DNA of 49,267 bases, from assembly GCF_003236385.1 (NCBI RefSeq), contig NZ_POUA01000010.1:1-49267 (forward strand), written 5' to 3'. The translations under genes and the position numbers were made by a program. The DNA is from Spongiactinospora gelatinilytica. Lineage in GTDB: Bacteria; Actinomycetota; Actinomycetes; Streptosporangiales; Streptosporangiaceae. Under the pieces are notes generated by a model. It saw nothing but the letters and a program-made list of their open reading frames with translations, ran no database searches and was not told the origin of the DNA. This document shows positions 1 through 49,267 of the stretch, piece by piece (the first letter of the stretch is position 1; each line of letters starts with the position of its first letter).

Positions 1-19
1 AGATGTGTATACGAGACAG
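1..19 (+). other. Nextera transposase mosaic-end adapter remnant
   Basis: The first 19 bases, AGATGTGTATACGAGACAG, match the Illumina Nextera mosaic-end sequence AGATGTGTATAAGAGACAG at 18 of 19 positions; only base 12 differs (C for A). This is library-preparation sequence left at the contig edge and not chromosomal DNA. Genomic sequence probably begins at about base 20. Confidence 0.93.
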
Positions 20-156
20 TTGCCGGCGAGTCCCCTTGGCCGCTTGCGCAGGTCGCCGTACAACAGGCGCGCGACGCCGCATCCCGTACTCCAGATCGCC
101 GGACCAGCCGCGCCCCCATGGGTGGCGTAGATGGCCTGGCAATCAGCGAAGTCCAC
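20..156 (-). CDS. Possible partial small protein, cut by contig end
   Basis: On the minus strand an open frame starts with GTG at 156, 18 bases after the stop of the XRE regulator gene, and stays open to the adapter junction at base 20. The readable part contains VDFADCQAIYATHGG and ends near LLYGDLRKRPRGLAG. The composition is believable for a real protein and the position fits a gene downstream of, and perhaps translationally coupled to, the regulator. There is no good ribosome-binding site and I do not recognise a family. The true 3' end lies beyond the contig, so this is a low-confidence partial call. Confidence 0.35.
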
Positions 157-173
157 GCAAGCACGCGCGAGGG

Positions 174-1226
174 CTATGCGTGTGCCTCGGTGCGGTGCAG
201 GGCCATGTGGTACTCCTGCGCCCACTCCGCGCCGTGCTGATCGGCGGGCAGAGTGCCCAGGCCATGCCGTAGGTGCTCCGCAGCCGCCCTACCCTCTTCG
301 AGGGCCAGCAGTGCGAGGCCGATGTTGAGGTGGTGGTAGTCCGGGGTTAGCCAGTACGCCGTCCCTGGGGCTTGGGACCGCGCGTCCTCTTCAAGCGCCG
401 CTGCGACGTCCAGCATTCGCCGCGCCTCACCGGTGTCCCCGAGCAGCGCCAGGCCATGTGCCGCCTGCACGGCATCCCCTAACCGTTGGGCAGGGTGCGC
501 TCCGGGCGTGTGGTGTGCGGCGAGGAAGTTCCGGACGGCGGCCCGTGGTACGCCCTGCTGGCGTGCGAGCCAGCCCTTGAAATCGGTGGCCTGGGCGACC
601 AGGCTCCCATCGCCGGTTTCGTCGGCCAGGCTTTCGGCGTCCGTCAGTAGATGCAGTGCGGCTTGATCGTTCCGTGCTTCCGCATTCAGCCAGCCATGGA
701 ATTGCACATACTCGGCGGCTACGGGGAGCAATAGTCCTCGCGCGGGTCCATGCGCCTCGCGCAACAGCGCGACCACAGCATCGGCTTCGGCAGCGGTCGC
801 GGCCATGATGGCGTTCGGTCCCAGCATGTCGTCGAGCCGCCGTTGCCGGGCCAGGATAGTCGCGAGCGCTTCGACGACCGGCCTGTCCAAGCGTGATGGA
901 CGAGCAAGGGCGCTGGCGAGCCGGTCATGGTCGTCCTCGTTCAGCTCATCTTCGAGCCCTTGGGGATGCCATATCCCGATATCGCCGAACAGGTTGCCCT
1001 CAGATATACCGAGCGCGCGGGCGAGCAGTGGGCGGTATTTGCGCCCTGGCATATGGATTCCGCTTTCCCACTGTTTGATCGAGCCGACGAGGCTCGGTAC
1101 GTGGGGGATGTCGTCGTCTGGATGCGCGACAGCTCGGATGCGTCGTGCGAGGTCGGATCTGGACCAGTACGGGGGTGCTTCGCGTAATTCGCGGAGGCGG
1201 ACAGCAAAAGTCTCATCGGCGGACAT
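174..1226 (-). CDS. XRE-family helix-turn-helix regulator with helical C-terminal region
   Basis: About 350 aa. The first ~80 residues look like a Cro/C1-type helix-turn-helix domain (SRSDLARRIRAV, then SLVGSIKQWESGIHMP and the helical LLARALGISEGNLFGD). The remainder is Ala/Leu/Glu-rich and helical (for example LLTDAESLADETGDGS, LGDTGEARRMLDVAAALEED), as in the large actinobacterial group of XRE regulators with TPR-like sensor regions. The ATG at 1226 is preferred over a GTG four codons upstream because the GAAAGG ribosome-binding site sits too close to that GTG. The ligand and targets are unknown. It is transcribed away from the small gene at 1415, with a ~190-base shared upstream region. 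It probably controls neighbouring genes, but that is inference. Confidence 0.8.
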   Translation of the reverse strand: MSADETFAVRLRELREAPPYWSRSDLARRIRAVAHPDDDIPHVPSLVGSIKQWESGIHMPGRKYRPLLARALGISEGNLFGDIGIWHPQGLEDELNEDDHDRLASALARPSRLDRPVVEALATILARQRRLDDMLGPNAIMAATAAEADAVVALLREAHGPARGLLLPVAAEYVQFHGWLNAEARNDQAALHLLTDAESLADETGDGSLVAQATDFKGWLARQQGVPRAAVRNFLAAHHTPGAHPAQRLGDAVQAAHGLALLGDTGEARRMLDVAAALEEDARSQAPGTAYWLTPDYHHLNIGLALLALEEGRAAAEHLRHGLGTLPADQHGAEWAQEYHMALHRTEAHA

Positions 1227-1414
1227 ATCCCGATGCACCTTTCACCGGGGAGTGGGTTGGAGCCCCTAGGCTGGCCCCTTCCCAACCCATCCTGCCTCTC
1301 GCTGCTGACTCCTGCCATCGCTTCACCGATTGTGTCCGTTCGATAACGCAGGGCGGCCCGAGCGTGGTGATCTCACCCACCGGCCGGGGCCTTGGCCGCA
1401 GAGGAGTGCGACCC

Positions 1415-1741
1415 GTGAGCGATGATAGGCCGCCCGTAGTGCCCAAAGGGGGCATGATCGGGTTTACCGCCCAGGACGACGGCCTGTTCCTCGTCTGGGA
1501 AGTTGAGGCGGGTGAGTCCGGCGCGAGTGGCGTGATCAACGATGAGGCCGCCGCTGAGAAGGACATGTTGCGTGCTCTCGCGGCGTTCCGAAACGGGCGT
1601 GGGCGGGTCCGGTACGCGCGGCTCGCCCCGGCGCCCGGCGCCGTCTACGACTACCGATACGGCACGACCCTCATCACCGCGCACCGGGCGGACGGCGTGA
1701 CCGTCTCCGTCGCCGGGGACGCGTGGGAGGACGCCCTGTGA
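1415..1741 (+). CDS. Small protein of unknown function
   Basis: A 108-residue frame with a GTG start at 1415, preceded by a GAGGAG ribosome-binding site at 1401-1406. The product starts VSDDRPPVVPKGGMIGFTA and is acidic and soluble, with alternating hydrophobic stretches such as GLFLVWEVEAGESG and YGTTLITAHRADGVTVSVAG that suggest a small beta-rich fold. No signal peptide, membrane segment or cysteine motif is visible. The longer frame upstream to 1145 overlaps the promoter region of the divergent regulator and has no ribosome-binding site, so it was not used. I do not recognise the family; its neighbourhood with an XRE regulator is typical of actinobacterial accessory loci. Confidence 0.6.
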   Translation: MSDDRPPVVPKGGMIGFTAQDDGLFLVWEVEAGESGASGVINDEAAAEKDMLRALAAFRNGRGRVRYARLAPAPGAVYDYRYGTTLITAHRADGVTVSVAGDAWEDAL

Positions 1742-1790
1742 GCGGGTACGGCGGCGCGGCGAGGGAGCTTGGCGCGCTGTCGTGCCGTAC

Positions 1791-1812
1791 GGCGGGCCGG
1801 CGCGGGCCCGCC
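1791..1812. repeat. GC-rich inverted repeat after the small gene
   Basis: Arms GGCGGGCC (1791-1798) and GGCCCGCC (1805-1812) are perfectly complementary around a six-base loop. The site lies 50 bases past the stop at 1741 and could contribute to transcription termination. There is no T-tract, as is common in high-GC actinobacteria. Confidence 0.5.
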
Positions 1813-1865
1813 CGGCGCGGGCAGCCAGAACACGGCTGGGAGGCTGCCCGCGCCATCCAGACCGC

Positions 1866-1932
1866 GGTACGGCCCCGCCCCATCGCCCCGGGGCCGTACC
1901 GTCTTGCACGAGGGGTTGGTAGTTCCTCGTGC
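1866..1932 (+). terminator. Two adjacent hairpins, probable terminator
   Basis: The first hairpin pairs GGTACGGCCCC (1866-1876) with GGGGCCGTACC (1890-1900), a perfect 11-bp stem. The second pairs GCACGAGG (1906-1913) with CCTCGTGC (1925-1932), a perfect 8-bp stem. They stand in tandem in the ~247-base space between two small genes. The most economical reading is a terminator region for the gene ending at 1741. A structured leader for the gene starting at 1989 is the alternative. Confidence 0.55.
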
Positions 1933-1988
1933 CGCGCGGACGGGCCGTGGTTGAGCGCCCGCCCGCGCCTTCTTCTCGGAGGTGTGCA

Positions 1989-2222
1989 GTGGACGATCTG
2001 ACGCCCGACCAGCACGCCTACCTGACCGCCATCGAGACCACCTATCCCGGCTGGCACATCGTGGTGCAAAACGGATGGTGGTGGGCCACCAAGCACACCC
2101 CGCCCACTCGGGAGCAGAAGAAGGCCGGAGTACTGACCCAGTTCGCCCGCCCGGGGCCGCACGAGATGGTGGCCGCGCTGAACGTGCAGCTCGGCATCCT
2201 CGCCCGGATGGGCGCGGCCTGA
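1989..2222 (+). CDS. Small aromatic-rich protein of unknown function
   Basis: A 77-residue frame with a GTG start at 1989, seven bases after a strong CGGAGG ribosome-binding site (1977-1982). The product begins VDDLTPDQHAYLTAIE and has an aromatic core YPGWHIVVQNGWWWATK, followed by a charged HTPPTREQKK segment and a helical tail. A longer start at 1929 would run through the hairpin region and lacks a ribosome-binding site. I do not recognise a named family. It could be a small DNA- or protein-binding partner of the nearby XRE regulator, but nothing in the sequence proves this. Confidence 0.6.
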   Translation: MDDLTPDQHAYLTAIETTYPGWHIVVQNGWWWATKHTPPTREQKKAGVLTQFARPGPHEMVAALNVQLGILARMGAA

Positions 2223-2269
2223 CCCGCTCGGCGGGATGTTCGAGCGAGCGCCCCGCCGAGAACATGAGC

Positions 2270-2303
2270 GAGCCCCCACCGGAGCCGGTCCGGTTGGGGG
2301 CTC
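2270..2303. terminator. Bidirectional terminator hairpin
   Basis: GAGCCCCCACCGGA (2270-2283) pairs with TCCGGTTGGGGGCTC (2289-2303) with one bulged base. It lies between a plus-strand gene ending at 2222 and minus-strand reading ending at 2314, so it could stop transcription from both sides. Confidence 0.7.
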
Positions 2304-2313
2304 TTCGGTGTCA

Positions 2314-2852
2314 TCACAGCGCGGGCACGATCAGGCCCGTACCCGAGATGACGCTGATCGCCTTCGGCTGAGGGCCGGGGGCGAACGCGCTGTACCCGTA
2401 GGACACTAGGCGGATGCCCAGGCTGGCCGATAGCGGCTCATCGAAGCGGAGCTGGGCGGGCGCGGCGTTGCCCTCCCCCATGAGGATGCAGTCGCGGAAG
2501 TCGGCCACGATGATCCTCGGCTCGTTCGTGCCCGCCCCGAGGTTGGTGGGCATGTTGCCCGACGTGACGAACGGCACCAGCACGTTGCCGGACATGACCT
2601 TGCCCACTGCGTCTGTCGGCTTGGGTCACAGCTCGGGAATCGTCGGCGTAGGTGATCCCTTGACGTCGGACCCGTTGATGATCTGCCCGACGTACGCCCT
2701 AGCGTGTGCCTGTTGAGGATGGGTACCTGGATGCGGTAGGCGGCGGGCGATGTGGTCGGTGCGGGAACGGCGAGCAAGGGCGTGGCCCTGCGAAGCCTGG
2801 CCACCAGAGCAGTGGGCATGCGGACAGGCAAGCACGTAGCGGGGCCTTGCAA
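2314..2852 (-). pseudogene. Decayed phage major-capsid-like gene
   Basis: Reading on the minus strand, capsid-like coding sequence can be followed through two reading frames. From 2852 one frame gives MPTALVARLRRATPLLAVP and AYRIQVPILNRHTLG. Near 2700-2720 the sense shifts to a second frame giving VGQIINGSDVKGSPTPTIPEL, which meets an in-frame TGA at 2626-2628. The same frame then continues through GKVMSGNVLVPFVTSG, PRIIVADFRDCILMGEG, LRFDEPLSASLGIRLVSYG and ISVISGTGLIVPAL to a stop at 2314. The last part resembles the C-terminal half of HK97-fold major capsid proteins of actinophages (recognised from memory, not searched). With a frameshift, a stop and no neighbouring head or tail genes, it looks like a prophage relic. 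Confidence 0.6.
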
Positions 2853-3010
2853 TGATCAATTGAGATCCGGTAGGTACGCCACGATCGCGTCCCGCGAAGT
2901 GGCGGGACATTCCCTCAGCCGGAGCGGCCGACCTGCCAGCTGTCCCGTTTGACAGTTCCCGCTACACCTACTTGGCGGGCCGCCACCTACGGCACACGAC
3001 GAGCCACGGC
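2853..3010. other. Intergenic stretch, no gene seen
   Basis: No convincing reading frame is visible here. It contains a short perfect inverted repeat, GTCCCGC (2889-2895) and GCGGGAC (2902-2908), and otherwise lies between the capsid-like relic and the 3' end of the phosphatase gene. Confidence 0.4.
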
Positions 3011-3027
3011 GTCGGGCGGAGCCCGAC
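3011..3027 (-). terminator. Hairpin downstream of the PP2C phosphatase gene
   Basis: GTCGGGC (3011-3017) and GCCCGAC (3021-3027) form a perfect 7-bp stem with a three-base loop, 39 bases past the phosphatase stop codon. It is a plausible terminator for that minus-strand gene. Confidence 0.5.
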
Positions 3028-3065
3028 ACGAGGAAGAGCGTCCGAGCGGCAGCGAGGGCCGAGGC

Positions 3066-4223
3066 TTAGGGCGTTTCGGCCGAAGGTGAGGGGTCGGGGT
3101 GGAGAGGGGCGGAGCTGCGGCGGAGGAGGAGCATGGCGGCGTCGTCGCCGAGGGGGCGGCCTACGTGCTTGAGCAGGTCGGCGCGGAGGGTGTCCAGGGA
3201 GGTCTGCGGGTCGGGGCCGGTCAGCAGGTGGACTCTGTCGGTCAGCGGATAGAACGCGCCGCCGTGGTCGCGGGCCTCCACGATCCCGTCGGTGTAGAGC
3301 AGGATCTGGTCCCCTTCGGCGAACCGTTCCACGAGGACGGTGGGCTCGTCGGGCTTGAGCCAGGCCAGGCCGAGCGGCGGCGTCTCCTCCGGCGGTTCGG
3401 CGAACTCCGCGCCGCCGTCCGCGCGGATGATCAGCGGGGCCGGGTGCCCGCAGTTCACGATGGCGATCTCGTCCTCGTCGCGTACCTCGGCCAGCACCGC
3501 CGTGACGAACTGCTCGCCGGTGAGCCGCCGCGCCAGCGCGTTCTCCAGGCGGGTCACGACCCCGAGCAGGTCGCGTTCGTCGTAGGCGGCCTCCCGGAAC
3601 GCGCCGAGCACGATCGCCGCGGTCTCGACCGCCTCCAGGCCCTTGCCCTGTACGTCGCCCACGATGACCCGTACGCCGCGCGGGTGGGTGACCACCTCGT
3701 ACAGGTCGCCGCCGATGCGGGCCTCGGCGACCGCCGAGGTGTAGGACACCGCGACCCCGAGGCCGGGACCGACCCTGCGGGGCACCGGCCGCAGCAGTAC
3801 CCGCTGGGCGGCCTCGGCGACCGAGCGGACGTCGGCCAGGCGGCGTTCGTGGCGGGTCCGGGCGGCGCTGGCGACCAGACTGGCCAGGGTCACGCCCGCG
3901 ATGGCCGTGAGCGCCACATGGAGGCGGTACTGGCCGCTGGGGCCCTGGGTGGAGAGCGGCAGGCACAGGGCGACGGCGACGATGCCGACCATCCCGGTGC
4001 GCTGCAGATCGCAGGCGACGCTGGCGAACGCGGGGCCGAGGGCCAGCAGCGGCAGCAGACCGATGTCGGGGACGATCAGCCAGTCGGCGATCGCCACGAT
4101 CGCCATCACGACGTACGGGAGCACCAGCAGCAGCGAACGCGTGGCTGACGGCGTGGCGCGGTGCGCCGCCTGGCCGCGGCGAGGGCCGTCTCGCCCCCCG
4201 TCTGAAACGCGCGCCATACCCAC
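3066..4223 (-). CDS. Membrane-anchored PP2C/SpoIIE-type protein phosphatase
   Basis: A 385-residue serine/threonine phosphatase of the RsbU/SpoIIE group, which usually acts on anti-anti-sigma factors. Residues ~30-120 hold about four hydrophobic segments (for example LLLVLPYVVMAIVAIADWLI), placing it in the membrane. A linker helix (~121-150) leads to the phosphatase domain. Metal-binding motifs are visible: GGDLYEVV with Asp173, GDVQGKGLEA with Asp190, the later DQILLYTDGIVEA and the final GDDAAMLLL. There is no PAS, GAF or kinase domain, so the input signal is unclear. The start may be GTG 4223 or ATG 4217; both lack a strong ribosome-binding site. No partner anti-sigma gene is adjacent. 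Confidence 0.88.
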   Translation of the reverse strand: MGMARVSDGGRDGPRRGQAAHRATPSATRSLLLVLPYVVMAIVAIADWLIVPDIGLLPLLALGPAFASVACDLQRTGMVGIVAVALCLPLSTQGPSGQYRLHVALTAIAGVTLASLVASAARTRHERRLADVRSVAEAAQRVLLRPVPRRVGPGLGVAVSYTSAVAEARIGGDLYEVVTHPRGVRVIVGDVQGKGLEAVETAAIVLGAFREAAYDERDLLGVVTRLENALARRLTGEQFVTAVLAEVRDEDEIAIVNCGHPAPLIIRADGGAEFAEPPEETPPLGLAWLKPDEPTVLVERFAEGDQILLYTDGIVEARDHGGAFYPLTDRVHLLTGPDPQTSLDTLRADLLKHVGRPLGDDAAMLLLRRSSAPLHPDPSPSAETP

Positions 4224-4370
4224 CGATTCTCGTGCCCGTGCCTTGATCGTGCTCCCCTATGGCAAGATCTTGAAATCGCCGCCTGATGTTACCGGGCACG
4301 AAAGGGGTAATGCGACCGTGCGGCGGGGCGCCGCGGTGGCGTGCGCCGACGCCCGGCCCTGACGCGGACG

Positions 4371-4416
4371 TGCCCCTCTAAGAAGCGCCGAGGCGGCGGC
4401 GCCTCCTAAAGGGGCA
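4371..4416 (-). terminator. Terminator of bldD
   Basis: Outer arms TGCCCCT (4371-4377) and AGGGGCA (4410-4416) enclose an inner stem GAGGCG (4390-4395) with CGCCTC (4400-4405). The structure lies 33 bases beyond the bldD stop codon on the minus strand and upstream of the phosphatase gene, so it should separate the two transcripts. Confidence 0.65.
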
Positions 4417-4448
4417 TCGGACGTGCGGCGAGCCGAGCCGGGGACGGA

Positions 4449-4943
4449 TCAGAAGGACTCGACCGCGCGCCTCGCCTCGGCGTCGAGGACGCCCCAGCTG
4501 ATCAGCTCTTCGGTCAGCTCGCCGGGCGACTTGTCATAGATCACCGCCAGCGAGCGCAGGTCTTCCTGCCTGATCGACAGCACCTTGCCGTTGTAGTCGC
4601 CGCGCTGGCTTTGAATGGTCGCGGCATAACGGGCGAGCGCGCCGGCCTTCTCCTTGGGCAACTGGGAAAGCCGCTCCAGGTCGATGACCAGCTTCGGCGT
4701 CGGGCCGAGCGGGCTCGGCGCGGCGCCACCGGGCAACAGCTCCGAAACGGGCACGCCGTAGAAGTCGGCGAGCTCCGCCAGCTTCTGCACCGTGACCGCG
4801 CGGTCGCCGCGCTCGTAGGAGCCGACGACAACGGCCTTCCATCGGCCGCGTGACTTCTCTTCGACTCCGTGCAGGGACAGCCCCTGCTGGGTGCGGATCG
4901 CGCGGAGTCGTGCACCCAGCGACTTGGCATACTCAGACGGCAT
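4449..4943 (-). CDS. bldD: BldD, c-di-GMP-responsive developmental master regulator
   Basis: A 164-residue protein matching BldD along its whole length; the Streptomyces form is about 167 aa. Residues 1-75 are the DNA-binding helix-turn-helix domain (SLGARLRAIRTQQGLSL, VVVGSYERGDRAVTVQKL). Residues ~85-164 are the C-terminal domain that dimerises around a tetrameric c-di-GMP. The key motif RxD-X8-RxxD is intact as Arg114-Gly-Asp116 and Arg125-Gln-Glu-Asp128, with Glu127 where Streptomyces has Asp. In known family members BldD with c-di-GMP represses sporulation and antibiotic genes during vegetative growth and represses its own gene. A candidate operator lies ~150 bases upstream, a terminator follows, and the gene appears monocistronic. 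Confidence 0.96.
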   Translation of the reverse strand: MPSEYAKSLGARLRAIRTQQGLSLHGVEEKSRGRWKAVVVGSYERGDRAVTVQKLAELADFYGVPVSELLPGGAAPSPLGPTPKLVIDLERLSQLPKEKAGALARYAATIQSQRGDYNGKVLSIRQEDLRSLAVIYDKSPGELTEELISWGVLDAEARRAVESF

Positions 4944-5003
4944 CCTGTGGCCCCCCGGCTCTCTATGTAGCGCTCTCTCTAGATTGTCCTACCTCGCGGC
5001 TTA

Positions 5004-5037
5004 TGCCCTGACCACCGGGGGTGGTGCCAGGGGCAGG
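5004..5037. repeat. Long imperfect palindrome in the bldD upstream region
   Basis: TGCCCTG-ACCACC (5004-5016) faces GGTGGT-GC-CAGGGGCA (5020-5037), with the ACCACC/GGTGGT core perfect around a GGG loop. It lies 61-94 bases upstream of the bldD start. It could be a protein-binding site or a structured 5' leader of the bldD mRNA; the sequence alone cannot decide. Confidence 0.5.
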
Positions 5038-5089
5038 CACCAACGGTGACCATAGCGTTGGGGTTTAGCCCGGTACGCCACGAGGAGTG

Positions 5090-5104
5090 GTTACGCACAG
5101 TGAC
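5090..5104. promoter_or_regulatory. Candidate BldD operator upstream of bldD
   Basis: The sequence gTtACgCAcaGTgAc fits the published BldD box nTnACnC(A/T)GnGTnAn at eight of the nine fixed positions; only the central G is replaced by C. It lies 147 bases upstream of the bldD start codon, which suits the autoregulation known for BldD in Streptomyces. Binding is inferred from the match only. Confidence 0.6.
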
Positions 5105-5214
5105 GGTAAAGCGGTGGACGCCGAAGGTCAAGCTGATTGGAAAAAAGATGCCGAATCCGGTCCGGTGAAGTACGCCGCATTCGTTACTCAGATCCCATAT
5201 GAAACATGGGTTCG

Positions 5215-6150
5215 TCAGGGTTTGACATTCCTGCTTCTGCCGCTCGGCTCGAACTTGGGGGTCCTGGGCAAGATCATAACAGGACGTGTGGCAGACCGAA
5301 CGATCTTCAATGAGGTGTCCCCCAGAAACACTCTGCGCAGCGGCCCGGAGTCGCTGGAGGCGCAGATCAGCAGCTCCCCGGGGAGCCAGCCGGCCGAGGC
5401 CAGCGCGGCCCCGACGTTCCTCGCCTCGGCCATCTCCGCCGTCACCTCCGGCGAGCCGGGCAGCCCCGGCCCGCGGACGGCCAGCGCCAGATCCTCGGTG
5501 TACTGCTCGCGCGAGCGGCGCAGCATGTCCTCCTCAAGGGCCGCCCGCCGGGCGCCGCGCACCGCCGGGCGCGGGACCACCAGCGTGAGCAGCCGCAACG
5601 GCACCCCCAGGCGGGCCGCCCCGGCCGCGGCCAGGCGCACCGCGGCGTCGCAACCCGGGCTGCGCCGGTAGGCGACGGTCAGCCGGTCGATCGCGGGCGG
5701 GGGACGCTCGCCGTACCCGGCGGTGGCCAGCGCGACCGGCACGGGGGAGGAGTGCAGCAACTGGTCGGCGGTGCTGCCGACGGCGATTCGCCCGCGGGCC
5801 GCGCGCGGCGGCGACCCGATGACGATGACCTCCGCGCCGCTCCGGCGGGCCACCGCGGCCAGGCCGTGGCCGCTGCCGCGGTCCACGCCGATGATGCGCT
5901 CCGGCTCGCCCGGCCCGTCCCCGGAGACCAGGCCCGCCGCCTCCTCCAGCGCCTCCTCGGCCCGCTCGCGCAGGTAGCGGGTCCATTCGGCGTCGACCCT
6001 CGCGCTGCCCGGCGTGGTCCATCCTGGCGGCCTGATGGCGGCGACGGTGAGGGTGCGGGAGTCGTGACCGGCCAGCAGGGCGCCCAGGGCGAGCGCGTCC
6101 CTGCCGCCCCGGTCCGGCGTGTAGCCCGCGAGGACGTTGGCGTACCTCAT
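5215..6150 (-). CDS. Tandem-domain universal stress protein (UspA family)
   Basis: A 311-residue cytoplasmic protein made of two Usp domains. The first (~1-145) starts MRYANVLAGYTPDRGG and has the nucleotide-binding signature VIVIGSPPRAARGRIAVGS, the G-2x-G-9x-G(S/T) pattern of ATP-binding Usp proteins. The second (~155-295) starts RLTVAYRRSPGCDAA and ends SGPLRRVFLGDTSLKIV and RPVMILPRTP, with a degenerate binding loop. The start ATG overlaps the permease stop by four bases (ATGA), so the two are translationally coupled. It is the last gene of a unit with an amino-acid permease and arginine deiminase, suggesting a role under stress or low energy (inference). Confidence 0.88.
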   Translation of the reverse strand: MRYANVLAGYTPDRGGRDALALGALLAGHDSRTLTVAAIRPPGWTTPGSARVDAEWTRYLRERAEEALEEAAGLVSGDGPGEPERIIGVDRGSGHGLAAVARRSGAEVIVIGSPPRAARGRIAVGSTADQLLHSSPVPVALATAGYGERPPPAIDRLTVAYRRSPGCDAAVRLAAAGAARLGVPLRLLTLVVPRPAVRGARRAALEEDMLRRSREQYTEDLALAVRGPGLPGSPEVTAEMAEARNVGAALASAGWLPGELLICASSDSGPLRRVFLGDTSLKIVRSATRPVMILPRTPKFEPSGRSRNVKP

Positions 6151-7559
6151 CGCGCACCTCTGGCGAGGCGGGAGTGGCGAAAGCCGTACCCGATGTAGAC
6201 CAGCAGGCCGAACGCCGTCCAGGCCAGGAACGTGAGCCAGGTCGCGGAGTCCAGCCGGCTCATCAGGAACAGGCAGAACACCACGCCGAGGATCGGCGTC
6301 AGCGGGTACAGCGGCGTGCGGAAGGACCGGCGCAGCCCCGGCTTGGTGCGGCGCAGCACCACCACCCCGGCGTTGACCACGGCGAAGGCGAACAGCGTGC
6401 CGATGCTGGTGGCGTCGGCCAGCCGGCCGAGCGGCACCAGCCCGGCCAACAGCGCGATGAAGGCGGCCACGATGAGGGTGTTGGCGGCCGGTACCTGGCG
6501 GCGCGGGCTGACCCGCTGGAAGATCCGGGGGATCAGCCCGTCGCGGGACATCGCGAACAGGATGCGGGTCTGGCCGTACATGACGGTGAGCACGACGCTG
6601 AAAATCGCGATCACCGCCCCGGCGGAGAGCACCGCCGAGGGCCAGGTCGCGCCGGTGGTCTCGGTGAGGACCTTGGCGAGCGACGCCTCAGAGCCCGCCA
6701 GCCGCTGCCACGGCATCGCGCCCACCGCCGACAGCGCCACCAGCACATAGACGACGGTGACGATGGCCAGGGACAGCAGGATGGCCAGCGGCAGGTCGCG
6801 CCGCGGGTTCCTGGACTCCTCACCGGCCGTGGAGGCGGCGTCGAAGCCGATGTAGGAGAAGAACACCTTCGCTCCGGCGGCGCTGATCCCGGCCGCGCCC
6901 ATCGGGGCGAAGGGGGTGAGGTCGCCCGCGTCGTACGCGCTGAACGCCACCACGCAGAAGAACAGCAGGACCCCGACCTTGACGAACACCATGATCACAT
7001 TGGCGGTGGCGCTCTCCGACGCCCCGCGCAGCAGCAGCGAGGTGGCCAGCGCGACCACCACGAGGGCGGGGACGTTGACCACCCCGCCCGACCCCGGCGG
7101 CCCGGCCAGCGCCTCGGGGATGACGACGTCGGCGACCTGCCGCAGGAACTCGTTGAGGTACTGGCCCCAGCCCACCGCGACCGCCGAGACCGACACCGCG
7201 TACTCCAGGATCAGGCACCACCCCGCCACCCACGCCACCAGCTCGCCCAGCGTCGCGTACGCGTAGGAGTAGGAGGACCCGGAGATCGGGATCGTGCCGG
7301 CCAGCTCGGCGTAGGACAGCGCCGAGAACAGCGCGGTCACCGCGGCCAGGACGAAGGCCAGCACGACGGCCGGACCGGCCAGCGGGGTGGCCTCGCCGAG
7401 GATCACGAAGATGCCGGTTCCGAGCGTGGCCCCCACGCTGAAGAGGGTGAGCTGCGTGAGCGTCATCGTGCGGCGCAGCTCGCCGCCCTCGCCCTGGCCG
7501 CCCTCGGCGACGATCTCCTCGGCGGGCTTGGTGCGCAGCACCCGCCGCCAGCCGTTCAC
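6147..7559 (-). CDS. APC-family amino-acid permease, cationic amino-acid transporter type
   Basis: A 470-residue integral membrane protein with about 12 hydrophobic segments. The start of the transport core reads TLTQLTLFSVGATLGTGIFV, the typical APC unwound first helix with GATLGTGIF. SYAELAGTIPISGSSYSYAY is the conserved APC helix-3 region, and FFSYIGFDAASTAGEE is the CAT-type helix-6 signature. An N-terminal tail of ~30 residues is cytosolic. It lies 55 bases downstream of arcA and overlaps the Usp gene by four bases. Context suggests it imports arginine or exchanges it with citrulline or ornithine, but substrate specificity cannot be read from sequence. Confidence 0.9.
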   Translation of the reverse strand: MNGWRRVLRTKPAEEIVAEGGQGEGGELRRTMTLTQLTLFSVGATLGTGIFVILGEATPLAGPAVVLAFVLAAVTALFSALSYAELAGTIPISGSSYSYAYATLGELVAWVAGWCLILEYAVSVSAVAVGWGQYLNEFLRQVADVVIPEALAGPPGSGGVVNVPALVVVALATSLLLRGASESATANVIMVFVKVGVLLFFCVVAFSAYDAGDLTPFAPMGAAGISAAGAKVFFSYIGFDAASTAGEESRNPRRDLPLAILLSLAIVTVVYVLVALSAVGAMPWQRLAGSEASLAKVLTETTGATWPSAVLSAGAVIAIFSVVLTVMYGQTRILFAMSRDGLIPRIFQRVSPRRQVPAANTLIVAAFIALLAGLVPLGRLADATSIGTLFAFAVVNAGVVVLRRTKPGLRRSFRTPLYPLTPILGVVFCLFLMSRLDSATWLTFLAWTAFGLLVYIGYGFRHSRLARGAR

Positions 7560-7614
7560 CCGCCGCCTCTCGGCCGCGCGGTGCCGTCCATGGGTACTCC
7601 GGGCCGCTCGCGGG

Positions 7615-8850
7615 TCAGATGCCGTCGCGTTCCAGCGGGCAGCTCAGGCAGCGCGGGCCCCCGCGCCCGCGGCCCAGCTCGCCGCCGGGCACGGTCACCA
7701 CCTCCACGCCCCGGTCGCGCAGGAAGTTGTTGGTGGTGGTGTTGCGGTCGTAGGCGATCACCACGCCGGGCTCGATGGCCAGCACGTTGCACCCGTCGTC
7801 CCACTGCTCGCGCTCGGCGGCGTGGACGTCCTGTTGCGCGGTGAGGACCTCGATGTCGCCGGTGCCGATCGCGTTGCCGATCGCGCGGTGCATGTCCTCC
7901 GGAGCGTGGTCGGTGACCTTCAGCTCCTTGTCGTTGTCGCCCGGCTCGATCGTGTAGGAGGGCAGCATGCCCAGGCCCGCGTACTTCGTGAAACGCCCGT
8001 CGTCGACCATCGTCATGACCGTGTCCAGGTGCATGAAGGCCCGGGCCTTCGGCATGCTCAGCGCCACGATCGTGGTCGCCGAGCCGGCCTTGAACAGGTT
8101 GCGGGCGACGAGTTCGACCGCCTGCGGCTGGGTGCGCTCGCTCACCCCGATCAGCACCGCGCCCCTGCCGAGGACCAGCACGTCGCCGCCCTCGATGGTG
8201 GCGGGGGCCATCGCCGTGCCCGGGTACCACACCCGAAAGCCGCCATCGGCCCGCTCCGCGGCGAACATGGGGTGCCAGCGGTAGACGGCCTCCATGTTGA
8301 CGGTCTCGTTCATCCGCGCCTTCTTGCGCATCGCGTTGATCGAGACGCCGTCGTAGATCCACGAGGAGTTGTCGCGGGTGAACATGTGGTTGGGCAGCGG
8401 CTGGAGGATGAAGTCGTCCGGGGCCAGGCAGTGGAAGGCCAGGCTCTTGGGGGCGCAGTCGTGCTCCATGAGCTCGCGCTTGGTGATGCCGCCGGTCAGG
8501 TACGTCTGCAGCGCCGCCGAGTCGAGCGAGTCGAGGGTGTTGCGGATGGCGTCGGTGGCCAGCGGGCCGAACCAGCGCTCGTCCACGATCTTGTCCAGGA
8601 TGTGCTTGCGCGCCTCGGGGATCTCGACCGTCTCGCGCAGCAGGTCGGCCAGCAGATGGACCTCGATGCCGCGCTCGCGCAGCACCCGCTGCCACTGCTC
8701 GTGCTCCTCCAGGGCCCGCTGCACCCACAGGACGTCGTCGAACAGCATGCTGTGCATGTTGCTCGGGGTCAGCCGCTTGAGGGCGAGCTCGGGCTTGTGC
8801 ACGAGCACCCGGCGCAGCCGGCCCACCTCGGAATCGACGCGAAAGCTCAT
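7615..8850 (-). CDS. arcA: Arginine deiminase
   Basis: A 411-residue enzyme that hydrolyses L-arginine to L-citrulline and ammonia. All catalytic residues of the family are present: Asp160 in FTRDNSSWI, Glu220 in IEGGDV, His274 and Asp276 in [10 protein letters not shown], and nucleophile Cys401 in GGPRCLSCP. Length and motif spacing are normal. The ATG at 8850 follows a strong GGGGGG-type ribosome-binding site and is divergent from pyrR across 197 bases. It heads a unit with an amino-acid permease and a universal stress protein. No ornithine carbamoyltransferase or carbamate kinase gene is in the window, so the energy-yielding part of the pathway would have to be encoded elsewhere. Confidence 0.95.
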
Positions 8851-8881
8851 CTGACCCCCCTTGACGACTTACAGACCCTCC

Positions 8882-8924
8882 CCGCCCGAGACGGGCGTCA
8901 AACGCCGCGCTCAGCGCGGTTTCA
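8882..8924. repeat. Two short hairpins in the arcA/pyrR intergenic region
   Basis: CGCCCG and CGGGCG pair around AGA near 8882-8896. CCGCGC and GCGCGG pair around TCA within 8906-8921. They lie upstream of arcA and may be operator or attenuator elements. Between them, on the minus strand, is a TTGACG hexamer (8896-8901), but no well-spaced -10 follows it. Confidence 0.35.
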
Positions 8925-9011
8925 TGCATCGTGGCTGGTAGAGGTGCGTGAGGGCGATGCGGGCCGATTCCATGGAACTGCTAGGGTGATGGGGCCACGA
9001 ATCCTTTAAGA

Positions 9012-10539
<1,528 letters not shown>

Positions 10540-10543
<4 letters not shown>

Positions 10544-11838
10544 TCCTGATCAAGAACGCCCGCGTGCTCGGCGGCGACCCCGTGGACCTCCTCGTCCGCG
10601 ACGGCGTGATCGCCGAGGTGGGCACGGGTCTGACCGCCGCGGGGAGCACGGCGATCGACGCCGCCGGGCTGATCGCCCTGCCCGGCCTGGTCGATCTGCA
10701 CACCCACCTGCGCGAGCCCGGCCGCGAGGACGCCGAGACCGTCGAGTCCGGCACCCGCTCGGCCGCGCTCGGCGGGTTCACCGCCGTCCACGCGATGGCC
10801 AACACCTCGCCGGTGGCCGACACCGCCGGGGTGGTCGAGCAGGTGTGGCGGCTCGGCCAGGAGGCCGGGCACTGCGACGTGCGGCCGGTCGGCGCGGTCA
10901 CGATCGGCCTGGCCGGCGAACGCCTGGCCGAGCTGGGCGCGATGGCCGACTCGGCGGCCGGGGTGCGCGTCTTCTCCGACGACGGCAAGTGCGTCTCCGA
11001 CGCGGTGCTGATGCGCCGCGCGCTGGAGTACGTCAAGGCGTTCGACGGCGTGATCGCCCAGCACGCCCAGGAACCGCGCCTCACCGAGGACGCGCAGATG
11101 AACGAGGGCTCGGTGTCGGGCAGGCTCGGCCTGACCGGCTGGCCGGCCGTCGCCGAGGAGGCGATCATCGCCCGCGACTGCCTGCTCGCCGCGCACGTCG
11201 GCTCCCGGCTGCACGTCTGCCACGTCTCCACCGCCGGATCGGTCGAGATCCTGCGCTGGGCCAAGTCCAAGGGCTGGAACAACATCACCGCCGAGGTCAC
11301 CCCGCACCACCTGCTGCTCACCGACGACCTGGTGGAGACCTCCCCGCTGGGCTCCTACAACCCGATCTACAAGGTCAACCCGCCGCTGCGCACCCGCGAC
11401 GACGTTCTCGCGCTGCGCGACGCGCTGGCCGACGGCACGATCGACTGCGTGGCCACCGATCACGCGCCGCATCCGGTCGAGGACAAGGAGGCCGAATGGG
11501 CCGCCGCCGCGATGGGCATGATCGGCCTGGAGACGGCGCTTTCCGTGGTCCAGGAGGCGATGGTGGACACCGGGCTGCTGGACTGGGCGGGGGTGGCCGA
11601 CCGGATGTCGGCCCGCCCGGCCCGCATCGGCCGCCTCACCGGCCACGGCCGGCCGCTCGCCGCCGGCTCCGCGGCCAACATCACCCTCTACGACCCCGCC
11701 CCCCGCACGGCCGTCGACCCGCACGGGTTCGCGTCCAAGAGCCGTAACACCCCCTACGAAGGCATGTCACTGCCCGGCCGAGTGGTGGCCACGCTGCTGC
11801 GCGGCAGGCCGACCGTCATGGAAGGGAAGCTGGTCTGA
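10540..11838 (+). CDS. pyrC: Dihydroorotase
   Basis: A 432-residue class I dihydroorotase that cyclises carbamoyl-aspartate to dihydroorotate. Metal ligands are visible: HTHLREPG with His54 and His56, His174 in IAQHAQEP, His228 in CHVSTAG, and the catalytic Asp307 in [10 protein letters not shown]. The bridging position is FSDDGK, with Asp rather than carboxylated Lys, as in bacterial class I enzymes. The GTG start overlaps the pyrB stop, and the stop shares one base with the carA ATG (TGATG). The earlier open frame upstream is only pyrB in another phase. Confidence 0.96.
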
Positions 11839-12945
11839 TGGCCGTCCTCGTTCTCGAAGACGGGCGTGTCTTCCGCGGCGCGCCGTACGGCGCGCGGGGG
11901 GAGACGTTCGGCGAGATGGTGTTCAACACCGGCATGACCGGCTACCAGGAGACCCTCACCGACCCCTCCTACCACCGCCAGATCGTGGCGATGACCTCCC
12001 CGCACATCGGCAACACCGGCGTCAACGACGACGACCCGGAGTCCTCCAAGGTGTGGGTCGCGGGCTATGTGGTCAGGGAGCCCGCCCGCGTCCACTCCAA
12101 CTGGCGGGCCACCCGCGGCCTGCACGACTACCTGGCCGACCAGGGCGTGGTCGGCATCGCCATGCCGGGCACCCGGGCGCTCACCCGGCACCTGCGCGAG
12201 CGCGGCGCCATGCGCGCCGGGATCTTCTCCGGCACGGGCGCCGAGGCGCCGGTTGCGGAGCTGGTCGAGCGGGTGCGCCACTCGCCCGGCATGGTGGGGG
12301 CCGACCTCGCCGCCGAGGTCTCCACCCGCGAGCCGTACGTGGTGCCGGCGATCGGGAAACGGCGCTTCACCGTCGCCGCGGTCGATCTCGGCATCAAGGC
12401 GATGACCCCGCACCGGATGGCGGAGCGCGGCTGTGAGGTGCACGTGCTGCCCGCGTGGTCCACGGCCGAGGAGATCCTCGCCCGCGACCCCGACGGGGTG
12501 TTCTTCTCCAACGGCCCCGGCGACCCGGCCGCCGCCGACGCCCAGGTGGAGGCGCTGCGCGGGGTGCTCACGGCGGGCCGGCCGTTCTTCGGCATCTGCT
12601 TCGGCAACCAGATCTTCGGGCGCGCGCTCGGCCTTGGCACCTACAAGCTGCGCTACGGCCACCGCGGGGTGAACCAGCCGGTCCAGGACCGGCGCACCGG
12701 CAAGGTCGACATCTCCGCCCACAACCACGGCTTCGCCGTACGGGCCCCGCTGGACGGGCCGTTCGACACGCCGTACGGCAGGGCGGAGGTCAGCCACGTC
12801 AACCTCAACGACGACTGCGTCGAGGGCCTGCGGCTGCTCGGCCGCCCGGCCTTCAGCGTCCAGTACCACCCGGAGGCGGCGGCGGGGCCGCACGACGCGG
12901 CGGGCCTGTTCGACGAGTTCTGCGACCTGATGGGGGCGAAGCAGG

Positions 12946-12953
<8 letters not shown>
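11838..12953 (+). CDS. carA: Carbamoyl-phosphate synthase small (glutaminase) subunit
   Basis: A 371-residue class I glutamine amidotransferase that supplies ammonia to CarB. The catalytic triad is Cys254 in FFGICFGNQ, His344 and Glu346 in SVQYHPEAA. The N-terminal CPSase small-chain domain is typical ([20 protein letters not shown]). The nucleophile motif has GICFGNQ where enteric CarA has GICLGHQ; I believe this variant is common in actinobacteria. The gene overlaps pyrC by one base and carB by eight bases. Product carbamoyl phosphate feeds both pyrimidine and arginine synthesis. Confidence 0.96.
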
Positions 12954-16248
<3,295 letters not shown>

Positions 16249-16296
16249 CCGGCCCCGTCGCGGAGGTGATGGAAGACGGCTGCGACCCCGGTACAG

Positions 16297-17184
16297 GTGA
16301 CCGGCACGGTGCTGACCACGCGCCGGGTCGATGCCTACCATGCCCTGACGCTGGTGGCCCCGGGGATCGCGGAGCACCTGCGGCCCGGCCATTTCGTGGC
16401 CGTGGCCGTGGGCGGCCCGCGGTCGTCGATGCTGACCCGAAGGTCGTTCTCCGTCCACGACGTCAAGCCCGACTACGGCGGCACGGTCGAGCTGGTGTTC
16501 ACGGTACGCGGGCCCGGCACGTCATGGCTGGCCGATCGGCGCGCGCGCGACACGCTCGACGTGGTCGGGCCGCTCGGCCGGCCGTTCCCGCTGCCCCGTG
16601 ACCCGGTCAACTGCGTGCTGGTGGGCGGCGACTACGGCTCGGCGACGCTGTTCGGGCTGGCCGACGCGTTGCAGCGGCGGGGCTGCCGGGTCGACTTCGT
16701 GATCGGCGCGGAGTCGGCCGAACGGGTCTTCGGCGCGCTGCGGGCCCGCCGGATGGGCGAGACCACGACGCTCACCACCGAGGACGGCTCGCTGGGCATG
16801 CGCGGCAGGGTGACCGACGTGCTGCCCGGCGTCATCGCCGACGTCCGCGCGGACGTCGTCTACGCGTGCGGCCCGATGGAGACGCTGCGCGGGGTCACCG
16901 CGGTCGCCATCGAGTTCGACATTCCCGTGCAGGTGTCCGTGGAGGAGGCGATGGCCTGCGGGTTCGGCGTGTGCATGACGTGCGTGCTGCCGGTGATCGG
17001 GGAGGACGGGATCACCCGGATGGTCCGCGCGTGCGTGGAGGGGCCGGTGTTCCGCGGTGAGCGGGTGCGGTTCGAGGACGTCGGGACGATTCCGTTCGAC
17101 GCGGCGGGCGCGCCGGGGGCGCCGTCGGCTTCGACGTCGCCCGCGTCGCCGGGCGGAGGTGGCGGACCCCGAAATGTCAGTTGA
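16297..17184 (+). CDS. pyrK: Dihydroorotate dehydrogenase electron-transfer subunit
   Basis: About 295 residues; an FAD and [2Fe-2S] protein that links class IB PyrD to NAD. A ferredoxin-reductase-like FAD domain (GHFVAVAVGG, TRRSFSVHDV) is followed by an NAD-binding domain (NCVLVGGDYGSATLFGLA, VYACGPMETL). The cluster ligands are the cysteines of EEAMACGFGVCMTC and the later RACVEG. The C-terminus has a ~25-residue Ala/Pro/Gly/Ser tail. GTG 16297 is the only standard start, but a good ribosome-binding site (GGAGG, 16262-16266) lies 30 bases upstream, and the intervening codons read like conserved N-terminal sequence (TAATPVQV). The true start may be the ACG at 16276. Confidence 0.92.
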   Translation: MTGTVLTTRRVDAYHALTLVAPGIAEHLRPGHFVAVAVGGPRSSMLTRRSFSVHDVKPDYGGTVELVFTVRGPGTSWLADRRARDTLDVVGPLGRPFPLPRDPVNCVLVGGDYGSATLFGLADALQRRGCRVDFVIGAESAERVFGALRARRMGETTTLTTEDGSLGMRGRVTDVLPGVIADVRADVVYACGPMETLRGVTAVAIEFDIPVQVSVEEAMACGFGVCMTCVLPVIGEDGITRMVRACVEGPVFRGERVRFEDVGTIPFDAAGAPGAPSASTSPASPGGGGGPRNVS

Positions 17185-18205
17185 TATGCGGACATATCTG
17201 GCGCATGTGGAGCTGGCCAACCCGATCACGACGGCGGCCGGCTGCGCCTCCTCCGGCCGCGAGCTGTCCCAGTTCTTCGACCTCAACCGGATCGGCGCGC
17301 TGGTGACCCGCTCGATCACCATGGCGCCCCGGGCCGGCCGCCCCACCCCGCGCATGGCGGAGACGCCCTCTGGGCTCCTCAACGCCGTCGGACTGCAGGG
17401 GCCGGGCATAGACGCCTTCCTCGATCGCGAACTCCCCTGGCTGGCCCACAGGGGCGTGCGCACGGTGGTCTCCATCGGCGGGGGCACCGTCAACGAGTAC
17501 GGCGCGCTCGCCCGGCGGCTCACCGACGCGCCCGGGGTCACCGCGGTGGAGGTCAACCTCGCCTGCCCCAACATCGAAGACCGCGGCAGGGTCTTCGCCA
17601 GGGACGGCGCGGCGGCGGCCGAGGTGGTCTCCTCGGTCCGCGCCCTGATGCGCTACGACGTGCCGGTGATCGCCAAACTGTCCCCGGACGTGGCCGACAT
17701 CGTCGCGGTCGCCCGGGCGTGCGTGGACGGCGGCGCCGACGCGCTGTCCATGATCAACACACCGGTGGGCATGAGCATCGACACCGAGACCCTGCGGCCC
17801 GCGCTCGCCGCGGTCACCGGAGGGCTGTCAGGGCCCGCCGTACGGCCCCTGGCGGTGCGCTGCGTGTGGCAGGTGTACGCGGCCCTGCCCGGCGTGCCGA
17901 TCGTCGGCGTGGGCGGCGTGCTGACCGGCAGGGACGCCTTCGAGCTGATCCTCGCCGGCGCATGCGTGGTCGGCGTCGGCACCGCGCTGTTCCACGACCC
18001 CTACGTGTGCCTGCGCATCCTGCGCGAGCTCGAGGAGCTGCTGTCCGCCCGCGGCTTCCAACGCCTGGCCGACGCCGTCGGCCTGGCCCATCACCACCCG
18101 CCGGGAGGCGGCACCCGGCACCGCCCCGACGTCCTGCCCGACCCGGGCGCGCCGGGCTTCGGCGCCGCCCCCGGCGGATCAGACCTGGAGGAGAGTTCCC
18201 TTTGA
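17174..18205 (+). CDS. pyrD: Dihydroorotate dehydrogenase, class IB catalytic subunit
   Basis: A 343-residue FMN enzyme that oxidises dihydroorotate to orotate. The active-site base is the cysteine in VEVNLACPNIEDRG, which marks class I, and the adjacent pyrK makes it class IB (NAD-linked). FMN-site features include NPITTAAGCASSG and IVGVGGVLTGRDAFELILAG. Start ATG 17174 lies inside the end of pyrK and is preceded by GGAGGT; an alternative ATG is at 17186. The C-terminal ~40 residues after GLAHHH are a Pro/Gly-rich extension of unknown role. It ends in TTGA overlapping pyrF. Confidence 0.95.
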   Translation: MSVDMRTYLAHVELANPITTAAGCASSGRELSQFFDLNRIGALVTRSITMAPRAGRPTPRMAETPSGLLNAVGLQGPGIDAFLDRELPWLAHRGVRTVVSIGGGTVNEYGALARRLTDAPGVTAVEVNLACPNIEDRGRVFARDGAAAAEVVSSVRALMRYDVPVIAKLSPDVADIVAVARACVDGGADALSMINTPVGMSIDTETLRPALAAVTGGLSGPAVRPLAVRCVWQVYAALPGVPIVGVGGVLTGRDAFELILAGACVVGVGTALFHDPYVCLRILRELEELLSARGFQRLADAVGLAHHHPPGGGTRHRPDVLPDPGAPGFGAAPGGSDLEESSL

Positions 18206-18903
18206 CGCCCGCACCCATCGCCGTCGCCCTGGACGCGCCCGACCTCGAAACCGCGGCCCGCTGGGCGGCACTGGTGACCCCGCACGTCAGCACCGTCAAG
18301 GTGGGCCTCGAACTCTACCTCCGGTACGGCCCCGACGTGATCGCCTCCGTACGCGGCGCCAGCGGCGTGAACATCTTCCTGGACCTCAAGCTCCACGACA
18401 TCCCCAACACCGTCGCAGGGGCCGCCAAGGCCGTCGCCAGGCTGCGTCCCACGATCCTGACCGCCCACGCGGCGGGCGGCCCGGCGATGATCCGGGCCGC
18501 GGTCGACTCCGCGCCCGGCACCCGGATCGCCGCGGTGACCTTGCTCACCTCGCTGTCCGAGGCCGACCTGGACCGGATCGGCCTGGCCGGCCCGGCGATC
18601 GACGCCGTGCGGCGGCTGGCCGTCCTCGCCGTCGGCGCGGGCGCCCGGGCGCTGGTCTGCTCGCCCCGCGAGGTCGCCGCGGTGCGTGCCGAGGTCGGCC
18701 CGGACGTGATGTTGATCACTCCCGGAGTGCGGCCGGACGGCGCCGCCAGCCAGGACCAGGCGCGCGTGGCGACGCCGGAGCAGGCTCTCGCGGACGGCGC
18801 GGACCTCCTCGTGATCGGACGGCCCATCACCGGCGCGGCCGATCCCGGTGCCGCTGCGGCAACCATAGCGGCTGCGCTGCGCCGTATGATCCCGACCCCC
18901 TGA
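18202..18903 (+). CDS. pyrF: Orotidine 5'-phosphate decarboxylase
   Basis: A 233-residue TIM-barrel enzyme that decarboxylates OMP to UMP, the last step of the pathway. The catalytic Asp-x-Lys-x-x-Asp set is present as Asp61, Lys63 and Asp66 in FLDLKLHDIPNT, with VKVGLELYLR upstream and LITPGVRPDG for phosphate binding. It starts at TTG 18202, overlapping the pyrD stop by four bases, after a GGAGGAG ribosome-binding site at 18187-18193. It is the short form of the family. It closes the pyr operon, and 172 bases separate it from mihF. Confidence 0.95.
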   Translation: MTPAPIAVALDAPDLETAARWAALVTPHVSTVKVGLELYLRYGPDVIASVRGASGVNIFLDLKLHDIPNTVAGAAKAVARLRPTILTAHAAGGPAMIRAAVDSAPGTRIAAVTLLTSLSEADLDRIGLAGPAIDAVRRLAVLAVGAGARALVCSPREVAAVRAEVGPDVMLITPGVRPDGAASQDQARVATPEQALADGADLLVIGRPITGAADPGAAAATIAAALRRMIPTP

Positions 18904-18925
18904 AACCACGGTGGTGAGGGCCATT

Positions 18926-18950
18926 TGGTGAACAACGTGTTATTTCACCA
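18926..18950 (+). repeat. Inverted repeat after pyrF
   Basis: TGGTGAA (18926-18932) and TTCACCA (18944-18950) pair with an 11-base loop. It lies 23 bases after the pyrF stop and may help end the pyr transcript, though the stem is weak and not GC-rich. Confidence 0.35.
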
Positions 18951-19001
18951 TCGCGGAAAGTGATGAAGAAGATTTTGTCGGCACCGAAACGCCCCTTGAC
19001 G

Positions 19002-19030
19002 TTGCTTGAAGGTCAATGACCAGCTAGTTT
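19002..19030 (+). promoter_or_regulatory. Promoter of mihF
   Basis: A -35 element TTGCTT (19002-19007) and a -10 element TAGTTT (19025-19030) are separated by 17 bases. This is a good housekeeping-sigma promoter for the gene starting at GTG 19076, giving a leader of about 40 bases with a GAGGTG ribosome-binding site. Confidence 0.65.
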
Positions 19031-19075
19031 CCCTTCCCGTCCGAGTACATCGACAGAAATTCGAGGTGACCCGGC

Positions 19076-19399
19076 GTGGCTCTTCCTCCCCTGACCCCCG
19101 AGCAGCGCGCCGCAGCCCTGGAGAAGGCTGCCAAGGCTCGCAAGGAGCGTGCCGAGGTCAAGAACCGGCTCAAGCACGGCGCGGTTTCTCTGGCTGAGGT
19201 GCTGAAGGATGGTCAGACCGACGACGTCATCGGCAAGATGAAGGTGTCGGCGCTGTTGGAGTCGCTCCCTGGCGTGGGCAAGGTCCGCGCCAAGCAACTC
19301 ATGGAGCGGCTCGGTATCGCCGAGTCCCGCCGCGTGCGCGGGCTCGGAGCCAACCAGCGCGCTTCCCTGGAGCGCGAGTTCGGCGCCTCCGAGAACTGA
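19076..19399 (+). CDS. mihF: Actinobacterial integration host factor (nucleoid protein)
   Basis: A 107-residue basic protein of the mIHF/sIHF type, unrelated in fold to enteric IHF. It starts [19 protein letters not shown], has the charged helix [16 protein letters not shown] and then the helix-two-turn-helix region [20 protein letters not shown] with [15 protein letters not shown], which contacts DNA. In mycobacteria and Streptomyces it is an abundant, often essential nucleoid-associated protein. It lies directly upstream of gmk, as in those genomes. GTG start; its promoter is visible upstream. Confidence 0.95.
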
Positions 19400-19436
19400 T
19401 CTGGGAAGCGCCGAAGAGATTCATCGGGGGTATGGA

Positions 19437-20117
19437 GTGACCGATACGTCGTGGACCGGGGAGACCCGGGATCACCAGGCCGCCGCCTCAGGCGGTCCGG
19501 ACACGCGTGACGGTGACTCCATGCCCTCCTTGGCAGGCCCCGGCCGCCCCGAGGATCTTCCCCGGGGCCCGGGGAGGCGCCTGACGGTCCTTTCCGGACC
19601 GTCCGGCGTCGGCAAGTCCACCGTCGTCGCCGAGCTCCGGAGGGCGCACCCGCAGGTGTGGCTGTCGGTCTCGGTGACAACGCGGCGTCCCAGGCCGGGC
19701 GAGACCCACGGAGTGGAGTACTTCTTCGCCGGCGACGCGGAGTTCGACCGCCTCGTCGCCGAGGGGGAGCTGCTGGAGTGGGCCGAGTTCGCCGGCAACC
19801 GGTACGGCACGCCGCGCGGCCCCGTGCTCGAACGCCTGAACGCCGGAGTGCCCACCCTGCTGGAGATCGACCTCCAGGGGGCCAGGCAGGTCCGGGAGAG
19901 CATGCCGGAGGCCCTGCTGGTGTTCCTGGCCCCGCCGAGCTGGGAGGAGCTGGAGAACCGCCTCCGCGGCCGCGGCACCGAGCCTGAAGACGTCATCGCC
20001 CGGCGGCTGGAGGCCGGCCGGGTGGAGCTGGCGGCCGAGAAGGAGTTCGACGTGACGCTGGTCAACACGTCCGTCCCTGACGTGTGCCGCCGCCTGATAG
20101 CCTTGATGAGCGCGTAG
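19437..20117 (+). CDS. gmk: Guanylate kinase
   Basis: A 226-residue kinase converting GMP and ATP to GDP and ADP. The P-loop GPSGVGKS is at residues 54-61. The GMP-binding part [18 protein letters not shown] and [13 protein letters not shown] are intact. The first ~47 residues are an extra Gly/Pro/Asp-rich tail beyond the usual ~190-residue enzyme. They follow from GTG 19437, which has an AG-rich site upstream; the ATG at codon 29 (19521) is a possible alternative start that would shorten the tail. The gene sits between mihF and rpoZ, the conserved actinobacterial order. Confidence 0.95.
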
Positions 20118-20145
20118 CAGCTACCCAGATGAGAGGTCCACCAAC

Positions 20146-20409
20146 GTGGCAGGCACTGCCCCGGTCGCCGAGGGCATCACCAACCCGCCCATCGACCAGC
20201 TTCTCGACGTGGTCGACAGCAAGTACAGCCTTGTGATCATGGGCGCCAAGCGGGCGCGTCAGATCAACGCCTACTACTCCCAGCTCGGCGAGGGCCTGCT
20301 GGAGTACGTCGGCCCGCTGGTCGAGACGCACGCCCAGGAAAAGCCGCTGTCCATCGCGCTGCGCGAGGTCAGCGAGGGTCTGCTCACCGCCGACCCGATC
20401 GAGGGCTGA
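20146..20409 (+). CDS. rpoZ: RNA polymerase omega subunit
   Basis: An 87-residue protein matching the omega subunit, which helps assemble and stabilise RNA polymerase by holding the beta-prime C-terminal region. The conserved core is [20 protein letters not shown], and the tail [16 protein letters not shown] is typical of actinobacterial RpoZ. The GTG start at 20146 follows GAGAGG at 20131-20136. It lies 28 bases after gmk and 10 bases before coaBC, so these three genes probably form one transcript. Confidence 0.95.
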
Positions 20410-20419
20410 CATCGCCGGG

Positions 20420-21619
20420 GTGTTCCGCTTCGTTCTCGGCGTGAGCGGCGGCATCGCCGCCTACAAGGCGTGCGAGCTGCTCCGCCTGTTCACCGAGTCG
20501 GGGCATCAGGTCCGGGTCGTGCCGACCCGCGAGGCCCTGCGATTCGTCGGCGAGCCGACGTGGGCCGCGCTGTCGGGCAATCCCGTCTCCGCCGAGGTGT
20601 GGGACTCGGTCCATGAGGTGCCGCACGTCCGCATCGGCCAGGAGGCCGACCTGGTGGTCGTCGCGCCCGCCACCGCCGACGTGCTGGCCAGGGCCGCCCA
20701 CGGCCTCGCCTCCGACCTGCTGACCAACACCCTGCTCACCGCCCGGTGCCCGGTCGTCTTCGCGCCCGCCATGCACACCGAGATGTGGGAGCACGCCGCC
20801 ACCCGCGCCAACGTCGCGACGCTGCGCGAGCGCGGGGCCGTGGTGATCGAGCCCGCCGTGGGCAGGCTGACCGGCGCCGACAGCGGCCGCGGGCGGCTGC
20901 CCGACCCGCGCGAGATCTTCGACCTGTGCGTGCGCGTCCTAGCCGGGCGTGACCGCGACCTGGCCGGCCGGCACCTGGTCGTCTCCGCCGGCGGCACCCG
21001 CGAGGCGATCGACCCGGTCCGCTTCATCGGCAACCGCTCCTCGGGGCTGCAGGGCCTGGCCCTGGCCCGGACGGCGCTGGCCAGGGGCGCGGAGGTCACC
21101 CTGCTGGCGGCCAACGTGGCGCTGCCCGACCCGCCGGGGGCCAAGGTGGTGCGCGTGGAGTCGGCGCTCGAACTCCGCGAGGCCGTGCTCGCCGCGGCCG
21201 AGACGGCCGACGCGGTGGTGATGGCGGCGGCGGTGGCCGACTTCCGCCCGGCCGCGACCAGCGACTCCAAGATCAAGAAGACGGCCGGCGAGCCCGATCC
21301 CATCCGCCTGGTCCAAAACCCGGACATCCTGGCCGAGCTGGGGGAGCGCCGCCGTACCGGGCGGCTGCCCGGCGCCACGGTGCTCGTGGGGTTCGCCGCC
21401 GAGACCGACGACGTGCTGGCCAACGGGGCGGCCAAACTGGCCCGCAAGGGCTGCGACCTTCTGGTCGTCAACCAGGTCGGCGCGGGCAAGGCGTTCGGCA
21501 CCCCCGACAACGCGGCCACGATCCTGTCCACCGGCGCCCCGCCGCTGGAGATCCCACTGGGCCCCAAGGAGGGCCTGGCCGACACCGTGTGGGATCTCGT
21601 CTCCACCCGCCTGTCCTGA
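20420..21619 (+). CDS. coaBC: Bifunctional phosphopantothenoylcysteine decarboxylase/synthetase
   Basis: A 399-residue enzyme with two steps of coenzyme A synthesis. The N-terminal CoaC flavoprotein domain (1-~185) has LGVSGGIAAYKACELLR, the active-site region VPHVRIGQEADLVVVAPATA, and the substrate-clamp motif CPVVFAPAMHTEMWEH. The C-terminal CoaB domain (~190-399) has VSAGGTREAIDPVRFIGNRS, the dimer-interface SSG, MAAAVADFRP, and the KIKK motif that binds CTP and substrate. Length and domain order are normal. It starts at GTG 20420, ten bases after rpoZ. Confidence 0.95.
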   Translation: MFRFVLGVSGGIAAYKACELLRLFTESGHQVRVVPTREALRFVGEPTWAALSGNPVSAEVWDSVHEVPHVRIGQEADLVVVAPATADVLARAAHGLASDLLTNTLLTARCPVVFAPAMHTEMWEHAATRANVATLRERGAVVIEPAVGRLTGADSGRGRLPDPREIFDLCVRVLAGRDRDLAGRHLVVSAGGTREAIDPVRFIGNRSSGLQGLALARTALARGAEVTLLAANVALPDPPGAKVVRVESALELREAVLAAAETADAVVMAAAVADFRPAATSDSKIKKTAGEPDPIRLVQNPDILAELGERRRTGRLPGATVLVGFAAETDDVLANGAAKLARKGCDLLVVNQVGAGKAFGTPDNAATILSTGAPPLEIPLGPKEGLADTVWDLVSTRLS

Positions 21620-21826
21620 CCGCCGCCCGCCCCGGACGGACACGGGGACGTTCCTTCTTTGTAGCGCTGTGGATGGATTGTCGGCTCTGTGCTGTGATAT
21701 GAGCAGGCGTGGCCATTGCGGCATGCTTGGCGCAGGCGGATACTCACCGCAGGGCCACCCCGCGGTGACGCCGGGTGTCGGGCCGCCCAGGTGCCGGTTC
21801 GCTGCGGGTCGCGGAGGAGGCTGGAA
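21620..21826 (+). other. Intergenic region after coaBC
   Basis: No reading frame is convincing here. It probably carries the promoter of the small gene at 21827, but no well-spaced -35/-10 pair could be fixed. Confidence 0.3.
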
Positions 21827-22195
21827 ATGCCGGTGAGCAGCACGGTCCGTGCACGCTGCCGGGCGCTGCTGCGGCCGGGGGAGGCCATTCGCTACATCTT
21901 CCCCGCGCTGTCGGTCGGCTCCCCGGGAGAGGCGCACTTCCTCGTCACCGTCACCGACACGTCCATCCTGGTGATCTCCACACGGATGTTCAGCAAGGAC
22001 CAGCCCGTCGCGGTCTACGCGGCCCATCCCCGCCACACCCGCCTGGGGCCGGTGGACCACTCGCTCGGCCCGGTGATCAGCCTGGGCGGGCTGTCGCTGG
22101 AGATCGACGAGGAGTACGTCCCGGTGGTGTGCGCGGCCGACGCCGAGGTGTTCGCCCCCGAGACCCTGCCCGCCGACCCGCTGCCGGACCTCTGA
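21827..22195 (+). CDS. Small conserved-looking protein of unknown function
   Basis: A 122-residue frame from ATG 21827, six bases after a strong GGAGGAGG ribosome-binding site (21813-21820). The upstream extension to 21716 is probably not translated. The product starts MPVSSTVRARCRALLRPGE and continues with beta-rich stretches such as AHFLVTVTDTSILVISTRMF and LGGLSLEIDEEYVPVVCA. The pattern, a lead-in helix and LRPGE followed by short strands, resembles small bacterial PH-like proteins, but the match is only structural impression. It lies between coaBC and metK, where most actinobacteria have no such gene. Confidence 0.7.
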   Translation: MPVSSTVRARCRALLRPGEAIRYIFPALSVGSPGEAHFLVTVTDTSILVISTRMFSKDQPVAVYAAHPRHTRLGPVDHSLGPVISLGGLSLEIDEEYVPVVCAADAEVFAPETLPADPLPDL

Positions 22196-22366
22196 ACGCC
22201 GGCATCCGCGCCGCAGGGGCGGCAAAGCGGGACGGATCGCCGGGCCACTCCGCGGATACGGCCGAGGCCGTACTATCGACGTAACCGGATCCCGGCCCGC
22301 GCGGCGTGACCTCATACGGCCGTGCCGGGTTTGATCCGGGTTTCGCCGTGCGACCTTAGGTCAAGC

Positions 22367-22372
22367 TACACT
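22367..22372 (+). promoter_or_regulatory. Candidate metK -10 element
   Basis: TACACT lies 77 bases before the metK start and fits the TAnnnT pattern. No strong -35 is present. A second TACTAT is at 22271-22276. No SAM riboswitch could be recognised in the 254-base leader. Confidence 0.3.
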
Positions 22373-22449
22373 GCGGCGAAGCATTTGTGGCGTGCCCCCC
22401 GCGCGCCGCACCCCACCCGTCAGCAGCCGCTGCATGAGGAGCCACTCAG

Positions 22450-23643
<1,194 letters not shown>

Positions 23644-23666
23644 CCGCCCACGGCCACGAAGGACTC

Positions 23667-23718
23667 GCACTTCTCCGCCCCGCCGTCCTCGCCGCCGCGA
23701 GGGGCGGGGCGGAAGTGC
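23667..23718 (+). terminator. Strong terminator after metK
   Basis: GCACTTC..CGCCCCGCC (23667-23684) pairs with GGCGGGGCGGAAGTGC (23703-23718) with a two-base bulge. The apex pairs CCTCG (23687-23691) with CGAGG (23698-23702). Almost the whole 52-base segment is paired. It lies 24 bases after the metK stop codon and there is no T-tract. Confidence 0.8.
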
Positions 23719-23794
23719 GCGCACGCCTGGACATCCGGCGGCCGGCGTTCCAGGATTGGAAAACGCAGATCTTCGGGGAGTTGGTGACCTGCGC

Positions 23795-26107
23795 ATGATG
23801 CCGAGTGGGCGGCCCGCCCTGCCCGCCGACCCGACGACCTTCGTCGGCAGGCGGAGGGAGACCGCCGACATCCGGCGCACTCTGGAGAGATCCCGTCTGG
23901 TCACCCTGACCGGGATCGCCGGAGTGGGCAAGACCAGAGTCGCGTTGCGCGCGGCGGAGAGCATGCGCAGGGCCTTCGCCGACGGCGTGCTGTTCGTGGA
24001 GCTTTCCAGCCTGTCCGACCCCGACCGGCTGGCCCAGGTCGTCGCTCGGGCCCTGGAGATCCCCGACCAGTCGGTGCCCGATCTCGACATGCTCGCCGAC
24101 TACCTCGCCGACAAGCAGCTCCTGCTCGTCCTGGACACCTGCGAGCACCTGGTCGAGTCCTGCTCGCGCCTGGTGGGCGGGCTGCTGGCCGCCGCCAGGG
24201 GCCTGCGGGTGCTGGCCACCAGCAGGCAGCCGCTGGGCGCGCCCGGCGAGCACTGCCTGGTGATCCGGCCCATGGAGGTCCCCACCCCGGAGGCGGCCGA
24301 GTCCGTCCAGGAGCTGGCGGGCTGCGAGTCCGTCGCCCTCTTCCTGGACCGGGTGAGCGCGGTCGATCCCGGGTTCGAGCTGACCGAACAGAACGCCCTC
24401 GTGGTCGGCGAGCTGTGCCGCCGCCTGGACGGCATCCCCCTGGCCCTGGAACTGGCGGCGGGCCGGGTGCGGTCGCTGCCGATCGAGCGCATCCTGACCC
24501 TGCTCGACGAGCGGTTCTGGGCCGAAGAGGAGGACACCTGCGCGGATGACCCGCGCCACCGCACCATGCAGGCCGCGATCGCGTGGAGTCACGGCCTCTG
24601 CACCGGCGCCGAACGACTGCTGTGGTCGGGCCTTTCGGTTTTCCCCGGCCGTTTCGACCTCGCCGCGGCCGAGGCCGTGTGCGCCCAGGACGGCCTGCCC
24701 CCGCACGAGGTCTACCCGGCGCTGGACGGCCTGGTGGCCAAGTCGATCCTGGTGTGCATCAAGGGCCCGGACCGCACCACCTACCGGATGCCCGACAGCC
24801 TGCGCGAGTACGGCGCGGCGCAGATGCACGAGCACGACCGCCGCCGGGTGCTGCTGGCCCGCCACCGCGACCACTACGCCGAGCTGGCCGCCGCCGCCTC
24901 GGCGGTGCCGCCGCGCGGCGACCAGGCCGAGGAGTGGCAGCGGGTCCGCGAGGAGTGGCCCAACCTGCGGGCCGCGCTGGAGTTCTGCGCGACCGACCCG
25001 GCCGAGACCGACGACGGGGTCAAGCTCGTCATCACGCTGACCTTCCTGTGGGTCGCCTGCGGGATGGGCCGCGAGGGCCGGCACTACATGGAGTGGTTCG
25101 TCCGGGTGGCCAGGCTGGACGACGTGACCCGGGTACGACTCCTGCTGCTGCTCGCGTACGTGATGGTCGCCCAGGGCGATTTACGCACCTCCAGGCAGAC
25201 GCTCGACGAGTGCGCCGACCTGGTGTCGCGGATCGACGCTCCGCCCAGCCACGTCCACCTGGAGAAGATGCGCGGCACCCTGGCCTACGCCGAGGGCGAC
25301 CTCGCCGCCGCCGACGCCCACCTGACCGAGGCGATCGGCCGGCTGCGCGCCGGCGGGTCCCCGGACATCACGGTGCTTGCCGCGATGGTGGAGCTGGGCA
25401 TCACCCGGCTGTGGCTGGGGCGTCCCGACGACGCGGCCGGGGTGCTGCTGGAGTGCAAGCGCGAATGCGAGGACTCCGGCCAGTCGTGGGCGCGCTCGTG
25501 GGCCGACCTCGGGCTCAGCCTGGTGCTACGGGCGCGGGGCGAGCTGCCCGGCGCGCTCGCGCTGGCCAAGGAGGCGCTGCGCACCCAGCGGCGGCTGCAC
25601 GACGCCAGCGGCGCGTCCCTGTGCCTGGAGCTGGTGGCCTGGCTGGTCACCGGCCAGGAGGACCCCGCCTGGGCGGCCCGCCTGCTGCACGCATCGCACG
25701 GCACCTGGCGGCAGGTCCGCAGGCCCCTGTACGGCTCGCCGCACTTCCTGGCCGAGCACACCCGCTGCGAGGAGACCCTGCGCCGGGCGCTCGCGCCCGC
25801 CGAGTACGAGGAGGCCGCGGCCGAGGGCGGCGCGATGTCGATGGACGAGGCCATCGCCTACGCCCTCGGCGAGCGGCCCGGCGCGCCGCAGGCCGCCCCC
25901 AAGGAGCGTGTGACCCCGTTGTCCCCGCGGGAGCTGGAGGTCGCCGACCTGGTGGCCGACGGCCTGACCAACAAGGAGATCGCGCAACGGCTGGTGGTCG
26001 GCCGCCGTACGATCGACACCCACGTCGAGCACATCCTGGCCAAGCTCGACTTCTCCTCGCGCAGCCAGATCGCCGCCTGGGCGATCAGGCACCGGGAAGG
26101 AGGCTGA
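23795..26107 (+). CDS. NB-ARC-type ATPase LuxR-family regulator with TPR-like middle
   Basis: About 770 residues. The N-terminal NTPase domain has Walker A GIAGVGKT (residues 40-47) and Walker B LLLVLDTCEHL, with the STAND/NB-ARC sensor LDGIPLALELAA. A helical winged/TPR-like region fills ~330-690 (repeated Ala/Leu-rich helices, for example AHLTEAIGRLRAGGSPDIT). The C-terminal LuxR helix-turn-helix reads LSPRELEVADLVADGLTNKE and TIDTHVEHILAKLDF. Such regulators switch on target genes when a ligand and ATP bind. The start is taken as ATG 23795; TTG 23756 is possible. The target is unknown. It is followed two bases later by a shorter relative and is not part of the usual metK-priA block. Confidence 0.85.
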   Translation: MMPSGRPALPADPTTFVGRRRETADIRRTLERSRLVTLTGIAGVGKTRVALRAAESMRRAFADGVLFVELSSLSDPDRLAQVVARALEIPDQSVPDLDMLADYLADKQLLLVLDTCEHLVESCSRLVGGLLAAARGLRVLATSRQPLGAPGEHCLVIRPMEVPTPEAAESVQELAGCESVALFLDRVSAVDPGFELTEQNALVVGELCRRLDGIPLALELAAGRVRSLPIERILTLLDERFWAEEEDTCADDPRHRTMQAAIAWSHGLCTGAERLLWSGLSVFPGRFDLAAAEAVCAQDGLPPHEVYPALDGLVAKSILVCIKGPDRTTYRMPDSLREYGAAQMHEHDRRRVLLARHRDHYAELAAAASAVPPRGDQAEEWQRVREEWPNLRAALEFCATDPAETDDGVKLVITLTFLWVACGMGREGRHYMEWFVRVARLDDVTRVRLLLLLAYVMVAQGDLRTSRQTLDECADLVSRIDAPPSHVHLEKMRGTLAYAEGDLAAADAHLTEAIGRLRAGGSPDITVLAAMVELGITRLWLGRPDDAAGVLLECKRECEDSGQSWARSWADLGLSLVLRARGELPGALALAKEALRTQRRLHDASGASLCLELVAWLVTGQEDPAWAARLLHASHGTWRQVRRPLYGSPHFLAEHTRCEETLRRALAPAEYEEAAAEGGAMSMDEAIAYALGERPGAPQAAPKERVTPLSPRELEVADLVADGLTNKEIAQRLVVGRRTIDTHVEHILAKLDFSSRSQIAAWAIRHREGG

Positions 26108-26109
26108 CC

Positions 26110-27468
26110 ATGGCCGAGCGAAGGCCCGGCAACCTCCCCGCGGAGATGACCAGCTTCGTCGGCCGTACCGGTGAACTGGCCGCGGGCGGGCGGATGCTGA
26201 TGGGCGGGCGGCTGCTCACCGTGACCGGGCCGGCGGGCGTGGGCAAGAGCCGGCTGGCGCTGCGCGTCGCCGACGGCGTGCGCAGGCGCTTCCCCGACGG
26301 CCTGTGGCACGTCGAGCTGTCGCAGGTGGCGCCCGCGCACCTGCGTCCGGCCGGAGGGCCGGGCCCGGCCGCCGCCGTCGCCGCCGCCCTCGGGCGGCAC
26401 GGCGAGCACGCCGAGGACGGCGACGGGCTCGCCGAGGCGCTGGGCGACCGCAGGGCGCTGCTCGTGCTCGACACCTGCGAGCACCTGCCCACCGAGATCG
26501 GGCCGCTGGTGGAGGCGCTGCTCCGGGGCGCGCCCCGGGTACGCGTGCTGGCCACCGGCCGCAGCCCGCTCGGCCTGCCCGGCGAGCGGGTGCTGCGGCT
26601 GGACCCGCTGCCCCTCACCGACCCGGCCGACCCCGATCCCGCCTGCCCGTCCGTGGCGCTGTTCGCCGAGCGGGCCGTGGCCGTCGATCCGGACTTCTCG
26701 CTCACCTCGTGCGCCCTCACGGACGTCGCCCAGGTGTGCAGGTGCCTGGACGGCCTGCCGCTGGCGATCGAGCTGGCCGCGGCGCGCACCCGCTCGCTGT
26801 CCATCCCCGAGCTGCTGGAACGGCTCGACGACATGACCACCATGCCCGGCTGGGGCGCCCACACCGCCGCGCCCCGCCACCGCGACCTGCGCGCCGCCAT
26901 CGCCTGGAGCCACGAGCTGTGCCGCCCGGACCAGCGCACGCTTTGGGAGGCGCTGGCGGTGATCGAGGGCGAGTTCGGCGTGGAGGCCGCGCGCCGGGCG
27001 GTGACCCGCGAGGGCGTACTGGTGACCAGGCAGAGCCTGGACGAACTGGTGGACCGGTCGATCCTGCTCAGATCGGGCGATCCGGGCAGGCCGGGGCGCT
27101 ACCGGATGCTGGAGACCTACCGTCGTTTCTGGCTCGACCCGAACTTCGGCCGCCCCGGCCGCGCGGTGCTCGGCCACCGGCTCGGCGCCGGGCGGTGGAG
27201 CCGCCTCCCGCAGGGCGCGGCGGCGGTCCCGGCCCCCGCGCCGGTCCGGATCGGCCGGCCCGTGACGTCCACGCTGACCCCGCGTGAGCTGGAGGTCGCC
27301 GAGCTGATCGCGGAAGGGCTGTCCAATCCGCAGATCGCCGTGCGGCTGTTGATCGCCAAGCGTACTGTGGACGCGCACGTCCGGAACATCCTCGCCAAGG
27401 GCGGCCTCGCCTCCCGCACCCAAGTCGCCGCCTGGTTCGCCGAACGCACCCAATGGGCCGACGCCTAG
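26110..27468 (+). CDS. Compact LuxR-family NTPase regulator lacking the TPR middle
   Basis: A 452-residue relative of the preceding gene, starting two bases after its stop. It has NLPAEMTSFVGRTGELA, Walker A GPAGVGKS (residues 40-47), Walker B LLVLDTCEHLPTE and CLDGLPLAIELAAARTRSLS. The NTPase part then passes through YRMLETYRRFWLDPNFG directly to a short linker and the LuxR domain LTPRELEVAELIAEGLSNPQ with TVDAHVRNILAKGGL. The ~350-residue helical sensor region of its neighbour is missing. The junction is in frame and the HTH is intact, so this is a shortened but probably functional protein and may act with its neighbour as a pair (inference). Confidence 0.85.
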   Translation: MAERRPGNLPAEMTSFVGRTGELAAGGRMLMGGRLLTVTGPAGVGKSRLALRVADGVRRRFPDGLWHVELSQVAPAHLRPAGGPGPAAAVAAALGRHGEHAEDGDGLAEALGDRRALLVLDTCEHLPTEIGPLVEALLRGAPRVRVLATGRSPLGLPGERVLRLDPLPLTDPADPDPACPSVALFAERAVAVDPDFSLTSCALTDVAQVCRCLDGLPLAIELAAARTRSLSIPELLERLDDMTTMPGWGAHTAAPRHRDLRAAIAWSHELCRPDQRTLWEALAVIEGEFGVEAARRAVTREGVLVTRQSLDELVDRSILLRSGDPGRPGRYRMLETYRRFWLDPNFGRPGRAVLGHRLGAGRWSRLPQGAAAVPAPAPVRIGRPVTSTLTPRELEVAELIAEGLSNPQIAVRLLIAKRTVDAHVRNILAKGGLASRTQVAAWFAERTQWADA

Positions 27469-27544
27469 GCACTTTTCCGGATGTGCGATTTCTCCCGGGC
27501 CACAACACTATGTGAGGCCAGTGGGTGACGAGATGTGCCAATGT

Positions 27545-27599
27545 GTTTCCGCAGCGCTCAGGCGCCGAGCGGGAGGGGTCCCCCGCCGCCTGAGGAAAC
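27545..27599 (+). terminator. Large structured hairpin after the LuxR pair
   Basis: GTTTCC (27545-27550) pairs with GGAAAC (27594-27599). Inside it CTCAGGCG (27557-27564) pairs with CGCCTGAG (27587-27594, sharing one base with the outer arm), and a GC-rich apex GCGGGA/TCCCCCGC adds more pairs. It lies 77 bases after the second regulator stop. It is most likely a terminator, and the priA promoter region follows. Confidence 0.55.
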
Positions 27600-27667
27600 T
27601 AGGGTGGATCGCTCCAGTTCCGGGCGGCACCCACTGGCCAAAACACTTCCCGCCTTCGCGGGTCTGG

Positions 27668-27673
27668 TAGGAC
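27668..27673 (+). promoter_or_regulatory. Candidate -10 for a leaderless priA transcript
   Basis: TAGGAC ends six bases before the GTG start at 27680, the spacing seen for leaderless genes in actinobacteria. The last base deviates from TAnnnT, and no ribosome-binding site precedes the start. A similar element, TAGGGT, is at 27600-27605. Confidence 0.4.
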
Positions 27674-27679
27674 AGGTGC

Positions 27680-29821
27680 GTGAGCAAGGGGAGCGGCGCA
27701 CCGGGCGCGACGGACGCCGGCGGGGGAGAGCAGGGCGAGCTGATCGCCGCCCCCGTGCCCCCCGCGGCACGGCCGGGCGGCGGGGCCGCCAAGGGCGCGG
27801 TGGTGCCCGCCCCCACCTCGCCGGTGGCCAGAGTCGTCGTGGACAACCCGCTGCCGCACCTGGACCGCGAGTTCGACTACCTCGTCCCGGCGGCGCTGCA
27901 CGACAGCGCCGTGCCGGGGTGCCGGGTCCGGGTCAGGTTCGCGGGCAAGCTGCTGGACGGCTTCCTGCTGGAGCGCGCCGAGGACACCGAGCACACCGGC
28001 AGGCTGACCCCCCTGGAACGCGTCATCTCCCCGGAACCGGTGCTCACTCCCGAGATCGCCGCCCTCGCCCGCGCCGTGGCCGACCGCTACGCGGGCACCC
28101 GCGCCGACGTCCTGCGGCTGGCCGTACCGCCGCGCCACGCCCGCGTGGAGGCCGAGGCGCCGGCGGCCCCGCCGGAGGAGACCGGCCTGCCCGCCGACTC
28201 CGGGGCCGGGGTGTGGGACGCCTACCCGGCCGGGCCGTCGTTCCTGGCGGCGCTGGCCGACGGCCGCGCGCCGCGCGCGGTGTGGTCGGCGCTGCCGGGC
28301 GAGTGGGGCGGCCGGCCGCATCCCGCCCCTGAGTGGGCGGTGGCCGTGGCGGCGGCGGCCAGGGCGGCGCTGACGGGCGGCAGGGGCACGCTGGTGGCGG
28401 TGCCTGACGGCAAGGACGTGGCGCTGGCCGACGAGGCGCTGACGGCCGTCCTGGGGCCGGGCAGGCACGTCGCACTGACCGCCGACCTCGGCCCCGCCGA
28501 GCGTTACCGGCGCTGGCTGCGGGTGCTGCGCGGCCAGGTGCGGATCGTGGTGGGCACCCGCGCGGCGGTGTTCGCGCCGGTGCGCGACCTCGGTCTCGCG
28601 GTGGTGTGGGACGACGGCGACGACCTGCTCGCCGAACCGCTCGCCCCGTACCCCCACGCGCGCGAGGTGCTCGCCATCCGCGCCCACCGCTCCGGCGCGG
28701 GCCTGCTGATCGGCGGCTACGCGCGTACGGCGGAGGCCACCCGGCTGGTCGGCGAGCGGTGGGCGCGGCCGATCGTCGCCGCCCGCGCGACGGTCAGGGC
28801 GCGCGCCCCCCGGGTGCGGGCCGCCGGCGAGGACGCCGAACTTGCCCGCGACGAGGCCGCGCAGGCGGCGCGGCTGCCCACGCTCGCCTGGCGGGCGCTG
28901 CGGCAGGGCCTGGAACGCGGCCCGGTGCTCGTCCAGGTGCCGCGCCGGGGCTACCTGCCGGTGCTGGCCTGCCAGAACTGCCGGGCCGCGGCCCGCTGCC
29001 CCCAGGTGCCCGACGCGCCGGGCGGGCCGCGCTGCGGCGGGCCGCTGGCGCTGCGCGGCGGGCACGCCGTGCCGTACTGCCGGTGGTGCGGCAGGATCGC
29101 GGGGCAGTGGCGGTGCTCCTCCTGCGGCGCCACGCGGATGCGCGCCGCCGTGGTGGGCGCCCGGCGTACCGCCGAGGAGCTGGGCCGCGCCTTCCCGCAG
29201 GTGACGATCCGCACCTCGGGGCGTGACGGAGTGCTCGCGCGGGTCGGCGAGGGCAGGGCGCTGGTGGTGGCCACGCCCGGCGCCGAGCCGCACGCGGCGG
29301 GCGGTTACGCGGCGGGCGTGCTGCTGGACGCCTGGGCCCTGCTGGGCCGGCCCGACCTGCGCGCGGCCGAGGAGACCGTGCGCCGCTGGATGAACGCCGC
29401 CGCCCTGCTGCGCCCCGGCGCGGAGCTGGTCGTGCCCGCCGACGCGGGGCTGGCCGCCGTGCAGGCCCTGGTGCGCTGGGACCCGGTGACCCACGCCGAA
29501 CGCGAGCTGTCCGAGCGGATAGAACTCGCTTTCCCCCCGGCCGTGCGCCTGGCGTCGCTGACCGGGGTCCCCAAGGCGGTCAGGGAGCTCCTGGGCGAGG
29601 CCCGCCTGCCCGCCGCGGCCCAGGTGCTCGGCCCGGTGCCGGTGGACGCGCCACGCCGTACTACGGGCGAGGAAACCACCAGGGAGCGCGCGCTGATCCG
29701 CGTCCCGCGCGCGGACGGCACGGCGCTCGCCGCCGCCCTGAAGTCCGTCGCGGGCGCGCGTTCGGCGCGTAAGGCACCCGACGTCGTCCGGGTATGCGTC
29801 GATCCCGTTGAAGGGATCTAG
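27680..29821 (+). CDS. priA: PriA-like primosomal protein, probably non-helicase
   Basis: A 713-residue member of the actinobacterial PriA family. The N-terminal DNA-binding domain is present (VARVVVDNPLPHLDREFDYL, VRVRFAGKLLDGFLL). The motif I region reads GRGTLVAVPDGKDVALADEA, without the Gly-Lys-Thr P-loop, and the DEAH position reads AVVWDDGDDLLAEPL. ATP-driven unwinding is therefore unlikely, as noted for other actinobacterial PriA proteins. The zinc-binding region is retained (LACQNCRAAARC, CGGPL, CRWCGR, CSSCGA). It may act as a structural replication-restart factor. It is expected after metK in this phylum and ends 72 bases before the next gene. Confidence 0.88.
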   Translation: MSKGSGAPGATDAGGGEQGELIAAPVPPAARPGGGAAKGAVVPAPTSPVARVVVDNPLPHLDREFDYLVPAALHDSAVPGCRVRVRFAGKLLDGFLLERAEDTEHTGRLTPLERVISPEPVLTPEIAALARAVADRYAGTRADVLRLAVPPRHARVEAEAPAAPPEETGLPADSGAGVWDAYPAGPSFLAALADGRAPRAVWSALPGEWGGRPHPAPEWAVAVAAAARAALTGGRGTLVAVPDGKDVALADEALTAVLGPGRHVALTADLGPAERYRRWLRVLRGQVRIVVGTRAAVFAPVRDLGLAVVWDDGDDLLAEPLAPYPHAREVLAIRAHRSGAGLLIGGYARTAEATRLVGERWARPIVAARATVRARAPRVRAAGEDAELARDEAAQAARLPTLAWRALRQGLERGPVLVQVPRRGYLPVLACQNCRAAARCPQVPDAPGGPRCGGPLALRGGHAVPYCRWCGRIAGQWRCSSCGATRMRAAVVGARRTAEELGRAFPQVTIRTSGRDGVLARVGEGRALVVATPGAEPHAAGGYAAGVLLDAWALLGRPDLRAAEETVRRWMNAAALLRPGAELVVPADAGLAAVQALVRWDPVTHAERELSERIELAFPPAVRLASLTGVPKAVRELLGEARLPAAAQVLGPVPVDAPRRTTGEETTRERALIRVPRADGTALAAALKSVAGARSARKAPDVVRVCVDPVEGI

Positions 29822-29881
29822 TCGGCGGGTTTTCCGGCGTATCGCGAATCGCCCCGATTCGCCGCGCCCTCGGTAAGCCGT

Positions 29882-29887
29882 TAGTTT
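29882..29887 (+). promoter_or_regulatory. -10 element for a leaderless transcript of the first paralogue
   Basis: TAGTTT lies exactly six bases before the GTG start at 29894, and there is no ribosome-binding site. This is the classic layout of an actinobacterial leaderless gene whose mRNA begins at the start codon. Confidence 0.65.
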
Positions 29888-29893
29888 CTCCCT

Positions 29894-31606
29894 GTGTCGA
29901 TCGAATGGGTGAATAGGGCCATCGACGATCTGCGCGCCTGGGGGCGCGCACACGGCGTCGACGTGGACGTTGACGAAGCGCGGCTGCTCTGCGACTACGC
30001 GAGCGACTATCTGGAGGTCAGGCGGCTCGGCGACTTCGCCCCCGAGACCTTCGACGAACTGCTGCTCAGCATCTACCCGCGCAAGGTGATCGCCCCGCCG
30101 GAGAGCGCGCGCGAAACGCTCGCCGCCGCTCGCACACTGGTCGACTTCCTCCAGTCGGCCGGACACGTTCCCGGCTCCACCGCGGTGCGGATGAGGGCCA
30201 CGCTCGATCGCGTCGAGCCGGAGATGCCCGCCGCCCTCGCCGACACCTCGCGCTACGGCATGGCCAAGAGCATCTTCAGTGCGATCGGCCCCGAAGCGCT
30301 CGACGACCCGACGCCGGTGACCCTCGTTCCCGGGCAGCGCGCCGACGATGCCCAGGCCGGCGACGCCCACGAGCTGTGCGACTGCGCGTCCTGCTCGCCG
30401 CTGCCGGCCGTGCGGCTGGCCGGGCGCACCGGCCTGGCCGCCGCCGCCCGCGAGGTACCGCTGCTCGCCGACGCCCACCGGCTGGCCGAATGGATGCTCG
30501 CCGAGGGCCGCATCCCGACCGTCAAGGGCGGGCTGCGGGTGAAGGACGCCGCCGCGGCCTCCGCCGCGCTGGCGCTGCCCGAACCGGCGCTGCTGTGGGG
30601 CCTGGCCGTCCACACGGGCGTCCTGAAGGTCACCGGCGCGTCCGTCGCGGCGGGCGGCGGGTTCGCCCCGCCCGCGGCGCGCGCCGACGACGACCTGCTC
30701 GACCTGTGGGCCGGCACGGTGAAGTTCCTGGTCGAGCGGGCCACCGCCGGGCGGGTGACCGGCAGCCCCGCCCTGGACGACCGGCTCTACGACCTCTGCG
30801 ACATGCTCTACCGGGTCCAGGTGCCGGTCATGACCCAGGTGGTCGCCGACCGCCTGGCCGAGACCGGGGCGGCCGGCGAGGGCGGAGAGGCCGATGCGGC
30901 CCCCGACTTCGGCCGGGCCGTGGCCCGGCTGGCCTACTGCGGGCTCGTCGAGGTCATCGAAGGCGACATGCTGACGCTGACCCCGCTCGGCGTGTGGGGG
31001 ATGCGCGAGCTGTACCGCGACCTCGGCATCGACGCCCCTGAGGCCCCCGACCTCGCCGGGGCGGGCGCGCACGACCTGATCGACGCGCTGCTCAGCGGGG
31101 CGCCCGCCGAGCAGGCCGAACAGGACATCTCCCGATGGCTGGCGCACCGCACCCCCGAAGGCGCGGCGGCCGACCTGCTCGCCGCCGCCGGCGGCAAGCC
31201 CGCGGTGGCCCGCGGCCTGGCGGTGACCATCGTGGACCGGCTGGGCCCGGAGGCCGAGCCCGCCGTACGCGGCCACCTGGCCGACCCGGAGCTGCGCCCG
31301 TACGTCATCCACTGGCTCACCTCGCGCGGCCTGCCCACCCCCGCGCTCACCCAGGAGGAGCTGCTGTGGATGAGCGTGGACATGCTGGCCCTCGCGATGC
31401 CGGCGGCCGGCGACGACCTCGACGAGTTCGCCGCCAACATCGCCGCCTCCGGCCCGCCCGCCCACATGATCGAGGAGATGTGGCGGGTCGATCACCCCGA
31501 TGTCGCCGAGGTCCTGGAGTTGCTGGGCAGGGCGCTGACCGACGACACGGTGGCCAAGATCGCGCGCAAGGCGGCCTTCAAAGCGCGGTCCCGATCCATC
31601 GGATGA
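29894..31606 (+). CDS. Protein of unknown function with CxCxxC motif and HEAT-like tail, paralogue 1
   Basis: A 570-residue soluble protein of no recognised family. Residues 1-~135 form a helical domain (AIDDLRAWGRAHGVDVDVDE, FDELLLSIYPRKVIAPPESA) that its neighbour lacks. A cysteine cluster CDCASC (Cys162, Cys164, Cys167) follows an acidic linker and could bind zinc or iron. The middle has repeats of the form PLLADAHRLAEWMLAEGR and LLWGLAVHTGVLKVTG. A winged-helix-like segment (VARLAYCGLVEVIEGDMLTL) leads to a C-terminal part with HEAT-like helices (RGLAVTIVDRLGPEAEPAV) and the tail KIARKAAFKARSRSIG. The gene lies between priA and def and is followed 38 bases later by a paralogue. It may have a housekeeping or regulatory role; no catalytic motif is visible. 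Confidence 0.85.
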   Translation: MSIEWVNRAIDDLRAWGRAHGVDVDVDEARLLCDYASDYLEVRRLGDFAPETFDELLLSIYPRKVIAPPESARETLAAARTLVDFLQSAGHVPGSTAVRMRATLDRVEPEMPAALADTSRYGMAKSIFSAIGPEALDDPTPVTLVPGQRADDAQAGDAHELCDCASCSPLPAVRLAGRTGLAAAAREVPLLADAHRLAEWMLAEGRIPTVKGGLRVKDAAAASAALALPEPALLWGLAVHTGVLKVTGASVAAGGGFAPPAARADDDLLDLWAGTVKFLVERATAGRVTGSPALDDRLYDLCDMLYRVQVPVMTQVVADRLAETGAAGEGGEADAAPDFGRAVARLAYCGLVEVIEGDMLTLTPLGVWGMRELYRDLGIDAPEAPDLAGAGAHDLIDALLSGAPAEQAEQDISRWLAHRTPEGAAADLLAAAGGKPAVARGLAVTIVDRLGPEAEPAVRGHLADPELRPYVIHWLTSRGLPTPALTQEELLWMSVDMLALAMPAAGDDLDEFAANIAASGPPAHMIEEMWRVDHPDVAEVLELLGRALTDDTVAKIARKAAFKARSRSIG

Positions 31607-31632
31607 CGTACGCGGCTGTGGCCGGTGTGCAG

Positions 31633-31638
31633 TAAGTT
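31633..31638 (+). promoter_or_regulatory. -10 element for a leaderless transcript of the second paralogue
   Basis: TAAGTT ends six bases before the GTG start at 31645. The spacing is identical to that before the first paralogue at 29894. This suggests the second gene has its own promoter rather than depending only on read-through. Confidence 0.6.
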
Positions 31639-31644
31639 TCGTGA

Positions 31645-33075
31645 GTGGCAAAGAGCGCGAACAAGGGAAACGTCTTTGATCTCGGCGAGCTGCGGAGAGC
31701 GGCCGGCGACCTGGGTCTCGACGACCTGACCGGCATGGCCGGCGTCGGCGCGGCGGGCCCGGACCACGCCGGAGGCGAGGCCGCGGCGTGCGGCTGCCCC
31801 GACTGCGACGCGGAGGTGCTGAGCTTCCCGCCGGTCGCGCTGGCCGATGCGGCCGAGCTGGCCGCCGCGGTGCCCGCGGTGCCGCTGGTCGCCGACGCCC
31901 GCCGCCTCGCGGCCTGGACCGGCGCCAGGGAGCTGACCGCCGAGCGCCTGCTGCCGCTCCCCGAGGCCCGGGCGGCCGTGGCCCATCTCCGGCTGCCGAT
32001 CCCCGGCGACGTCCTGGCCGCCGCGGGCTCCGCGCGCGATCTTCCGCTGCTCCACCTGCTGTGGGTGGTCGCGGTCAACACCGGCCTGGTGCGGATCACC
32101 GGGATGCTGGCCGAGCCCGGCCCGGTCACCGACACCGCCACGATGGACTTCTGGGACGGCGTGGTCATGGACGTCCTGGACCGCGCCGACGAGGGCCTGA
32201 CCGGTTCGGCCGTCGTCGATGACCACCTCGCCGAGATGCTCGCCACGATGTACTCCGTCAGCGCGGGCATCGCCGAGCCGACCCTGGTCAAGGGCATCCT
32301 CCAGTCGCACGAGGTGGCCTGCGAGGCGCGCCCCGACGACATGCGCCGGCTGACCGCGACGCTCCCCGGCGAGCTGTCCCGCGCCCTGGCCCTGCTGGCC
32401 TACTGCGGCCTGCTGGAGGAGACCGCGGAGGGCAGGCACCGGCTCACCTCCCTCGGGCTGTGGGCGGTGCGCCAGGACCTTCTGCGCGAGGGCCACGACG
32501 CGCCCACCGTCGGGGAGGTCGCGGTGTTCGCCGACCTCGGCGCGGCCGAGCTGGTGGACACCCTGCTGGCCGGCGACGGCGCGCCGAGCGCGGTCTCGGT
32601 GTGGCTGGAGCGGCGCACCCCCGAGGCCGCCGCCCGCGAGCTGATCGAGGTCGCCGCGTCCGGCACCCCCGGCAGGCGGGCGACCGCCGTGACCGTCCTT
32701 TCGGAGCTGGGCCCCGAGGCCGAGGAGCCCTTCCGGGCCGCGCTCGGCGACCCGGTCGTGTGGCGCTACGCCGCCTCCTGGCTGCACGTCCGCGACCTGC
32801 CCGCGCCCGCGCTCACCCCGGAAGACGGCGACTGGATCGCGGTGGACACGCTGGCCTCGCTGCTCTACGTCGAGGGCGGCCCCGAGGAGATGGCGGGCTT
32901 CGACGTGCTCGCCTCACAGGAGGAGCTGGCCCGCCTGGTGGAGGAGATGCCGAGGGTCGACCACCCGGACGCGCTGCCCGCGCTCGACATGCTCGCCGCC
33001 CACCACCCCGACGGCGAGATCGCCAAGGCGGCCCGCAAGTCCGCCATGCGCGCCCGGTCCCAGGCGATCGGCTGA
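31645..33075 (+). CDS. Protein of unknown function with CxCxxC motif, paralogue 2
   Basis: A 476-residue paralogue of the preceding gene. The shared features are, in order: a CGCPDC cluster (Cys49, Cys51, Cys54), PLVADARRLAAWTGARELT, LLHLLWVVAVNTGLVRITG, LLAYCGLLEETAEGRHRLTS, the HEAT-like AVTVLSELGPEAEEPFRAAL, ALTPEDGDWIAVDTLASLLY and the tail KAARKSAMRARSQAIG. It lacks the N-terminal ~110-residue helical domain of paralogue 1. The pair therefore arose by duplication, followed by gain or loss of that domain. No enzyme motif is visible. A metal-binding cluster next to a possible winged helix raises the idea of a redox- or metal-sensing regulator (speculation). Confidence 0.83.
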   Translation: MAKSANKGNVFDLGELRRAAGDLGLDDLTGMAGVGAAGPDHAGGEAAACGCPDCDAEVLSFPPVALADAAELAAAVPAVPLVADARRLAAWTGARELTAERLLPLPEARAAVAHLRLPIPGDVLAAAGSARDLPLLHLLWVVAVNTGLVRITGMLAEPGPVTDTATMDFWDGVVMDVLDRADEGLTGSAVVDDHLAEMLATMYSVSAGIAEPTLVKGILQSHEVACEARPDDMRRLTATLPGELSRALALLAYCGLLEETAEGRHRLTSLGLWAVRQDLLREGHDAPTVGEVAVFADLGAAELVDTLLAGDGAPSAVSVWLERRTPEAAARELIEVAASGTPGRRATAVTVLSELGPEAEEPFRAALGDPVVWRYAASWLHVRDLPAPALTPEDGDWIAVDTLASLLYVEGGPEEMAGFDVLASQEELARLVEEMPRVDHPDALPALDMLAAHHPDGEIAKAARKSAMRARSQAIG

Positions 33076-33133
33076 CCGGCACGGGCGTGCCCGCCCCGAC
33101 GCGGCGATCGTCCGCCCGGCCGGCGGCCCGCCG

Positions 33134-33139
33134 TAGACT
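33134..33139 (+). promoter_or_regulatory. Candidate def -10 element
   Basis: TAGACT fits TAnnnT and lies 42-47 bases before the def start codon, leaving room for a short leader with an ACGGAG ribosome-binding site. No clear -35 is present. Confidence 0.45.
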
Positions 33140-33180
33140 GGGCAGATCCCGATCGTCGTGATGTGAAACGGAGTGGCCCG

Positions 33181-33729
33181 TTGGCTATCCAGCCGATTCG
33201 CCTGTTCCCCGACCCCGTGCTGCGCACCGCCGCCGAGCCCGTCGTCGACTTCGACAAGGAGTTGCGCAAGCTCGTCAGCGACCTCACCGACACGATGATG
33301 GACGCGCCGGGGGCCGGGCTCGCCGCCCCACAGATCGGCGTCGGCCTGCGGGTGTTCACCTACCACGTGGACGAGCAGCTGGGGCACCTGATCAACCCCG
33401 ATCTCGACCTGTCCGACGAGCTGGACGAGGAGGGCGAGGAGGGCTGCCTGTCCTTCCCCGGGCTGTCCTTCCCGACCCCGCGGGCGATCCGGGCCGTGGC
33501 CAAGGGCTACAACATGTACGGCGACCCGGTGACCCTTACGGGCACCGACCTGATGGCCCGCTGCTTCCAGCACGAGACCGACCACCTCGACGGCGTCCTG
33601 TTCATCGACCGGATGGACCCCGCCATGCGCAAGCAGGCGATGAAGGCCGTCCGCGAGGCCGAGTGGAGCGGGATGGCCCCGCCCGCGGTCAAGCTGTCCC
33701 CGCACCCCATGCACGGGAAGGCGTTGTAG
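33181..33729 (+). CDS. def: Peptide deformylase
   Basis: A 182-residue metalloenzyme that removes the formyl group from nascent proteins. The three family motifs are present: [10 protein letters not shown] (residues 44-53), EEGCLSFPG with metal ligand Cys89, and QHETDHLDG with His131, Glu132 and His135. The start is taken as TTG 33181 after ACGGAG; a GTG at 33163 would add six residues. It is followed four bases later by fmt, the enzyme that adds the formyl group to initiator tRNA, and the two probably share one transcript. Confidence 0.95.
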
Positions 33730-33733
33730 AAGC

Positions 33734-34663
33734 GTGCGCCTGGTCTTCGCCGGAACACCGGAAACCGCCGTCCCGTCGTTGCGCGCGGTGCTCGGTTCGT
33801 CGCGGCACGAGGTGGCCGCCGTCGTGACCCGCCCCGACGCGCCGTCGGGCCGGGGCCGAAGGCTCCACCCGAGCCCGGTCGCCGAGGTGGCCGAGGAGGC
33901 GGGGGTCGAGGTGCTGCGCCCGGCCAAGGCGTCGGACCCGGAGTTCCTCGACCGGCTGCGCGCGATCGGGCCCGACTGCTGCCCGGTCGTGGCCTACGGC
34001 GCGCTGCTGCCGCAGGTCGCGCTCGACATCCCCGCCGCGGGATGGGTCAACCTGCACTTCTCGCTGCTGCCCGCCTGGCGCGGCGCGGCCCCGGTACAGC
34101 ACTCCGTGCTCAGCGGCGACGAGATCACCGGCGCGACCACCTTCCAGATCGTCAAGGAGCTCGACGCGGGACCGGTGTTCGGCGTGGCGACCGAGGAGGT
34201 CGCCCCGGCCGACACCAGCGGCGAGCTGCTGGGCCGGCTGGCGATCTCCGGGGCCGGGCTGCTGCTGGCCACCCTCGACGGCATCGAGGACGGCACGCTC
34301 ACCGCCCGCCCCCAGCCGGCGGACGGCGTCTCCTACGCCCCCAAGATCAACGTGGCGGACGCCAGGGCCGACTGGCAGGCCCCGGCCTTCCGGGTCGACC
34401 GGCTGGTGCGCGCCTGCACCCCCGCGCCCGGCGCATGGACCGAGTTCCGCGGCGCCCGCGTCAAGCTCGGCCCGGTACGGCCCGCGCCCGACGCGGCCGC
34501 GCTGGGCCCGGGTGAGATCCTGGTGGCCAAGGACCGCGTGCTGGCCGGCACCACCAGCCACCCGGTGGAGCTGGGTGAGGTCCAGCCCCAGGGCAAGCGC
34601 GCGATGACGGCCGCCGAGTGGGCCAGAGGGGTCCGGCTCGCCTCAGGCGAGCGCTTCGAGTAG
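33734..34663 (+). CDS. fmt: Methionyl-tRNA formyltransferase
   Basis: A 309-residue enzyme that formylates initiator Met-tRNA using 10-formyl-THF. The N-terminal formyltransferase domain starts [19 protein letters not shown] and carries the signature [17 protein letters not shown] with the conserved Asn-His pair, and the catalytic Asp region [15 protein letters not shown]. The C-terminal tRNA-binding OB-like domain begins near [15 protein letters not shown]. It starts at GTG 33734, four bases after def, and is followed by rsmB, the widespread def-fmt-rsmB order. Confidence 0.95.
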
Positions 34664-34690
34664 TTTCAGCGGTTTTCCCAGAAAGGTCGA

Positions 34691-36109
34691 GTGGGGACGG
34701 GAATGGCACAGCGAGGGGGACGCGGGGCGGGCAAGGCCGTCCGGTCCCGCAAGCCGGCCCGAGACGAGGCCCGCAACGCGGCCTACGACGTGCTGCGCGC
34801 GGTCGACGAACGAGACGCCTACGCCAACCTGCTGATGCCCCGCCTGCTCGCCGAGCGCGGGCTGAGCGGCCGCGACGCGGCGCTCGCCACCGAGCTGGCC
34901 TACGGCACGCTGCGCGGTCTCGGCGCCTACGACGAGATCATCGCCGCGTGCAGCGACCGGCCGCCCGAGGACATCGACCCGCCGCTGCTGGACGCCGTGC
35001 GGATCGGCGTCCACCAGCTCCTGCGCACCCGGGTCCCCCCGCACGCGGCGGTGGGCACCACGGTCGAGCTGGTACGGCTGCGGGTCGGCATCGGCCCGTC
35101 CCGGTACGCCAACGCGGTGCTGCGCCGGGTCGCGACGCGCGCCCTCCCCGCGTGGCTCACGATCGTCGCCCCGCACCCGGACGACGACCCCGTGGGGCAC
35201 CTCGCGGTCGCCCACAGCCATCCCCGGTGGATCGTCTCGGCGTTCCGCGACGCCCTGGAAGAGGGCGGCGCGCCGGGCGGCTGGGAGGAGACCGCGGCGC
35301 TGCTCGCGGCCGACAACGAGCGACCCAAGGTCACCCTGGTCGCCCGGCCCGGCCGGGCCTCGGTCGAGGAACTGCTCAAGGACGGCGCGCAGCCCGCGCG
35401 GTTCTCCCCGTACGCCGCCTACCTGACCGAAGGCGACCCGGCTTCGCTGCCGGCGGTGGCCGAGGCGCGGGCCGCGGTACAGGACGAGGCGAGCCAGCTC
35501 GTCGCGCTCGCCCTGACGCGGGTGCCGGTCACCGGCTCCGACGGGAGCTGGCTCGACATGTGCGCGGGCCCGGGCGGCAAGGCCGGGCTGCTGGACGCCG
35601 TCGCGGCGGGCGGCGGCGGCCGGCTGCTGGCCGCCGACCTGCAGCCGCACCGGGCCCGGCTGGTCCGGCAGACCATCGGCGAGGCGGCGGTCATCGTCGC
35701 CGACGGCGCCGAGCCCGCCTGGCGTCCCGGCGCCTTCGACCGGGTCATGCTGGACGCCCCCTGCACCGGGCTCGGCGCGCTGCGCCGCCGCCCGGAGGCT
35801 CGCTGGCGGCGCGACCCCGGCAGCCTGGCCGAGCTGACCGCCCTGCAGCGCACGCTGCTCGGCTCGGCACTCGACTCGGTGCGCCCGGGCGGCGTCGTGG
35901 CCTACGTGACCTGCTCGCCGCACCTGGCCGAGACCCGCGATGTGGTGGCGGCCGTGCTCGGCGGCAGAGACGACGCCGAGCGGCTCGACGCCGGGGAGTT
36001 CCTGCCCGAGGTGCCCGACCTCGGCGAGGGGCCCTACGCCGGGTTCTGGCCGCACCGGCACGGCACCGACGCGATGTTCCTCGCGCTGCTGCGCCGCACC
36101 GGGGGCTGA
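34691..36109 (+). CDS. rsmB: 16S rRNA (cytosine-967-C5)-methyltransferase
   Basis: A 472-residue SAM-dependent methyltransferase of the Fmu/NOL1 family that modifies C967 of 16S rRNA. An N-terminal NusB-like RNA-binding domain (~20-160: AYDVLRAVDERDAYANLLMP, ANAVLRRVATRALP) precedes the catalytic domain. There, LDMCAGPGGKAGLLDAVA binds SAM and the two catalytic cysteines are in LDAPCTGLGALRRRPE and AYVTCSPHLAETRD. It starts at GTG 34691, with ATG 34703 as an alternative, and lies 27 bases after fmt. Confidence 0.94.
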   Translation: MGTGMAQRGGRGAGKAVRSRKPARDEARNAAYDVLRAVDERDAYANLLMPRLLAERGLSGRDAALATELAYGTLRGLGAYDEIIAACSDRPPEDIDPPLLDAVRIGVHQLLRTRVPPHAAVGTTVELVRLRVGIGPSRYANAVLRRVATRALPAWLTIVAPHPDDDPVGHLAVAHSHPRWIVSAFRDALEEGGAPGGWEETAALLAADNERPKVTLVARPGRASVEELLKDGAQPARFSPYAAYLTEGDPASLPAVAEARAAVQDEASQLVALALTRVPVTGSDGSWLDMCAGPGGKAGLLDAVAAGGGGRLLAADLQPHRARLVRQTIGEAAVIVADGAEPAWRPGAFDRVMLDAPCTGLGALRRRPEARWRRDPGSLAELTALQRTLLGSALDSVRPGGVVAYVTCSPHLAETRDVVAAVLGGRDDAERLDAGEFLPEVPDLGEGPYAGFWPHRHGTDAMFLALLRRTGG

Positions 36110-36158
36110 TCGCCCCGGCTCATCGGCGAACCGGGGGCCTTATCGCCTCGCCGCTGGG

Positions 36159-36164
36159 TACGGT
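36159..36164 (+). promoter_or_regulatory. -10 element for a leaderless PAP2 phosphatase transcript
   Basis: TACGGT fits TAnnnT and ends six bases before GTG 36171, with no ribosome-binding site between. This supports 36171 as the start of both transcript and protein. Confidence 0.55.
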
Positions 36165-36170
36165 GTGGCG

Positions 36171-37154
36171 GTGGACCTCTTAGAGGAGTTGCATCGGTGG
36201 GAGATCGGGCCGGTCCTGTGGGTCCAGGACCTCCCCGGCTGGCTCACCCCGATCATGTGGCTGGCCTCCGCCGTCGGTACGGACGGTGCGGTGCTGGCGC
36301 TGCTGGCCACCGTGTACTGGTGCGTCAGCCCGCGGCTGGGCATCCGGCTGGGGCTGGCCGTCCTGCTGTCGGCCGGGCTGAACGCCGTGGCCAAGCTGGT
36401 GTTCCACGCGCCGCGGCCCGCCTGGATCGACCCGAGGGTGGAGGCGCTGTCGGGGGAGCGGTCCTTCGGCCTGCCGTCCGGGCACGCGCAGACCTCCGTG
36501 GTGGCGACCGGCGTCGCGGCCCGCGTGCTCGACCGCCCGGCCGCCTGGTGGGGCGCGTTCGCGGTGGCCGCGCTCATCTGCCTGTCCCGGGTCCATCTGG
36601 GCGTCCACTTCCCGACCGACGTCCTCGGCGGCGTCCTGATCGGGGCGCTGGTGCTGGGCGGCCACCTGCTGTACGCCGACCGGATCGGCGCTTGGTGGCG
36701 GGGGCGGCCACTGCGGGCGCAGGTGCTGCTGTCCGCCGTGCCGGCGGGCGCGCTGCTGGCGGCCGGGCTCGCCGCCGACGTCTTCTGGCAGGGCTGGACA
36801 TCTCCGCCCACCTGGGGGTCGGTGAGCCAGGCGGGGCCGTCCGGCCTCACCCGGGTCACCGCCATGGCCGGCGCGCTGTTCGGCGTGCTCGCCGGCGCCT
36901 CGGCGATGCGGGCGTTGGGCTGGTTCTCCGTGGCGGGCACCCTGGGCCGGCGGGCGCTGCGTCTGCTGATCGGCGCGGCCGGCGCAGGACTGCTGTGGCT
37001 GGCGGGCTGGCCGCTCGGCACCTCGGTGCTGGCGGGCACCTTCAGGTACACCACGGTCGCCGTGTGGATCGTGCTCGGCGCGCCGCTGGTGTTCCTGCGG
37101 CTGGGCTTGGCCGTCCCGGACCGCCGGGAGCAGGCCGCCGTATCGCCCCGATAG
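36171..37154 (+). CDS. PAP2-family membrane phosphatase
   Basis: A 327-residue integral membrane phosphatase. The three PAP2 motifs are intact: KLVFHAPRPAW, FGLPSGHAQTS and SRVHLGVHFPTDVLGG, giving the catalytic His-Asp set. About eight hydrophobic segments are visible; the catalytic loops should face outside. Likely substrates are lipid phosphates such as undecaprenyl diphosphate or phosphatidic acid, but specificity cannot be read. The start is set at GTG 36171 because of the leaderless -10 spacing; GTG 36165 is two codons upstream. It lies between rsmB and rpe and has its own promoter. Confidence 0.88.
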   Translation: MDLLEELHRWEIGPVLWVQDLPGWLTPIMWLASAVGTDGAVLALLATVYWCVSPRLGIRLGLAVLLSAGLNAVAKLVFHAPRPAWIDPRVEALSGERSFGLPSGHAQTSVVATGVAARVLDRPAAWWGAFAVAALICLSRVHLGVHFPTDVLGGVLIGALVLGGHLLYADRIGAWWRGRPLRAQVLLSAVPAGALLAAGLAADVFWQGWTSPPTWGSVSQAGPSGLTRVTAMAGALFGVLAGASAMRALGWFSVAGTLGRRALRLLIGAAGAGLLWLAGWPLGTSVLAGTFRYTTVAVWIVLGAPLVFLRLGLAVPDRREQAAVSPR

Positions 37155-37177
37155 CGCGGCGGCCCGCGCCGGCCCAA

Positions 37178-37183
37178 TAGACT
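37178..37183 (+). promoter_or_regulatory. -10 element upstream of rpe
   Basis: TAGACT ends nine bases before the ATG at 37193, predicting an almost leaderless mRNA with only two or three untranslated bases. No ribosome-binding site is present. Confidence 0.5.
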
Positions 37184-37192
37184 TTTCCCATC

Positions 37193-37855
37193 ATGGCCGT
37201 ACAGATCTCGCCCAGTATCCTTTCCGCCGACTTCGCCAGGCTCGCCGACGAGGCCGCCGCCGTGTCCAATGCCGACTGGCTGCACGTGGACGTCATGGAC
37301 AACCACTTCGTCCCCAACCTGACCATCGGGCTGCCCGTGGTCGAGGCCCTGCGCAAGGCGGCCGACACCCCGCTGGACTGCCACCTGATGATCGAAGATC
37401 CCGACCGCTGGGCGCCCGCCTACGCCGAGGCCGGGGCCGGGAGCGTGACCGTTCACGTGGAGGCCGCCAAGGCCCCGGTCCGCACGCTGCGCCAGATCCG
37501 CTCGGCGGGGGCGCGGGCGGGGCTGGCGCTCAATCCGGCCACCGCGGTCGAGTCGTACGCCGACCTGCTCGGCGAGGTCGACATGCTGCTGCTGATGACG
37601 GTCGAGCCGGGCTTCGGCGGGCAGCGGTTCCTGGACGTCGTGCTGCCGAAGGTGCGCAGGACGCGCGAGCTGATCACGGCGCACGGCGGCCAGGTGTGGC
37701 TCCAGGTGGACGGCGGCGTGTCCGCCGAGACCATCGAGCGCTGCGCGGAGGCGGGCGCCGACGTCTTCGTCGCGGGCAGCGCGGTGTACGGCGCGGACGA
37801 CCCGGCCAGGGCCGTGGACGCGCTGCGGGCGCTGGCCGAGGGCGCCGCCGGCTAG
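37193..37855 (+). CDS. rpe: Ribulose-phosphate 3-epimerase
   Basis: A 220-residue TIM-barrel enzyme that interconverts ribulose 5-phosphate and xylulose 5-phosphate in the pentose phosphate pathway. Its product pool also supplies ribulose 5-phosphate to the riboflavin genes downstream. Family signatures are intact: [13 protein letters not shown], the metal-binding [35 protein letters not shown] and the phosphate-binding [12 protein letters not shown] with VAGSAVYG. The gene converges on oppF, and both use the same CTAG for their stop codons. Confidence 0.96.
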
Positions 37856-38883
37856 CTCAGCGCCGGGTCGAGCACCACGTCACCGCCCTGGACACCGGGC
37901 GCCTCCGGGAAGTGACAGGCGGTGAGGTGATCCTCGCCGTTGCCGTCGAGGCGGACCAGCGGCGGCTCCTCGGTCGCGCACTTGTCCTGCGCCTTCCAGC
38001 AGCGGGTCCGGAAGCGGCACCCGGACGGCGGGTCGATGGGCGAGGGCACGTCGCCCGCCAGGCGGATCCGCTCGCGGGCGGGCGCGGAAAGGCCCGCCTC
38101 GGGCACCGCCGACAGCAGCGCGTGGGTGTAGGGGTGGCGGGGCCGCTCGTACAGCGACTCGCGGTCCGCGACCTCGACGATCTTGCCGAGGTACATCACC
38201 GCGACCCGCTGGGAGAAGTGCCGCACCACCGCGAGGTCGTGCGCGATGAACAGGAAGGCGATGCCGAGGTCCTGTTGCAGCCGCTGGAGCAGGTTGACCA
38301 CCTGCGCCTGGATGGAGACGTCCAGCGCGGAGACGGGCTCGTCGGCGATGATCAGCTTGGGTTGCAGCGCGAGCGCGCGGGCCACCCCGATTCGCTGCCG
38401 CTGCCCGCCGGAGAACTCGTGCGGGAACCGGTTGTAGTGCTCGGGGTTGAGCCCGACGATCTCCAGCAGCTCGCGTACCCGCGCGTTCCGGCCGCCGGGC
38501 GGGTCGATCCCGTTGACCTCCATCGGCCCGCGGATGATGCCGCCCACGGTGTGGCGGGGGTTGAGCGACGAGTACGGGTCCTGGAAGATCATCTGGATCT
38601 CCGGCCGGATCGGCCGCAGTTCGCTCCTGGACGCGTGGCTGATGTCCCTGCCCTGGTAGCGGATGGTCCCCGAGGTGGGCTCCAGCAGCCGGGCGGCGAG
38701 CCGTCCGGTGGTGGACTTGCCGCACCCGGACTCGCCGACCAGCCCCAGGCTCTCCCCGGCGCGCACGGTCAGGTCCACGCCGTCCACCGCGTGGACGCTC
38801 GCGATCCGCCGCTTCACCAGGAACCCGCCCATGACGGGGAAGTGCTTGGTCAGGCCGGAGATCTCCAGCAGTGTGTCCGTCAC
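37852..38883 (-). CDS. Oligopeptide/dipeptide ABC transporter ATPase, OppF type
   Basis: A 343-residue cytoplasmic ATPase of a peptide-type importer. Walker A is GESGCGKS (residues 50-57), the signature is [18 protein letters not shown] and Walker B is [14 protein letters not shown]. The C-terminal oligopeptide-transporter extension [20 protein letters not shown] with its cysteines is present. It is the last gene of the minus-strand unit, overlapping oppD by four bases. Its stop codon is embedded in the CTAG that also ends rpe, so the two genes meet tail to tail with no spacer. Confidence 0.92.
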
Positions 38884-39902
38884 AGGTGTTCCTTGACCTT
38901 TTCCAGGAAGATGTCACGCTTTTGCGCCGGGGTCAGGTAGCAGGCGTCGCCGTGCCCCCGGTGCGGGGACAGCTCGGGGCGCTCCTGCCCGCACAGCCCC
39001 GGACCCGCCAGCGCCGCGTAGTCGCAGCGAGGGTGGAACGGGCAGCCGGGCGGTACGTTGATCAGGCTGGGCGGGGTGCCGCGCACCGGCACGAGCGGGA
39101 CGTCCACCGGCGCGGACAGCCTCGGCAGCGACGACAACAGCCCCCAGGTGTAGGGGTGGCGCGGCGAGCCGAGCACCTCTCGTACCGTGCCCCGCTCCAC
39201 CGCCCTGCCCGCGTACATCACCAGCACCTCGTGCGCGGCGGAGGTGACCACGCCGAGGTCGTGGGTGATCATGATGATCGCGGTGCCCGTCTGCTCCTGC
39301 AGGTCGCGCAGCAGGTCCAGGATCTGCGCCTGCACGGTGACGTCCAGCGCCGTGGTCGGCTCGTCGGCGATGAGCAGGTCGGGGTCGCAGACCAGGGCCA
39401 TCGCGATCATGACCCGCTGCCGCATGCCGCCGGAGAACTGGTGCGGGTGGTCGTCCACCCGGCTCTGCGGCTGCGGGATGCCGACCCGGCCCAGCATCTC
39501 GATCGCCCGCTGCCGCGCCTTCGCCCGGCTCGCCCCGGTGTGCTTGCGGTAGGTCTCGCCGATCTGCCGCCCCACCGTGTGGAACGGCGAGAGCGAGGTC
39601 AGCGGGTCCTGGAAGATCATCGCGACCTTGTTGCCGCGCAGCCGTTCCAGCTCCCGGCGGCTCGCGCCGATCAGCTCCTGGCCGTCGAGCACGATCTCAC
39701 CGCTGATGCTGGTGAAGTCCGGGTCGTGCAGCCCGAGGATGGCCAGGTTGGTCACCGACTTGCCGGAGCCCGACTCGCCCACGATGCCGAGCGTGGTGCC
39801 CTTCTCGATGTCGAAGGACAGGCCGTTCACCGCGTGGACGACGCCGTCCTCGGTGGAGAAGTCGACCGTCAGATCGCGGACCGACAGGAAAGGGGCAGTC
39901 AA
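38880..39902 (-). CDS. Oligopeptide/dipeptide ABC transporter ATPase, OppD type
   Basis: A 340-residue ATPase, partner of OppF. Walker A is GESGSGKS (residues 42-49), the signature is [18 protein letters not shown] and Walker B is [14 protein letters not shown]. The C-terminal oligo_HPY-type region has the cysteine-bearing [17 protein letters not shown] and GDACYL. Stop and start codons overlap oppF by four bases. The upstream permease gene ends only ten bases away, so oppB, oppD and oppF are tightly co-expressed. Confidence 0.92.
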
Positions 39903-39912
39903 CGAAGGGCTC

Positions 39913-40890
39913 CTAGCTCAGCCGTACGCGGGGGTCGATGAACGCGTACGCGGCGTCCACGACGATGTTGAACAGCACGATGGCGGTCGCCGCCACCAGG
40001 ATCACGCCGAGCAGCATCGGCAGGTCCTGGTTGATCACGGCCTTGATGGACAGCTCGCCGATGCCGTGCAGGCTGAACGTCTGCTCGGTGATGATCGCGC
40101 CGCCGAGCAGTACGCCGAGGTCCACGCCGAAGATCGTGATGACCGGGCCCATCGCGCCGCGCCAGGCGAAGCGCAGGAACACGGTCCGCGCGGACATGCC
40201 CTTGGCCCGCGCGGTGCGGACGTAGTCCTCGCCGAGCTGTTCCACCATCGACGATCGGGTCATCCTGGTGTAGTTGGCGGTGAAGATGATCGACAGCACC
40301 AGCCAGGGGAGCAGCAGCCCGTAGAACCACTGCAACGGGTTCTCGGTCAGCGGCGTGTAGGAGGGCCGCTCGATGATCTGGAGCTGGTCGACCAGCACCC
40401 ACGTGGCGAGCACGCCGACGAAGTAGATCTGCATGGAAGCGCCGATCAGCGACGCGGAGCTGGCGATCTTGTCGGCCGGGCGGCCCTGCCGGGCCGCCGC
40501 GATCATGCCCATGCCGATGCCGAACAGCAGGAAGACCACGGCCGCGCCGAAGGTGAGCGACAGCGTGGTCGGGAAGCGGTCCACCAGCGCCTGGAAGATC
40601 GGTTCCTGGTTGACGAAGGAGTACCCCAGGCAGGGCGCGTCACAGTGGCCGTAGGTGAAGTCCCGGCCGGTGAAGATGCCGACCAGCCAGTGCCAGTACT
40701 GCAGGAAGACCGGTTCGTCGATGCCCAGGTTGCGCCGCACGATCTCCAGCGTCTCTGGCGTGCAGAGCTTGCCGCAGGCGAACGCGGCCGGGTCTCTGGG
40801 AATGGCGAAGAACAGGAAGAACGTGAGCGCGCTGATGATCAGCAGGATCATTGCGGCGCCGAGTATCCGGCGGACCAGGAAGCGGTACAT
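39913..40890 (-). CDS. Peptide-type ABC transporter permease, OppB type
   Basis: A 325-residue inner-membrane permease with about six hydrophobic segments. The first, ILGAAMILLIISALTFFLFF, and the OppB-like insert IVRRNLGIDEPVFLQYWHWL are typical. The EAA-type ATPase-contact loop reads EDYVRTARAKGMSARTVFLR. It pairs with the OppC permease encoded upstream. A 165-base space containing a strong hairpin separates it from the binding-protein gene, probably lowering permease expression relative to the binding protein. Confidence 0.92.
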   Translation of the reverse strand: MYRFLVRRILGAAMILLIISALTFFLFFAIPRDPAAFACGKLCTPETLEIVRRNLGIDEPVFLQYWHWLVGIFTGRDFTYGHCDAPCLGYSFVNQEPIFQALVDRFPTTLSLTFGAAVVFLLFGIGMGMIAAARQGRPADKIASSASLIGASMQIYFVGVLATWVLVDQLQIIERPSYTPLTENPLQWFYGLLLPWLVLSIIFTANYTRMTRSSMVEQLGEDYVRTARAKGMSARTVFLRFAWRGAMGPVITIFGVDLGVLLGGAIITEQTFSLHGIGELSIKAVINQDLPMLLGVILVAATAIVLFNIVVDAAYAFIDPRVRLS

Positions 40891-41020
40891 GGATTCTCCG
40901 GTGGGCCCACGGCGGGCGGTGGTGGCCCGCCCGCCGGGGATGCGGGTTCACACGGCGGACCGGCCGGCCCGCCGCCCCGGGCGGTGGGCCCGGGCGCGGC
41001 CGCCGCCGGCCGCCTCTGGG

Positions 41021-41051
41021 TCGCGCGGCGGGCTCGGCGCCCGCCGCGCGA
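41021..41051 (-). terminator. Perfect 13-bp hairpin after oppA (attenuating terminator)
   Basis: TCGCGCGGCGGGC (41021-41033) and GCCCGCCGCGCGA (41039-41051) are perfectly complementary around a five-base loop. It lies five bases past the oppA stop on the minus strand and upstream of oppB. Such a hairpin can end part of the transcripts and protect the binding-protein mRNA. Confidence 0.7.
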
Positions 41052-41055
41052 GTGG

Positions 41056-42834
41056 TCACTGCTTGACGTAGACGTCGTTCGGGTACTGCTCGCCGGTGAC
41101 CGGGTGGAACTTCACCCCGCCGAGGCCCGAGCCGTACAGACCGAAGTAGGACTGGTAGAACTCGGGGATGATGGGCGCCTTCTCCATGATCATCTTATCC
41201 AGGGCGGCCCACGCCTTGCCCGCCTCGGCCGGGTCGACGATCGCGCTGGCCTTGTCGATCGCGGCGTTGACATCCGGGTCGTTGAAGTGGGAGTAGTTCG
41301 GCTGCTGCGCGGCGATCTTACGGCCGTCGTAGGTCAGCGTGATCGCCGTCGAGCCGGTCGGCCAGTCGGTCGCCCAGCCGGACCAGTACACGTCGTAGGG
41401 GTTGTCCAGCTTGCCGATCGCGTCGTAGTAGGTGGCGGGGTTCAGCGGCTTGGTGACCACTTTGAACCCGGCCTTCTCCAGGCCCGTCTTGATCGCGACG
41501 GTGACCTTCTCCTGGGTGGGGGTCTGGTTGTAGGCGTACACGATCGTCGGGTTGGGCTGGCCCGCCTCGGCGAGCAGCTTCTTGGCCTTCTCCGGGTCGC
41601 CCTGCGGCTTGGTCTGCTGGCCGTACAGGTCGAAGGGCTCGTGGCCGAGGACCGTCGGGCTGATGATCGTGCTGGCGAACTTGCCGATGCCCAGCTCGCC
41701 GCCCTGCAACTGGCGCACCTGCTGCATCGGGAACGCGCTGATCAGCGCCTGGCGGACCTTCACGTCCTTCACCCGGCTGTTGTTGATGTTGTAGAAGGTG
41801 GTGAACGGCGTCAGGCCCTGGACCGTGCGCTTCATCAGCTCGGGGTCGCCCACGACCTGCTGGATCCGCTCGGTGGCGACCGGGTTGTGGAAGGTCAGCG
41901 TCTGCTTGTCCGCGCCGTTGTCGGCGATGAACCGGTCGGTGGACTGCAGCGCCTGCACACCGAACTCCATGTGCCACTTGTCCGGGTAGGCGTTCCGGAT
42001 CGCGTCGGTGGCCGGGTCCCAGTGCTCGTTGCGCTCCAGGTCCATGGACTTGTCGGTGACGTGGCTGACGATCTTGTACGGCCCCGAGGAGAAGGGCATC
42101 TTGTCGTACTTCTCCTTGGTGTCGTGCTTCTTGGGCACCGCCCCGTAGCCGGTCATCGCCACGGTGAAGTTGAAGTCGGGGTGCGGGGAGTTCAGGTGGA
42201 AGACGATCGTCTTGTCGTCCACCGCCTCGACGGTGTCCAGGTGCTCGCCGTCGTAGGGGCCCTTGTACTTCTTGCCCTCGGGCAGCAGCCACTCCTCGGC
42301 GTACGGCGGGCCCTCAGGGGTGAAGTCGGCGTAGATGCGCTCGAACGAGTGCTTGATGTCCGCCGTGGTGATCGGCGATCCGTCCTGCCACTTGATGTTG
42401 TCCTTGAGGGTGAACTTCCACGTCTTGCCGCCGTCCTCGGTGGTGCCGGCGTCGGTGGCCAGGTCGCCCACGAGCGTGAGGCTGCCGTCCTGCGCCAGCT
42501 TGTACTCGGTGAGCTGCCTGGTGAACAGCTTGGACGCGGTCATGTAGTAGTTCAGCCAGATGCGGGCCGGGTCGAGGTGGGTGAAGTCGTCACGGTCGAT
42601 CATGTTGACCGTGCCGCCCTTGGTCGCCCCGGGCTCGGCCGCGGCGGGGCCCTTGGAGTCCTCCGCGGTGCCCACCTTGACCTTGCTGGCCGCCTGGGCG
42701 TCCTGCGTCCTGGTCGGCGCGGCGTTGGTCGTCTTCGGCCCGCCCCCGCCCCCCTGCGCGCAGGCGGAAAGGGCCAGCGCGCCCGCCACCAATGTCGCGA
42801 CGGCGGTGACCGCCCGCTTGCGTGGATATCTCAT
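41056..42834 (-). CDS. Peptide-type ABC transporter substrate-binding lipoprotein
   Basis: A 592-residue extracellular lipoprotein of SBP family 5. The first ~25 residues are a lipoprotein signal peptide: basic MRYPRKRAV, a hydrophobic core and the lipobox LSAC with cysteine 25 as the lipid-anchored residue. A Gly/Thr/Ala-rich linker follows. The binding core starts GGTVNMIDRDDFTHLDPARI and includes the family pattern WKFTLKDNIKWQDGSPITTA. The C-terminal part ends near FYQSYFGLYGSGLGGVKFHP. The ligand is probably a peptide or another small solute, but it cannot be told from sequence. It lies between the two permease genes. Confidence 0.93.
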   Translation of the reverse strand: MRYPRKRAVTAVATLVAGALALSACAQGGGGGPKTTNAAPTRTQDAQAASKVKVGTAEDSKGPAAAEPGATKGGTVNMIDRDDFTHLDPARIWLNYYMTASKLFTRQLTEYKLAQDGSLTLVGDLATDAGTTEDGGKTWKFTLKDNIKWQDGSPITTADIKHSFERIYADFTPEGPPYAEEWLLPEGKKYKGPYDGEHLDTVEAVDDKTIVFHLNSPHPDFNFTVAMTGYGAVPKKHDTKEKYDKMPFSSGPYKIVSHVTDKSMDLERNEHWDPATDAIRNAYPDKWHMEFGVQALQSTDRFIADNGADKQTLTFHNPVATERIQQVVGDPELMKRTVQGLTPFTTFYNINNSRVKDVKVRQALISAFPMQQVRQLQGGELGIGKFASTIISPTVLGHEPFDLYGQQTKPQGDPEKAKKLLAEAGQPNPTIVYAYNQTPTQEKVTVAIKTGLEKAGFKVVTKPLNPATYYDAIGKLDNPYDVYWSGWATDWPTGSTAITLTYDGRKIAAQQPNYSHFNDPDVNAAIDKASAIVDPAEAGKAWAALDKMIMEKAPIIPEFYQSYFGLYGSGLGGVKFHPVTGEQYPNDVYVKQ

Positions 42835-42888
42835 CTCGTCCTTCCTTACCGGGAGGTCCTGTCGTTCAGGTCTGGTGGCGCCGGGGGG

Positions 42889-43896
42889 TCACCGGCGGGT
42901 CTTGGGGTCGAGCGCGTCCCGGACGGAGTCGCCGAGCAGGTTGAAGGCCAGCACGAAGATCACCAGGGACACGCCGGGGAAGAGGAGGAAGGTGATGTCG
43001 TCGCGGTACACCTCCGCGCCGCGCTGGATCAGGCGTCCCCAGTCCGGGGTGGGCTCGATGATGCCGACGCCGAGGAAGGACAGCCCCGCCTCCGCGGTCA
43101 CGAACGCCGGGAGCAGCAGCGTGGACTGGATGATGATCGGCGTCCAGAGATTCGGCAGGAGCTCCTTGAAGATGATCCGCGCCGGTGAGGCGCCGGTGAT
43201 CCGCGCCGCCTCGACGAACTCCCGCTCGCGCAGGGACAGCACCTGGCCGCGCAGCAGGCGGGCGATCGTCGCCCAGCCGAAGAGGGTGAGCACGGTGATC
43301 AGCGAGACCGTGCGCAGCCAGACCGGCGTCTCCTCGCGCGGCGACACGAACAGTGACTCCACCACCGGCATGAAGGCGATGAAGAACAGTGTGGAGGGGA
43401 ACGACAGCAGGATGTCGATGCCCCGGCCGATCAGGTAGTCGGTCCTGCCGCCCACGTATCCGGCGACGAGGCCGACGACCACTCCGATCAGGGTGGTCAG
43501 CAGGGTGGCGGCGGCGGCGATCAGCAGTGAGGTCCTGATCCCGTAGACCAGGAGCATGAAGACGTCGCGGCCGAGGCCCGGCTCCAGGCCGAACCAGAAT
43601 TCGCCGCTGATTCCGCCGTTGGGCAGCAGCGGATAGCCGAATTCGTTGAGCAGGCCCTCGCGCTCCTGGCCGTACTGCGTGTACGGGTCGTTTCCATATG
43701 CCATGGAGATGAGCGGGGCCGCCAGTGCCACCACGAAGAAGAACAGCACCACGAAAGCGGAGAGCACTCCGGTGCGGTCCCGGCGGAAACGCATCCAGGT
43801 GAGCCGGCCCGGTGAGCGTCCGACGGATCCGGCGTCCGGCGGGCGCCCGCCAGGGGCGGCGGACGCTTCCGGTAGGGCCGGCGCAGGCATGGTCAT
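42889..43896 (-). CDS. Peptide-type ABC transporter permease, OppC type
   Basis: A 335-residue permease and the first gene of the unit. A ~50-residue Ala/Pro/Gly-rich cytosolic tail precedes LTWMRFRRDRTGVLSAFVVL, the typical OppC N-terminus. About six hydrophobic segments follow and the EAA loop is REFVEAARITGASPARIIFK. The start is taken as ATG 43896, which has a GGGGAG sequence upstream; a longer frame from 43977 would run through the promoter region. The gene order C-A-B-D-F, with OppC ahead of the binding protein, is less usual than A-B-C-D-F. Confidence 0.9.
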   Translation of the reverse strand: MTMPAPALPEASAAPGGRPPDAGSVGRSPGRLTWMRFRRDRTGVLSAFVVLFFFVVALAAPLISMAYGNDPYTQYGQEREGLLNEFGYPLLPNGGISGEFWFGLEPGLGRDVFMLLVYGIRTSLLIAAAATLLTTLIGVVVGLVAGYVGGRTDYLIGRGIDILLSFPSTLFFIAFMPVVESLFVSPREETPVWLRTVSLITVLTLFGWATIARLLRGQVLSLREREFVEAARITGASPARIIFKELLPNLWTPIIIQSTLLLPAFVTAEAGLSFLGVGIIEPTPDWGRLIQRGAEVYRDDITFLLFPGVSLVIFVLAFNLLGDSVRDALDPKTRR

Positions 43897-43999
43897 CGCT
43901 GTGAGGACTCCCCGAGTCACGTGCCGGGGACGGACCTCTCCGGCTACGAGGAACCCTTGCAAAACGCCTGGCCGCAAATCAATGGATTGTCACAGGATC

Positions 44000-44027
44000 A
44001 AGATATAAGGCGTGCTTTGTTGTGCAA
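44000..44027 (-). promoter_or_regulatory. Candidate opp operon promoter
   Basis: On the minus strand a -35 TTGCAC (44027-44022) and a -10 TATCTT (44005-44000) are 16 bases apart in a locally AT-richer stretch. A small inverted repeat CTTTG/CAAAG (44015-44029) overlaps the -35 and could be an operator. The first start codon, ATG 43896, is about 100 bases downstream. Confidence 0.45.
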
Positions 44028-44313
44028 AGTAAATGGGCTTGTTGTCATCGGTGTATTGACCTGGGGCGTTGTGCCGCGGGAGAATCCGGTAAGGCTGGAA
44101 ATTCAATTTCACGGATTTGTGACACGACCATGACGTGGCACTGACAATGCGGTGCCATTCTGGCCCGCGCGCGAACGCGGCCGGGGGCTCGGCACCTCCG
44201 AGGAGTCCCCGAGGAAGATCGTTTCGAGGCCGGCTCGGGTGCCCGATCCCGGCACCACCCCATCCCAGGCGCGCGTTTTATCCCGGCATGGCACACTGAG
44301 AGGTGAGCAAGCG

Positions 44314-44435
44314 TGCTCCGGGGTCGGTGTAATTCCGAACCGGCGGTTACAGTCCGCGACCCGGCCGAAGCCATCGGCCGGTGGATCCGGTGAAATTCCG
44401 GTACCGACGGTGAAAGTCCGGATGGGAGGCGGCAC
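44314..44435 (+). promoter_or_regulatory. FMN riboswitch (RFN element)
   Basis: The conserved core of the FMN aptamer is visible in order: GTGCTCCGGGGTCGGTGTAA, TTCCGAACCGGCGGTTACAG, TCCGCGACCC, GGATCCGGTGAAATTCCGG, TACCGACGGTGAAAGTCCGG and ATGGGAGG. The peripheral arm GGCCGAAGCCATCGGCC fills the variable position. It controls the riboflavin operon, which starts 121 bases later. When FMN binds, ribosome access or transcription of ribD is expected to fall. Confidence 0.95.
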
Positions 44436-44556
44436 GCGGGTGGCGGCGCGCGCGACGAGCGCGTCCGCTGCCAGACGGATGTGCTTTGACGCATCCCGTC
44501 CACACCCCCGGGGCCCGCCACGGCTCGGCAGCCGATGGCGAACAGGAGGGCCAGGG
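44436..44556 (+). promoter_or_regulatory. FMN riboswitch expression platform
   Basis: Between the aptamer and ribD there is a hairpin with arms GACGGAT and ATCCCGTC (44474-44500). A longer alternative pairing GTGGCGG/CCGCCAC could join the start of this stretch to sequence near 44515. The ribD ribosome-binding site CAGGAGG is at 44542-44548. No U-tract follows the hairpin, so translational control or factor-dependent termination is more likely than an intrinsic terminator. Confidence 0.5.
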
Positions 44557-45645
44557 GTGAGCGACCTCATGCACATGCGCCGGGCGATCGCGCTCGCCGC
44601 GGGCGGGCGCGGGACGACCAGTCCCAACCCGGTCGTGGGCTGCGTGATCCTCGACGCCGGAGGCCGGGTGGCGGGGGAGGGCTTCCACGCCCGCGCGGGC
44701 GGGCCGCACGCCGAGGTGGTCGCGCTGCGCCAGGCGGGCGAGCGCGCCCGGGGCGGCACCGCCTACGTCACCCTCGAACCCTGTGACCACACCGGCCGCA
44801 CCGGTCCCTGCTCGCTCGCGCTGCTCCAGGCCGGCCTACGGCGGGTCGTGGTGGCCGTGTCCGACCCCAACCCGGCCGCCGCCGGCGGGGCCGCCCGGCT
44901 GCGCGCCGCGGGCGTGGCGGTGGAGACCGGGCTGCTGGCCGGGGAGGCCGAGCGCGGCAACGCCGAATGGCTCACCTTCGTGCGCCGCGGCCGCCCCCAC
45001 GTGACCTGGAAGTTCGCCGCCACGCTCGACGGCAGGTCGGCCGCGGCCGACGGCACCAGCCGGTGGATCACCTCCGCCGAGGCCCGGGCCGACGTACACC
45101 TGCTCCGTGCGCGCAGCGACGCGATCCTCGCCGGTGTCGGCACCGTCCTGGCCGATGACCCCCGGCTCACCGCCCGCCCGCCGCTGGAGCGGCCCTCGGG
45201 GCCGCCGCTGCGGGTCGTGGTGGACACCCGCGGGCGCGTCCCGGCCGATGCCGAAGTGCTGTCGCGGGAGGCCCCCACGCTGCTGGCCGTCGCCGAGGAC
45301 GCCGCGCCGGGGCCGGTGGGGGCCGCCGAGGTCGTACGGCTGCCGCGCGCCCCCGGAACGGGGCTCGACCTGCGCGCCCTCCTGGCCGAACTCCACAAAA
45401 GAGACATTGTCGGCATTTTCCTGGAAGGCGGGCCGACCCTCGCGGGTTCCTTCATGAGGGAAGGACTGATCGACCGCGTGGTCGGCTACCTCGCGCCCGC
45501 GCTGCTGGGCGACGGGCCCGCCGCGCTCGGCCCCGCCGGGGTGCGGACGATCGGGCAGACCCACCGGCTGGTGTTCGAGGAAGTCGTCAGCGTCGGGCCG
45601 GACCTACGGGTCACCGCCCGGCCGGCACCCAGTGAGGAGAACTGA
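44557..45645 (+). CDS. ribD: Bifunctional riboflavin deaminase/reductase
   Basis: A 362-residue enzyme for the second and third steps of riboflavin synthesis. The N-terminal deaminase domain (~1-140) has the zinc-binding HAEVVAL (His51, Glu53) and EPCDHTGRTGPC (Cys76, Cys85). The C-terminal reductase domain (~145-362) has VTWKFAATLDGRSAAADGTS, SDAILAGVGTVLADDPRLT and FLEGGPTLAGSF. The start GTG 44557 is nine bases after CAGGAGG. The open frame extending back to 44152 runs through the riboswitch and is not translated. First gene of the rib operon, five bases before ribE. Confidence 0.95.
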   Translation: MSDLMHMRRAIALAAGGRGTTSPNPVVGCVILDAGGRVAGEGFHARAGGPHAEVVALRQAGERARGGTAYVTLEPCDHTGRTGPCSLALLQAGLRRVVVAVSDPNPAAAGGAARLRAAGVAVETGLLAGEAERGNAEWLTFVRRGRPHVTWKFAATLDGRSAAADGTSRWITSAEARADVHLLRARSDAILAGVGTVLADDPRLTARPPLERPSGPPLRVVVDTRGRVPADAEVLSREAPTLLAVAEDAAPGPVGAAEVVRLPRAPGTGLDLRALLAELHKRDIVGIFLEGGPTLAGSFMREGLIDRVVGYLAPALLGDGPAALGPAGVRTIGQTHRLVFEEVVSVGPDLRVTARPAPSEEN

Positions 45646-45650
45646 AGGGG

Positions 45651-46259
45651 ATGTTCACCGGAATCGTGGAAGAGCTCGGCGAGGTGGTCGCCGTCGAACC
45701 GCGCGACGGCGCGGCGCGGCTGTCGATCCGCGGCGCGACCGTCTCCGCCGACGCCGCCTACGGCGCGTCGATCGCGGTCAACGGCGTCTGCCTCACCGTC
45801 GCCGGACTCGACGGCGACGTGTTCACCGCCGACGTGATGCCGGAGACGCTGCGGCGCAGCACGCTCGGCGGGCTCGGCGCGGGCGACCGGGTCAACCTGG
45901 AACGCGCGCTGCGCGCCGACGGCAGGCTCGGCGGCCACATCGTGCAGGGCCACGTGGACGGCACCGGCGTGGTGCTCTCCCGCGAGCCCGGGACCGACTG
46001 GCACGACGTGCGCTTCTCCCTCGGCGACAACCTGGAACGCTACGTGGTGGAGAAGGGGTCCATCGCCATCGACGGCGTCAGCCTCACCGTCACCGCGGTC
46101 GCCCCGGGCGAGTTCGCCGTCGCGCTGATCCCCACGACCCTGCGGGAGACCACGCTCGGCCTGCGCGCGCCCGGCGAGCCGGTGAACCTGGAGGTCGACG
46201 TGATCGCCAAGTACGTCGAGCGGCTGACCGTCGCCCACCGCCCGAAGGGCCGGGCATGA
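45651..46259 (+). CDS. ribE: Riboflavin synthase alpha chain
   Basis: A 202-residue enzyme that joins two molecules of 6,7-dimethyl-8-ribityllumazine into riboflavin. It consists of two homologous lumazine-binding barrels. The first begins MFTGIVEELGEVVAVEP and has VNGVCLTVAGLDGDVFTADV. The second begins GGHIVQGHVDGTGVVLSRE and has IDGVSLTVTAVAPGEFAVAL. It starts at ATG 45651 after AAGGGG and its stop overlaps the pnuC-type gene by four bases (ATGA). Also called ribC in some genomes. Confidence 0.95.
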   Translation: MFTGIVEELGEVVAVEPRDGAARLSIRGATVSADAAYGASIAVNGVCLTVAGLDGDVFTADVMPETLRRSTLGGLGAGDRVNLERALRADGRLGGHIVQGHVDGTGVVLSREPGTDWHDVRFSLGDNLERYVVEKGSIAIDGVSLTVTAVAPGEFAVALIPTTLRETTLGLRAPGEPVNLEVDVIAKYVERLTVAHRPKGRA

Positions 46260-46914
46260 GCGGCGGCACCACATGGGCGACCGCGGGCTTCGAGCTGTTC
46301 GGCCAGCACGTCGTCTGGATCGACCTGGTGGGCAACATCGGCGCCCTGGCGACCGTCATGCTGGCCATCCGGCGCACCATCTGGACCTGGCCGGTCCAGC
46401 TCTTCGCCTCCTCGCTGCTGTTCGCGGCCTCGATCAGCGCCCACGTGACCGGCAACGCGCTCAAGCAGGCGCTGTTCGCGGCGCTTGCGGTGTACGGCTG
46501 GTGGAAGTGGTCGCGCGGCATCCGGGCCGAGCGCACGCTGCCGGTACGCCCCGGCACGATCGCCGAACGGGTGACGCTGATCGGCGTCATGATCGCCGGC
46601 ACCGGGGTGGTCGCGCTGGCCTTCCACCTGGTGAACCAGAACCTCTTCGAGATCTCCTGGAACCCGCTCCCGGACGCCTACATCTTCGTCGGCAGCGCGG
46701 TGGCCACGTTCGCCCAGGGACGCGCGCTGATCGACTTCTGGTGGATATGGGTGCTCGTCGACCTGGTCGGCGTGCCGTTGGCCTTCGGCGCCGGACTGGT
46801 GGTCTCCGGTGTCGTGTACGGGGTGTTCCTCGTGCTCGTCGCCGTGGGCTTCGTGACCTGGACGCGTGAGTACCGGTCCCGTACCGCGGTGCCGGTGGAG
46901 AAGGTGGTGAGCGC

Positions 46915-46918
<4 letters not shown>
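46256..46918 (+). CDS. PnuC-family vitamin transporter, probably for riboflavin
   Basis: A 220-residue membrane protein with about seven hydrophobic segments, matching the PnuC family: [39 protein letters not shown], the YGWWKWSRG signature and [20 protein letters not shown] near the C-terminus. PnuC proteins take up nicotinamide riboside, thiamine or riboflavin by facilitated diffusion with trapping by phosphorylation. Its place inside an FMN-riboswitch operon, with four-base overlaps on both sides, points to riboflavin, as for PnuX of corynebacteria. Specificity is inferred from context. Confidence 0.9.
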
Positions 46919-48602
<1,684 letters not shown>

Positions 48603-48670
48603 GCGTCCGCGGGCCGAAGGGCTTTCGGGGGCGGGGTGAGGTGATCCGCGGGACCGGTGGGCGGGTGCGG

Positions 48671-48676
48671 TAGGTT
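48671..48676 (+). promoter_or_regulatory. Candidate -10 for the downstream membrane-protein gene
   Basis: TAGGTT fits TAnnnT and lies 64-69 bases before ATG 48740, in the 137-base space after ribH. No convincing -35 was found. Confidence 0.35.
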
Positions 48677-48739
48677 GCCTTCCGTCTTCGCCACCGTGCG
48701 GGCGCGCGCCCACATGGCGGCATCCGAGGAAACGACCCG

Positions 48740-49216
48740 ATGAGAGCGCCGCCGATGCCAGATATCGTCACTCCGCCCAGCCTGCCCGTCACCTGGCGGC
48801 CACGCAGAGGCAGGCTGGTGGCGTACGGCTTCGCGGCGGCCGCGGTGATCGGGGCGCTGATCTTCGCGATCGCGCTCCCCGAGCCGTTCGGCCTCGCCGA
48901 CAAGATCGCCATGGTCGGCCTCGGCTGCGTCTTCGCCGGGGTGCTGCACCTCCTCGGCCGCTGCCGGGTCGAAGCCGACGACGCGGGGATCACCCTGATC
49001 AACGCCCTGCGCTCGCACCGCTACACCTGGCCCGAGGTCATCGACGTCACCCTGATCGAAGGCGAGCCCTGGGCGAAGATCGACTTCGCCGACGGCTCCA
49101 CGGTGGGCGCGATGGGCATCCAGGGTTCGGAAAAGGGCCGAGCCCGCCGCCAGGTCGCCGAACTCACCGCCCTCATCCACGAACGCGGCGAAGCCGGCGA
49201 GCCCCCCTCCCCCTGA
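48740..49216 (+). CDS. Small membrane protein with PH-like C-terminal domain
   Basis: A 158-residue protein. Two hydrophobic segments (VAYGFAAAAVIGALIFAIAL and KIAMVGLGCVFAGVLHLLG) are followed by a beta-rich domain starting CRVEADDAGITLINALRSHR with YTWPEVIDVTLIEGEPWAKI, the pattern of bacterial PH-type membrane proteins. Similar proteins lie next to ribH in mycobacteria and other actinobacteria. ATG 48740 has AGGAAACGA upstream. The function is unknown; context suggests only a long-standing association with the rib operon. The stop is at the start of the contig-end repeat. Confidence 0.82.
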   Translation: MRAPPMPDIVTPPSLPVTWRPRRGRLVAYGFAAAAVIGALIFAIALPEPFGLADKIAMVGLGCVFAGVLHLLGRCRVEADDAGITLINALRSHRYTWPEVIDVTLIEGEPWAKIDFADGSTVGAMGIQGSEKGRARRQVAELTALIHERGEAGEPPSP

Positions 49217-49267
49217 CCCGGAACACCGACCCGGAACACCGACCCGGAACACCGACCCGGAACACCG
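49215..49267 (+). repeat. 13-bp tandem repeat at the contig end
   Basis: The unit GACCCGGAACACC occurs four times without error (49215-49227, 49228-49240, 49241-49253, 49254-49266), followed by one more base of a fifth copy. The array runs off the end of the window, so its true length is unknown and the contig probably broke here because of it. Confidence 0.95.

Follow-up and report, generated by a model that had tools for sequence, protein, structure and literature searches.

To which protein family do the two adjacent genes A and B, situated inside a housekeeping block between priA and def of the soil actinomycete Spongiactinospora gelatinilytica, belong, and what might their products do in the cell? 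A sequence-only reading of the window (the whole stretch of DNA that was analysed, 49,267 nucleotides) had presented them as an undescribed family of tandem paralogues, which could form a metal- or redox-responsive complex tied to replication restart or protein maturation. We favour another answer, to which we assign a probability of about 0.45: A and B would be acidic tandem paralogues of the Ccr1 family, i.e., winged-helix/HEAT adaptors that change transcription broadly, mainly via protein partners.

Both open reading frames, reported earlier as 570 and 476 amino acids long, were confirmed (Table 1), and their claimed kinship is genuine: A and B are 37% identical (BLASTP, 175 of 478 columns, E 9e-58) and form sister clades in a tree of 59 rows, with support of 97/99 for the sister relation and 100/100 for each clade. 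Rather than being scattered independently, the two genes are conserved jointly, in the order priA-A-B at all 58 loci holding both. Taken together, the features noted for the pair go far beyond chance. The order A-B-def was found at 57 of these loci; def is 2.9-5.1 kb away from B in three, and at one no def is visible. Single-copy relatives occupy the priA-def interval in further members of this GTDB family, and this location is older than the A/B duplication. Most likely, a single-copy gene in this place duplicated once to give A and B; both are retained in all 58 loci found with the pair.

Table 1 Features of the A/B region and of the third paralogue C (window positions, unless a locus is named)
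Feature	Position	Strand	Details
Gene A	29894..31606	+	570 aa, GTG start
A, N-terminal helical domain, ~residues 1-129	29894..30280	+	Also in C, Thermomonosporaceae single copies and Jiangella
A, CxCxxC (CDCASC), residues 162-167	30377..30394	+	In 52/58 orthologues; edge of low-confidence linker
A, winged-helix-like unit 1, ~residues 166-258	30389..30667	+	Model secondary structure; barely probed by structure search
A, winged-helix-like unit 2, ~residues 259-384	30668..31045	+	VIA-align Z 8.5, 8.2 (to JetA) and 8.1 (to MepR)
A, HEAT-like helical repeats, ~residues 385-545	31046..31528	+	VIA-align Z 7.5 to karyopherin-beta2 (residues 388-483)
A, basic C-terminal helix, net +5	31529..31603	+	Alignment of relatives, charge count
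Conserved block CCGATTCGC, -40 to -32 of A promoter	29854..29862	+	Conservation by column in 58 A upstream regions
A -10 box TAGTTT	29882..29887	+	6 nt before GTG; TAnnnT in 58/58 orthologues
Gene B	31645..33075	+	476 aa, GTG start; core as in A, without N-terminal domain
B -10 box TAAGTT	31633..31638	+	6 nt before GTG; TAAGTT in 58/58 loci
B, CxCxxC (CGCPDC), residues 49-54	31789..31806	+	In 22/58 orthologues
Third paralogue C of the same genome	L003 76-1809	minus	Overall architecture as A, N-terminal domain included

The conserved gene order, shared by the single copies in the same place, could mean that A and B work with PriA, deformylase and Fmt in replication restart or in N-terminal formyl-methionine processing; if the mRNAs are leaderless, a connection with the formyl-methionine start would be appealing. 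We nevertheless consider such a partnership highly unlikely. Eleven related genomes in which A had no match all have fmt, and ten of them show priA (the eleventh stretch ends before this gene); def is separated from B or not visible at the loci mentioned above, and other relatives lie elsewhere in Streptomyces or beside IclR genes. The proposed functional tie to restart or deformylation is not borne out, as the single copies already occupied the priA-def location and other family members are found outside it; we found no functional link to PriA or deformylase.

Scans of A and B against Pfam, NCBIfam and PADLOC returned no family, and the stated absence of an enzyme motif holds insofar as neither protein belongs to an enzyme family in Pfam or NCBIfam. 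A BTB match of A (E 0.2) and matches of the 34 relatives to four NCBIfam families, one member each (best E 0.0044), were taken as chance. Ten PDB sequence matches of A at E 0.073 to 0.64 (allophycocyanins, chalcone synthase, ATP synthase epsilon chain) were set aside, and the family profile found nothing in the PDB at E ≤ 1.

The AlphaFold2 model of A has a mean pLDDT of 90.7 and, together with structure matches that are all middling (JetA and MarR/PadR-type winged helices, Z ≤ 8.5), agrees with the winged-helix-like and HEAT-like parts predicted earlier. Unit 2 was matched to MepR with an rmsd of 2.5 over 75 residues and to JetA with an rmsd of 2.4 over 84 residues; the HEAT-like part was matched, likewise at a middling level, to karyopherin-beta2 (93 residues, rmsd 3.2). 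Foldseek against the PDB gave no match at E ≤ 0.001, either for the whole A model or for residues 166-386. HEAT_2 (PF13646) was detected at E ≤ 0.1 in three of the 34 relatives (best E 2.6e-5) and not in A. Of the two proteins A alone has the extra N-terminal domain, as had been noted; this domain is probably ancestral, kept in A and lost in B. The similar basic tail of A and B is likewise real and is common to most of the 34 aligned relatives, with the consensus AKAARKAAFKARS. A and B have no recognised enzyme domain and would most likely act as adaptors.

The family is not undescribed, since A and B are distantly related to Ccr1 (SCO1842), published in 2024; similarity to a characterised protein thus exists in part, by way of this remote relative. 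We identified Ccr1 via the published primers in four genomes. The primer-located reading frame gave a 447-aa reading with Trp 242 (published W242*) in three of them, and in the fourth it matched the family without the 447-aa start. A family profile built from A, B, single copies, Jiangella and Streptomyces copy 1 found all four Ccr1 frames at E 4.5e-64 to 1e-61, and A/B-only and Ccr1-only profiles aligned over columns 160-563 with a probability of 99.7 (hhalign, E 7.8e-27). The relation is remote (32% identity over 239 aa by BLASTP), and in the tree of 59 rows Ccr1 forms a separate clade on its own long branch of 1.53. To judge from these sequence comparisons, A, B and Ccr1 belong to the same wider family and are not orthologues, because A and B lie between priA and def and Ccr1 is in a separate clade; A and B share neither that clade nor the sco1840-1845 locus.

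According to the Ccr1 report, its knock-out lowered secondary metabolites, RED, CDA, DES and ACT being named as affected, and changed 253 genes more than 5-fold; the S. nigrescens homologue HEK616_16340 was needed too (PMC11272600). The same report describes induction of Ccr1 in co-culture, HTH and HEAT signatures in some homologues and, at the authors' cut-off, homologues in Streptomyces and Kitasatospora only (PMC11272600). A and B are homologous to Ccr1 from the first winged-helix-like unit through the C-terminal helix. They differ from it in their tandem arrangement, leaderless-type promoters and strong acidity, and A in its extra domain, whereas Ccr1 has another neighbourhood (sco1840-1845), 447 aa, no N-terminal domain and no CxCxxC, and is less acidic (net +8 to -13, pI median 5.69, range 5.39-9.4 in five rows). 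As Ccr1 is remote, less acidic and on a long branch, its function may not carry over to A and B.

The net charge is -33 for A and -36 for B, with pI medians of 4.45 and 4.67, respectively (11 rows each). Unit 2 of A has a net charge of -11 (mean -15.6 over 33 orthologues), and all 54 non-Ccr1 rows are net negative, from -11 to -94. Such strong acidity, including that of unit 2, argues against classical DNA binding and for protein contacts. The authors of the Ccr1 paper termed their protein NAP-like, a label that would mean DNA binding; in the sections examined we found no DNA-binding assay of Ccr1 and no occurrence of ‘EMSA’ (PMC11272600). By extension, A and B could be nucleoid-associated proteins, their winged helices and basic tail coating DNA at low specificity. 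The winged-helix-like folds predicted for A, the conserved basic C-terminal helix and the slightly positive unit 1 (+3; mean +1 over 33 rows) fit this proposal. However, we judge it unlikely: the charge of the whole proteins and of unit 2 weighs against it, and a by-eye reading of sequence and model places a hydrophobic segment, PALLWGLAVHTG, where the recognition helix of unit 1 should be.

The action that we infer for A and B as Ccr1-family adaptors, including their regulatory role and partners, would proceed mainly by protein-partner binding and not by classical sequence-specific DNA binding; it would probably have a broad effect on transcription, comparable to that of Ccr1 on secondary metabolism. 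Counted against this explanation were the middling structure matches, the remoteness of Ccr1 and the location in a housekeeping block.

The CxCxxC motif claimed for both proteins was read directly in both translations. Its conservation holds up for A, where six of 58 orthologues lack it, and not for B, where 36 of 58 do; none of the 22 other relatives of the same set has it. In 21 of the 58 pairs both partners carry the motif, in the same place ahead of a conserved PPV motif, and A keeps it within an otherwise variable linker, which has pLDDT <50 at residues 135-161 of the model. These facts would suit a heteromeric metal- or redox-responsive complex in which 3+3 cysteines share one metal. Yet one pair has the motif in B only and five pairs, Planotetraspora ones such as L123, L125, L126 and L135 among them, have none, so the cysteine number is not maintained, and we regard such a complex as very improbable. 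Given these counts and the adjoining disordered linker, the cluster is a branch-specific, frequently missing feature and no family-defining metal or redox site, and it should not be taken as the key to function. For the adaptors favoured here it could be an accessory near the linker, possibly a metal- or disulfide-dependent clamp.

Leaderless promoters at equal spacing had been claimed for both genes, and both putative -10 boxes indeed end exactly 6 nt before the GTG. This distance is 6 nt at 57 loci and 7 nt at one for A, and 6 nt at 56 and 7 nt at two for B, of 58 each; the promoters appear to be of the leaderless type and strikingly conserved. Mean information upstream was 1.25 bits per column for A (58 loci) and 1.08 for B (56 loci, L129 and L141 being left out for wrongly set starts); eight genes nearby gave 0.14 to 0.85, with starts that were set by script and are possibly wrong, which would lower these values. 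That such conservation is ordinary for the block was discarded on these figures, with the same reservation. A regulon sharing either promoter was also sought in the organism's own genome. CCGATTCGC-N14..20-CCGTTA and GTGnAGTAAGTTKC each occur once, and AGTAAGTT-N6-RTG with one mismatch occurs in 18 places vs 23 for the reversed control; thus, there is no sign of a regulon.

Streptosporangiaceae are known as antibiotic producers. On a bolder version of the Ccr1-family reading, A and B would be dedicated acidic global regulators of spore-forming actinomycetes, acting on the transcription machinery as an obligate hetero-oligomer, adjusting their own amounts via the two unusually conserved leaderless promoters and, in some genera, sensing metal or redox state through 3+3 cysteines; with Ccr1 and C they would constitute a phylum-wide, hitherto unrecognised family controlling secondary metabolism. 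We find this version quite improbable.

The wider distribution of the family changes the frame in which Ccr1 is seen. Ccr1 was described as confined to Streptomyces and Kitasatospora and as affecting antibiotic production (PMC11272600); our comparisons place it, as a branch, in a family that extends across Actinomycetota. The tandem pair, the third copy beside an IclR gene, fusions with PRiA4_ORF3 and the conserved leaderless-type promoters likewise appear to be new. The pair, fixed in Streptosporangiaceae, offers new systems for studying the function of the Ccr1 family, and an alignment and domain limits are now available for testing. Among the matches listed in open-access PMC there was no paper on this pair and no experiment on either gene. 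We took SCO1474, between priA and fmt, to be presumably the S. coelicolor counterpart. It was dropped, as the Streptomyces relatives examined lie elsewhere and the literature, including one passage of PMC3610822, led nowhere.

Streptomyces copy 1 (L079 and 17 further rows, L162-L169, L171 and L173-L180) has the core domains of A, with best-segment identities of 39-46% in the 17 rows, although 14 of these 17 segments span only the last ~210 residues. It differs from A and B in lacking CxCxxC and in its neighbourhood, and in 14 of 17 rows a Shine-Dalgarno-like GGAG precedes the ATG. PF07929 gave no match at E ≤ 1 in A or B; in three relatives (L197, L191 and L190) the family core precedes this domain, forming PRiA4_ORF3 proteins (E 6.6e-55, 8.5e-36 and 4.6e-29, respectively). 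Paralogue C resembles A and B in its promoter, with TAGCCT 6 nt before GTG; it differs in having no cysteine cluster, a pI of ~4.05 and an adjoining IclR gene, both in its own genome and in seven of seven clade-C loci elsewhere (IclR identity was tested for three proteins from these eight loci, the others being named by eye).

Genes A and B, the tandem paralogues between priA and def, encode proteins with 37% identity (E 9e-58), and a third relative, C, was found elsewhere in the same genome, adjoining an IclR gene. A and B are a real, conserved pair, and the sequence-only reading had rightly recognised them as paired genes without a database family. Its description of them as undescribed is not supported, as a studied relative exists: Ccr1 (SCO1842), a Streptomyces coelicolor protein of 447 aa affecting antibiotic production. 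According to the published account, its knock-out via W242* changed 253 genes more than five-fold and reduced the production of several metabolites, its induction reached 6.2-fold in co-culture, and its homologues in KEGG were, at the cut-off used there, confined to Streptomyces and Kitasatospora (PMC11272600).

Features of the pair, of C and of nearby genes (positions in the window unless stated otherwise)
Feature	Position	Strand	Remarks
Gene A	29894-31606	+	570 aa; between priA and def, head to tail with B
Gene B	31645-33075	+	476 aa; between priA and def, head to tail with A
Putative A promoter	29854-29887		own extended block
Putative B promoter	31627-31640		own extended block
CCGATTCGC	-40 to -32 of putative A promoter		conserved block; upstream alignment
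Gene C	L003 (own genome) 76-1809		IclR neighbour
PriA	27680-29821
LuxR-type regulator 1	23756-26107		AAA/STAND-like domains
LuxR-type regulator 2	about 26161-27468		AAA/STAND-like domains; 435 aa as scanned

A and B almost certainly belong to a wider Ccr1 family. Of 392 Streptomyces genomes, 4 contain a match to the primer SCO1842_RTPCRFw. In three of these the open reading frame offers a start that gives 447 aa and has Trp at position 242; the family profile matched the frames of all four (E 4.5e-64 to 1e-61). Aligned with hhalign, a profile of A and B only (17 rows) matched one of Ccr1-type proteins only (5 rows) with a probability of 99.7 and E 7.8e-27 across columns 160-563. The present comparison widens the family past the Streptomyces/Kitasatospora limits given in the published account.

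With A as query (E <= 0.001), matches were obtained in 32/60 related genomes and 30/396 genomes sampled across the phylum, own genome included in both. A profile of 34 relatives, scanned over 84,980 species genomes, yielded at least 415 confirmed relatives; both A and B are present in 58 of the 80 loci best matching A, a count that leans to close relatives. Among these 58, the order priA-A-B is universal and A-B-def occurs in 57, with def 2.9 to 5.1 kb off in three. The remaining 22 loci comprise four with one copy in the priA-def interval (Actinomadura alba, Actinocorallia populi, an uncultured Thermomonosporaceae bacterium and one further MAG), one from Jiangella and 17 Streptomyces rows. 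In 40 regions examined, the pair adjoins priA in 14, all of the same GTDB family (L066 among them, without a def match), and one relative occupies the priA site in ten (L075, L076, L078, L081, L082, L085-L088, L090; the L088 region stops short of priA; L090 has priA in reverse orientation and no def match). The fmt gene is present in each of the 11 related genomes where A found no match: in six (L203, L205-L208, L210) priA adjoins it in the opposite direction, with no def match in the stretch fetched, three have priA immediately beside def, 2.6 kb separate priA from fmt in L204, and the L212 stretch ends before priA. The neighbourhood, previously read as a possible functional tie, is probably an inherited position.

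In a maximum-likelihood tree of 59 rows, A and B are sister clades (97/99), each supported at 100/100 and with long stems (0.65 and 0.71), so that a single duplication at the base of the A/B-holding group would fit. C, Ccr1 and Streptomyces copy 1, another branch, form one clade each; the 11 single copies do not, and the placement of L172 and L090 among them, both on long branches, is uncertain. C, Thermomonosporaceae single copies and Jiangella share the N-terminal domain of A, so its absence from B is probably a loss and not a gain on the side of A. An IclR gene accompanies C in its own genome and in 7/7 clade-C loci of others (L077, L091-L096), IclR_C and HTH_IclR domains being found by Pfam in three of these neighbours; this gene may be NdgR. 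L083, which matches C best, lies outside the C clade, with no IclR match at its locus.

The CxCxxC cluster, noted earlier in both proteins, is present in 52/58 A, 22/58 B and 0/22 other rows of the best 80 loci (21 pairs have it in both members, 31 in A alone, one in B alone, five in neither). It is not the key to the pair and cannot be a family-defining feature; kept against a variable linker, it probably does something in A.

Both genes have a putative leaderless promoter. TAnnnT lies 6 nt upstream of the A start in 57 of 58 loci (7 nt in one) and TAAGTT 6 nt upstream of B in 56 (7 nt in two); a conserved GTGnAG precedes the B box. A comparable box stands 6 nt ahead of the GTG of C (8/8 loci), and among 11 single copies at 6 nt in eight and at 7 nt in L154; none was visible by eye upstream of the L081 and L090 copies. 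In 14/17 rows of Streptomyces copy 1, the ATG is preceded by a Shine-Dalgarno-like GGAG. Conservation is higher in the A and B promoter regions than upstream of eight nearby genes with script-set starts. Neither extended block recurs in the own genome, where a looser B pattern showed no excess over control (18 vs 23).

Modelled with AlphaFold2 from 58 aligned sequences, A reached a mean pLDDT of 90.7 and pTM 0.68. Its pLDDT falls under 50 at residues 131-133 and 135-161; residues 166-386 alone gave pLDDT 94.8 and pTM 0.91. In VIA-align, the second winged-helix-like unit of the model resembles, with middling scores, JetA (Z 8.2, 84 residues, rmsd 2.4) and MepR (Z 8.1, 75 residues, rmsd 2.5); unit 1 was barely covered by this search. 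Modelled residues 388-483 resemble karyopherin-beta2 HEAT repeats, likewise middlingly (Z 7.5, 93 residues, rmsd 3.2), and HEAT_2 matched 3/34 relatives (best E 2.6e-5). Some relatives carry added domains: PRiA4_ORF3 at the C-terminus of the core (L197 412-2319, L191 3041-4726, L190 3458-5290) and DUF1841 at the N-terminus (L181 4133-6625, E 5e-12).

Direct DNA binding by A and B, the main rival reading, has to be weighed against their charge. The last helix is basic in both (+5 in A), and unit 1 of A carries +3; unit 2 of A carries -11, and the net charge is -33 for A and -36 for B (median pI 4.45 and 4.67, 11 rows each). The acidity of both proteins and of unit 2 favours, on balance, protein contacts over DNA coating, and we consider direct binding unlikely. 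We therefore prefer to see A and B as acidic winged-helix/HEAT adaptors that would influence transcription much as Ccr1 does, and give this reading as a whole a probability of roughly 45%. Ccr1 itself is less acidic (median pI 5.69).

The Pfam scan of PriA matched the 3'-DNA-binding domain only, with no helicase domain; actinobacterial PriA is often helicase-degenerate. The two LuxR-type regulators stand in tandem in the metK-priA gap. AAA and GerE domains were matched in the second, but nothing of TPR type at E <= 0.001, its middle seemingly missing. The gap measures 4.0 kb in this genome, compared with 4.2 kb in Spongiactinospora rosea.
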